A stretch of 64,000 bases of DNA from Thuidium tamariscinum (Eukaryota > Streptophyta > Bryopsida > Hypnales > Thuidiaceae): the NCBI GenBank assembly GCA_947034885.2, contig OX344751.2, forward strand, positions 41,817,082 to 41,881,081, given 5' to 3'. Each line of letters starts with the position of its first letter. The first letter of the stretch is position 1. The translations under genes were made by a program, and so were the position numbers. The notes below the pieces were generated by a model that saw only the letters and a list, made by a program, of their open reading frames with translations, ran no database searches and was not told the origin of the DNA. Below, in pieces: positions 1 through 64,000 of the stretch.

Positions 1-264
1 ATAACAGAGGGTTTCATGGAAGCACTTTGTCCACCCCATTACCTGACCCAATTACCGGGGCCATGTACACGTCATTTATCTCATTCTATATTTACGCGCA
101 CCAATTTCAACGACACTGAGCCACATGCTTTCCATCCAAATGTCCACATACAGTACATGATCATCTTGGATGTGATATCTGTGGCTACCTCTATTTGCAA
201 TCTCTGCTTTCCTTCCTCAGTAAATAGAATTTCATAGCATCAAAGTACAAACGTAATTTCATAA

Positions 265-532
265 ATGGTCAATTTCGTTAAAATGGCGGTATTCCGAGTG
301 CCATTTTTCCAAATTCCAGTGCCATTTTGCAATATTCCATGTGCCACTTTGAAAAATTTCAAGTGTCATTTTGACATTTTTGTGTACCATTTTGACATAG
401 AGGCATAGTGGTAGAAGAAAAAAATGTGCCATTTTAACGAAATGTTGTGCCATTTTTACAGAATATCATGCCATTTTAATGGAATGTCATGCCATTTTAA
501 TGGACTATCGCCATTTTAACGAAATTGACCAT
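265..532. mobile_element. MITE with 24-bp perfect TIRs
   Basis: The 24 bases at 265-288 (beginning ATGGTCAATTTCG) recur as an exact reverse complement at 509-532. The element is flanked by ATAA on both sides (261-264 and 533-536), which looks like a 4-bp target duplication. The interior consists almost wholly of degenerate repeats, about 22 bp long, of the type TGCCATTTTAA, so the element looks built by expansion of its own end sequence. It has no coding capacity. The superfamily is not clear from a 4-bp duplication alone. Confidence 0.75.
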
Positions 533-1630
533 ATAATTTTGACGCAACATTAATTACAGGTTAATCCGAACACATTGTTTAGGACGTTGGCCTTAGCCTT
601 CCATGAACTTCCATTTCCTGCCTTCACCCACTACGCTTCCGTATCAAACACATTTCTGTGGTTCATGGACATACATATCTAAACGCCCTCTCCACACTCC
701 CGTACTTCAAAATAGTACCCCAAACCATACTGAACCTGCACCTCTCAAAATGGGTACTTCTAGGCCTCACTGCCAGAGGACTTATTTAAAAATAAAAAAA
801 CAAAAACATAACGAGGCTTCCCAAGCTGTACACAGCTCCATTGTTTCTACTACAGCAAGCAATCCATGCAAACTCGTACTCCTCAATTCTGAAATCTTGT
901 TCTTCAACTGCATCCCAGCTGTACTGCTGTTCCTATGTGCAGTGCTTGAATTGGGTCCTTAGCTTCACTTCGCAGTCTTCCAAACGGCCCTCCTTGAGCA
1001 CCTGACATCCTCGCCAACCATTACCATCTGCAAGTAAGATGAAGAAATTCAATGACATCTACACAGAGACTCATATCCTTTTCACTTCATGATACAAGAG
1101 TCGATTTAGCCAATTGACACAGATACCGTTCATTGAACCCATCCCCTACTTAACCTACTCGCCTACTTCCCTCCTTCATATTAGACAGCAATCAATATTA
1201 CGGACAGCGACGGCCACTTCTACATACATAAAAAAAAATTGAAATCCACACCAAGCACATTGATGCCGTCATTAGAATCCCAGATATCATAGAACTTCCA
1301 TAAACAACTTCATTTCATAATCCTCTCCAGTGAATTAAACATCTTCTACAGACATAAGCAACACCTCCCTCGAGAACTTCAGGACAGCAGGCACATTCTC
1401 CGTATAACCTCACTATTTAAACTTAGAATGTGACTGCTCCCCCTCTCGAAATCCTTCAATCTAGGAAACACAGTTCTGCTATCATGATCTCTGAAGCACA
1501 CAATTTCAATAACATTTTCAGAATGTTCCCAAAAGAACAAAAACATAACAAGCGCATACAGAATTCCTATTACGCTAATTAAGATTTAAAATCATGGAGA
1601 CAATAAAAAAAGGTCACTTACCTTATACAC
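533..1630. other. Gene-free flank of CACTA-like element
   Basis: No convincing exon was found. Short motifs of the type ACTTCCA or CCACTTC recur here. Subterminal repeats are usual in CACTA elements, so this may be the left subterminal region, but no CACTA/TAGTG terminal pair could be matched with the other side. Confidence 0.35.
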
Positions 1631-4600
1631 TCAATGACGGCCACTTCTGCGTTTCTTCTTTGCCGGGGATGAGGTCGGTGCTTCAAATGGCATGCTGGTA
1701 GTCCCGTCCGCAGTGGGCTTCTCCTTTGCCTTCAACGCCTACAAGTCTTTCTGTAAGCATTAAAATACATGCACTTCCAAATTTAGAGCGACAGATAATG
1801 TCCCAAATCTACTTAACTCCGGAACTATTCGGTCCTTATTAGCTTTCCAAATTGACGCTATGCTTACTCCTAATTAACAAAAACATTCCTACAATGTGAT
1901 CAATCACTCCGCTTACAGGATTGCCCTCAACTCATGCTCTCTCGAATCCTATCTACTCACACATACAAAGGAAATACATTAGGCACAAATACATCGTTCC
2001 TTCATCTACTGTCACCTACATCTTCTCTCACTATAACTCACCGCATAAGGTGTCGTGACAACGCTTTCCACCTGTTTCTGTCCCACGCTTGAAGTTAGAC
2101 CAGTTGAAGGCCCACCAGCATCTACATAACTAGATCCTCCTAGGACATGAGCAACCGGAGTCTTCCCTGACAACTCCTGAATTCTGCGCTCAAGAGATCG
2201 AATGTACTCTTTATCAGAAGTGGTGCCTTCCTTCTCATTCACCGCGATACTTTTACCCATCTCCAAGTTGTCATGCTTTGGCGCTTCATCGCTGCTTTGT
2301 TTGTCTTTTGACTGCCCACCACCACTACTGTCGGAGTCCGAGTTCGTCAGCACTTTCTGCAACTTCCCTTTTGGTTTTCTTATGCGGCCACTGTATCCTT
2401 TATCTCTTTGCAGTTCTTCTTCCAATTCGTCAGGATCTGCTTCTCGGCCCAATCTCTCTCGAAGATCTTCGCGCATTCCACTTATGCCTTTCGGCCCAGT
2501 GCGTCCAACCTGCCTCCTACAAGAATTGGCATAACGCATCCTCTGTGAAAGCTCTTCACGGCGTGGATTCAGTTTTATTTTATTTAGCCTCTTCCATATA
2601 TCTGGATCCATACCAGCTGGACATGGACTCTCTTCGCCTACTATGCCGCCCATTGAATTCATCAACTTATTCCGTCGTTGTGTGACATTCCGCCCAGCTA
2701 GAGTTCGGATGTAAGCCTGCGACACTGGGGTACTGTATTCAAAATTTTCTTTCAGCCTTTTCCGTAACAACTTCATCGCTTCCTCCGGCTGCCACCGAAT
2801 GTCCATGATGGAAGGATCCAGTGAGGCGCTCAATTTGTTCAACTCCAGTCGCCATGCACCTTTCCCAAATCCATAAGGTTCCCCATGCTCGTCCACTGCT
2901 ATGTAGTGGCCTTTTAAACCTTGGCTTTCCCTTTGTCTTATCTTCGCTTCTCTCTCTCTCTGCTTATGACGTCTTTCTCTTCGTTTAGCATTCTCGTCAA
3001 TTGGTGAAGCCGCTTTATACTCCACCGCAATCCCCCTTTCTCGACGCTCTCTTCTGAATTCCTCCTCCGAACTATACCTTCCTTTTCGCTCTTCACGACG
3101 GTAAGCTCCTGCGCTCTCCTCAGAATCCGATAATGCGAATCTGCGTCTTCTTGCATACCTACTGCTTTCACCATGCTCCCTTCCAAAATACCTTTCTCCA
3201 TCGTATCGCCTTGTCCTTCTCTTCTCTGACTCTCTTCTCCGATGATAGAACTCGTCTTCTGATGACCTATACTTCCTTCTTCTTCGCTCATGAAGTGGGC
3301 GTTTTCCTTTTCCATTTCTCCGCTGCACAACAACCACTTTTGAATTACACTAAAGTTGGAGCAAAAACTACATGAGAATCAAACCGCCACTTTAAGCACC
3401 TAAACCCACCACCTCCAACAACAATTTTTTATTACAAGGGATACTACTTCTGTTTTTGATTTACGCATTTCTGCGACATAACTACGGGTACTATACAGCT
3501 AGAAGAAATACTCAAATGCAATCTCACAATTCCGTAACCAGACTCAGAGCTGTAGCTCTCATCCTCTCTTCGTTTGGAACCATTGCCCTTGTCGCTGTCA
3601 GAAAATGAACTGTCCAGCACATGTGGGCTTCTCTCCGCTGACTTCAATGCCTTCTGACGTTCTCCACCGGCCTTCTTACTCTGTGACTCCATGAAATGCT
3701 CTGCAAAGACATCGCCCCACCTATTCTTCCCTTTGACTCCCTGCACATATGACGGGAAACCTGTCCCTCCAGAACAATTTTTCGTCTTTTAACTTCCATC
3801 CGTCATTCTCATGAAATCCTTCCTAACAAGGAAGCACATCTAAGCCGCTCTATATATTCAACCATAGAATTCATAAGACAAAAAACCTACATACTGGGTT
3901 CATGGTATTACGGCTTCTGACGCACATCTCTCATATCATGTCAATGCCTTAGAATTCCTGGAACTTATCTAGCGCACAAAGTATTCAAGAAAATGCGTTT
4001 GCTTACCGACATCATTGCCGTCCATGGCTTCTGATTCAGGTACTACTGCTTTCCCCCTCCTCGAAGCCAAATTTCCTTCCTCCACAGTTGCATCAGTTCT
4101 CAAACCTTCTCCAGACACAGGACGTTCAACCACTGCCTGATCGCGTTCCAAGTGCTTTGCACTGCAGGGAATCTCTGCATGACTACCACTGTTCTTGCCC
4201 GGAGGCTACAATGAGTCAATATTTCCGCCAACTGCGGCTGCACTCTTCTTCATTCCCTTTGGTTTTGGGTCATGGGATTTTCTTCCTGTCAGTTTCTCCA
4301 CCTCCGCGATACCATTTGTTCTTGTCTTCATGCCCTCCACTGCATCCGCTCTTGAAGCAACTTTCTTTCTGTTCCTGGGAACGCTCCACCCTTCGAAAGT
4401 TTCTTTCCCTTTGCCCATTTCAATCTGCCCCTAACATTATTGTCAGCAACATTATCGTTTCCATGTTCACAACCATCTTGATCAATACTTCACGCTATCC
4501 TGCTTACGAGTTTCATTATAACACCTTCTACACTGGATTTTGATTTCCAAAAAATATAGTACAGAGTTCGAAACAATCTGGCTTGAACAGGTTGTTGGTG

Positions 4601-6645
4601 TATCTTGCTACTATCACAACCACCAAACTCATGTTGAAACTCTCAGGACTTAAACTGCATTAATAGAAAGTGTGGCATTTTTTTAACGTTCTCCTTCAAC
4701 TATCGTTCCTGCAATAGTGCTCACGGTAGCTTTGCTTATATATGAAAATTTCAGGCAACGAAGACTTCAATGTTCATTTCTGCCAAAACCCACACGTTCA
4801 ACGACATCTACAGAGTACAAAAAAAAAATGTCACTCGCTTAAGGATGGACAACACCAACCTGTACCTTTTTTGATTCCTCCACTATGAGCGCTTTCGGTT
4901 TCTTACTATGGTGGACGGGCTCCAGCTGCGGCTGCCTTTGCTCTAACTCCAAAACTTCAGTGACTTGCACACACTAGAAGGCCACAAAATTTGGGGTTTA
5001 GGGACCGTAGGAAATTTGTCTCCGACATCATCATATCATACATGCCGCTAAGTGTCTTCCCTAAAAACACAAGCTCTCATTGCTATGTTGAGAAAATGAC
5101 AGCAAACACTGGAACTACCCACCTGTCCTATTTAAATGCGAGCACTTCCAAAGAATGCTCTCTTCCAATGCAACCAGAAGTTAAAATTCAACAAAAACCA
5201 CTTCCACATCTCATTGAGATTTGAAAACAACAAAACACTGCAACTTTGACTTCACATGAGGTTTAAAGCTGCATAGTCGCCTTCTTGTCCCACAAACGAG
5301 TGTAAAAACATGCACCTTTGATTCTTTTTTCGGCTTCAGGATAGTGTCAGATTTGTCTGCCGAGGAACGTCCTCTGCGACGGTGGTTCACAGTCTCCTTC
5401 TTCACGGAAGCTCTGCCTCCCTCCACTGCAGTTGAACAATGCCGCTTCCTCCGTCTGGCGAGTGCCCCCTCTGAAGTTGCAAGGCAGGATTCGTTGAGAA
5501 GGTCCCTTCTACCCCGCCTGAGACTGCGAAGGCTCTCTTCACTGCTGCTCGAGTTCACGTACTCCGAGTAATATGACAAAGAAGAGAATGATGACTCTAT
5601 ACCTGGTTGCCATGTTGGATCTGATTCACTGTCGGATGTAGATGATGAAGATATGTCGCTCAAGTCAATTTGCTTGTCAGTTTCAGGGTTAACGCCAAGG
5701 TTTTCTTGAAGTGCTGGTACACGATCGGTTTCAGTCCGTTGAAGTGTGCTGCATGTACAAATAACACGGTCGTTGTTAGGGTGGACAGGATCTCCTGTGT
5801 CCACGTCTAGCTGCTCTTCTTCGCATACTACAGCATGAGGCACTTCGAAAGTGGAAAACACTTCGCCGCCTTCAGTAGAGAACTCGAGTGGATGTCTCTC
5901 AGATTGAAGTCCCCGGCTCTCTGGAACTTCACGAGCTTCCTTGCTGACTTCAAGTGAGAGTACGCTCCTCGCATTGTCGACGCCAACAGGGAACAGGTCC
6001 GCTTCCCTCTCATTTTCGACCACCGACCCCTCGATACCGTCCTTTCTGTTATTGCCCTCCACATTGATGCTTGAGACGCCGCCATCCTCCCTAATTTGCC
6101 AAGTAAAAAGAAGTAGACAATTTAAAAAATGCCTTTTACACAATTACAATCTACAGAGAAGAGTAAAATGCGTAAACAAGAATTACCGTAAACACCTTTT
6201 ACAACTACAGCGCAGATTCAGTTAAACAGCAGGGAAGTACGAGAAAACATATCCCACCAGCAAATTTATTCCGCCAAGTTAGGCTACGAAAGCGCCGCCA
6301 CCCAGCACGATGATCCGCAGTAAACTGCTGCTCTGATTTACAAAAACAACGAGAAAACTCTTTTCCAAAAAACGCCTTCCACTGCCTCACGTTTCCACTC
6401 TTCGATTACTAGTGGAACATTCTTAGAATATGAACAGGAGGTGAACTCCCACTTCGTGAGGGCGCGGCACGTAAAAACAGTGCCCTACTCTGTGGTGGAC
6501 GTGGAACAGTAGTTCATCCACCACATTCTCATCCTGTCAGGAGACCTAATTCAAAAATTACCTCGACTACCGTGCCTTGAGGCCTCACTTGCATCACCTT
6601 CTCCTCCCCTTCGCAGCAACTTCTACGCGTCCTACCACCTCTCAT
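1631..6645 (-). CDS. TNPA-like / Transposase_24-like CACTA partner protein
   Basis: Eight exons give one open frame of 986 aa: 6645-6562, 6086-5316, 4973-4866, 4430-4210, 4161-4007, 3760-3528, 3322-2042 and 1738-1631. All introns are GT-AG and every phase joins cleanly. The start is the ATG at 6645 (MRGGRTRRSCC) and the stop is TGA at 1631. The protein is very basic and Arg/Ser-rich, with acidic Ser clusters (SDISSSSTSDSESD) in exon 2. Residues about 675-829 (GFGKGAWRLEL through the PDIWKRL and GRTGPKG motifs) resemble the plant En/Spm Transposase_24 family. A short coiled coil follows near 890-910, and the C-terminus PAKKKRRSGRH looks like a nuclear localisation signal. TNPA-type proteins bind subterminal repeats of CACTA elements and help the TNP2 transposase. 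Family assignment is by eye. The exon model is strong because eight exons stay in frame. Confidence 0.75.
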
Positions 6646-7390
6646 TTTTAGCGTTGCTTAATTTTCGAGCACGAGTACTCCGCTAGCAGCCAAGTAGATT
6701 TCTTAACAAGGCATCCTCAAATTTCGTGTGCACTACGGGAGCTTTCTGTGCGCCAACTCATTGCGCAGCCATGGGCAATAAAGTCCTCACGACGGTGGTT
6801 TCTTATTTTCGGAGGACAGGACTTCTTTCCCGACGACAATGTTGGACTCCTGGTGGTCATGAATTCAACATTGGAGGGCGTGAATACTTACGTTGCCTTG
6901 GAAGGTCCTGCCTTCTTCAGAATTTTGTCGTAATGCTGCATCAGGGAACTCCATTTCTCGTCGAGGTCATCAGCCATGGCTAACACGGTTCACTGGTACG
7001 TCACTCTACACTATTCCTTGTACACGATGCTCATGTGTTTGTTGCTTACACTTCCTCCGCATTCACTCGAACTACAAAACAGAACATTCTCCACGTTGTG
7101 TAGCTTGCTCTCCCGTTTCTTATAGTTTTGGTGAGGGAAGGACTCAATCATACGTCATTGACTGCTTGGTTCACAGAACAATTAGTTTAGGGTGCTCCGC
7201 CGTGTTTGAATGTCAAGTCGGGAACTCGAGAAACTGAATTTCACAGTTTGGTCGAGGGAAAGTAATTAAGTTCCCTTGATGTAGACATCCTAGGGTCATG
7301 TGCCGCACCGAATTGTGAAGTATAAAATGAGTAGGCCAGTTTCCACCGAATTCAAACGAATCATTATGGAGCACTTCAGTTCTTACATAA
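6646..7390. promoter_or_regulatory. Divergent intergenic region of the CACTA-like element
   Basis: This gap lies between the first exon of the minus-strand TNPA-like gene and the first plus-strand small gene. It is the natural place for a shared bidirectional promoter. No clear TATA pair or operator repeat was identified, so the regulatory call rests on position only. Confidence 0.3.
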
Positions 7391-8057
7391 ATGAGTCGAA
7401 GTAGTATCTTGTATGTCATATCATCGTCAGAAATTGACTATGGCCATGGTTTAGGAGGTGCAGAATGTCAAAGTATCCACGACTGGTGCAAACGGAATAA
7501 CTTCAACGCTTGTCATACTCCGGTACGTAACTTTGGAGGATTCGCAGATTACTTCGACTACCTTCACCGTTTTCTTTCGACATCAAGGTATGATATTCAA
7601 GTTCAATCACACCTGTTTCAACTTCTTTATGCCTTTCACTGTTTATTTGTGAGTGCACATGTTTCATCACTAATTAGGAATTTAATTGTCAAATTCTGGT
7701 AGACTGGAAGAACCTACTTAACATACTGAATTCAATTGCATATGGGTTTGGGTGAATGGAAAATGTAGTCATTCTAAAATCGGGTAATTACAGCAGTTAT
7801 TTGGTAAGCAAAGGAGTCGTATGTGGCATTGTCTGTCATGAAGAGAATTGTGCTCTTCTTTTCTAAGGTCATCTTTTTCTTCCTGTGAATTAGGGGCCAG
7901 CACTATAAAGAACTATTTAAATTATTTATGTGTTCCAGGTATATTTCTGCGTGCTATGAATAGGGATTTCGGAGTGCACTCTCGAAATCCACATCCGAGA
8001 AAAAATAATGCTAGGGTATTGAGGTCTCTGTTAACAAGCAGACTAGCAAATAATTGA
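7391..8057 (+). CDS. Small unrecognised two-exon gene inside the CACTA-like element
   Basis: Exon 1 (7391-7587) starts at an ATG and reads MSRSSILYVISSSEIDY, with a Cys/His-containing middle (AECQSIHDWCKRNN). It ends at a GTATGA donor in phase 2. Joining to the AG at 7963 gives exon 2 (7964-8057), which is basic (RNPHPRKNNARVLRSLL) and ends in TGA, for 96 aa in total. I do not recognise the family. The acceptor was chosen because it is the one that keeps the basic frame open, so the junction could be wrong. Lying between the two transposition genes, it may be an accessory protein or a cargo fragment. Confidence 0.35.
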
Positions 8058-8410
8058 ATTTGTTCGAACCATTATGGTTCGCACATAGACCTGACCGTAT
8101 GACTTCTCAGATCATATTTCACGCTCATTGACTACTGCCTTCACGGTACCTCAGATGTTCTCTAAGATGAACTCATTTATTTAGGGTCTTTTTTTTCTAA
8201 AAGCATTGTATCTACGGGAATTCAGTATCCTTCGGTAGAGTCATTTATCATTCTATCATGGCATAGGAATGAACTCACAGCAGCTCTGCATATGTCCCTT
8301 TTTTACGAGATAAACCTCTTAGTGGAATTAAGGTGCAACTCATAACAATGAAAGTAACACGCTATAGTTCTTGTTGCATACAGAACTATAGGACAGCAGT
8401 GCATCTAAGC

Positions 8411-9153
8411 ATGTCGAAGAGACCTAGAGACTGTAGGAAAACTGTCAGTGACAAACAAGATTTTCGCAACAATGCCATGTTCAAGAGAGAGCCTCTAGAG
8501 GAACTGGACTTCGACGCCCAACAAATGCAGAGGCATGTGCGTTTTCGCTTGTTTCGATCCACTGGAAATGAGAGACTGCAAGAGAACTCGCCAACTGAAG
8601 TTACAGACGTTAGTGGAAAGTCTGGACTGCCCGATTCCAATTTAATAGACTGTACTCCTAAACCACATATGAATGATCGAACACCAGAGGAACCCACGAA
8701 GTCCAACACTTCTAGGAGATCCCGGAAACATGGAAGACCGATTACTTTCCAATCTTTGGTTGACCAAATGTTAGCGGAAATGGATGAGGCGTTAGCAAAG
8801 AAATATGGTAGTCTGTCCTCCGCAGGGAACTCCGAGAGCTCTGTGGGTGACGAGAACGTCGTTTACCCACTGAAGAATAACCCTGAGAAAAAGAAATTCT
8901 CACTAGCAGACTTGGAAAAGTACTTTACAGTTCCTAAACTGTAAGTGCTAATCACGTAGATGTCTGCTTTGATTCAGTGTAGGTGAAACTTTCTTCATTA
9001 AGGACCCGGAATTTCGATTCTGTACGCAGTCCTGTGGACATACAAGAATTAACAGAAACGGAAGAGGAAGTGAAAACTCTCCAAATGTTTGGTGCCGACT
9101 ATTCAGTGACTTGCAACCTTTGTGAATGGCATTATACATATTTTAAGTACTAA
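8411..9153 (+). CDS. Unrecognised two-exon gene (226 aa) inside the CACTA-like element
   Basis: Exon 1 runs from the ATG at 8411 (MSKRPRDCRKTVSDKQ) to 8940. A 62-bp GTAAGT-AG intron follows, then exon 2 at 9003-9153 ending in TAA. The frame also extends upstream to an in-frame ATG at 8348, so the start is not certain. The protein is hydrophilic and basic, with a stretch RRSRKHGRPITFQSLVDQML, then a Ser-rich linker and a FSLADLEKYF helix-like segment. Its end carries CNLCEW, a possible half zinc site. No family is recognised. It lies upstream of and co-directional with the TNP2 gene, so it could be a third transposon protein. Confidence 0.5.
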
Positions 9154-9676
9154 ATGACATGGTCCTTTTCTTGTTTAAATTTCGATGCCACTGGGATTGA
9201 TCTTAAATTGTCTACTGATAGTATCTGAAGCAACTGAAAGTTGCAAGTGCTGTTGAGGTGTATGACTCAAGGAGGCATACATTTTGCAATGACTCTCGAG
9301 AAGGCCTGCTTTGCAATGACTCAAGAACAACGGATGTTTTGCAATGACTCTGGAGAAGGCCTGTTTTGCGTTGTATTCACTATGTCGTGGGTGGGGGGTA
9401 GTATGGTGTTCCTTAATTTGAAGAAATCTTGGCTGAGGCAAAGGCACAAAGTACTGTGAATCTGTAATAGATGAATACTTTCTCTTAAACATAAGAGTGT
9501 TTGCATTGGGTGACAATATCGTACTACTATACCAAATGCAATGACTAGAATCCTGTACCACTTCTCTTGGGTCCTACATAACTGATGTGATCTTCCATGT
9601 AGAAGAGGCGTTTGAGTTTTTTAATTTCCATGTGCAGAAATCCAGCGTAGCGTGATATTTTCAAAGAAAATTAACA

Positions 9677-12600
9677 ATGAGGCCTAGGCAGATGGGATCT
9701 GCGTACCACATTGAAAGAGCTGTGGCTTTCAGACAAGGTCTACCGGAGTATCCGTGTGCATGTAGGCGATGTCATGGAGGTAGAATCCGAAATGTGGCCC
9801 TTGTTGCCAGGCATCACAGGGTCTATGGAAGAGATCCCTATCTCCCGTATCCAATTATAGTGAGTTCATGTAATTCCCCTTTTATGTGGTCGTTGTTGCT
9901 TATGTCGTTTGAATACATTTTTTATGAAAGTAAGGGTACCTGTTCATAAACTTCCCAGCAGTAGTGAACATGTGTTCCTTGTGAAGTTGACAAGTACTGA
10001 ATTCCTGTAGGTATGAATTGAAGTGTGTGACTACTTAAAGAATGCATGTGATATGCCTTCTTCTTAAAGGTCAGTGAATTAGAGGGGCTTGCTTGCTGTT
10101 TAGAATGTAAACATGATGGAATGCTTGAAAAATGGAAATGTGTGCAGACTGTGGACGGGCAAAACATGAGAGGCCCTGTCAACAGTTCTGACGTCGGCGA
10201 AGAACGTTATGCCTGGAGAAGACCGAATGACGAGGAGCTTGGTTTCGTGTGGCCACAGAGGACTCAAGTTGAAGTAGAAGACATGATCCGTGATGCATTT
10301 GCACGTGCTGATGGTATACAGGAGCAAGTGCATGGGGATGTTCTTTCTCCTGGACGGAATCCGATGTTACATGAGGAAGATGACATGCAGACTGCTGCCG
10401 AAGACATGGATGAGCTCATTCAGGAGTCTACGCAGCCCTTATACGAAGGATGTGTTGTGAATTGCTTACAGGCCGGCATAGTGATGATGAACATGATAAA
10501 CCTCTATGGTGTGCCACAGACTTTCCTTGATGAGCTGTTGCGTTTCTTAAGCGCCGACGTACTTCCACAGGCCAATATCTTGCCACGTACCTCCTACGAA
10601 ATGAAGAGGATGATTATGAAGATGGGCTTGGAACATGAAGCGATTCACTGTTGCCCATCTGGTCATATTTTGTACGAGGGGGCAGAGAATGGAGAGTTGC
10701 AGCAATGCCCACAATGTGGCACAAGTCGATACATTGAAGGCTCGACCACCATCCCTCGCAAGGTGTTGCGTTATTTTCCAGTAATTCCTCGTTTGAGACG
10801 CTTGTACCGTTGTCCAGAAGTAGCGAAGCTAATGAAGTGGCATGCTTCCAACAAGTCCAGTGATGGAATGATGCGGTCAGTCGTTGATAGCCCGCAGTGG
10901 GCAGCAGTGAGAAGAATTGATCCCACTTTCAGCGTGGAGGACAGAAATGTGTACATGGGAATGGTGGCGGATGGCGTGAACCCTTACGGAAATCAGAGCA
11001 CAAAGTATTCAATGTGGCCAGTGTTGCTAGTGTATTTCAACCTTTCCCCATGGCTATTGACTAGGAAGTTCTTCATTTCATTGACTTTGCTCATTCTTGG
11101 AGAGAAGGCTCCAACTGTAGAAAGCTTTGATGTCTTTTTAGCCCCTTTAATTCGTGATTTATTGCAACTGTGGCGTGGAGTTAGAGCGGCGGACTCCTCA
11201 CTACCCGATGGAGAGAGGAACTTCATCTTGAGGGCCATTTTACTATGCGTCATGAATGACTTTCCGGCGTATGGGTTGATGCCTAGTCAACAAACAAAAG
11301 GCTACAAGGGTTGTCCTTGTTGCATGGCGGAAACAGTGGCTGATTACTCAGCAGCCTTGAAGAAAATGGTGTATATGGGTGTACGCCGGTGGTTGCCTGC
11401 AGACCACCGATTCCGGAGAGCGAGAGTGCCTTTCGACGGTAATGTTGAGTTCCGACCCCCTCCTCAAAGACCCTCCAGGAGCGACATTCTGGAACGTGGT
11501 GAAGAAAGGTCTGCGTATCTCAGTGATGGAGGAGATAAAAACGGTCCGAATGACCCAGTTAAAAATCACGGGGTGAAACGAGTGAGTGCTCTTTTCGCAC
11601 TACCGTATTGGTCGGTAAGTAATGAGTAATCCCTTTCTTATTGTGCTTTCAGTAATCCAAGTGAGATCATTGTTCCCTTTTTAGTGTCTTTATTGGGTTA
11701 CAGGGACTGAAGTAGGACGGAGTGATTTCCTTGTTCGCCCGACATGGTTTTGATATGAAGTGGACATATATTCTCCTGTGAATGCAAGACTGCGGACGAC
11801 ATATCTGATTGTGTCAAGTCCATTGGAGTAGGACTGAATCTCTCTCGGGAGGTTGTTCTTGTCTTCATAGCGTGATGTGGACCAGTGTGCGTGGTGAGAA
11901 GTAGTTCTGCATAAATGCAAGCGGTATAGGTAGTTTCATTTTGTTGTTTTGAAATTCATCGTAAAAGGCTTTTCGTGCAAAGCAGGAAACCAAAGTACTT
12001 CTTGAACTGCGTTACCTTAATGTATGCTCCACAGAGGACTGAATGGGATCAAAGGTGTGCTCTAATACATGAAGAGACGCTTTAACATGGAACTTACAGT
12101 AGGAATATTTGAAGTCATGCAGTTGACCACCTTAGTCGAATAAGATGATATTTCGGGATTTGCATTGTCATGGCAGGTAATGTATCTGTGGATTTGTGTA
12201 TTGAATCTTGTCAGTATACACGGGCATCAATTGTAAGTCAGAGAGTGTAGAGGAAGTGAAACTGAGGACTTTGGCATTAGCAATGTGGCGTTTCGAATTA
12301 AGAAGTAGTCATGAATTTATTCAATTGACTCCGAAAAGAAGTTGTAGTTCAATAGTTTCAAAGAAGAAGAAGAAGTTTGCACGGGTGACTGCAAAATGAT
12401 TTTACATTTTTTCGTTTTTGGTGTGAATGTGCAGGGTCTTCCATTGCGGCACATGCTCGATCCCATGCACTGTGAAAAAAACGTATGTGAAAACATTCTG
12501 AAAACGTTTATGGGTGAGAAGGACTCAGCAGCCACTCGAGTGGACATGGAGCAACGAGGAATTCGTCCTCACTTATGGCTATTTCGTAGAGGCCCTAACA

Positions 12601-14904
12601 ATGGACGGCTGTGGATACCCAACGCCCCTTATGTTTTGTCAAAAGATGAAAAGTGGGAATTCCTTGATACCCTGCATTCCATAAAGACTCCATCAAGGTA
12701 TGTTTCGACACTACACAAGTGCATTCAGGATGGTAAACTGAGGGGCCTCAAGTCTCACGATTATCACGTGTTACTACAGCAAGTTCTACCGGTGTGTGTG
12801 AGTAAAGTCGGCAATGAGAAAGTAGTGGGCTCAGTGATGCGGTTAAGCCGAGTGTTCCAGAGACTTACAGCGAAGGTTATCAATCCTGAGAACTGCTTGC
12901 AGGAAATAGAGGATGTAGCAGAAACTTTGTCCTCATTGGAAAAAGAATTCCCACCATCCTTTTTCGACATAATGGTGCACCTCACAATTCATCTAGTGGA
13001 AGAATTGTACATTTGTGGACCAGTCCACGCGAGGTGGATGTACCCGTATGAGAGGTACTTTAAAGGTCTCAAGACTTTCGTGAAAAACCTGGCTAAGCCT
13101 GAAGGCAGCATTGCGCAAGGTTACCAAGTGGAGGAGGCCTTGGGTTTTGTAACTGAGTACATGACAGCGTATAGTCCCACGGCTAGGAGGGTGTGGGATA
13201 GCAAAGAAGATCCAACAATGACAGACGAAATAGTTGAAGGGAAAGGAAAGCCTCGTCTTTTGTCCGAGCAACTGCGGAAGTGGATCCATGAGTTTGTCCT
13301 CGACAACGCTGTGCAACTGGATGTCTACCGGGAGTAAGTTGCTTCCTATTCCAATTCAGCCGAATTTAAATAGTAGTGAGTGATGAATTTTGACAGTGTT
13401 GCATGCAGTCAGTGTAGCATCCCTGTGACGTAGAGGTACGCGAGGAATGTATTTGAAAGTCATTCAATGGAACTTATGCATGCAAGTACGGATTTGTTAT
13501 TCAGAAATCAGTACTCAGAAATTGGACTGTGGAGGCAGGAATGAGGTCTGTGAGTGTGAGCTTGGAGCGTGCTGTAAGTGAACTTTGAAGTCGGGGGACG
13601 TCACAAATTGTTTACTTATAACTTTTAGCTTTGGCGACTTTAATTTGTGGAAACCGTGCATGTGGATACAGAGTTAAACTGTTATGTGCACAGCACTGTG
13701 CGGAATTAAACTTCGTAGAAAACATTGTAGTAGACCTCGGAGTCTGGAAAAGGAAGGACAAAAAGAGTAATGAATATTGTCAAAAATCTCGTGTGTCTTT
13801 TTTGATTTTGATTCAGTGATATAGGCTTACGTATTGTGTTTCTCAAGTTTGTTTTGAAGTGTGTAATGGGACGAAGAAACATGGGAAGTACTTCGGGGGC
13901 CAGTATGGAGGATCTGCTTGAACTTTGTTGTTTTGTGTACCTCATATGCCACAGGTGTAATCATACATAGTGTTATGAAGTTTTGTTGTCAGAGGAGATG
14001 ACTGTGTCATTGGCTTTGCAGGCGCTACCACCCTTATCATGGTAATCGAATTGCAGAGCGTTTGCAATCTCGAAGAAGTCACCCTCGAAGGAGGGGGCAA
14101 AGAGTTGTACCATATCCAGCGGACCTGGAGGAGCCCATGCTGTTTGAGGGCTGGTTGGAAAAACATGTGTCGGAGTCATTAGAGTCAAGCGTGGGGGACA
14201 TTGAGGCTGATGTTGTTTGTTTGTCAAAACCTCCAGCTCAGGTGGCTACGAAGTACCATAGCATGTGGGCATTTGGCAACCATTTGCGTATTGCCAGCGT
14301 GGAGAAGCATCTCCGGACATGTGATTCTGGAGTTGCTGCGACTTTCTCTCAACCATGTAGATCTGGTCTCCGAGACCGCAATTTCGTGATGGCAGATTTG
14401 GAGTACGTGGGTGAGTTGCAGGAGATAGTGGAGGTCGACTACAGTGGACTTTGTGTCATTGTCCTCCTGTGCAAGTGGGTCAAGGCCAATTACAGAGGCA
14501 ACTCAGCAACGGTGAAGAAGGATAAATGGGGATTTACGTTGGCTAACTTCAACTCCATTCTGCCATTTGGTCCCGAGTCCTTCGCGTTCCCAATGCACAT
14601 TGATCAAGTTTATTTCGCAGATGCCCGCGAGGAACCAGGCTGGAGGGTTGTTCTGCGAAAGGAGGTAAGAGGGCGTCGAATATATGGAAGCCAAGGAGAC
14701 TCAGCAAGTGGCCCTCTTTTTGCTATTGGATCAGATGTCGACCATGAAGGCCTCCGTGTACCAGAGCACGTTATGGAGGAGAATCCGGGAAGAGCTGCAA
14801 CCGGGAGAGTTATGCGTGAAGACGAAGCGCTACTTTACGATGACTGGGGAACTAGAGACCAAGATTTGGGGGAGTCAGGTTCATCTTCCGAAGGAGAGTA
14901 TTGA
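9677..14904 (+). CDS. TNP2-family CACTA transposase (TNPD-like)
   Basis: Four exons (9677-9859, 10148-11614, 12435-13333, 14022-14904) join in phase into 1143 aa ending in TGA. Residues about 22-57 (YPCACRRCHGG...) match the transposase-associated Cys motif at the start of this family. The core shows DGVNPYG (Asp about 336), an ALRDLLQLW-like segment, NDFPAYG (Asp about 432) followed by TKGYKGCPCC, and LDPMHCEKNV (Glu about 564). These are the positions where the family keeps its proposed acidic catalytic triad. A DUF4218-like segment follows at about 689-793 (HLVEELYICGPVHARWMYP) and a DUF4216-like one at about 976-1062 (YVGELQEIVEVDY, WGFTLANF). The enzyme would cut element ends in the nucleus. 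No break is seen in the frame. Introns are 288, 820 and 688 bp. The start ATG at 9677 was chosen because it precedes the Cys motif. Confidence 0.88.
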
Positions 14905-16545
14905 CTGCGGTGGACGGAGTTCAGATTTCGAAGGAATGGGTAGATCTAATTTTCGAACAATAATTGAAAGGATTCAGTGGTTTCAGGTTTTGGAAGGGTT
15001 GTTGTGAACATGAAGTCAGTTATGGTAGGCTTTGTAGGGCTAGTATTGTGAACAATTACGGATACATAATAGATTCACATTTGAGAGGCTTCCATGTTCC
15101 TAAACCGCAGTGTGTTGGGAGTGTTTTATTTCGTAAGTCAGTGAGGTTCAATTTGCAGCTGTAGTGTATTAAGCGAGACAGGAGCATTCTTAGAGAAGAA
15201 GCTTGAATCGTCTTGCTTAAGAGAAGCTGATAAATTCATAGAAATGTTTTGGAATAAAAAGTACTTCGTATTGGATTCAGCAAGAAATTGTGGAATTCCA
15301 TTCTTCAGACATCAGAGGTACATGATTGAGGTAGGATGACATTGGAATATGCTTATAGAAGTGTATTCATGAAGCTGGAATTGGTGGCTTTGTGTTGTCA
15401 TGAACAGGTTCCATATGAATTCCCAAGAAGGTGTCCGAAGTTGTTGAAGAGTGGGTGCAGGCCTCTAGAATTTAACTTTGTTTGGCAACTTACAGACTTG
15501 GAAGCAGTTGTGTTTGTTTGAAGAAGTTACTATTTTTTGATCAATGAGTGAAATTAGAGGTCTCAATGGCCACGGAACTTGTGGACGGTAGTTGGTAATA
15601 TGTATTCAACTTTAAATATAGGTAGGGTTTATTTTTATAATTATGTAAACATGAACAGATTTGGAAACCTCGTTGTGTAAATGGTTTTGACTATTTTTAG
15701 TTGCGCTAAGTGCGTGTCACTTTGTCAGAAGCTTAAGCACTCTCCAGATACTGAAGGTAAAAAAAAAATCATGCAAAAATAAAATAGCAGCTGCCATTAG
15801 TAGGTGGGATTCCTAAACTCAAGAGAAGTGAGGACCCTAAACCAAAAAGGCACTCAGAACTTACAAAGGGGAGAAGTTATTACTGTACACGTAGATTTTC
15901 AAGGAGTGAGAAGGATTGAATGTGCCACAGTAGATGGTAGCTAACAGGAACCAATAGAAGTCTACCGCTTCTACTAATTTTCGGAGGTCCATTGAACTTG
16001 ATGCCAATTGAACTGCTTCGAATGTCCAAATCAACTGAACGCATGCAAACATGTGTTGAATAGGACCTGCCATTCTAGTAGTGTTTGAAGTATGAGATTT
16101 AAAGTTGGATGACACCGTTGGATTTATTTTTCTCTCCTCTATTTCCTCTAAAAGATCAGTGTTTTTTTTTGCACCACTTTTTTCCATACCATTGAAGTAC
16201 TTTTTAACTATCATTCCATCATTTTTTATAGTCGTTCGAACATTTTTTTTCAAATCATTCTCGCATTTTTGACTATCATTCCAATATTTTTTACTATCAT
16301 TCATTCTCACATTTTTTACAACGCTCTACCTGCCTTCGGTGGCACCAATTCCATGAAAATTTTATAGGCCACATCACTCATTGCCAAAGCCCATTGGGCA
16401 AAAGGAGTACCATTCTCCAAAAGTTAGACTAGGTGTCAGCAAAAAAGATTTAATGTACAGTTGAAATAATGTTAGATTGAGTTAATAATGATCTAATACT
16501 AAGCTTGCAAATCACGATTAGTGTTAGCTCGACTAATTAGTATTG
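14905..16545. other. Gene-free region right of the CACTA-like element, with imperfect tandem repeats
   Basis: No exon is supported. Positions about 16190-16320 hold several imperfect copies, each about 25-30 bp, of ACTATCATTCCATCATTTTTT. These may be subterminal repeats of the CACTA-like element. A matching terminal inverted repeat on the left side was not found. From about 16400 the sequence is ordinary flank of the next element. Confidence 0.4.
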
Positions 16546-17023
16546 CCAACTGTGGCAACCTAGAATTCCCCTAAGTAGGTTCTTACGCAAAATACGGGAA
16601 GAGGGATATATTCAATCCCCATTTTTTTTTTTTTCTTAGTTTTTACGCACAATTAGGACCAAGACCGGAAACCGGAAAACCCCAGACTGTAAACCAGAAA
16701 CTTCGCTAAGGAACAGCGTAAGAAAACCCGATTCCGCCCACCTAGGGACCGAGACCGGATAGGCAATGAGCAGGGTTGTCATAACGGACGAGTCAGGGTC
16801 ACCGGACGTCCCGGACACACAGGCGAGGCGGACCGGACGGACGGACATGTCCGGACGAACCGGACGGCTCCATTTTTCAAAGTAGTGGGATTTTTTTGCG
16901 TTGACACGTCAGCTTCGAAAACGAGATCCAGGGCGTAGACGTCTCCGTCAGGGCGCGGACTTCACCGTAACAGTCTCCAGGCGTGGACGCGTATAGGAAG
17001 GGCGTGGACTTCAATGTCAACTT

Positions 17024-18196
17024 CAGGGCGGGGACGTGAGACAAGGCGGGGACGTGAAAAATGACAGGGCCCGGACGTCAACTTCTTTCTGCTTTTGCAA
17101 TTGGAGTTCTCAGAATTTGGAGGCATGCAATATACCATTGGAAAGGTATTCAAAATACCTTTCCAATGGTATATTACACGCCTCTAAATTCTCAAAACTC
17201 CAATCACAAATTGGAAAACAAATCTACTACTAAAATCCACTATGCAGAGAGTCCATGAGCAGGCGCGGACGCAAGGCCGGGCGGGGACGCTAGGGCGGGG
17301 ACGCAAAGACGGGCGCGGACGCTAGGGCGCAGACGTTACCTTTCTTCTGCTTTTGCGATTGGAGTTTTGGGAATCTGGGGGCGTGTAATATACCATTGGA
17401 AAGATATTTTGAATACCTTTCCAATGGTATATTACACGCCCCCAGATTCTCAAAACTCCAATCGCAAATTGAAAAACAAATCTGCTGCCAACATCCAGGG
17501 CGTGGACGCGAGGCAGGGCGGGGACGTCAGGGCGCGGACGTGAGGCAGGGCGGGGACGTCAGGGCGTGGACGTGAGGCAGGGCGCGGACGCGAGGCAGGG
17601 CGCGGACTTCAGGGCGCGGACGCGAGGCAAGGCGGGACCACAAACTGCATGGGTGTTTTCAAATGGCCTTGGCCTTGGGATTCCTCTTCTTCACTAAACC
17701 CGCCCCCCCAAAAGGCCACATTAATTACTGTCAACTCATTTGTGCACGGTTGACTAGATCTCCAAGTACATGGAGGTCAAATGGACACATTAAGAACTCC
17801 ACCTACCAACTACAACTTGCACAAGGGTGGAGGCCTTTGAGAGCTAAGTGCATTTCTCTCTCTTGTGGCCTAATTCCTCAAATCTTCTTTCTCACAAGAC
17901 CATGGATTCTTCATTCTTGAATTGAATCTTTGGGAACTTGGAGGGTAAAATAGTTCTTTTGTTTGTATTTGTTTTCCTGAATTTGATTCTTGAAGGCTTT
18001 GGATGGGGTTATTAGAGGGTGATGTAGCCCTTGCTATTTATTTATACCAAAGCTTGGATATGTAAGTTATTTTTTGACTTTCTCTTATAGTAGTTTTACT
18101 TAATTATTTATTGTGTAAATTCTAAAGAAGGGATTTAGTGAAGGGTGCGTCTTTTTCCATTGCTTTTTTAAGTAATTTGAATGAATGGTTTTTTTT
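17024..18196 (+). repeat. Left arm of foldback inverted repeat
   Basis: This arm is nearly identical to the reverse complement of 19396-20549. Its outer half holds two smaller hairpins (about 17101-17215 and 17355-17462), each centred on ATACCATTGGAAAGGTATT and its complement. Between and beyond them is a GC-rich minisatellite of the form GGGCGNGGACG, densest at about 17495-17640. An 85-codon open stretch (17663-17920) is mirrored in the other arm and is probably not a gene. Confidence 0.85.
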
Positions 18197-19395
18197 AAAG
18201 TGTCCCTTTAAAAGTTTTGGTATTGAGTTGAAAATTGAAGTAGCAAGGTGCTTGGATAGAAACAAGACATAGAAAGGTAGGCCCCAAAATTAAGAATGCA
18301 TGCCTTTTCCAATCCTTTTAATGATTGAAGTAGGCGAATTATTTAATATGGCCATTTCAGCATCATGGACTTCTAGATTTGGTCTCTAGTACAAATATTA
18401 CCTCGCAACATGAAAGTAATTTTTTGATTTTAGGGAGAAGAAGAATCTCATTGCCCCAAGTCCATTGAAAAGGATTGTGAAGGTTTCTTCTATACTTTTA
18501 TCCATTAATGCTGAAGCTTATACCTAGCTTTGCTTGATTCAAGTTATTGTTTGAATAGAAAAGAAGGAACAAGACGAGAGGCACTTGAATTATTTTATTT
18601 AATGGATTGAATTCATTTAAATTTTTCTTTGAATGGAAAGAAAGATTATATGTTGCCTAAGTTTGGTTCAACATCTAATTGTGAATATAAAAAGGATGAA
18701 ACTAAAGTGGAGGCATTTTAATCATTTAAATTTATTTCTTTGTATCATAGAAATCAATGTTATTTCATATTCTAGATAACTATACAATTAATTGTGTCAA
18801 TAGGATAAATGGAAAATATTAGTTTTACCTAATTTTTTTCTTTCTTCTTGCAATTGGGAGAAAGGTTGTCTTGTATTCCAGCTAAACTCAACTCTCAATA
18901 GAATTTTATTGAAAAGAAAGAAAAGAGCTATTGAATTTAAGTTAAGAGTATCTAAGACTTTCCTTTGAAAATTTGGAAAAAAAATTATATCCATTGTGAC
19001 CTTCAAGGATTGAGATAATAAAATTGTGTGATTAATCTTTCATTCAATCATTAAAAAATTAAATTCTAAATTCCCTTCAACAATATAAATGCTACATGGA
19101 AAGAAAAATGGGGAGAGAGTGCCCTTGGTCCCCATTGTATCATTTTTTAAGACATTCATCCAAAAACACAAAAATTCCTCAAGAACTAAAAACTCTACTT
19201 CAAGATTTTAAGAAATACAACAAAGTCACCTCCTCCTCTCTTCCAAATCCCTCCTTCATGCATTCAATAACTAAATGAACAATCCCTAGGGTAACTCAAT
19301 TGTACACCGCCCTAAAATAAATGAAGAACAAGGGCCTCCACTATTATTAATTAATTCTTCACACTTTCTAAAGTAAAATAAAGAAATGGTAAGGG
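18197..19395. other. AT-rich loop of the foldback element
   Basis: About 1.2 kb of AT-rich sequence between the two arms. No transposase-like or other credible coding sequence is visible on either strand. Confidence 0.6.
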
Positions 19396-20549
19396 AAAAA
19401 AAACCATTCATTCAAATTACTTAAAAAAGCAATGGAAAAAGACGCGCCCTTCACTAAATCCCTTCTTTAGAATTTACACAATAAATAATTAAGTAAAACT
19501 ACTATAAGAGAAAGTCAAAAAATAACTTACATATCCAAGCTTTGGTATAAATAAATAGCAAGGGCTACATCACCCTCTAATAACCCATCCAAAGCCTTCA
19601 AGAATCAAATTCAGGAAAACAAATACAAACAAAAGAACTATTTTACCCTCCAAGTTCCCAAAGATTCAATTCAAGAATGAAGAATCCATGGTCTTGTGAG
19701 AAAGAAGATTTGAGGAATTAGGCCACAAGAGAGAGAAATGCACTTAGCTCTCAAAGGCCTCCACCCTTGTGCAAGTTGTAGTTGGTAGGTGGAGTTCTTA
19801 ATGTGTCCATTTGACCTCCATGTACTTGGAGATCTAGTCAACCGTGCACAAATGAGTTGACAGTAATTAATGTGGCCTTTTGGGGGGGCGGGTTTAGTGA
19901 AGAAGAGGAATCCCAAGGCCAAGGCCATTTGAAAACACCCATGCAGTTTGTGGTCCCGCCTTGCCTCGCGTCCGCGCCCTGAAGTCCGCGCCCTGCCTCA
20001 CGTCCACGCCCTGACGTCCCCGCCCTGCCTCACGTCCGCGCCCTGACGTCCCCGCCCTGCCTCGCGTCCACGCCCTGGATGTTGGCAGCAGATTTGTTTT
20101 TCAATTTGCGATTGGAGTTTTGAGAATCTGGGGGCGTGTAATATACCATTGGAAAGGTATTCAAAATATCTTTCCAATGGTATATTACACGCCCCCAGAT
20201 TCCCAAAACTCCAATCGCAAAAGCAGAAGAAAGTTGACGTCTGCGCCCTAGCGTCCGCGCCCGTCTTTGCGTCCCCGCCCTAGCGTCCCCGCCGGGCCTT
20301 GCGTCCGCGCCTGCTCATGGACTCTCTGCATAGTGGATTTTAGTAGTAGATTTGTTTTCCAATTTGTGATTGGAGTTTTGAGAATTTAGAGGCGTGTAAT
20401 ATACCATTGGAAAGGTATTTTGAATACCTTTCCAATGGTATATTGCATGCCTCCAAATTCTGAGAACTCCAATTGCAAAAGCAGAAAGAAGTTGACGTCC
20501 GCGCCCTGTCATTTTTCACGTCCCCGCCCTGTCTCACGTCCCCGCCTTG
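19396..20549 (-). repeat. Right arm of foldback inverted repeat
   Basis: Mirror of the left arm, including both inner hairpins (about 20106-20220 and 20355-20470) and the GC-rich GGGCGNGGACG minisatellite (about 19955-20085). Differences from the left arm are few, which points to recent formation or to ongoing gene conversion between the arms. Confidence 0.85.
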
Positions 20550-23500
20550 TTTAGTTGTGTCCGCGCCCGTAGTGTCTAGGTGGCATGAATTTAAATCCAC
20601 GTGGATTTTTTATTACCTTTTAAAAAAGTCAACTATGTGTTGACCCTATCAGACGGGCGAGAGCTCTATCGGACGTCCCGGACGGACGGACGGGCGAACC
20701 GGACGTCCGCCCGGTATGACAACCCTGGCAATGAGTGGCTACCGAGTCTAGAGATCGTCGGGAACTCTTCCACGTGACCAGACTGGTTTAAACCTAACGG
20801 TCAGTAATTAATGCCGGGGGAAAAGTATAAGACCAGGGAAGCAGGGCCAGGTCCTGCCACTTTCTTGCACACAATTCGAGAAAGGGTTTCCGGCCATAGA
20901 TAGAGTATTCGGTCTACAGACAGAGAGAAGGGATAGATAATCTGTCAATCCAGTCTGATACATAGTTGAGCGATTAGCACTACGCTAATTGAGAGGTTCT
21001 TGAGCGCGGGAGGTTCATTCAAGTTGGACCGCGCCTAGATCGTGTAGGCGTCAAGTGAGAAATGGCAGAAGAGGTGCAGGAAGAGCTAATTCTAGCCTTC
21101 CGGAATGTGAATCCGGTCGTGCCAACTGATGCACAAGAGAAGCAGGAGCTGGAGGAAGACCTCAGGCAGATGGGCTGCGAGGGGTTCATGGCTCATCCCT
21201 GGAACCTGAAGGATGAGGCGATGGTGGAGGAGCTGCTAACCGGCCAGACCAACGAGTGGAAGGGGACGGTCCGGGTGTTGCCAAAGGAGTGGAGCGCGAC
21301 TATGTGGCGCAAGGTGTACGCCTTCAAGCAAGGCGGAGATGCGACGGGCACCAGGACGGACAAATTCCACCAGGGAAAGTTCCGCAGGCCCACCAACCCG
21401 AAGGACGGCTTTTCAGTGGCCGAGTGTGTGTCTGCTAGACACAAGAGGCTATTGCGGTTCATGATGGCGATCCTGAACCCGGATAGGCCTAGCAGGATTA
21501 CGGTCACCGTAGCCAACACAGTCTTTGGTGCGCTATCGGGGGACCGAAGAATAGATTGGGGGTTAGTCATGAGAGACCGGATGAACAGAATGGTGAAAGG
21601 GATTGGGAAGTCTAAACCCTCTCCCATTTCACCATTCCTGTTTCATTTATACCATTCGTTAGACCTCTTGAGAGAGAAGGAGAGGGAAGCTTACGAGGTA
21701 CGGGCTGCAATGATAGAATATGAGATTGTAGACCCGGAAGCTGAAAATGACCAAGATGAGGGTGACTCCGAGGATGAGAGTCAGGAGGGGCAGCAAGGAG
21801 GCACGCAGGAGGGAGACGAAGTTCCAGAGGTAGGAGGGGAGAATCCACCTCTAGAAACCCCTGTAGTAGCCGAGGAAGCCCAGAGGTTAGATCTGGTCTG
21901 GGAACAGGATCCTTTGCTAAGGATCCTGTGAGACCTCGATGACTTTAGAAAACACCACCTGGAGGAGAGAGGGTTGTTGCGAGGCATAAGCCAAGCCCTA
22001 GGCTCTATCTCGCCCACCAAGATCATGGAGGTGTTGGGAGAATTGATTCAGGAGGCACATGATAGCCGGGACAAAGAGGAGGTACTTCGGCTGACAAACC
22101 AGGTCTCAACCCTGAAGAGGGAGCTCCATTACACTTAGGAAGAACTGGATGAAGAGAGACGCCTCACCACGTAGGCCCGGAACACACTCGGGGAGATCGG
22201 AGAGTTCATCACGCATCCGGGCGAGGTCGTCAACAAGGCCATGCTGTTCGACAGGAAGGTGTTGGAAGCAGGCAAAATGGTGGGTCCCCAGATGCTTACA
22301 GCTCTGGTGGCCTACAACAAGAAGATGGAGGCAGCGCTGGAGAAGCGGCGATCAGTAGTTACGGAGGTCCAAGCTAGTTCTGCTCCGGTCTCAGGACCGG
22401 AAGAGCCAAAGATGGAGGAGGAGCAGCCGAAGGATCAGCCACCACTAGCAGCTGTCGAGGTAGAAGCCGGCACATCCGAACCGGCGAAGGAAGAGGATAC
22501 CAGGTCTGAAGCCGTGGCGGAGGAACCTGTCCCACAGACCCGGATTGAAGAACCCAGGGTTTCTCAACCCGAGAAGACCAAGGAGCCGGAACGCGAGTTG
22601 ATTGTGTTGAGGAAGATAATCCGGGGAACGACACCACCAAGGGAGAAGACCAAGTTCATCACCTTGCTGGATGATTCCCCAAGCAAGTCATCACCCACGA
22701 TCGTCACACAACCGAAGACCGGAGGGGAAACCAAGGCGACGGTGCAGGTCCGCTCCATACTGAAGACCGGAACTGGATCCGGGTCACCAAGCAAGGGACC
22801 AGCCCGGACTGCCGAGAAAGTGGGAGAGCAGACCCCATAAAGCAAGATAGTGCACCACCCGCCCATCACCGGATTCAAGAAGAAGACCACGGAGACATCC
22901 AAAGTGAAGCGGAAGGCTTGGGATGAAGAGGAAGAGGAGTCAGAAGAGGAAGATGAGGACTCGGAGGAAGAGACCGACTCCGGTGATGAGTCGGAACAGT
23001 ACTCAGATGCAGACCAGGCACTGGCAGAGACCAAGCAGACCAGGGCCAAGGCGCGGGGTAAGACCAAACCGAAACCCAAGCCCATCAAGATGTATCGGTC
23101 TCTGAAGAAGTAGCCATCCCGGAAAGGTACATTGCCTATCAAGAGGGCGAGGAAGTAGGGAAGCATTAACACCAGGTAGATAGGAAGGCGGCTAAAGTAG
23201 GATATATTTAGAATAGGTAGTTTTGAACTTAGACCGGATCCAGATTAATCGGATCTGAGATCCTATTTTGTTGGTATTTTTGGAGTTTTGTGGAAGTCAA
23301 CCCGCCCAAGTTGTAGAGGAATGTTACGTGGCATTCTTGGCGGCTGATGTTGATTCCATTTGCACTTTTAGGTTTTTCTTGTAGTTTAGTATTTAAACCC
23401 GGTTCATAATTGAATCCGGGCGCGCATTATGTTATCTTACGTTCGCAAGTTTTTGTGTTGCAAATACAAGTCAAAACCTTTCTGATTCACTCTGGAGTGG

Positions 23501-24449
23501 ACTGTGTGCCGGGGACCTTGTCAAAGTTTCATGGTGATGGTTAGGATTGCAGCCTTGTGTGGATAAGTGTGTGCCCGGATGTTCAGTTTATCCGGTCTCT
23601 GGACTTAAAGTGAATTCGGTTTTGATAGGGAATTTGTGCAGGATCCCACAGTGTTTTCTGAAATAGGCCTAGGGAGTATTCTATAGGAACAGACACTTGT
23701 AGAGTCTGGGTTTGAGATTGGGGAGGACCCGGCCAAATGCCAACTGAATGGTGATCCGGTCTCTGTAGAAGAAAGAAGGACTAGTTCGGAAATTCAGCTC
23801 TCTTGCACAAGCTACCGCCTTTATTCTACCAAGGCTTAGACTAATTGGGTAATCTGTCGTTGTAGTCGTTGTTAGGATTAGGCAGGAGTACTTGCGTGAC
23901 CTGCTGGGTCGGATTGGTCCCGGTCCAGTTGTGAGGTATTTCGGTCTGGTCGTAGTAATAGTTTCTTTTTCCTTATAAGTGGAACTTCTGACACTTTAAA
24001 ACTTGAAGGGTAGGAGTAAGCTTCCTTCCTAAATGCCCAAACAAGCAGATCCCTCTTATTAGCGAGGTAAAACTTACATTTGGTTACTAAATTTAGGGAC
24101 TGGACCAACTCATAGCATCCGGTCTTTAGCTCATATATATAGTAAGGATAAGTATAAACGCGAATGAAACATACTCGTACAATATCTATTTAAATTTGGA
24201 AAGATAAAGGATTGATCTGGTAAGTCAAGTCTAAGGACATCTTAGGAACCTTTGAGACCAAGACCGGATTAGTCTTTTGCTTGGGTTTTGCTGGGGTAAT
24301 CACTAACGTGTTCCGGTCTTTCGACAACTTTCGACCAAATCCTTTGGGAACGATACACGAGTCACTTTAAGGCTAATTTAGTGCATTCTAATGCCTTAAA
24401 GAAGGAATTGTGCTTTCCTGTGCTACGACACCAACACTATTTACCAATT

Positions 24450-25995
24450 TTAGTATAATGCTTCCTTGACCGCTTTTGATTCAAGTGATTGCTCAAATTT
24501 GGAGACATTACAAAAGGAATGGGGGAGCTTCTCTTCCTTGACTACTCTTGATTTGAGTTATTATTAGAGCTTAAAGACTATGCCAAAGGAAGTGGGGAGC
24601 TTATCCTCTTTGACCACTCTTGATTTGAGAAGGTGTTCTAACTTGAAGACATTGTCAAAGGAAGTAGGGAGGTTGTCTTTCTTGACCACTCTTGATTTGA
24701 GTGATTGTCGAAACTTGAAGACATTGTCAAAGGAAGTGGGGAGCTTGTCTTCCTTGACCACTCTTAACTTGAGTAGTTGTTCAAGCTTGGAGACATTGCC
24801 AAAGGAAGTGGAGAGCTTGTCTTCCTTGACCACTCTTGACTTAAATAGCTAATTAAGCTAAAAGACATTGCCAAAGGAATTAGGGAACTTGTCTCTCTTG
24901 ATTACTCTTGATTTGAGTAGTTATTCGAGTATGGAGACATTGCCAAAGGAAGTGGGGAGTTTGTCTTCCTTGATCACTCTTAATTTGAGTGATTGTTGGA
25001 CCTTGAACACAACACCAAAGGAAGTGGGGAGCTTGTCTTCCTTGACCGCTCTTGCCTTGAGTAGTTGTTCAAGTTTGAACACATTGCCAAAGGAAGTGCA
25101 GAGATTGTCTTCGTTGACTAAGCTTATTTTGAATTGGTGTTCCAACTTGGAGACATTGCCAAAGGAAGTGGGGAGCTTGTCTTCCTTGACCACTCTTGAT
25201 TTGAGTGGTTGTTCAAGCTTGGAAACCTTGCTTAAGGAAGTAGCAAGTTTATCTTCCTTGACCACTCTTGATTTGAATTAGTATGAAATTTACAAACCTT
25301 GCCAAAGGAAGTGGGGAGCCTGTCTTTTTGAACCACTCTTGGTTTGAATAGGATTTGGTTTAAGCTTGGAGACACCACCAACAGAAGTAGGGATCTTCTC
25401 TTTCTTGTTCACTCTTGATTTGAGTTCATGTTAACACTTTGTAGCCTTACTAAAAGAAGTAGGGAACTCGTCTTCCTTGAACTTTTATTTTATTTGTTGT
25501 TTAAGCTTGGCAGCCTTACCCGTGGAGGTGGACAACTTTTCTTTGTTCATCTCTCTTAGTTTGAGTGGTTGTCCACGCTTCATTGCCTTGCCAAAGAAAG
25601 TAGGCACCTTGTCTTCCTTGATGGAACTTTTTTTGAATGATTGTTGAAGCTTAAAGACATTGCCAGAGGATGTCGGGAGCTTGTTTACCTCGACCACTCT
25701 TAATTTATAAGATTGTTCTGTTTGGAAACTTTGCTATAGAAATTGGGGGGTTTGTCTTCTTTGATCACTTTTAGTTTGAGAGGTTGTTCAAGCTTGGTGG
25801 CCTTGTGTTGGAAAGTAGGGAGCTGGTCTTCCTTGACCACTTTTAGTTTGAGAGGTTATTCACGCTTGGCAACCTTGCCAAAGGAATTGGGGAGCTTGTC
25901 TTCCTCAACCACGTTTAGTTTAAAAGGTTATTTAAGCTTAAATACCTTACCAAAGGAAGTAGGGAATTTGTCTTCTTTGACCACTTTTTGTTGAA
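24450..25995 (+). pseudogene. Leucine-rich-repeat gene remnant (72-bp repeats)
   Basis: About 21 tandem 72-bp units each encode a 24-residue LRR of the form LPKEVGSLSSLTTLDLSSCS. This type is common in plant LRR proteins, notably in early-diverging land plants. The best open stretches are 24580-24852 and 24868-25281. The last third (from about 25300) is frame-shifted and diverged, and stops interrupt the frame between and after these stretches. No NB-ARC, kinase, signal peptide or start exon is seen. Retroelement copy A ends only a few bases to the left, so the 5' end of the gene may have been displaced, although the left flank of copy A shows no LRR sequence. The repeats would form a solenoid for protein binding if expressed. 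Confidence 0.7.
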
Positions 25996-26996
25996 GAGTT
26001 TTTTTAAGAATTTTTATTTAAGTAGTTTATTAATTATGCACTCATACATATTTTCTAACCCTAAAGAATGAGCATGCATTTTATGGCATTAGAGGAGATT
26101 CAGGCCACTAAGAGATTGCGAATTTCTTTAGTCCAAAAACATGGGACTTGCCGTGGGAACATAATTTTGTAGGAATCCTATGTGGACGAGAGTACCAAGT
26201 TATTAATTTTTTAGGACTTTTTTTCATATTTGAGGATCCAAAATATTGATTTATTGATTTATTGAAATGTTGGCTTGACAGCGACCAGCCATTCTTGGAC
26301 TAGTTCAAGGAACAGTCCCAAAACAGCCCGTTGGAGCCCTCAAATCCCCTCTAATGCAACATAGAAAGTTTGGACAAGTACACGTGAGTACGTGACTCAA
26401 GATTTGCATATTTTGGGTTGAAATTTTAATGGAAGTGGGGACAAGGAATATCATTTGTATGACTAAATTTCATAACATTTGAAGATATGAGTCAAAAGTT
26501 ATGGCTTCATATGTTACTTTTTTCGTAAATGGGTAGCTTAGGCATATTAGAAAAAATCACTTTTTTTAGAAATAAAAATTTGAAGTTGGTATTCTAGCAT
26601 TAGGAAAAATCTGAAAAGGACAATAAATTTTACACCCCCGTGGTGCAATTATGGAAAAAATGATAATTTTTGAATTTTTGAAATTTGGAATCTGATTTGG
26701 TATAGTATAATATAATAAACTCCGATCCACTTGCAAAAAAGTAGTCCGGCGTGAATAAAGTGTCTGTTCGTCATGACAATGAGCCAATGTCCACAGGATC
26801 AAGGGCTATTGATGCAAGACTACTCTTTCCTTTCGAAAATAGACACTAAAGTAACAAGTGGCTAGTTCAAAGCATCCAAGCTTTAATTTTGTTTTGTTAG
26901 ATTTAATTAGATTAATTGGATTGATTTGACTTCCATTTAGTTATTAATTTATTAGTATTATATAAGTATGCAATGTAATGTGCATTGTTGGGTTTC
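25996..26996. other. AT-rich, gene-free
   Basis: Nothing beyond AT-rich intergenic sequence was recognised here. Confidence 0.5.
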
Positions 26997-27547
26997 TTAT
27001 TCTATTGGAAGTGGTTGGTTGTTTTCAATTCTTCTTTTATGTAGAATGATTGATCCAGCGTATTGTATGGCTATGGTATTGATTGCTTTGAAAGTGTGCG
27101 TTAGAGCAGTTTCTATTAATTTAAGTTTGGCTTCAAGGATTTTCATTGAAGGAGTGTCTGTTGTTCCTGGCTAGCTCCTGCTGTAATGACAATAAGTGGA
27201 TCTATTTTCCATCCTTGGGCCGCGATACTATTTATTAATGGTTGGTATTTTTGAATTTTATTATCTATGGTTGTTTGTGCAAATCTGTCATTAGAGTATG
27301 TAAATTCAATGAATTGTATTGTGAGATTATTATCTGGGATATTTGGTGGGTTGCTCTAGTAGGAGAGTCCTTTAATCCAGAGGATATCTAGTTTAAATCT
27401 AGCATTACAATGACATCTTTGTCTTTGGCAAGAGCAAGGTAACAACCATGGGGGGACTGTGTTTTCTTGTGGATTGTTATTGAATGTTCCTGCATTCATG
27501 AGAGTATAATATCTACTATTTTTGGTAGATAGGATTAGTTTTCTCAA
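26997..27547 (-). pseudogene. LINE-like element fragment (C-terminal, nuclease-like region)
   Basis: Reading leftwards, the minus strand encodes VPPWLLPCSCQRQRCHCNAR (Cys/His cluster), then FKLDILWIKGLSY, an in-frame TAG, NPPNIPDNNLTIQFIEFTYS, then KYQPLINSIAAQGWKIDPLI and VITAGA. After a frameshift it reads MKILEAKLKLIETALTHTFK, INTIAIQYAGSIILHKRRIE and NNQPLPIE, ending in a stop at 26997. A Cys/His cluster followed by a KYxPL...GW...P(L)IVITAGA segment is what one expects downstream of the reverse transcriptase in LINEs with a restriction-like endonuclease. The reverse transcriptase itself is absent. The copy is 5'-truncated, with at least one stop and one frameshift, as usual for old LINE copies. 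Confidence 0.55.
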
Positions 27548-28445
27548 TTCCCAGACTGATTTGGTACTATTGGTACCATATCAGCACCATGTTAGACTCA
27601 CAATTTTTTAATTTTTTAATATTTAAAAAAAGTTAATAATAATTTTTTGATTGTTTTAGATTTGCACCCATAAACTACCAAAAATAAATTGTTTACTATC
27701 CTTTCTTAGGTTCAAAATTTTCCTAATGAGTTATATTTACATGAAAAGCTTTGAATCATTCCATTTTGATTGATGAGTCAAAAGTTATGAGGAGTTTTAG
27801 TTTGCAAGCATTTATAGACTCTCTACTTTAAAATAAACTTTGAAAGCGTTTATTTTACTCAATTATTATATTTTAGAAAATAATAAAGTCATAGAATTTA
27901 GATTTGTTTACTACAACATTGCAAGCATTGATAATTGACATATTCCAATTTCATAACTAACTTCTTAACAATTTTGTATTTTGAATCATTCTCTACTTCT
28001 TCCTACTTACTATTATTTCCTATATGTTGTACAATTCCAAATGATGTGAAATTTCTTAAAGTATGTAGTCAACTTGTCTAGAAAAAAGAATCCAAAGAAG
28101 CTCTACCGTTTGGGACATTTTTTCATAGAAATGTGAGCTTATGTAATGTAGGTGCACAATTTTTTGTAAGGCCAAAAATAGGATTTCTTTGAATTTGAAA
28201 GGTCATATCTTCCAATCTTTGTGGTGGAAATTTCTGAAATTTTTATTACATGTTCTCAAGTCAGCATACTACAAGATCCCATGGTTGGATGCATCTAAAA
28301 ATAATTTAATCAAAAATTAGGCACTTGTACTAGAAATGACAATTTTAGAGTAGTTTTGGTGAAAACATAATCATGGTCCTTAAGGGGTTAATTATGCACA
28401 CACTTATATTTTTCTATACAATCCAGTAAAATCAATTAAATTTTT
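27548..28445. other. AT-rich, gene-free
   Basis: No coding sequence or structured repeat was recognised in this stretch. Confidence 0.5.
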
Positions 28446-28554
28446 ATGGGACCTCCAGTGGACACCGACGTTCCCGACATTGGAAATGCCGACGTCCCCT
28501 TAGAGGTCGTTTGCGCTCCCGAAGCTTTCAAGTGGGCAAGTCTGCATCCATCTT

Positions 28555-28968
28555 GTGTCCATGACATTCACGGACGCCCCAGAAGTAATATTTATATATC
28601 CAAGTCTCCATCTCTCGCAAGTGGGCAAATTTGGCAGCATCCCGTACAATGTCTGCACTTCGAACACCAATTTCACAATTATTGTAGTCACCCCCACCTA
28701 TCATAGTCAGCATCTTCCCATCGAAACACGCACACACACAAATCGGGATATTATAGACGAATCAGCCAGAAGTATGCACGAAAGTTCCTTGAGTTCCATC
28801 AAAATCGATCTTGAACCTCGAGACTGCTGCTGCGGTGAAGGGAGTGATTCGGCACCATGTGATCAGCCGCAGATGAACAACACCGCTAGCACACCCACTA
28901 CTGACTCACATCACACAGCCACTAGCTGCGACGACAATGCATGCGAAAGGGGAACTTCATCGACGTAG
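28555..28968 (+). CDS. Unrecognised open reading frame
   Basis: A 137-codon frame starts MSMTFTDAPEVIFIYPSLHL and ends in a Ser/Thr/His/Asp-rich tail (TTDSHHTATSCDDNACERG). A second frame overlaps its start (28446-28706), so it is not clear which, if either, is coding. The GC content is higher than in the flanks, which favours genic origin. A TATA-like CTATAAAA lies downstream near 29026, unconnected to it. No family is recognised. It could be an exon remnant. Confidence 0.25.
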   Translation: MSMTFTDAPEVIFIYPSLHLSQVGKFGSIPYNVCTSNTNFTIIVVTPTYHSQHLPIETRTHTNRDIIDESARSMHESSLSSIKIDLEPRDCCCGEGSDSAPCDQPQMNNTASTPTTDSHHTATSCDDNACERGTSST

Positions 28969-29361
28969 TGGAATACAACTGTCATCGACGTTGAGAATCG
29001 GTCTGTCTGGAGTTGCATAAATATCTATAAAATGTTGTATCCCCATGCAAGCATTAGCAGGCTTCCTGCACTTGTCACCTAGCTGGCTCCAGATTTTCAT
29101 TGCAAAAGTTCGAGAGAAAGATAGATCCTATGTGGAGACGAGGGATAGATTTACGTTTATGTTACAAGGTAGGATGTGGGATTGAGGAATTTGGATCGAC
29201 ACAATTCAAAGTGGATTTCGGTGTGAGTTTTGTAGCTTCGTTGTATAGTACTTCTTGATCAGCAATTAATTCCCAGGGGTTTGTGTCCCGATGGTTGGTT
29301 TTTAGAGTTAATTGGGTTGAGTTGAGTGTTGAGTTGCGTTGGTTCTTGAGTGGAGGAAGAA

Positions 29362-29600
29362 TGGCGGCGTTGGTTTATAATGAGGGGTAGGTGTTCGCCA
29401 CGGAGCTTATGGGGACGACGGTGATGTGCGTGGTGGATTTGAGGGGCATTGCAAATGTTGTGTTGCCAGGCACGAAGGGCCATGGGATTGGGTGTCTGAG
29501 GATCGCGTTCTGTTTCGGCCTTGGTGTCTTTCTACCTCTCCAATTCGCCGACCACATTTCTGGTAGAATTTTTTTTCCGAATCTTTCCAAATTTGTGTAG
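29362..29600 (+). pseudogene. Aquaglyceroporin (MIP family) N-terminal remnant
   Basis: Translation gives MAALVYNEG, an in-frame TAG, then VFATELMGTTVMCVVDLRGI, ANVVLPGTKGHGIGCLRIAF and LGVFLPLQFADHISG. This matches the first two membrane helices of GlpF-type aquaporins: (A)E-x-x-GT, a hydrophobic helix, ANVVL-x-x-TKGHG, then the second helix ending in the loop that normally reads SGAHxNPA. Here that loop reads SGRIFFPN, so the first NPA pore motif is lost, and the frame stops soon after. The remaining four helices are not found. It is a decayed gene piece that would have coded for a water or glycerol channel. Alternative: an exon with an unrecognised downstream splice. Confidence 0.5.
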
Positions 29601-29884
29601 AAAAGAAAGGGTGGTGACTACTTTGATCTGCAGCTGCGGTTGCTTTAGTTTGCTCTTGGATTTCCAGGTTGTGTCACTTCGGAGCATGTTGGTTTCAACT
29701 CGCAGTCTAGAACTTCTTGTTGTTGCTTTAGTGCCCCTCGTAGTAGCTTGCTTTTAGATGGGAAATCATTCCCGTTATCGTTAATTCTGTGTTGCATGGA
29801 GGAGTCTATGTGGCTTTACTCTATTACAATTTGGAGGGTTTTGTTATAGTGTTTCAAAATTGAAAGACAACAAAATTGGTAAGA

Positions 29885-29901
29885 GTTTCTTGCAATCACC
29901 C
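29885..29901. repeat. Isolated end of the GGGTCATTGCAAGAAAC repeat family
   Basis: GTTTCTTGCAATCACCC is the reverse complement (one mismatch) of the terminal repeat of the elements at 29968-30727 and 61497-62231. It faces away from the neighbouring element, so it is probably the end of another, otherwise unrecognised copy. Confidence 0.5.
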
Positions 29902-29967
29902 TATTCTTAGTTATACCACTTTTTGTAGCACCCATTCATAAAAACAAGACCAATTTTACAATTGACA

Positions 29968-30727
29968 GGGTGATTGCAAGAAACACTTGTCCTTTTTTTG
30001 TCCCCTTGACCTCCAACAGGTACTTTTTTGCTCATAACTTTTGCATTCTTTTTTTTGTTTGGCTTGCAATTTGGATTGAAGGTGCATACAAAAGTTTTAG
30101 ATGTTCAGTAATTTTTTCATAATTTTTAAAATTAGTTTACTATATTTAAACTGGCCCCAATTGGGTGTCTACCTTGGCCATTTTGGAGGTTTTTAGTCCT
30201 ATTTTTTACTCAAAAATCCAAATTTGAAGCCACAAATTGGACAAGTTGTAGGTCTACTAACATTACAATGGTTGACAATGAGTTTTTATGAAAATAGTAA
30301 TATGTCAATTGTGCACATGGGGTCAAAGTGACCTTCCTTTGCACAAAGGCCATGAAGAGGGAAAAAATTTCCTAGAAGAATTTCTTTTTGCAATGTAAGC
30401 ACAATTTTGTTTAGAAAAATGGATTTTTTTTAAAGAATTTTTTGAATTTTTTTTGAATTTCTAAAAATGAAAAGGTCCACAAACCCCTTTTTTGCTATTT
30501 TTTGCTCACAGTGGCCTAAGTAGTACTTTGTAGCACTCTCTAGTACTGCATAGTACTACATAGGACTAAATCAACGGCCCAGATTTGCAGGCGCCTGAAA
30601 TCAATGGCTAACATTGACAGGCGCAGTGCAGATGCGCAGTACTGGTAGGATCGCGCAGGACTGCCAGTCCTACACCAAAAAACTGCGTTTTTGAGACAAA
30701 AACGTGAAGTGTTTCTTGCAATGACCC
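29968..30727. mobile_element. Non-coding TIR element, GGGTCATTGCAAGAAAC family, copy 1
   Basis: The left end GGGTGATTGCAAGAAACACTT and the reverse complement of the right end agree over about 21 bp with one mismatch. The 760-bp interior is AT-rich with no coding frame. A clean target duplication is not evident. The same ends bound the element at 61497-62231, so this is a family. Confidence 0.6.
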
Positions 30728-31832
30728 AACACCTAAATGCCCAAGTTTTTTTATGAGCTTCTTGAAATTTGTCCTAAATTAATTTTAAAAAAAAAATTCA
30801 ATTATGTTTTATCTATTTTCCTAAAATTATAACTATACAAATTCAATCTAGACATGTTAGAGAAAACATTTTCAAAATATGTTTTTCATACACTTAAAAT
30901 ACCTAGAGTATGCACTCTAAAATAAATTAGGTAGAGAAACACAACATCATCACTTATGGATGGAAAGATTATAATGTTTGATCATGACGGTCTTAGAATT
31001 GCAAAAGTGATTTGAAGTCTTTCAATCTTATTTTCACTCATCAAATCTAAGAAGTTGGTCACCACAAAATTATGAGGTTGAAGGGCCCAAAATGCATAAC
31101 CCGAATCAATTTACAACTTTTTAGAACCTGCTCTACAATTTCTTTTAAATGAATTTCTAATGTGATTTTGTATCCAACTAATCCAAGATCTAATGCATTT
31201 GACGGTCATTTCCAAGAGCCCTTAAAACTATGAAAAATCAAAATTGGAATGGGTACCCTTGCACAAAACCTTGAATACAAAAATCATAATCAATCATTTT
31301 CACAATTGGGTTTTTGATGCCTAAACTAGACTTCAAGAAGAAATCTCCAAAAATGTAAACTACTATAAATAACAACAGTTGACTAGGTTTTATTTAGCTT
31401 CAAAGTTTCCGAAACATCAGATTCTGGTGAATTGGTCATTTCATTTAGGGGTTAACTCTGATACAATCGAACATAAATCTAGATTGGCGGAAGAGTTCTT
31501 ATTTGATCCTGCGGAGCTCATCGGGGTGGTGCTGCGCCAATGCGCTCTGCCTTCAATGCCTTCCTGCACTCACGCATCAGCCTTGCATCCGTAGGTCGCC
31601 TGATGCACAATTTCTTGCATCTGTCTGTCGTACTTGAGCTGTGACAGAGCTCAGTGTTGTTGCTATCTGAATTAACTCTTGGCGCAAGGGTTTACGAACA
31701 TAGCGGTATTGCTTTGTTCTATGATTAAGTTTCTATGGTCCAGAAATTTGATTGTAAATGATATGTCCGTTCATACTTCTTTCGTTTGTCTAGATTGATT
31801 CGAGGTCTACGATGAATTGAATTCGAAGTACC
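30728..31832. other. AT-rich, gene-free, with a dispersed repeat
   Basis: No gene is seen. The stretch about 30830-31000 (ACAAATTCAATCTAGACATG, then a region with GATTATAATGTTTGATCA) has a similar copy at about 57570-57670, so it belongs to a dispersed repeat. Confidence 0.5.
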
Positions 31833-32022
31833 TGTTAGCATACAAACAGATTAGTTAGGGTTCCGTTAGACTGTAGTTAGGTTCCATTCATTCATCCAAT
31901 AGTCAACCTTGAGGCTTGACCGCTCCTCATTGGTTCCTGTATATAAACCAGGCTTTGCCCTTGGTTAACCATCTCTAATACAGTTGATGCACATCTTGTA
32001 AGTCACGCTGAATTTACCAACA
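31833..32022 (+). repeat. 5' LTR of the copia fragment
   Basis: A TG...CA-bounded 190-bp LTR with a TATATAAAC box and a CATTGG motif about 15 bp before it. The primer-binding site begins at 32023. No partner LTR is present in the window. Confidence 0.8.
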
Positions 32023-33104
32023 TGGTATTAGAGCGAGAGAGCTAGGTCCCTAGTTAGGCACAGCACAACTTGAGGGTCTAGATCAGAGTTCGTTAGTATC
32101 TCACCAGAGCTCCTCGCTAAAAGTTAGAAGTCACTGTAGCACAGCGCATGAAGCGGCTTGTTCTTACTGTAGCGCAGTCCCTCTCTATCGGCTTCCTTCT
32201 TGTCGGCTCTGTAGTCATGGATCCCAATATCAAGGATGTCACAGACTCTATGAAACTTGCGGGTCCCTCCAATTATGCTATTTGGAGTTACAAGGTCAAG
32301 GAAATCCTCATTCACGAGGGACTTTGGCATCATGTTCAAACGGCTGCACTGAATGATCAGACGGCCGAATCTTCCACCGCAACCGGAGGCGCAGCCACTG
32401 GCGGGAGAACGGAAGCAACAGGCGGAACCGGGAACGCGGCTCTTCCACCAGATGCCAACCGGGACATTGAACAGCGCTCACGGGCTAGCCGACTGCTAAT
32501 CTCAACGGTACGAGATTCTATCATTCTCAGTATTATTCACCTCACCGATCTGCATGCTATTTGGGAGAGATTGAGGAACATGTGTGATGTAAGGAGTTCC
32601 TCCCGCCATCTTTCTCTAAAAGAGCAGTTTTATTCGCTTAAGCTAGGGGAAGGGAAAGACGTTAATACCACCTCCAAGAGATAAATTCACTCCTCACTCA
32701 ACTAGCAAACCTAGGCATAGCAATCCCGGACAAAGATCTCGTCGATCTCACGTTGAATAGCCTCCCAAAGAGCTGGTCCACCTTCCGTCAAATCCAGAAA
32801 GGTTGGGAACGGATGGCAACATTCAGTGAACTGGAGGGCTTACTTCTGCAAGAAGAGATGGAGAGAAACATCGACAAACGAAGAGAAGAAACCAAAGAGT
32901 TTAACTTTATCAGCTCAGGGTGCAGAAGAACTCGGCGAGGCGACTCAACTCCGACACGCGGCCGCACCAACCAGGGGAGAGGACGCTCCTCCGAAGATCG
33001 ATCAACTCAAGCCAACAACAACAACCCTCAATCAGAGGTTCCGAGCCGCACCGCCGTCACCTGCCATAACTGCGGCAAACAAGGCCATTATGCGAGAGAC
33101 TGCG
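31833..33104 (+). mobile_element. Ty1/copia LTR retrotransposon, 5' fragment (fossil)
   Basis: A 190-bp LTR (31833-32022, TGTTAG...CAACA) carries a TATA-like box at about 31939. It is followed at once by a primer-binding site TGGTATTAGAGC (initiator Met tRNA type). The gag region then encodes a typical copia start (KLAGPSNYAIWSYKVKEIL) and the zinc knuckle CHNCGKQGHYARDC near 33060-33100. Directly after it the sequence becomes unrelated. Protease, integrase, reverse transcriptase and the 3' LTR are absent. The element is broken, with a few breaks plus the large truncation. Confidence 0.85.
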
Positions 33105-34429
33105 TAGTAACTACACTTATAGGAAATGTTGTTAAAATGGCGCCATTCCGTTAAATTGGCGGTTTTAGGGCCTTGATGGAGCCAAGAAATCTGTAGAAAT
33201 GCAATGTTCACGGCTAAAAAATGCGTGGTTGCATGCTGTTTCACGTGTTTGGGGCTTAATTGGGATTGAAAATGCTTGCATTTGGGCTTAACGTGGCAGA
33301 AAATGCTTGTTTGTGTGGGCTACTACGCTTCCTTGTGCGATTGCGGTCCATCGTCACTCGTAAATTTGGCCTCGGTAGCCTTCAGTTGGAAGGAGTTATG
33401 GCTCTTGCAATGGAAAAGGGAAACTTTAGAAAAGATTGAATGAGAAGCGGTGGAATTGATAGGGGGCCTGGAGGGAGCACGTGGTCGTGAACGGGGGCGG
33501 AAGTCAACTCCTTTATAGAACCTCCTACGAAAATGAGATTGCAAATTAGAGAGAAGCCTAGCATTAGGGAAGTAGATCAACGAGGTAAGGCGTCACATGC
33601 TCGTGTCCCATGTCGAGTCGAAGTGGAGTCGAGAAATCTTCTTCTTGATTGTCATTCATGTCGGAATGAAAGAGATGAATGGCCAGTGCGCTTGTCCGGT
33701 TTGACCATCGCTAGGGGGGGCTTGGCCATTCCAAGCACTTGCAAGGTCTAAAGGGGTTGCTAGTTTTCTACTGTGCTGGTGCTATTATGGAAAAAAATGA
33801 AATTTTTTCTTTGAGCCCAAAAATTGTGTAGAAATTTTGGTGCCACGTCAGATCCACGTCAGCATCTTTGGAGATTTTTTTCCCTTGTTATTTTTTCCGT
33901 AATTTCAAATTTTAGAAATTAGATTTTTACTTGTTGGTTTTCAATTTTCAGTTAGGATTTGGATTTTTTAATTGGGTGAGTTTTAATTTTCTAGTTTCAT
34001 TTTTTTTTTGTATTTGCACTGTAGTGGATTGAAATCAAAGGCTAATGGCCCTGTACGGGGTTTTCATTTCTTCTAATGTTAATGTTCAGTAATTCAAGGA
34101 AATTTCTAAATTGGCCAAGGAGAAATTATACAACTTCAAACGAGAACGTTTTTTTTTCCAAAATGGATATTTTATTGAATATGTGTATCGCATTTTCCAA
34201 AGGAATCTGTCCTTGTTGCCACGAGGACTAACTCGGAGGCTTTGCTTTACAACTTCTTGCACTTAAGAACTTCGTTTCTATTCTTACAACGCCTTCACGT
34301 ATGGGACGTCCATTATGGATAGAATAAGTCCATGTAAGACACAACTTACTAAGCAAATTGCATATTTTTTCCAACCCTATTAACCTCTACTTCACTAGAA
34401 AATGAGGTAACCGCCAGCGGACGTAACGT
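33105..34429. other. Non-coding; begins with sequence like the MITE at 265-532
   Basis: At about 33129-33155 the sequence GTTAAAATGGCGCCATTCCG closely resembles the end of the MITE at 265-532 (GTTAAAATGGCGGTATTCCG). It starts about where the copia gag breaks off, so a related element or a recombination there may have truncated the retrotransposon. No gene is recognised in the rest. Confidence 0.4.
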
Positions 34430-35345
34430 TGTGGACAATGGTGCTCATGACAAGTTCAAAATAGGTCGTTCTATCGAGGCTGAGAGCATGTCCAATGCAC
34501 CGTTGAAGTTGTCCTTCGGCAAGGAGAAGCTCCAACTTGACATCGGTGTGCCGGAGGTGCCAAACATCTTCCAAGTGAGGCGACTTTCATGTCTAGTGAA
34601 CTCTTCCAATCTTCGAAAAGGCCGCCTACTTCGTAGTCTGTGATGTGTCTACAAGCTCGTCGCACAGCCCCCCCAGGACCTCCGCAAAATGGTCATCCAC
34701 TACAGTGCCACCCATTCTTGTCATCGGATGGGTTGCTGTTGCACTTGCTGCCAGGGTGAAGTGTTTGTGTGAACAATTGGAGCACATCCATTGTCAGGAA
34801 GGAAATGTCCACACAGAAAGCCAACTTCGTTTTGAAATCATGTGGGAATATGACTTTAGAAAAACAGGGATGCGGTGGTCAGCATTTTTCGGCGAGCGCG
34901 TAGCACATGGAAGGTGGCATCCATGCGAATGCCTTTCTTCTCAATGTACAATTGGGTGGGCAGCACGAGGATTTCTGTGCTGCACTGCCCTCCTCCACCA
35001 CTTCGTTGCGCAATTCGAGTGATACTGAAGCCCGAAGCGATGAAGAAGGTGACCTCGGCCGTGGCCAACGCCAACAAGACCAGAGATACACTCCGGAGGC
35101 TCAATCCTGTGCTACCACTAGCGACAGATTCCACAATGCTTTCATCTGGCTTCAAGACAACTCCACAGTCGGTTCGCGATGCAAAAGACGAACACTCTGT
35201 GAGGATCTTCGCAGTCCTTTGGACCGACCATACATAGACAATGTTCGAAAATGGTTTCTCTTTTGTGGCTTAACAAATTCTAAATTTCTGACTCCAGCTC
35301 GTCATTTACACAACTCTAATTATAATACTAGAATGTGGAGCTAGA
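34430..35345. other. Genic-looking but unassigned stretch
   Basis: GC content and codon-like texture suggest old coding sequence. Several overlapping frames on both strands are open for 100-145 codons (for example plus 34907-35344 and minus 35155-34856). None shows a recognisable domain, and the frames conflict, so no product can be assigned. A decayed gene is the likeliest reading. Confidence 0.25.
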
Positions 35346-35789
35346 ATCAAACTTCCGTGCGATAAATAATGCTGGCAAGAAAATTATGGTGAGACAAATA
35401 ATGTTGATCAAAATAATATGGCAATTTTTTATTTCTCTTAGCTAAAAATGTATTCATGTTTTCAAGAAAAGAATATAGCAAATTTGCAGGGAGTCCGATT
35501 ACCACTTGGTCCAATAGTTTTTGTGATGTGTACTCTACGGTTGAGGCGAATTTACCTAGTCCTAATTATATTTCTGCGCTTGCAATGCGCACAGTCATTG
35601 CCAATTGTCCATGGTAACCTGCGTCAATGGGGGGAGGATGTGACATCGAGGCCTACTTCTGGGCATTCGGCAAGATCGTCCGACGATTCGACTCCTTCCA
35701 CCATCCAAATTCGTTGCCGCTTTGTCTCTTTCTTGGCACGTTGGGATCCCCGTGCCCGTCAAGCGCACCAAGGAGCCTGCACAGCAGAG

Positions 35790-37316
35790 CTAGTGATGAA
35801 GATTCCTTCTCGTGCGATCGTAGCTACCCACCCACTCAGGTTCACTCAACAGGAGGTCACGATCCAAAAGATTACTAAAGCACTTCACTCTCAGAGCCAC
35901 GCTCTCCTGTGACGTGATGCGAGCCTGCCCCGCATACGTGAACGTCTCGGTCACGTACTGCGGCACGCTACGACCCAACTGCTGCAAGCCCCAGAGGTAG
36001 TTCCAGAGTGGGATGAGCACCGTATCCGTGACTTTGCCCTCGAAGGTGAAAGGGAATATGGCATTGTAATGGGGGTTGAGTATACTGCTCTCCGGACTGG
36101 AGTCGATGAGCAAGGTATTGGACGCGTTGGCCTTGACGGCGTGCCTGGAGAACGTGGACATGGGGTCTCGGTCCTTCCTCCACACTTTCTTGTGGAGGAC
36201 CTTGAGCCGTAGCACCCCCCTTGGGTGATTCACGAATTGCACGGACACCTCCCTTTGGAAGCAAGGATCCGGACGACTACCTGTGGGATGCACCATGCAA
36301 GGGACATTCCCAGTCGACATGCTCCGCAACATTCCCCGTCGATCCACGTACGACTCCTCGCAGATGCATAACAGGCGGGACTCCATCATGGTCAGGGTGA
36401 GACAATCCTCCATTGTCATGATCTCGACTTGCGGGGCCGGCATACCCGCGAAGAGGAACCTGGCGAGGGGGCGCCCGACGTACCCTGGCAATCTCGTCCA
36501 CACGACCACGTGGAAGTACTTGCACAGTCCTCGGAGGAAGTAGCGCATTCCGGAGCGACACTGCACGGTGTAGTCGCCAAAGACATGGCGCGTGCTCGGC
36601 CCGTAATCGGGCTCCGCCGTCGGTCCCTTGGGTCCCTGGAAATTCAACACCTGCCCCCCGATAAGCCGGGTCTTGCAGAGGACGCCTTCCATCTCCAAGA
36701 TGATGAAATATTTTTTCTTCGGGGGTCGTGCGGGGGAGGGCGCTGCAGGCAATGGCCGTGGAGTCTGCGCGTAGAAAAGCCCGTGCTCCCGCATCCGCTT
36801 GTCAGAATCCCATCGTCACGAGGATCCGTCTTAACAGCGGATATAGGGATGAATATAGGATCCTACTTTAAACGTCGGATGTGTCACCAAATACGGGATC
36901 CTAGTTCAAAAGCGATTAGACAACCACCGCATGATACTATAGCAAATAGAGGATGGAAAAGATATGGAACCTGACCTTCATGACGACGTCCGTAGTCTGG
37001 GCGACTTGAACGACTGCTCCTTCCGTGTAGACTAGAACCGCCCCGGCCGGCGGAACCTTTCTGTCGAGCTCCTCCGCCTTAGGAGTGGCGACCTCTAGCG
37101 CCACAAGAGCGACAACGTCCACCACAACAGCATCCACTACTATAGGATCGCCGACTTCCCTCTGAAGAAGAGCGTCTTCCACTGCAAGAGGTCGAGCGTC
37201 TTCCAAGGCGACGGGGGACAGCGTTGCATTTTCCCGTCGCCGAGGAGTGGAACTTGGGCGCCGTAGTGGCGCATCCGTGACAAGCCGTGGCATTGGAGCC
37301 TCGTCATGCAGCAAAG
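35790..37316 (-). CDS. NIF/FCP1-domain protein, probably catalytically dead
   Basis: Two exons on the minus strand join in phase: about 37316-36977 (start of exon taken from an AG acceptor; the true first exon may lie upstream) and about 36808-35790. The first exon is Val/Ala/Glu-rich without a known domain. The second holds an FCP1/NLI-interacting-factor fold: KKKYFIILEMEGVLCKTRL, RSGMRYFLRGL, YFHVVVWTRLPGYVG, NTLLIDSSPESSILNPHYNA and a C-terminal LWNYLWGL. Active members have DLDxT, where the first Asp is the phosphate acceptor, and later a DD pair. Here both Asp of the first motif are Glu (EMEGV) and the later pair is DS. It may be a pseudophosphatase or adaptor. It lies just downstream of, and co-directional with, the ParB-like gene. 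The frame is open to a TAG at 35790. Confidence 0.65.
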
Positions 37317-39546
37317 GAGCCTCACAACCCTAAATGAGAAAATGATGCAAATGTGACTACAACGACGAGGATGTACTCTAAGACGGACGCGTCTAGTACC
37401 AGACAAATTGCATGTTCACAATAAGACCTGACAAAGCGGAGGAGAAACTTCTTTTACAAAAAAGTTTCCAATATATTACAACTCGGATATTTACAATGGT
37501 TACGAACTGAATTGATTTCATTTACAATCGTGACAAAATGTTCGATGCATTAGCGCCTAGCCTAACATGCCGCAGTCTATTAACGTCCTACAAAAAAAGA
37601 GGGCCTTGTCACGCTCCATTGCTCTCCAGACTTGCTAGGACGACCTTCAATCGGCCCGACGAACGCCTTCACATAGCATCCACACCCAAACGTATGACCA
37701 AAACGATGGGTGCTATGTGGAGGGGTTACCCACCGCGGGAGCCTCGTCTCCTTCCACCTCCGAGGAAGCCGAGTCGACTGGAGCCTGGTCTTCACGCACC
37801 GCCGGAGGTCGCACCGGCACCGCCGTTGCCTGTAGAGGAGCATACTACTCGGTCAAGTTAGTGAAGGAGACCTCCATATCCCCCAAGTCCACATCCAAGT
37901 CATCGGGGTCCTCGTGGATGCTCGGACCCGGATCCACTTGAGCAACATGAACAAAAGGAAATTGACTGAGGACAAGGTCATCGCACTCTAGGTCGCAAGC
38001 AGCACTCACCGAGAGAGGCGAAGGATTCCCGGTGGCCATCATTCGCAGCCCCGACGCCGCGTCCGCTGTCCCAGAAGGGGAGTTCGTCGTGGACACCCCG
38101 GAGACGTCGTGGAGTTCACTTGCGGGATTGGGGTTGAGAGCGGACGATGCGACGGATGTCCCCGCCGAGGGTGTCAGCTTCATCAACTGGTCCTCCATCT
38201 TCTTGAGCATGTCATTCTACTCAGCCATCACCCTTGCCATCTCCAACTTCTTGGCCTTCCACCTTGCCTTCTTCTCCAACTCCCTCGCCTGATACTCCTT
38301 GTCCCTTTCCTCCCTCTCCTTCGTGAAGGCAACGATGGTCTACTCGCACTTCTCCAAGATTGTGGAGTTCTTCTTCCTGAGCCGCTCACTCATCATCTCC
38401 ACGTACGCGAGGCCCATCTTCACGTCCGGCTTCGACTCGGAGGTCGCACCCGCGCCCGAGCTTGACCCTCCTTGCGTGCCCGCCTCCGCCCCTTGCGTGC
38501 CCGCCTCGGCGTCGGCCATGACCTTGTACTCCTCCCTAGCCTTGGTCGCCTCAGAAAGTCGCTTCTCCAAAGCGTCGTCGTCGATGTCGTGAAGGTTGAT
38601 GGCCACATTGTCCTTTTGTCGTAGCACAGGAAAGCACAATTCCTTCTCTAAGGCGTTATAATGTACTAAATTAGCCTTAAAGTGACTCGTGTATCGTTCC
38701 CAAAGGATTTGGTCGAAAGTTGACAAAAGATCGGAACACGTTAGTGGTTACCCCAGCAAAACCCAAGCAAAAGACTAATCCGGTCTTGGTCTCAAAGGTT
38801 CCTAAGATGTCCTTAGACTTGACTTACCAGATCAATCCTTTATCTTTCCAAATTTAAATAGATATTGTACGAGTATGTTTCATTCGCGTTTATACTTATC
38901 CTTACTATATATATGAACTAAAGACCGGATGCTATGAGTTGGTCCAGTCCCTAAATTTAGTAACTGAATGTAAGTTTTACCTCGCTAATAAGAGGGATCT
39001 GCTTGTTTGGGCATTTAGGAAGGAAGCTTACTCCTATCCTTCAAGTTTTAAAGTGTCAGAAGTTCCACTTATAAGGAAAAAGAAACTATTACTACGACCA
39101 GATCGAAATACCTCACAACTGGACCGGGACCAATCCGACCCAGCAGGTCACGCAAGTACTCCTGCCTAATCCTAACAACGACTACAACGACAGATTACCC
39201 AATTAGTCTAAGCCTTGGTAGAATAAAGGCGGTAGCTTGTGCAAGAGAGCTGAATTTCCGAACTAGTCCTTCTTTCTTCTACAGAGACCGGATCACCATT
39301 CAGTTGGCATTTGGCCGGGTCCTCCCCAATCTCAAACCCAGACTCTACAAGTGTCTGTTCCTATAGAATACTCCCTAGGCCTATTTCAGAAAACACTGTG
39401 GGATCCTACACAAATTCCCTATCAAAACCGAATTCACTTTAAGTCCAGAGACCGGATAAACTGAACATCCAGGCACACATCTATCCACACAAGGCTACAA
39501 TTCTAACCATCACCACAAGACTTTGACAGGGTCCCATGCACATAGT

Positions 39547-39903
39547 CAGGGTTGTTCGTGTCACGTCATGTCTAGACGGACGTGACGTCAGGATGTGACG
39601 TGACGTTTTACATGAACAACGTCATGATGGAATATTTTAAAAATTTGAAGGAATTTTGCAAAACTCTTTACATAGAAGGTTGTACATTGGACTAATATGT
39701 TCAATAGGGGTAGTACAATTGATATTCCATTAATATTTGTAAGAAAAAATGAAACTAAAGTTCAAATTTTTTTGAAATTTTAGGGTTAGGGTTAGGGATG
39801 TCACTTTAGGGTTAGGGATGTCAAGATTCATGACGCGTCATGACGGACGTGACGTGACATCATGACGTAAAATGCCCATGTCACGTCTGGATAGACAACC
39901 CTA
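39547..39903. mobile_element. hAT-type MITE
   Basis: The ends CAGGGTTGT and ACAACCCTA are inverted repeats matching those of the foldback element at 16771. The flanks are the 8-bp duplication CACATAGT (39539-39546 and 39904-39911). Copy D has the empty site near 51049, so the insertion is certain. The interior has many TGACGTGACG/CGTGACGTCA motifs in both halves, plus a short telomere-like run (GGGTTAGGGTTAGGG near 39783). It has no coding capacity. Confidence 0.85.
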
Positions 39904-41538
39904 CACATAGTCCACTCCAGAGTGAATCAGAAAGGTTCTGACTTGTATTTGCAACACAAAAAACTTGCGAAAATAAGATAACATAATGCGCGCCCGGATT
40001 CAATTACGAACCGGGTTTAAATACTAAACTACCAGAAAACCTAAAAGTACAGACGGAATCAACCTTAGCCGCCAAGAATGCCACGTAACATTCCTCTACA
40101 ACTTGGGCAGGTTGACTTCCACAAAACTCCAAGAATACCAACAAAATAGGATCTCAGATCCTATTAATCTGGATCCGGTCTAGGTTCAAAACTACCTATT
40201 CTAAATATATTCTACTTTAGCCGCCTTCCTATCTACCTGGTGTTTACTGCTTCCCTACTTCCTCGCCTTCTTGACAGGCGATGCACCTTTCCGGGATGGC
40301 TACTTCTTCAGAGACCGATACATCTTGATGGGCTTGGGTTTCGGTTTGGTCTTACCCCGCGCCTTGGCCCTGGTCTGCTTGGTCTCTGCCAATACTTGGT
40401 TTGCGTCTGAGTACTGTTCTGACTCATCACCGGAGTCGGTCTCTTCCTCCGAGTCCTCATCTTCCTCGTCTGACTCCTCTTCCTCTTCATCCCGGGCCTT
40501 CCGCTTCACCTTGGATGTCTCCGTGGTCTTCTTCTTGAATCCGGTAATGGGCGGGTGGTGCACTATCTTGCTTTGTGGGGTCTGCTCTCCCACTTTCTCG
40601 GCGGTCCGGGCTGGTCCCTTGCTTGGTGACCCGGATCCGGATCCGGTCTTTAGTATGGAGCGGACCTGCACCGTCGCCTTGGTTTCCCCTCCGGTCTTCG
40701 GTTGTGTGACGACCGTGGGTGATGACTTGCTTGGAGAATCATCCAGCAAGGTGATGAACTTGGTCTTCTCCCTTGGTGGTGTAGTTCCCCGAATTATCTC
40801 CCTCAACACAATCAACTCGGGTTCCGGCTCCTTGGTCTTCTCGGGTTGAGAAACCCTGGGTTCTTCAATCCGGGTCGGTGGGACCGGTTCCTCCGCCACG
40901 GCTTCAGACCTAATCCCTTCTTCCTTCGCCGGTGCGGATGTGCCGGCTTCTACCTCGACAGCTGCTGGTGGTGGCTGATCCTTCGGCTGCTCCTCCTCCA
41001 TCTTTGGCTCTTCCGGTCCTGAGACCGGAGCAGAACCAGCTTGGACTTCCGTGACTACTGACCGCCACTTCTCCAACGCTGCCTCCATCTTCTTGTTGTA
41101 GGCCACCAGAGCTGTAAGCATCTAGGGACCCACCATTTTGCCTGCTTCCAACACCTTCCTGTCGAAAAGCATGGCCTTGTTGACGACCTCGCCCGGATGC
41201 GTGATGAACTCTCCGATTTCTCCGAGTGTGTTCCGGGCTTGTGTGGTGAGGCGTCTCTCTTCATCTAGCTCCTCCTTAGCGTGATGGAGCTCCCTCCTTA
41301 GGATTGAGACCTGATTCGTCAGCCGAAGTACCTCCTCTCTGTCCCGGCTATCATGTGCTTCCTGAATTAATTCCCCCAACACCTCCATGATCTTGGTGGG
41401 CGGGATAGAGCCTAGAGCGTGGCTTATGCCTCGCAACAACCCTCTCTCCTCTAGGTGGTGTTTCCTAAAGTCATCCAGGTCTCGCAGGATCTTTAGTAAG
41501 GGATCCTGTTCCCAGACCGGAACTACCTTCTAGGCTTC

Positions 41539-44500
41539 TGTGAGCCCTCGAGATGGCACTCAGGACTCTGGGTCCATTTTTCGCGATTAAATGGCAAAAA
41601 TTAGTCAAAATATTCAAGAAAAACACATAAAAAGAGTGTTAAGGGAGTTTTGGTGTCAGTCTATGCCAAAATGGTGGAAAACCAATTTAGATGGTGGAAA
41701 ATTTCTAATACTAGAAATTGGAATCATTCTAAGTCTCCAAAGCAAGTATATGTGAAGAATTAGTAATTTCGAGAGAAATAAGGAATAGAGAGTTAGTCAG
41801 TCCTAGCGAATGTCTGTGCAAAGTCAACCTTTTAAGGATGCATAAGACATACTGACTAAGCTAAAAGAGTCTACTACAAGCGTGGGAAGTTACCAGGGCT
41901 TAAGTTCAATTTTGGAAATAAATTGGATTTAAAGGTAAAACCACTACAATGGATTTGGAGAATTCGAATTTCACGAGACAAAAGATGGAGGATTGGAGAT
42001 TGAAGACTACAGAGAGGTGTTCCAAGGGTAGGAGCATGCCAGGAGCGAACAAGAATCAAACAATTGTCCAAGATTCCCGGGCATCGGGAATTAAATTGTC
42101 CAATTGGGCAAAGTAATTCCAAATTACTAAAATTAGAAAGGTGCAAGGTTGCGTGGGACTTACACCAAGAATCTAGGAGTGCCCTAGATGTTACCCAATT
42201 TATTTCGGATTTTTCCGAAATTCCACGTTGACTCCATGGGAAGTCAACCGCACATAGAAATGTTCGTAAAATCATAGAAATTACGTATGATGCGGTAAAA
42301 TCTCACTAAAAATTAGGATAGGTTTTTGTGTGCTTAATAAGCACCCGGTCAAGTTTGAAGACATTCCGACATTCCCAACTACCAAAACCGGCATCGACAT
42401 CGAAATTCACTGGAAGTTATAAGTTGGCGGCGGGTTGACCGGCGTATCAGGAGCGAATGATGTCCGATTGTCGCAAATAAGGGGTCATTCCTTACTCTCA
42501 CGGACATTCCTAACAATCCTGGCCTGACAGATTCATCAAATTGTACAAATCCTAAAAGTTAGATTTTTGACTTTTAATTGGAGTTACCGTAATTCCAATT
42601 TGGGCGCGCAAATGGCCTAGGAGTGAGGGGTGAGGGGTCCCTTAGGCTAATTGGGGTATTCTGAAGACAATGGCGCAGACGGTTTTCCGTTTCGAGTTGT
42701 TCCCTAAAAGATAGAGAGGGTCAGCTCTTAGTTTGACTTTTTAATCGTTAATTGCGGTTAATTAGAAGTGATTTTGGAAATATCTCTTGGAAAATCAAAG
42801 ATTGGATTTGGTCAAGATCTCTTTCTTGCGTAAAAAGCCATCTTTGGGCTAAAGAAAGACAATTTTCGAAATGACTTTGGATTAATTCGCAAAATATCTA
42901 GGTAGATTAGGGTTAATTCCAAAATATTTTGGGTTAAGATCTTGGATTTGATTTGGCCAAGATTTCTTTGACAAAATGGGGATGTTTTTAGAAATTTCCA
43001 CCATTAAACAACTAATATTTTGGAATTATATTAGGGTAGTTTAGGATAGAAAGTAACAAAATGTTTTCACTGGCAATTACCGAGAGGGGCTCGGCCACGG
43101 ATATATAAGGGCCCCCCTCGAGGTTGCCAGTACCCTTATTTCTCGCACTGACATTTCGTTACTCTTCTGTGCTACCAACGTGGTTGGAGCACCTCTTGGA
43201 CCAAAGATCTTGGCCAAGTCTTGTTTGCATTCAGTTCTTTGAATTTGAAGGCTTAGGGCCCCTTCAATTTTTATTCTTTTGTCACACATACTCCAAAGAC
43301 AAGGCCTCAATACTTTCTTTGTCACTAATTCACAGAAATTTTGAGCATTGAGCGCCAAAGTTCGGTTTAAACACTGTCATGTGTACCTCCTTTGGTTGCA
43401 AAATCCCAAAATATTAAGAAATTTTAAGAATTTAAAGTGAAAGTTCGGTTAAACACTGTCATGTGTACCTCCTTTTGCGAATAAGATTCTTAAAATACTG
43501 TCCGATAAGCCCCTTACGGCGAAGCTTTGACTTTGATTTAATCACAATAAAAGCCACTAAGGGACCAAACCGGTTTATCATTCCAAAATCACTCCACGAA
43601 TTGGGGTAAATGGGAATATGAGATAATCCCTAAACCACCACGACTTCAAAAGAGTGAAGAAAGTATAACACTAAACACTCTTTGTGGGGGCTCATTTGGG
43701 TTCAACTTATTTCTGCTTGGAAAAGATCAACCCATGATACTTCAAATTGGTAGATCATTAACCTTAGTCATTGGAGTCTTAATTTCCTATTATCCAAACT
43801 TCCAAAAAAATTAGTTAGTTAGTTTAGTTTAGTTTTTAGTTTTTTTGTTCATTATAGTTTAGATCATAAACCAAAAATTCAGTGAGATTATAGGACCAGA
43901 AAACCAGTCCAGGTCGGAGCAAAGGCGGACGGACCAGCAGCCGGGCTCAAAGGCGGACAGACCGGCCCCAGCCCCTCACACCCCGCCACGTGGCAGGCGG
44001 GCAGGGGCTCCGAGGTGGCCAGGCAGGGGCTCCGAGGTAGCCAGACAGGGCTCCGAGGTAGCCAGGTCCAAGGACTCCAAGGTAGCCAAGTCCAGGGACT
44101 GAGGGAGTTCGGAAGAGGTCCAGGACCAATTTTTTGGACACTCAAGTACCACTCTCACACAAGTTCAACTACTACTCAAGTAAGCAATCATAACTAACAC
44201 TCATCTCTCACATTGGGCGTAGTAAACACTAGATTTTGGACTAAAAACCAAAAGTCCCAACGGAAAGTTAAGACTCGTAGTTTGATTTTTCATCAAAAAT
44301 CTAATATTTGCAATATCCATCAAACTTCACTAATCAACTCTCATCACTCAAACTCCATAGCCAAACCTTGTTGCAACAACTTCAAATACAAGAGTGAAAG
44401 GTACGGGAGAAGTTAAGAGAGAATTAAGGTTGAGGAAGAAGCAACCCACGTGAAGGAATTAACAATAAACAATTAATAGTTGGGGAACATTACTATTGAA

Positions 44501-45557
44501 TTGGAATCATTTTTTGACCTTTGGATTTAAAAACTAATATTCAAGGAATCTTACTATAGATTTGGTTCACTTTCTTTAGGAATGTTCTACATTCTTTGGT
44601 AGTTAGTCATTAATTAGATTCTTAAAAGGTTTGGATTTTATGGTTTTGTTTTATTAGGCCTAATAAGCCAAAAAGGAAACAAACAAATTGACAACTAATT
44701 TCTTTACAAACTAACGCAAATTCAAAATTAATTAGATTTGAAAAGATTTGATGATAGTTTTTCGATTAAAATATTCTAATAAGCCAAAAAGGAAACAAAC
44801 AAATTGACAAACAATTTCGTTGGAATTAAAACAATTTCGAAAATCAATTGGATTTGAAAAGATTTGAAGGGAATTTCCACCCAAATTATTTTAATTCAAT
44901 TGGGAATTTCATCACATTGATTTCAAGAATTAAAGAAAATTAAAAACAACGAATAGTGAATTATTAGATTTCCATTGATTTCTTTAGAACCTTAACCATT
45001 TAGGTAGACTAGTTAAATTGCAGTAATTCCTAATTACCGGAGATTTAGGAATTAAAAGAATTACGCAATTAAATTAACGCTACATAACTTTAGTTTCTTT
45101 TAAAAACAGGACCAGATTAATTGACCCACAATGTGAGAATTATTATGGATTAGATGGAGAGCCGGGATGATTTTGATGGCGAGGTCGTGGGGGAGTATTT
45201 ACACATGATGATGTTTGACGACAGGACCATGGAGATCTACGCTGAGGAGGTAAACCGCTCACATTTGATTTTTATCCTTGTTGTTTTATTGTTAAGTTTC
45301 TTCTTACCAAATGCCTGGAATTAGATTTAGGTAATATCCTTTGATAGAATAGAATAGGGTCTCATTAGGTTGAATTTTAGAATAGAATAGATAGAATTAT
45401 AACCACGAAATTAGATTAGAAACACTAAAAAGACGTGACTAAAAGAGTTCATTGCTTGGAAGGCTTTCTTTTTCACCCAATTAGAAAGAAAACTCAATTA
45501 GACACAGGACCCGTGTGAAAAACTCTTAACTCGAGGGTGGAGTTAGGAGCGCTCACA
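41539..45557 (+). mobile_element. TG...CA-bounded LTR-class unit nested in copy C (fossil)
   Basis: The ends TGTGAGCCCTC and GAGCGCTCACA are flanked by the 5-bp duplication GCTTC (41534-41538 and 45558-45562). Copies A and D have the uninterrupted site. The 4019-bp unit has a TATA-like ATATATAAG near 43101 and no long coding frame. No paired LTRs are seen. Best read as a long solo LTR or a large non-autonomous element of a family different from A, C and D. Confidence 0.65.
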
Positions 45558-47096
45558 GCTTCCCCGGCTACTACAGGGTTCTCTAGAGGCGGATTCTCCC
45601 CTCCTACCTCGAGAACGTCGTCTTCCTCTTGCGTGCCTCCTTGCTGCCCTTCCTGACTCTCATCTTCGGAGTCACCCTCATCTTGGTCATTCTCAGCTTC
45701 CGGGTTTGCAATCTCATACTCTATCATTGCAGCCCCTACCTCGTAATCTTCCCTCTCCTTCTCTCTCAAGAGGTCTAACGATTGGTATAGATGAAACAGG
45801 AATGGTGAAATGGAAGAGGGTTTAGACTTCCCAATCCCTTTCACCATTCTGTTCATCCGGTCTCTCATGACTAACCCCTAATCTATTCTTCGGTCCCCCG
45901 ATAGCGCACCAAAGACTGTGTTGGCTACGGTGACCGTAATCCTGCTAGGCCTATCCGGGTTCAGGATCGCCATCATGAACCGCAATAGCCTCTTGTGTCT
46001 AGCAGACACACACTTGGCCACTGAAAAGCCGTCCTTCGGGTTGGTGGGCCTGCGGAACTTTCCCTGGTGGAATTTGTCCGTCCTGGTGCCCGTCGCATCT
46101 CCTCCTTGCTCGAAGGTGTACACCTTGCGCCACATAGCCGCGCTCCACTCCTTTGGCGGTGCCCGGACCGTCCCCTTCCACTCGTTGGTCTGGCCGGTCA
46201 GCAGCTCCTCTACCATCGCCTCATCCTTCAGGTTCCAAAGATGAGCTATGAACCCCTCGCAGCCCATCTGCCTGAGGTCTTCCTCCAGCTCCCGCTTCTC
46301 TTGCGCGTCAATCGGCACGACCGGATTCACATTTCGGAAGGCTAGAATTAGCTCTTCTTGCACCTCTTCTGCCATCGCTCACTTGACGCCTAAACTATCT
46401 AGGTGCGGTCCAACTTGACTGAACCTCCCGCGCTCAAGAACCTATTAGCTAGCGTAGGGCTAATCGCTCAACTATGTACCAGACCGGATTGACAGATTAT
46501 CTATCCCTTCTCTCTGTCTGTAGACCGAATATTCTATCTCTGGCCGGAAACTCTTTCTCGAATTGTGTGCAAGAAAGTGGCAGGACTTGGCCCTGCTTCC
46601 CTGGTCTTATACTTTTTCCCCGGCATTAATTACTGACCGTTAGGTTTAAACCAGTCTGGTCACGTGGGAGAGTTCCCGACGATCTCTAGACTCGGTAGCC
46701 ACTCATTGCCTATCCGGTCTCGGTCGCTAGGTGGGCGGAATCCGGGTTTTCTTACGCTGTCCCTTAACGTAGTTTCTAGTTTACGGTCTGGGGTTTTCCG
46801 GTTTCCGGTCTTGGTCCTAATTGTGCGTAAAAACTAAGAAAAAAAAAAAATGGGGATTGAATAGATCCCCCTTCCCGTATTTTGCTTAAGGACCTGCTTA
46901 GATGAATTCTAGGTTGCCACAGCGGGAGTTGGACTCGTTGAAGCACTGGAACGAGATCGAGCTCCAACACAACATCTGCAATATCAATCCACAATGAATT
47001 ATGTCAGAATGCAGACCGACATTACATCTGCGCAAGCGTCGTGAGATGGAACTGGAAATGCATGCTCCGGCAAGGCGAGAAGTAACGGGCGCTCAC

Positions 47097-47305
47097 CAAA
47101 CATGCGGAGACGGCCTTTGCACCGGCGAAGACAAGCATGACGGTTCCCTGATCTCGACAGAACTTGTCAATGAAGTGGAGGTACACCTCGTAGCGGAGTT
47201 CGCGAATAGACAGGAGCCACGGATAATCGTGGCGACAGACCTCCCGATGTCGTAAGAATTGCGGTCTATCCGGAAAAGCACGGGGCTTCTGGCTGTAGTA
47301 GATGT
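47097..47305 (-). CDS. Exon 3 of the ParB-like gene: candidate methyltransferase motif I
   Basis: The acceptor CATAG precedes 47305 and the donor GTGAGC follows 47097. Its phase (2 bases to complete a codon, then 69 codons) fits the phase-1 end of exon 2, giving D-IYYSQKPRAFPDRPQFL. The segment KFCRDQGTVMLVFAGAKAVS has the hydrophobic-strand-then-FAG shape of the AdoMet-binding motif of DNA methyltransferases (VLDxFAGxG). The next stretch, in one frame near 46972-46925, reads DVVLELD, like the acidic motif after it, but the splice phase as I see it gives a different frame. No DPPY- or PC-type catalytic motif was identified. Confidence 0.4.
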
Positions 47306-47855
47306 CTATGAAGTAAAAAGAAATGAAAAGAAACAATAAGCTATATAGCCAAAAGCTAAACCTATCACTTATCGAAAAGTATAAAGTCTAAACGAAAAGA
47401 TCTACAACTCAAACCTCACAACCTCAAACCTCAACCCTCGATTCTCAAACCTAACAGAAACGGTAGCACTCGAAGCCACCTCGAGTTTGCCTACCACACT
47501 CTCAAGCTTGAAGAACACACCCTCAGTATAAAACCAATATCAACAAAAAGAACAAAATACAACTTCAAACAAAAAGATGGCTCCCCAAACACAACCACTC
47601 AATTTCCAACTCCAAGTAATGGAAAGTAATCGAATACAAAAGAGACCAACCAAAAAGATGATCTAACATCCCATGTCCCATGATGAAGATGAATTCTAGG
47701 GGGAAAGGCCACCCTTTAAATACCCTCCCAAGACCTAACCTCCCGGTGAGATAGCCGCCAAAAAACCCTAACCTCCCGGTGAGACTAGCCACCAAAAACC
47801 CTAACCCATCAATACTTGGAATTTTCCTTGAATTAACTTAGATGCCTAAATTTAC
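47305..47855. other. Intron between exons 2 and 3 of the ParB-like gene
   Basis: Noncoding sequence from the donor GTAAAT at 47855 to the acceptor before 47305. It contains two near copies of CCCTAACCTCCCGGTGAGA (about 47735-47795). No palindromes of the array type are present here. Confidence 0.45.
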
Positions 47856-48051
47856 CTAATAGCCGGCCCACATCACGACACCGAGTCTTATACATGTCAT
47901 CCTCCGTGGTCAAGGCCTCGTCCTCAACCTCCGACAGTCGTGCCCCCGCATCCTTGACGTGAACTACTTTGGAGTTTACGTCTGACCGGGGAGATCGCTG
48001 CAAGTACATGATCTTGTCTTTGAACTTATACGAGGTGGACGGCTCGCCTTT

Positions 48052-51000
48052 TGTGGCAACCTAGAATTCACCTAAGCAGGTCCTTAAGCAAAATACGGGA
48101 AGGGGGATCTATTCAATCCCCATTTTTTTTGTTGTTTTCTTAGTTTTTACGCACAATTAGGACCAAGACCAGAAACCGGAAAACCCCAGACCGTAAACTA
48201 GAAACTACGTTAAGGGACAGCGTAAGAAAACCCGGATTCCGCCCACCTAGCGACCGAGACCGGATAGGCAATGAGTGGCTACCGAGTCTAGAGATCGTCG
48301 GGAACTCTCCCACGTGACCAGACTGGTTTAAACCTAACGGTCAGTAATTAATGCCGGGGGAAAAGTATAAGACCAGGGAAGCAGGGCCAAGTCCTGCCAC
48401 TTTCTTGCACACAATTCAAGAAAGAGTTTCCGGCCAGAGATAGAATATTCGGTCTACAGACAGAGAGAAGGGATAGATAATCTGTCAATCCGGTCTGGTA
48501 CATAGTTGAGCGATTAGCCCTACGCTAGCTAATAGGTTCTTGAGCGCGGGAGGTTCAGTCAAGTTGGACCGCACCTAGATAGTTTAGGCGTCAAGTGAGC
48601 GATGGCAGAAGAGGTGCAAGAAGAGCTAATTCTAGCCTTCCGAAATGTGAATCCGGTCGTGCCGACTGACGCGCAAGAGAAGCGGGAGCTGGAGGAAGAC
48701 CTCAGGCAGATGGGCTGCGAGGGGTTCATAGCTCATCTTTGGAACCTGAAGGATGAGGCGATGGTAGAGGAGCTGCTGACCGGCCAGACCAACGAGTGGA
48801 AGGGGACGGTCCGGGCACCGCCAAAGGAGTGGAGCGCGGCTATGTGGCGCAAGGTGTACACCTTCGAGCAAGGAGGAGATGCGACGGGCACCAGGACGGA
48901 CAAATTCCACCAGGGAAAGTTCCGCAGGCCCACCAACCCGAAGGACGGCTTTTCAGTGGCCGAGTGTGTGTCTGCTAGACACAAGAGGCTATTGCGGTTC
49001 ATGATGGCGATCCTGAACCCGGATAGGCCTAGCAGGATTACGGTCACCGTAGCCAACACAGTCTTTGGTGCGCTATCGGGGGACCGAAGAATAGATTGGG
49101 GGTTAGTCATGAGAGACCGGATGAACAGAATGGTGAAAGGGATTGGGAAGTCTAAACCCTCTTCCATTTCACCATTCCTGTTTCATCTATACCAATCGTT
49201 AGACCTCTTGAGAGAGAAGGAGAGGGAAGATTACGAGGTAGGGGCTGCAATGATAGAGTATGAGATTGCAAACCCGGAAGCTGAGAATGACCAAGATGAG
49301 GGTGACTCCGAAGATGAGAGTCAGGAAGGGCAGCAAGGAGGCACGTAGGAGGGAGACGAAGTTCCAGAGGTAGGAGGGGAGAATCCGCCTCTAGAGAACC
49401 CTGTAGGAGCCGGGGAAGCCCAGAAGGTAGATCCGGTCTGGGAACAGGATCCCTTACTAAAGATCCTGCGAGACCAGGATGACTTTAGGAAACACCACCT
49501 AGAGGAGAGAGGGTTGTTGCGAGGCATAAGCCACGCTCTAGGCTCTATCCCGCCCACCAAGATCATGGAGGTGTTGGGGGAATTAATTCAGGAAGCACAT
49601 GATAGCCGGGACAGAGAGGAGGTACTTCGGTTGACGAATCAGGTCTCAACCCTAAGGAGGGAGCTCCATCACGCTAAGGAGGAGCTGGATGAAGAGAGAC
49701 GCCTCACCACACAAGCCCGGAACACACTCGGAGAAATCGGAGAGTTCATCACGCATCCGGGCGAGGTCGTCAACAAGGCCATGCTTTTCGACAGGAAGGT
49801 GTTGGAAGCAAGCAAAATGGTGGGTCCCCAGATGCTTACAGCTCTGGTGGCCTACAACAAGAAGATGGAGGCAGCGTTGGAGAAGTGGCAGTCAGTAGTC
49901 ACGGAAGTCCAAGCTGGTTTTGCTCCGGTCTCAGGACCGGAAGAGCCAAAGATGGAGGAGGAGCAGCCGAAGGATCAGCCACCACCAGCAGCTGTCGAGG
50001 TAGAAGCCGGCACATCCGCATCGGCGAAGGAAGAAGGGATTAGGTCTGAAGCCGTGGCGGAGGAACCGGTCCCACCGACCTGGATTGAAGAACCCAGGGT
50101 TTCTCAACCCGAGAAGACCAAGGAGCCGGAACCCGAGTTGATTGTGTTGAGGGAGATAATCCGGGGAACTACACCACCAAGGGAGAAGACCAAGTTCATC
50201 ACCTTGCTGGATGATTCTCCAAGCAAGTCATCACCCACGGTCGTCACACAACCGAAGACCGGAGGGGAAACCAAGGCGACGGTGCAGGTCCGCTCCATAC
50301 TAAAGACCGGATCCGGATCCGGGTCACCAAGCAAGGGACCAGCCCGGACCGCCGAGAAAGTGGGAGAGCAGACCCCACAAAGCAAGATAGTGCACCACCC
50401 GCCCATTACCGGATTCAAGAAGAAGACCACGGAGACATCCAAGGTGAAGCGGAAGGCCCGGGATGAAGAGGAAGAGGAGTCAGACGAGGAAGATGAGGAC
50501 TCGGAGGAAGAGACCGACTCCGGTGATGAGTCAGAACAGTACTCAGACGCAAACCAAGTATTGGCAGAGACCAAGCAGACCAGGGCCAAGGCGCGGGGTA
50601 AGACCAAACCGAAACCCAAGCCCATCAAGATGTATCGGTCTCCGAAGAAGCAGCCATCCCGGAAAGGTGCATCGCTTGTCAAGAAGGTGAGGAAGTAGAG
50701 AAGCAGTAAACACCAAGTAGATAGGAAGGCGGCTAAAGTAGAATATATTTAGAATAGGTAGTTTTGAACCTAGACCGGATCCAGATTAATAGGATCTGAG
50801 ATCCTATTTTGTTGGTATTCTTGGAGTTTTGTGGAAGTCAACCCGCCCAAGTTGTAGAGGAATGTTACGTGGCATTCTTGGCGGCTAAGGTTGATTCCGT
50901 CTGTACTTTTAGGTTTTCTGGTAGTTTAGTATTTAAACCCGTTTCGTAATTGAATCCGGGCGCGCATTATGTTATCTTATTTTCGCAAGTTTTTTGTGTT

Positions 51001-52188
51001 GCAAATACAAGTCAGAACCTTTCTGATTCACTCTGGAGTGGACTATGTGCATGGGACCCTGTCAAAGTCTTGTGGTGATGGTTAGAATTGTAGCCTTGTG
51101 TGGATAGATGTGTGCCTGGATGTTCAGTTTATCCGGTCTCTGGACTTAAAGTGAATTCAGTTTTGATAGGGAATTTGTGCAGGATCCCACAGTGTTTTCT
51201 GAAATAGGCCTAGGGAGTATTCTATAGGAACAGACACTTGTAGAGTCTGGGTTTGAGATTGGGGAGGACTCGGCCAAATGCCAACTGAATGGTGATCCGG
51301 TCTCTGTAGAAGAAAGAAGGACTAGTTCGGAAATTCAGCTCTCTTGCACAAGCTACCGCCTTTATTCTACCAAGGCTTAGACTAATTGGGTAATCTGTCG
51401 TTGTAGTCGTTGTTAGGATTAGGCAGGAGTACTTGCGTGACCTGCTGGGTCGGATTGGTCCCGGTCCAGTTGTGAGGTATTTCGGTCTGGTCGTAGTAAT
51501 AGTTTCTTTTTCCTTATAAGTGGAACTTCTGACACTTTAAAACTTGAAGGGTAGGAGTAAGCTTCCTTCCTAAATGCCCAAACAAGCAGATCCCTCTTAT
51601 TAGCGAGGTAAAACTTACATTTGGTTACTAAATTTAGGGACTGGACCAACTCATAGCATCCGGTCTTTAGCTCATATATATAGTAAGGATAAGTATAAAC
51701 GCGAATGAAACATACTCGTACAATATCTATTTAAATTTGGAAAGATAAAGGATTGATCTGGTAAGTCAAGTCTAAGGACATCTTAGGAACCTTTGAGACC
51801 AAGACCGGATTAGTCTTTTGCTTGGGTTTTGCTGGGGTAACCACTAACGTGTTCCGATCTTTTGTCAACTTTCGACCAAATCCTTTGGGAACGATACACG
51901 AGTCACTTTAAGGCTAATTTAGTACATTATAACACCTTAGAGAAGGAATTGTGCTTTTTTGTGCTACGACAAAAGGACAATGTGGCCATCGACCTTCACG
52001 ACATCGACGACGACGCTTTGGAGAAGCGACTTTCTGAGGCGACCAAGGCTAGGGAGGAGTACAAGGTCATGGCCGACGCCGAGGCGGGCACGCAAGGGGC
52101 GGAGGCGGGCACGCAAGGAGGGTCAAGCTCGGGCGCGGGTACATTATAACGCCTTAGAGAAGGAATTGTACTTTCCTGTGCTACGACA
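48052..52188 (+). mobile_element. LTR-class retroelement unit, copy D (fossil, nearly whole; carries host DNA)
   Basis: Bounded by TGTGGCAACC and TGCTACGACA, with the 5-bp duplication CCTTT on both sides (48047-48051 and 52189-52193). It is inserted in exon 2 of the ParB-like gene. A TATA-like box lies near 48365. The coding region 48602-50698 is gag-like: its first 220 residues (HKRLLRFMMAILNPDRPSRI and neighbours) resemble a plant transposon protein domain, followed by a coiled coil and a long acidic, Pro/Glu/Lys-rich tail. It has about one break. The last 48 bp of the unit occur twice (51924-51971 and 52141-52188), with 169 bp of host sequence between. No paired LTRs are seen. Confidence 0.75.
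51972..52140 (+). repeat. Captured fragment of the ParB-like gene inside copy D
   Basis: These 169 bp match, with about one difference, the reverse complement of about 38448-38616, the gene sequence directly abutting the 3' end of copy C (encoding KDNVAINLHDIDDDALEKRL in the gene). In copy D they are bracketed by two copies of the unit's terminal 48 bp. This fits read-through from copy C or a relative into the flank, followed by a template switch back. Confidence 0.8.
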
Positions 52189-53296
52189 CCTTTACAGTAC
52201 ACGTACTTGCATTCGTGGCGAAATTGGTGCATGGGGAAGAAGTCAGTCACCATCTGCTCTACGATGGGTGCCCTGTTGGAATTGAAGATGAGCATCCACG
52301 TGTTCACCGTCGACGAAATGGAGTTGTCGGAGACGGTCTTGAGGGACTCCAAGATCGTCTTGTGGCCGGTTGTGGGATCCGACTTCTCGACCTTGGGGAA
52401 GTGACGGAAATCCATGATTCCGACTTCGTAGAACGCAATGCTTGCTGGACCCGAATGATAGGTTGTCCACCTCTCCTTCCTGAAGCACAACAACTGTGGG
52501 TCGAAGGCTGACTTTGCGCGAGACCACTTGCAGATGGAGCCTCGCGAGCACTGGCTGCAGTAGTCATGGCGCTTGTCATTGCACATGATCCGGTCGAGGC
52601 CATCGAGGACGTCGTTGGGGGCGTCCATCTTCGTCTTTCCGGACCCGCATTTGTTCCGCAACCACTTTTGGCCGATCCGCATCAAGGTCCACATGTGATG
52701 GCCCGTGATGCAGAGCTTCTTCTTCAGAGCGCTCCACTTGTCGGGCACCACCTCTCCGTCGTGGAGCACCCCCTCCACATCCCTCATTTCCATTCCCAGC
52801 ACTCGGTCGTATATCTCCTTCACCAACACGGTTTTTTGCTTTTTGTTGGTCGTCCACTGCGCGAAGGGAATGGCGGAGGTCCAGTTCTTCGGCCTCTGCA
52901 AGTAAACCTTGGGCGGCCTCCCGAGGATGTGGGTGGCGAGTTCTCTTATGGTGGCATCATCGAGACCTGCTAGGTTCTTCAACTGGTTCTGATTGATGGC
53001 CTGGAACTTGTAGATTTTCATGGCCCCGTCCTTGTCCGTAATCTCGTTGAACTAGCAGCCCGAGTCGATGTCGTGCAGTGAGCCCGACTCGTGTCTCTTG
53101 AATACCTCCTCCCTGTTGGACCACGTCTCGTTGGAGGCCATGATGATCTTCCGCTCTCCCATCTTGTCGAAGTCGATCTTTGGCCTCTTGGACCCTGGTG
53201 CCTGCTTCTTCCCTCCCACGGACTCGAAGCTCTACTCGACCTTGTCTTTAAAATCCTGCACACGGGGAGATCGTGTCAGGTTCTGCGAGGCACACT

Positions 53297-53459
53297 TCAG
53301 ACCGCGCGGTCTGATCTTGAGGGACTAGGACTATCAACAATAGCGACTAACGGATAAAGTCCCGAGACATTAGACCACGCGGTCTGAACCAGGGAAACTA
53401 AGACTGCACATCTGTGACTTCCAGACAACGACAAAACACTTTAGACCGCGCGGTCTGAA
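53297..53459. repeat. Intronic palindromes (3 copies)
   Basis: Three copies of the palindrome core lie inside the 225-bp first intron of the ParB-like gene: 53297-53314 (perfect TCAGACCGCGCGGTCTGA), 53370-53388 and 53440-53459. They make up a quarter of the intron. They are the same family as the upstream array. Confidence 0.85.
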
Positions 53460-54730
53460 GTTCTGATTCGATATTCATACCTCATAGTACTTGAAGTTGT
53501 CGTCTTACTGGGTGGCCCTCGTGTTCTTCCGATACTGGGCCGGCCGACCCGCGTTATCCCACAAGTGGCGGCAGTGGATGATCGTCGCAGGCAGCGATGA
53601 CAGGTACGGGCCGGTGACATTCCCATCGTTACACTTGCAGGACAACGCGTGCAAGTGGTCCTTGTTCGATGACCAGATGATTTCGCATGTCCACCTACAG
53701 AGCTTGTCCACCAGCAAAGCGTCGTCCACCTGAGTGACACCGGAGATGATCTCCTTGGCGGCCATCCACATGTGCTGGCCGTTGATGATCTTGAGCTTCC
53801 TTGCTCCGTGGCAATCGCTCCAGCACGTGGGTCTCTCGAGCGTGTCGGGCATCACTGTCAGAATTTTCTTGGTGTAGTTCACCTTGACCATGCGGTCCAG
53901 GACGGCCTCGATGCCTGCCTTCTCCAACGGCCTGAAGATGATTCCCGACTTCTCGTCGGCATGCACCATATCCTCCAAGTCCAACTCAAAGTAGCATCCC
54001 CTACCGAAGATGTATATGTAGTTGGACGCTTCCTTGAACTAGCGATTGGCCAACGCCTCCACCTTCAGACGCTTGCGCATCTCGGACTCGTGACCACGAC
54101 AGGGGTCCGGCTTGAAGTCCATCGCCACGGATAGCTTCGCCAGGACTTTGTCTGCAACGTCAACGACGGTGGATGGGTTGTCCACCCAGACGCCGTTCTC
54201 CTTCTTGTACGCCAGGCGTTGCGCCTCCTCTTTAGATAGCTCCGCGGAGTCCGCAATAGGACCTTGGGCGGAGGAACTCGGTGCCTCACGGGAATGCATA
54301 GGCTCCACGCCCTGTCGTCTCTGGCGGACAAATCTGTCTGCCTCATTCGCATCAGAGGTCGTCGCCTGCTCGACGTCCCTCTGGGGGTTCGCCTTCCGCT
54401 TGGAGGCCATGACTTTCGGTCGTGAAGTTGGACGAGCTTGGTCCTCAGCATTCTGCGCCGGAGACGGCGTTGCAGCAGGCGGAGCCTTGGATCTTCTACT
54501 CACTCTGGCCGGCTGACGCGAGCCGGACACTTCCAACGCACCTGGCAGAGCCGATGCCGGCGGGGGCCGGCTGCGCGTGCCCACAACTGAGCTTGAGGCA
54601 CCTACATTCCGAGTCTTCTTGGCGAGACGTCCTACCTGATCCATGACTCGTTTGTTCTTTCCCTGAGAGACAGAGTCCACCGTCAGCTTCTCCGTGTGGA
54701 TGGCGGTGCCCACCGTGAGGTACCTCTTGA

Positions 54731-54745
54731 TAGACTGCGCGGTCT
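54731..54745. repeat. Partial palindrome copy within exon 1
   Basis: AGACTGCGCGGTCT lies in the coding sequence of the ParB-like gene, where the minus strand reads ETAQS. It matches the array core except for one base. Confidence 0.6.
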
Positions 54746-55223
54746 CGAGAAAATCGCCCGTGTGGGCCTCGCAAGCGGCTTGAATATCTAGCATTAGGTT
54801 TTGGAATATGGGCGGAACGTGGCCGTAATTTTTCACCAGTCGCTCGGAACAGAAGGTCATTTTATCCTATACCCGAATGATGATGATTCCAAACGCATTG
54901 TTGCTTGAATTAATCACATCTATGAGGATGGCCTCCATAATTGCGACCATATTAATTACGACGAGGTTATAGAAGGATTTCCACCTCGCCCCTCCGTTCT
55001 TTGTGAATCCTAGCTCGAGACTAAATACGAGGGATTCCTCGAAGTTCGTCATTTCCACGGTCCATAAGGAATTGCTGGTCAGGAACTCTAGCGGCACCTT
55101 TCCCTCAACATCCGTTTCCCATGAATCGTGGATGAATTCAAGTGGAATGCATCGCAAGTAGCCCGTAAGGGGTGGCTCGCTCTCCAAGAACGACTCCATT
55201 ACTGTACACAGAACTAGTTCAAA

Positions 55224-56450
55224 TCAGACCGCGCGGTCTAAACCAATATTGGACTGGAACGACAGGTACTGTGATTGGCATGAGAGGGATTTCGAACCGC
55301 GCGGTCTAATTTTCATCTTCGCTCTCCCTAGTCTTACTCGGAATTGTCAATGGAATGGATCTGAATCACCCCTCAATGTAGTTCATACCTGACAAGTCCC
55401 AGAGTCGTCGCGTTCTGCCAACAAGGTTCAGATCGCGCAGTCTGAACTTCTCACGCCCCGATCCTTCAAGTCCATTCTGTTGTCCTAGCGCGGAACTAAT
55501 CCACAACTAGTTGCTTCGACTCATAGCTCCCTAGTCCCTCTACAAGATTTATCATTCCATGGTAAAAATTGAATAGCGCGGCTTGTCTTGTCGTGTAACT
55601 ACGCATTAGACATGTTCGTCTTCATAGCACACTTCCCTATGTTCAGAGCTTAGGGATCGAGGGTTTGTAATTGTTGGTTTCTATGGTTTTCTATTCACTA
55701 CTCGAGGATCAAACCGCGCGCTCTAATTCATCTTACTTCAGGGTGCCCTTGGTACAGAACCGACGTCTTCTGTATTCGAGTTTCATTGTGCATTGCACTG
55801 CGTCCGAGTGATCTATTACCCTTGACCTCAGTTGAAGGCTTTCTCTTTCAGTGGACTACAAGCGGTTTAGACCGCGCGGTCTGAAATGTTTCTTTGCCAA
55901 ATGCATGGGGCTTCTAGTACGATCTTCGAAGTACTTGTGGTCCATGGCTGCCAATGGTTCAGACCGCGCAGTCTACACTGTTCCTTCGATAAATAGAATT
56001 AGCCTGTAATAAGTTCTGTTGCGACCGTGTACGTGGAGCATTTCAGATCGCACGGTCTGAACTATTCTACCTCCCTGCGTTCTTCACCTCTGGTTATAAT
56101 TCTACATTACTGGCCATCTGCGTGTTTTGCCATGGTCCAGGCCGCGTGGTCTGAACTACGACAATGTCATGTTGGCTACACCCTTGAACAATCTCGTTTT
56201 TAACATCTTTGACGCTAGTGTCGGCACAGTTCAGACCGCGTGGTCTGAACTGTTCTTTCCTACATTCGTTGCACTCTTGCATAAATTCGTCTGCAGCATT
56301 CGGTGGACTGGGGTTGGCACGGTTTAGACTTGCGGTCTGAACCGTTCCTCTGTTACTTCGGCTTCGGAAACTACGACTACTCTTTACAGCATGCACTAGA
56401 GTGCTAGTTTCACGGTTCAAACCGCGCGGTCTGAACCATCAAACTAGCAC
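55224..56450. repeat. Palindrome array upstream of the ParB-like gene (11 copies)
   Basis: Copies of the core TCAGACCGCGCGGTCTGA, usually extended by GT/AC on the ends, are found at about 55224, 55291, 55426, 55709, 55865, 55957, 56042, 56134, 56227, 56319 and 56414. The last seven have centres 86-94 bp apart, mostly 93. The sequences between them are not alike. The outermost copy sits in a longer palindrome (56401-56450) with perfect 10-bp outer arms GTGCTAGTTT. Outer bases co-vary in some copies (AGTTC with GAACT at 56227; GGTTT with GAACC at 56319). All lie upstream of the gene's ATG at 55199. Bacterial ParB binds short palindromic parS sites near its gene. Whether these are binding sites is inference. 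A mobile palindrome family is the alternative. Confidence 0.85.
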
Positions 56451-57560
56451 TTCACTCATGGATCTTGTGGATTTCTGCGCGGTGTCTTGCTAACACAATT
56501 TTATCATTTCCTGTGCGCGGTTATAGGGTGCCTTTCCAAATTCAAAAGAGCAATGACAATTTGGGGGATTCCGTTACCTGTAGACTCCCGCACCACGTCA
56601 CAAGATGAATTGCACCGCTCAAAACACCAATTGGGCACAAACACAAACACACAACGCAACGCAACGCCACGAACAGCAACTGCAAGGTAATTTTGCAGCA
56701 ACAGCTTTCGCTCCAACGAAGTCGTTCACGGCAAAATCTGTCCAAAAATGACAAACAGCAACGAATCAAGCCATGCAAAACTACAGAAACGGACCCGTAG
56801 TCTTCGCGCATGCACACAAGGAAAGCCACTCTACCAGATGAAGTAACCCTACTAACCCTCAACAAGCGTGCCATTGCCAGTTACTCCAAAATGCGATGCA
56901 AGAACAAGTCGACTACAGAGAACCCACACGCGCAGAATGCATGAGAATCCACATCTGGTGAGCTACGTACCTGACGCCGCAGAAGTCACAAAAATGCCGC
57001 GCAAGTGAAGACACTGAGATACTCCGCTCCGGGCGCAAGTCAGGAACGCCGCCCAAGTCGTGCCAGTGTTCGGAAAACTACACCAGCCTCAAACCTCAAG
57101 CTTCTCCCTCACTCAGTCCCTCGTCCGCGCGCAAATGCTAACTCACAATGCAGCTACTACAGAACGTAATAAAGACAAGAAACAACCGCAACAGCAGAAG
57201 AAACACAAATGACAGGGCGCAGCGGGAGCTACAACGAACTAACGTGGAGCCGGAAGAACGAGCGGAAACGAAGTAGCGGCGCGGCGCGGAGATACAAAAT
57301 GAAAATGAAACCTACTGGCGAGGAGGAAGACCACCCAAGCCCGTTCCGAACCGCCCCCCGAGCCTCAACCAAACCAAGAAATCCTGCCGAAGCTGCACTG
57401 GACGTGACGCGTGGGTCGGAGCATGACCGAACCTGCCCCGAACAACACGCCAGCACCCGGACCTGCTTTTACCCCGAAATGACCTTGAATTTTCTTTAGC
57501 TCTAAGGAATTTACTCTACATTGAATAAAATGCCAACATTTTGATAAGTTGTACCAATTT
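56451..57560. other. GC-moderate region beyond the palindrome array, no gene assigned
   Basis: Several short frames are open (for example 57209-57499) but none has a recognisable domain, and splice signals do not link them. It may include the promoter or a 5' leader of the ParB-like gene. Confidence 0.35.
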
Positions 57561-57690
57561 TTTTTTAATTGTAACCGTACAAATTCTAACTAGACATGTT
57601 CGAGATTACATAGGAAAACAAAATACAACAATATCAATTACAGATTGGAAGATTATAATGTTTGATCACGGGGGTGTTAAAACTCTAAAA

Positions 57691-57942
57691 ATGGAAGATT
57701 AAAAATCATAAATGGAAGATTAAAAATCATAAATGGAAGATTAAACATCATAAATGGAAGATTAAAAATCATAAATGGAAGATTAAAAATCATAAATGGA
57801 AAATTAAAAATCATAAATGGAAGATTAAAAATCATAAATGGAAGATTAAAAATCATAAATGGAAAATTATAAATTATAAATGGAAGATTAAAAATCATAA
57901 ATGGAAAATTAAAAATCATAAATGGAAAGTCATAGATCATGC
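57691..57942. repeat. 21-bp minisatellite
   Basis: The motif ATGGAAGATTAAAAATCATAA repeats with an exact 21-bp period. The starts run from 57691 to 57922 without any insertion or deletion, giving 12 units with a few substitutions. The period is divisible by three, so the minus strand reads FMIFNLP repeatedly, which is a by-product and not a gene. Confidence 0.9.
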
Positions 57943-58204
57943 ATAGACATTTGGTACATAAACCAAAATCTACCAATGATTTTTTGAAATCCAAAAATGA
58001 AAGTTGAAGATCCAAAAATGAAATTTCAAATTTCAAATATGAAAATATCAAATAGGATGTAGAAATACATAATTGCCACCTCTCTTCATGTAGTTGAGTG
58101 TGGAGGACACGAGTACATACTAGTGTATTCAAAATATATATCATAGAGTAATAACTAGTATTTGTATTACAAAAATTGAAAAATTTAATTAAAAGTATAA
58201 AAGT

Positions 58205-58235
58205 AAAAATAAAAATAAAAATAAAAATAAACTCT
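58205..58235. repeat. AAAAAT microsatellite
   Basis: A short run of about five AAAAAT-type units (GTAAAAATAAAAATAAAAAT). It marks the start of an AT-rich tract. Confidence 0.7.
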
Positions 58236-58589
58236 AAAATTAAAACTTGAGCTAAAATTAAAATTAAAATTATAGTAGAAGTTAAACTAAATGTTCAAGC
58301 TAAAGTAATGGTCAAAATTATGAATTAAAGCACATACTATTCTTAACCCCTAAAGGACCATTGTCCCCTCGGGGGACAATTTGGAGTTCGGGCAGGTTCT
58401 GTAGACCTCAATTTTTAATGAATCTTTTTGAAACTTTTTCATAAGATAAGAAAACTGATTAGCTTCCAAAAATATAAATTTATAAAAATAATAAATAAGG
58501 TAGGTTTTATTTAGCTTCTAAAAATGCTTGAGGACAGATTCTGTCCTCAAGGTCATTATCGGGTTAAACGGAATCGTGAACTCCATACA

Positions 58590-59000
58590 CTAAAATTTAT
58601 GAATACTGTCACCATTATTTATCTATAAATCTTGAAAGAAAGAATTCTAAATTCCTTCTAATTCAATTACAAACTAGATATTGTCATTTTCTGACTAAAA
58701 CTTGTTGAAATACATATGGAATGAGGTTCTCTCAACATTGTGATTTCTTCCAGTTTCTCTGCTATTTACATATATAACATCACTTTTGCAAACACGATTC
58801 TCAACTAGGGTCAATGCAAGTTGACCACTTGATACATTTGTAATTTTAGAATGTGATGTACTCTATAAACAAGAAATCCGACCGATGGATAAGACAAGAA
58901 CTTCAAAAAATATCACCAAAAATTAGGATGACTTTCATTTCCAAAAGAACAAGACAAAAGTAGGACTTCAAATTTGTTGATCGTCCAAGAAAAAAAAAAA
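58590..59000 (+). repeat. Left member of a diverged inverted-repeat pair
   Basis: The sequence is similar to the reverse complement of about 62760-63190. Shared landmarks in order are TCAATTACAA...ATATTGTC, a CAATGCAAGTTGACC block, GACAAGAACTT, and ATGACTTTCAT followed by GGACTTCAA. Identity by eye is about 65-70%, with small gaps. It is non-coding. Confidence 0.6.
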
Positions 59001-61496
59001 ATTTAATTTTTTTTTCTAAAATAATATATTTTTTTTAATCTGACTTAACTTATATAGGTTTGGCCAAGAGGAGAATAGGAAAGTGGGTGGACAAACTTTG
59101 TCATGTACAATATTCAAAAAACACGATAGCAACTACTTTGGTTGTTTTAGAAATTACCAATGTATGTTGTTAATTCTTTCACTAAAATACAAAGTCAATT
59201 TTCATGATCAATTTTCTTTTTTTCATAGTTTGTAGTAAAGATGGTTTGGAACAATATATATTTTTAACATTATTTTTTATAGTTAGTAGATATTTGTATA
59301 TTATAGTACATAAGTATTTCTTTGTCTTAATGCACGGGTGTGCATTGAAATTCAAATCCTTGAAAATTGAACTTGTTCTATAGAAATCAAACTTGTATAA
59401 GACAATTTTTATTTTATTTTTTATTTTTGGTATAAGGCATGGCATGTATTTAAAGTACCAAAATTCATCAAAAAAATGTTATGTGTTCAATTTTGCATAC
59501 TTATGTGAATGATCAAAGTTTTATATTTTGGTGCACATTCATGCATTGTGACAAAAAAATTTTGTACCATAGCATGCAAACATTCTAGTACAAGAACTAA
59601 AACATTATCTTTTTAGCATTTGTGGTAACTATTTTCTATAATTATGTATTTGTACAAATACCTTCTTTATTTTCAAAATTCAACTAATATATAAAGCAAT
59701 ACTTAGTGTTTGGAAGGAAAACAATTTGAGCTACGTGTTGCTCGCCAACTAGGCCTTGTTGACTATGTAGCTACAAAAATTCCATTGCTTCAAGACTCAA
59801 ATACCACCTTAGGTTTGATGAAAATTTAAAAAAAACTCTTATGTCTTCCAGGAAATTGAAGTTATTTTATAATTCATAATTTGCTTCCTCCTTTGGTTCC
59901 TATGCTCTTGTCAAGTTTGGAAATATTTAATTCTTTTGGAAATTTTAATTAAGAATTAGATCATTTTTCTTCTAATCAAGAAATATGTGAATTCAATGAT
60001 GATCAAATAAAGAAAAATAAATAATTAAATGTATTACAAGAAATCTTAGAAGGATTATTGAATTGTACTATATCTAGTATAGAACATTCATGCATTGATA
60101 AAAATCAATTAAATATGCAAGATGATCTAGTTGATTTACTTGTTGCATATGGACTTATACATCAACTACAAAATCTCTCTAGTATATTTTATTGGCAACA
60201 AGGCAACTAAGTTCCTATTCCAAATTCCATTATCTTTAGTCTAAAGTTGATAGAAGTCTTAACAGGGTCAAAAAGAAAATCTCTCACTACAACTCATGAA
60301 GAGCCTATCAATATTTTTGTACACAAATCTTGTTTGAAGCAAAACAAATATAAAACTGGAAAAGAAGAATTTACAAAGAAAAGTGTTTTTACATCTATAC
60401 CCAAAGACACCAATCATAGTAGAGATATGATTAACAAATCAAAGGAAGATGTATATGAATTTAGTAGAAGAATTCTACAAATTGTAATAAGTCAAAAAAA
60501 CTCTTGACTTTCTTAGTCAACTACATTTTTAATTGTTGCTCTTTCAAAGACTAGATTAGTTGGACTTCTTTCTTTTTTAATTGGGATGATTATTCCAATT
60601 AGCACATCATTCCAAAAGGAGGTAATATCCTAATACTAAATTTTCTTTGATGTAGTGAAATTAATTTAATCTCAACTAAAAGAATGGAATTAAAAGATAT
60701 AGGTGGAAGTACAAATAGAAATACTACAATACATATAATATTGAAATTTTAAATTAATATTTTGAAAATTAAATATATTGATATGTATTATATTTTAAAA
60801 GATATATACAATAATTTTCAAAATATCTAAGAGAAAGAATATGAATATTTTTTCAATCTCAAAATTAGTTTAATTAGTTTCCACATGTTACATAGAAAAT
60901 AAATGCATTACCGCCAAATTTTAATGAAATTGCAATAATGTTGTTACAAGTTCTCAATAATGTTGCAAGGCTTGATTTTTCTCTTGTTCAAAACAAATTG
61001 GTATCTCTATTAATTTAATTTTAAAATAAATTGTTTTTCTTTACCTAAATACCATCTGAAATCTTACTTTTAATCTATAAATAATTTTGTGCTAATTTTA
61101 TATCTCTAAAATTATTCAAAAATATTTCTTTGTCTTTTCATTGATGTATATTTTAAATTTAGTTAGCTTCAAAGCATGGATTTTTGGGATTTTTTTTGTA
61201 TATGCAACCTTTCAAATGAATGAGAATTAAATTTTCCAAGTAATTATACCTGAAACATTCAATAAGAATGATGTGGTTGATTAAAAGCCTCTACTAATGA
61301 TTATTTACAATTGCTTTATAGGCATTGCCAAATGTATGCCTTGAATTCTATCAACTTGTGAGTTTTTTCTTAACATATTGTACAACTAATTGGAAGAGTA
61401 GCATTGACGAGGTAGATTCTTGATGTTTCAGTTAATAAGATGTTTTGTCTATAGTAATTTTAAGGAAAAAGCACTTTATTGAATACTTAAGCCCTA
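59001..61496. other. AT-rich tract, gene-free
   Basis: About 2.5 kb of very AT-rich sequence. An 86-codon frame at 60247-60507 (Lys/Ser/Thr-rich) has no recognised domain and may be chance or a remnant. Nothing else can be supported. Confidence 0.45.
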
Positions 61497-62231
61497 GGGT
61501 CATTGCAAGAAACGGCGTTCAAAAAGCGTAGCGTTTCAACAGTACTCCCCCTTTTTCTTTAGGAGTACTATTTAATTAGAAAAACAATTTTTAAAAAATA
61601 TGAAAAATATGTACAATGTACACACCTTAAAGATGAAGGTACCCTATGGAGGAAAACCTTAGGAAAATTCTCTAAGTAGGAGAACTAGAAAAGTGGAAAA
61701 TCTCATGAAAGTGGGCATAATTACATTTTAATTTGTAAAAAATAGGAAAAGCTCTTTTTCTCAAATCTAAAAATTGGCCATTTGAGAAGAGTTGATGGTG
61801 ATGAGATTTCACCAAAAAAATAATCTTAGTACTATTGTCAATGGTCAGGAATTGCGTGCAATTGGAGTGTTGTTTACATGCATGTGGAGGACATAAAATA
61901 ATATATTTTTAGATTCTCTTTGGTAGGAATATACTTTGCTACTACGCAAATGAACCATGAAAATTTCAACTTTAGATCATTAAATTTGGGTACTCCTAAC
62001 GTAGTAAAAACCCCTAAACCTCAGTTTGTGACAAATTAACAAAAATTAATTTTAAATATAAAATGATTTTTTTTAATTTCTGAAAAATAAGGTATGTAAA
62101 AACCATCAAGTTAGAGAGGTCCAATAATTATTTCATATTCTCGAATATTTTTATTCAAAAGTTATAGCAGAAAAGAATGACGTCACTCCCATTGTGACGG
62201 AGAATAGGATTGGCGTTTCTTGCAATGACCC
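61497..62231. mobile_element. Non-coding TIR element, GGGTCATTGCAAGAAAC family, copy 2
   Basis: The left end GGGTCATTGCAAGAAACG is an exact inverted match (18 bp) to the right end. A CCTA tetramer flanks both sides (61493-61496 and 62232-62235), a possible target duplication. The 735-bp interior is AT-rich with no gene. It lies between the two members of the diverged inverted pair. Confidence 0.7.
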
Positions 62232-62759
62232 CCTATCACACATCAAGTGTATGAAACACTCCATTTTCAAGTTTGCATCTAAATATCCATTTTTGTTTGG
62301 AGTAGAAAATCTACCCCATTTTTCCTTCACAAATTCATGATTCACCTTCATCAAAGAATTTGTGACAGTGTCTGGATAGTTTGTATAATTAACACTTTTA
62401 GAAAACAAGATTGGGAATATAAGATCTTTAAAGTAACTCTTAAAACTTGCCAAAGGTATTTGATTTTGAAGTGAAAAATTGATATATAAACTGAAGAAGC
62501 AACTTAGTGCAAATATAAAAATGTAATCCTTATTATGTCCCAAAATTGTATTAAATTTTTCAAAATTTGACTCATTGTAATGAATGCAATTTCTAAAACT
62601 AGTGTCAAAAATCCACTACCATGAAGCAATGTTTAGTGCAAAGTTTCTGTTACAAACCATATAGAAATTATTGCATGGATCTTCATAATATAATTATGTA
62701 CCTCAAATTAGAGGTCAAGAATGACTCTTCCAAATACGGTATACCACAACCCCTAAATG

Positions 62760-63190
62760 CTGTGATGTCCATTTTTTGGATATTTAACAGATTGAAGTCC
62801 CTCTTTCTATCTCATTCCTACTTGGATGAAAGTCATCCCAATTTGTAGTGATCATGAAAATATCAAGTTCTTGTCCTATTCATCGATTAGATATGTTGTT
62901 ACTAGAGTACCTATTCACCTAAAATTACAAGTGTGGAAGTGCGTCAAGCGGTCAACTTGCATGGACTGTAGTTGAAAATCGGATTTGTAAGAATGTGGTC
63001 ATAGATGTAAAGAGCACAAAAATTTAAAAATATCACTATGTGAAGGGGACCTTGTTCGAAATGTACTCCAAGAAGCTTTGCCCCCAAGAAGACAATATTC
63101 GGCTTGTAATTGAAAGTAGGACTTTTGATTTTGCACTTTCAAAATGTATCGAAAAATGATAGTGACGGCATTGATGAATGAAAGCATATG
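62760..63190 (-). repeat. Right member of a diverged inverted-repeat pair
   Basis: Reverse-complement counterpart of about 58590-59000. Together they bound about 4.6 kb of AT-rich sequence that includes one TIR element. Either these are the ends of an old element or two independent copies of a dispersed repeat in opposite orientation. Confidence 0.6.
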
Positions 63191-63342
63191 GATGAAATTT
63201 GGAACTTTCCATCTAAAACTTTCATTGGTATGTCACTTCTGAAATAATCCTGGAAATCATAGTTTATAATGTTTATTCGAAAATTGTCACTTTGAGACAT
63301 GAGTGTAGACGTTCGGGGTCAAAATTGTTAAAACATTACTCA

Positions 63343-63938
63343 TTATTTTTCAATATTGTCCCAAGTTTGCAACTCGACTATACACGTGTGGAAAGTCACC
63401 TCATCCATTGTGCCCGCATTTCGGCTGCTCATTAAAAGCCGGCGTCGACCAAATTGGTGGTGCTTCCATCCGCTCACTCTTTTCACTTGGCCGGCATCAC
63501 GTTTACCTTCTCCGAATGTCTTGGTTCTTGTTGGGTTTGTCGGCGGAGTGATCATGGGCTGCGGGGCTTGGTCACCAAAGAGTGGCGCTTCCATTTAAGG
63601 TAAGATTTCTATGCACTTTCGTACTCCGAGATAGAGTGCGGCTCCGGTTTCACCCCGGACACCGCATTCCGCGTTCTCAGTCTGTGATCCATGACTTTCA
63701 TGAAGTTAGTCGGGCGCATTGCCTTCCTCCAACGTTCGCAGCAGCGCGATTTAGAGAGCTTACTTTCAATGTCCGTGTCATTCCATTTCTGTAGTGCAGC
63801 CACACGATTCGGAAAGTAGTGCATTTCTTGATCTCCGAATGACAATGTAGTATGGTGACTAGTATTACTTGTGCTGTCGGTTGCTCGATAGGCGCCGTGG
63901 AGGTCGGAATCGCAGCAATACCAATGTGAACTATTCAT
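63343..63938 (-). CDS. Possible partial gene at the window edge, unrecognised
   Basis: GC content rises sharply here. Two minus-strand frames, 63938-63609 and 63594-63343, are open. The first includes a basic stretch (KWNDTDIESKLSKSRCCERW) that recalls a helical DNA-binding segment, without a firm family match. The second starts MEAPLFGDQAPQPMITPP. A splice between them was not resolved, and the gene would continue beyond the window. Confidence 0.25.
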
Positions 63939-64000
63939 CAGTTTGTTGCGTAGTTGGATTACGGAGGCAAAGAATCCACGGATTGGAAGTGGGCACCGCC

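Follow-up and report, generated by a model that had tools for sequence, protein, structure and literature searches.

The palindromes that accompany the INGQH genes of the moss Thuidium tamariscinum are very probably subfamily-specific cis sites of a transposable element. Corresponding places are occupied by different palindromes in different subfamilies, a pattern suggestive of a self-recognition code that a protein of the transposon itself would read. The INGQH gene in the window, i.e. the whole 64-kb stretch of DNA that was analysed, has decayed and belongs to a mobile family of many copies, and its distant paralogues are carried by giant, Sola-like TIR transposons.

The palindrome array and its gene in the window

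The whole 64-kb window was scanned for the core AGACCGCGCGGTCT, allowing up to 3 mismatches. This gave 15 matches, with 14 of them (0-2 mismatches) at 53299-56432; dinucleotide shuffles of the window gave a mean of 0.85 and at most 4. Thus, the array of 14 copies proposed in the sequence-only reading is real and confined to this region, save for one weak match (3 mismatches) at 13732. The palindromes had also been placed in the upstream region and first intron of one gene. This holds for 13 of the 14, since 10 lie upstream of the ATG (55199) of the INGQH gene and 3 in its first intron, but a single palindrome (54732-54745) lies within exon 1. Upstream, core matches at 55226, 55294, 55430 and 55711 occupy 55226-55724, followed at 55869-56432 by an array of 7 palindromes, defined by core matches and a spacing of 84-94 bp (55869, 55961, 56045, 56139, 56233, 56326 and 56419). 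None of these features is assigned to a strand. The unit at 56326, the 15th, is degenerate, being one base short. In the 1000 bases beyond the window end (L077), 6 more sites were detected at up to 3 mismatches.

The sequences between the palindromes show little similarity. The 6 intact palindromes of the array that were compared are 79% alike, against 50% for the spacers and 46% (sd 3.7) for shuffled spacers. After removal of the palindromes, the introns of the window and C6 copies gave a similarity score of 18, with a shuffled mean of 17.1.

The INGQH gene lies on the minus strand. Exon 1 (53481-55199, from ORFs and translations) encodes the N-terminal region, a linker and the INGQH domain. 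It is followed by the first intron of 225 bp (53256-53480, GT...AG), with palindromes at 53299, 53372 and 53443, and by the 5' part of exon 2 (52188-53255, from ORFs and the splice model) with the second, ITGHH, segment. In the splice model, exon 1 contains 3 in-frame stops and exon 2 contains 2, and the 3' part of the gene is interrupted by two inserts. Past the first insert (about 48058-52187) the gene continues at 47875-48057 on the same strand (tblastn with the L037 ORF 6398-6913, 38% over 63 aa), and past the second a further C-terminal piece lies at 47067-47264, again on the minus strand (tblastn, 74% over 66 aa).

In the translated window ORF, P0001, the INGQH motif corresponds to residues 85-89. 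P0001 has 40 further main matches in its own genome, 51-90% identical, on a paralogue list of 150 scored among 309 candidates; for distant INGQH proteins, identity to the window copy drops to 23-27%. No DNA-binding domain was recognised, a point against the palindrome-reading role proposed below. A methyltransferase-like motif was noted at the C-terminus by eye only, and Pfam gave no match. In most of 30 gene copies, the first-intron palindromes are found at fixed offsets, and one close copy (L008) has no window-type site within 3.5 kb.

Palindrome types across the genome and the elements that carry them

The exact 14-mer of the window palindrome, referred to as the GACC type, occurs 171 times genome-wide (control 0). 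The clustering at paralogues that the proposed module implied was found for part of these sites: among 50 listed exact sites of the 171, 24 fall in the 15-kb flanks of close paralogues, which make up 0.37% of the genome, but another 24 lie more than 25 kb from any listed paralogue. The first four listed sites away from paralogues (L001-L004) are located just inside the TIRs of an approximately 310-bp MITE-like repeat. Complementary double substitutions in the window-type palindrome showed no excess (25 versus 21.1 permuted, 387 of 2000 permutations as high; 31 stretches, five overlapping loci left out), and compensatory change was consequently dropped as an argument that the palindromes are functional.

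Contrary to expectation, the window palindrome is absent, at up to 3 mismatches, from the distant-subfamily loci L043-L066. This absence was initially counted as contrary evidence; repeat and inverted-repeat searches then revealed other palindromes. These differ by subfamily and follow one plan, about TTYA-NNN-CG-N2/3-CG-NNN-TRAA, with the outer TTYA conserved, the inner CG mostly kept and the bases between them variable, over a length of 20-31 bases across types. The types compared were GACC (window), GGT, GCT, ACT and AAGT; the four further types have 186, 146, 114 and 64 sites genome-wide, with controls of 0, 0, 0 and 1. For the proximity and exclusivity tallies, 50 listed sites were used of each 171, 186, 146, 114 and 64.

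The places of the palindromes recur: they lie upstream of the INGQH gene and within its first intron, and four types also have them upstream of the presumed transposase gene. In the case of the second type, one element read whole contained 20 sites, versus 0.2 in shuffles, situated upstream of and in the introns of the INGQH gene and upstream of the DUF7869 ORF. The third type has four copies upstream. In 17 of 20 distant loci, at least 9 of the 10 positions of the intron arms pair (shuffles 4%); no intron palindrome reaching 9/10 was seen in L045, L050 or L052. Additionally, a listed site lies at most 1.5 kb upstream of 12 of the 16 DUF7869 ORFs on C1-C5, and downstream of 2. When each site was assigned to its nearest gene, using gene rows on contigs covered by the site lists, the sites with no listed INGQH gene and no listed DUF7869 ORF nearby amounted to 11/50 (GGT), 16/50 (GCT) and 11/50 (ACT), as counted against capped gene lists.

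Palindrome types are almost mutually exclusive at individual genes. Counting all genes in reach, 32 of 49 have a listed site within 15 kb, all 32 with one type only, and 17 have none at this distance; ten window-type sites on C1 were left out, as C1 is without a close paralogue. At 25 kb, 31 genes have one type and one gene has two, the second coming from beside a neighbouring gene. The type also follows the INGQH protein tree, where 9 changes account for 10 labels, the fewest possible and a value that none of 200 shuffles reached, near-copies in the tree being a cause of clustered labels.

The carriers were characterised best in the distant subfamilies, where TIRs, TSDs, near-identical dispersed copies, the DUF7869 protein and the gene order were all observed. 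In one such subfamily, 6 of 6 copies have identical 22-bp termini and perfect 4-bp TSDs. This terminus, at up to 2 mismatches, matches 87 times forward and 92 times in reverse (control 0). Sixteen +/- pairs, selected by hand from 100 listed of the 179 places, enclose a DUF7869 ORF in 15 cases, an INGQH gene in 14 and both in 13. The 905-aa ORF inside the TIRs matches DUF7869 (E 2.8e-43), and its product is presumably the transposase. None of the 50 DUF7869 proteins scored, of 945 candidates, falls below 64% identity to the query, and elements of both the AAGT and the ACT type are bounded by the termini described above.

For the GACC subfamily, a comparison of about 21 kb between two copies revealed no element end, 27.5 kb contained no match to the transposase, and neither MITE-type nor Sola-type termini were detected in the stretches searched. 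Judged by coordinates, among the matches listed, opposite-strand DUF7869 matches lie upstream of the two nearest copies of the window gene, at about 15 and 27 kb.

A NIF/FCP1-like phosphatase gene is a partner gene of the same element. It is located after the INGQH gene, also in the window (35817-36782, minus strand; 42-46% identity to L040:2023-3090, whose protein matches Pfam NIF with E 6.4e-11). The NIF domain was found in three subfamilies. Setting aside weak matches and the second pieces of split genes reduced 80 rows of NIF matches to 39 main ones, and 34 of these have a close INGQH gene no more than 50 kb away. CpG observed/expected in GACC elements is 1.03-1.06 in the palindrome-bearing module and 0.48-0.51 in the left part. 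In the second subfamily, which also has palindromes, it is only 0.60-0.67, and in L063 it is 0.85, so that lasting hypomethylation at CG is not a general feature.

Possible readers of the palindromes

The best reading is that the palindromes are putative binding sites of the product of this gene or of a paralogue. That they are element-carried cis sites bound by a protein of the element is very probable. As termini and transposase are common to several types and INGQH proteins change fast, the INGQH protein is the likeliest reader, an identification we regard as probable. Overall, a dimeric, element-made protein, most likely INGQH, is likely to read the palindromes and to control the element genes. 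It would act at the promoter and first intron of the INGQH gene and at the promoter of the transposase, either as an autoregulator or against silencing by the host, and the NIF-type phosphatase from the adjoining gene may assist it. Anti-silencing rather than plain autoregulation is somewhat less likely than not. Slightly less likely again is the full self-recognition code, in which each subfamily would encode its own palindrome reader, from a new and possibly ParB/DGQHR-derived family. This reader and the Pol II CTD-type phosphatase would switch on or un-silence only the subfamily's own elements, through matching promoter palindromes, and small non-autonomous elements would parasitise the code.

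Internal or subterminal repeats serve as transposase sites in En/Spm and Ac, and the four solitary sites just inside the TIRs of the MITE-like repeat occupy the place expected of such sites; other palindrome types also lie near the DUF7869 ORF. Binding by the element's transposase is nevertheless unlikely, as the palindromes of one whole element are upstream of and inside genes and not at its termini, and as the same termini occur in elements whose palindromes differ, with DUF7869 proteins that, where scored, remain so similar. A host transcription factor family, whose sites the elements would have recruited, could account for the promoter and first-intron places, which are typical of such factors. 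It would not be expected to use palindromes that differ by subfamily and track the protein tree of the element, making this explanation very unlikely. It is also highly improbable that the palindromes are functionless repeats, passively derived from tandem duplication and insertion: they persist between spacers of near-random similarity, and the same places are occupied in subfamilies with different palindromes. On the other hand, some palindromes of L037 do lie within a tandem array with a 210-bp unit, and the missing excess of compensatory changes would fit passive repeats.

Least of all do we expect a genuine ParB-parS module for partitioning or marking DNA, as initially proposed from a resemblance to the ParB/Srx fold. 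The clustering of sites at the INGQH gene fits such a module, and the INGQH motif resembles the DGQHR signature described for this fold in the cited sections of PMC4619093. However, it is the promoters and introns of transposon genes that contain the sites, which leaves a parS-like or partition role without support, and the ParB/Srx resemblance was not reproduced by Pfam, NCBIfam, PDB sequence or genome profile searches. Scanned against Pfam and NCBIfam, neither P0001 nor the proteins tried from several subfamilies gave a ParB, DndB or DGQHR match up to E 1, a PF02195 (ParB_N) profile search of the own genome gave 0 matches, and PDB sequence searches gave no ParB match. The sole PDB profile matches (named ICE inhibitor, E 0.031 and 0.11) were taken as chance. 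In IMG/VR, 68 stretches fit a peptide pattern and none encodes a relative. An hhalign comparison with P1 ParB yielded a probability of 0.2%, a weak test with 47 P1 ParB relatives that are 97-100% identical to it, and the single-sequence AlphaFold model had a mean pLDDT of 34.7, too low to bear on the fold. At the sequence level, ParB membership of the INGQH protein is therefore not supported.

Comparison with known systems

In bacterial parABS systems, the parB gene lies beside clustered recognition sites. The INGQH gene beside its clustered palindromes is similar in this arrangement and differs by its eukaryotic transposon context and by showing no ParB homology. With the DGQHR/GmrS/ParB-Srx superfamily, as far as outlined in PMC4619093, the INGQH family shares a hydrophobic-[D/N]-G-Q-H/Q motif. 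It differs from it in profile searches, which gave no match, and in the signature itself: across 14 aligned INGQH rows N-G-Q-H is invariant, so that D is replaced by N, and the position of the R of DGQHR is S, T or M.

The Sola superfamily, in the portions of PMC10741241 and PMC9033089 consulted, comprises TIR DNA transposons with a 4-bp TSD, some longer than 15 kb, known from Physcomitrella. The distant subfamilies resemble it by their TIRs and 4-bp TSDs (6/6 copies of one subfamily), a likeness by description, and depart from it as described there by the INGQH gene, the NIF phosphatase and the palindrome arrays. In open-licence literature on ParB, moss, giant transposon, NIF, Sola and DGQHR themes, no description of the system was found among the papers listed, nor was any paper mentioning DUF7869.

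The closest analogues are the VANC proteins of VANDAL transposons. According to the relevant parts of PMC5735166, Arabidopsis VANDALs encode the anti-silencing protein VANC, a DUF1985/DUF287 protein with demonstrated binding and demethylation, beside the transposase. Its motifs of 8-9 bases are family-specific and arrayed in non-coding parts, introns and the region preceding the transposase gene among them. Motif and protein have diverged in step, and the motif is also found in the unrelated AT9TSD1. Both systems thus have an element-encoded protein beside the transposase, a family-specific motif in non-coding parts that tracks this protein, and the same motif in an unrelated element, here the MITE-like repeat. 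The moss palindromes differ by their 20-31 bases and single plan with variable inner bases, VANC motifs not being described as palindromes in those parts. The moss element, known from sequence alone, is further set apart by DUF7869, by an INGQH family without a Pfam name and by its phosphatase partner; DUF1985/DUF287 gave no Pfam match in the scanned proteins.

If the proposed explanation is true, these palindromes form a natural specificity series, and the reading code could emerge from exchanges of the variable inner bases and of protein regions. A plant would then offer a direct test of how selfish elements evade silencing while sparing the host. Beside the Arabidopsis VANDALs, this would be a further case of transposons addressing their own DNA via a co-evolving pair of protein and motif, and it would differ from them by its protein, by its motif architecture and by at least five counted motif types within one genome.

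Palindromes in the window and the close INGQH family

The count and placement of palindromes given by the sequence-only reading held: 14 sites with 0-2 mismatches lie at 53299-56432, and one weak match occurs elsewhere in the window (0.85 expected by chance). Ten of them lie 5' of the ATG (55199) of the minus-strand INGQH gene, called so after its hallmark motif, three within its first intron (53256-53480; 225 bp, GT...AG) and one within exon 1. Seven units, one of them degenerate, make up an array from 55869 on, with a spacing of 84-94 bp; its palindromes are 79% similar, against 50% for its spacers, close to the 46% of shuffled spacers. Six more sites follow in the first 1000 bases beyond the window end (L077). 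The window also holds two tandem repeats, of 72 bp (21 copies, 24461-25985) and 21 bp (about 12 copies, 93% matches, 57677-57927).

A 177-aa INGQH segment was used to search the window's own genome (363 Mb in 19 contigs), which also encodes a SAM_LFY domain (E 1.6e-27), a plant family, and 150 of 309 candidates were scored. Among these, at least 41 main matches, including the window's copy and some fragments, are more than 50% identical, and roughly 100 distant ones are mostly 23-35% identical. The window's copy is broken, with five in-frame stops in our splice model and two inserts in the 3' part. By eye, the insert at 48058-52187 has long plus-strand ORFs from about 48601; it also contains a 50-bp direct repeat (51922 and 52139).

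The close INGQH family is a mobile unit. Four close copies are 95-99.6% identical across nearly all of the 8.5 kb compared, and those on contigs C6 and C8 are 94-99% identical for about 21 kb, except for about 2 kb found in C6 only. No element end was met within the roughly 21 kb of this comparison, and a search of 27.5 kb of C6 gave no transposase match. A NIF/FCP1-like phosphatase (NIF) gene comes after the INGQH gene, in the window on the same strand at 35817-36782, and 34 of 39 main NIF matches have a close INGQH gene within 50 kb. Thirty close copies, the window's included, hold 151 palindrome sites versus 6.55 in block shuffles. Most sit at fixed distances from the INGQH segment, about +53, +161 and +258 bases past it or about -1387 and -1457 before it; one of the 30 copies scanned (L008) has zero sites.

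Distant subfamilies and their palindromes

Where ends were located, the distant families proved to be giant TIR transposons. Both ends are common to six copies of one subfamily (terminus AACATCATATTCATTAATTTGG), and every one of these copies has a perfect target duplication of 4 bp (TAAG, GATT, TAAT, CAAG, TACT, CTAC). At up to two mismatches, the terminus occurs genome-wide 87 times forward and 92 times reverse (control, 0). From 100 places shown among the matches listed, 16 plus/minus pairs were hand-picked; they span 20-49 kb (14 of them 20-27 kb), with a DUF7869 ORF inside 15, an INGQH gene inside 14 and both inside 13. This ORF (905 aa; DUF7869 match, E 2.8e-43) would, from its size and place, be the transposase. 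In these families, as in the close one, a NIF gene comes after the INGQH gene (E 2.3e-12 in L064 and 9.5e-8 in L063). Compared by description only, the elements fit the Sola superfamily, for which two sources give a 4-bp TSD, TIRs and occurrence in a moss (PMC10741241, PMC9033089). Among the matches listed, contig C11 (17.5 Mb) holds a large share of those to the INGQH gene and DUF7869; our guess is a repeat-rich, perhaps sex-linked chromosome.

The window core was not found in the distant loci L043-L066 at up to three mismatches, and L043-L062 hold hardly any outstanding perfect palindrome. The L065 subfamily has the palindrome TTCAAGTAG-ATA-CTACTTGAA, with 20 sites at up to five mismatches in a 26-kb element versus 0.2 when shuffled: 11 lie 5' of the INGQH gene, spaced mostly 79-91 bp apart, the first intron has two, three come further on and four are upstream of the DUF7869 ORF. 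That of the L063 subfamily, TGCAGTTCAGCTCG-AAA-CGAGCTGAACTGCA, has four copies upstream. The exon end plus intron was examined for paired 10-bp arms in 20 distant loci. The best pairing covers 9 or 10 positions in 17 of them (shuffles, 4%), 8 in L045 and L052 and 7 in L050. As we read the listed sites together, the palindromes follow one common plan: an outer TTYA/TRAA and an inner CG around a centre of two or three bases, with variable bases in between that name the type (GACC for the window's, GCT, GGT, ACT, AAGT, GCG and others). The outer element is TATC or ATC instead in L057, L058 and L062, and the AAGT type is without the inner CG.

Genome-wide distribution of the palindrome types

Exact counts were 171 for the window core, 186 for GGT, 146 for GCT, 114 for ACT and 64 for AAGT (controls 0, 0, 0, 0 and 1). 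Fifty listed sites of each of the first four were checked for proximity; 116 of these 200 have a listed INGQH gene no more than 25 kb away, another 22 are near a listed DUF7869 ORF, and 62 are near neither. Regarding AAGT, 41 of 50 listed sites are at most 5 kb from any of five genes of its subfamily. Among 49 genes examined, each of the 32 with a listed site within 15 kb has a single palindrome type; when the reach is widened to 25 kb, C3:368367 gains a second type, whose site is beside a neighbouring gene. Ten labels (three rows without clear palindrome pooled as one) were placed on a tree built from 30 INGQH segments, where near-copies cluster trivially. They require 9 changes, which is the minimum; shuffled labels average 18.5, and none of 200 shuffles came as low. 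The GCT label by itself requires 2. On C1-C5, a listed site lies within 1.5 kb upstream of 12 of the 16 scored DUF7869 ORFs, and downstream of 2.

The palindrome clusters at paralogues of the gene. Among 50 listed window-type sites (of 171), 24 are not near the INGQH family. Four of these (L001-L004, all on C1) were read and are one MITE-like repeat of about 310 bp, 78-84% alike; in L001, L003 and L004 the TIRs measure 32-36 bp, and the palindrome sits immediately inside one of them or both. One reading is a small element borrowing the regulator site of an autonomous family. The window has a decayed copy of this repeat (TIR arms 267-295 and 502-530), with no window-type site at 267-530.

Possible readers and comparison with known systems

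The likeness to ParB, from which a parS-like module had been proposed, rests on the INGQH motif. Profile searches gave no support for ParB membership, neither the D nor the R of DGQHR is conserved, and the predicted structure model, at a mean pLDDT of 34.7, was unusable; a partition role gained no support. Judged by eye, an F-x-G-rich stretch at the end of the C-terminal part of the INGQH protein (L037:6398-6913, L063:3403-3930, L064:2254-3630) resembles motif I of N4/N6 DNA methyltransferases; Pfam gave no match for this part.

A changing specificity is hard to attribute to the presumed transposase, because AAGT-type and ACT-type elements have the same termini and the DUF7869 proteins scored (50 of 945 candidates) match the query at 64% identity or more. 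The likeliest reader would be the INGQH protein, as a dimer on its subfamily's own palindromes, since the identity of distant INGQH proteins to the window's copy is 23-27% and their gene has the densest sites. No DNA-binding domain was recognised.

As to the effect, plain autoregulation fits as easily as VANC-like anti-silencing. GACC elements shift sharply from an AT-rich, CpG-depleted left part (observed/expected 0.48-0.51; L039, L041, L086) to a GC-rich, CpG-neutral right part, the palindrome-bearing module (1.03-1.06; L037, L040, L042, L088), which is what lasting local hypomethylation would give. The palindromes of the C6 and C8 copies sit in this right part. Mean values are 1.02 (0.41-1.22) in the 30 close copies and 0.81 (0.55-0.97) in 20 distant ones. 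This support is partial, because the second subfamily has 0.60-0.67 (L064, L065, L084, L085) and L063 0.85, and base composition also differs.

According to PMC5735166, VANC proteins bind short family motifs within their own VANDAL elements, in non-coding stretches (introns, intergenic and terminal ones), and lower methylation there. The palindrome arrangement described here resembles that system. In the same source, VANC6 motifs occur in AT9TSD1, a possible parallel to the window palindrome in the MITE-like repeat.
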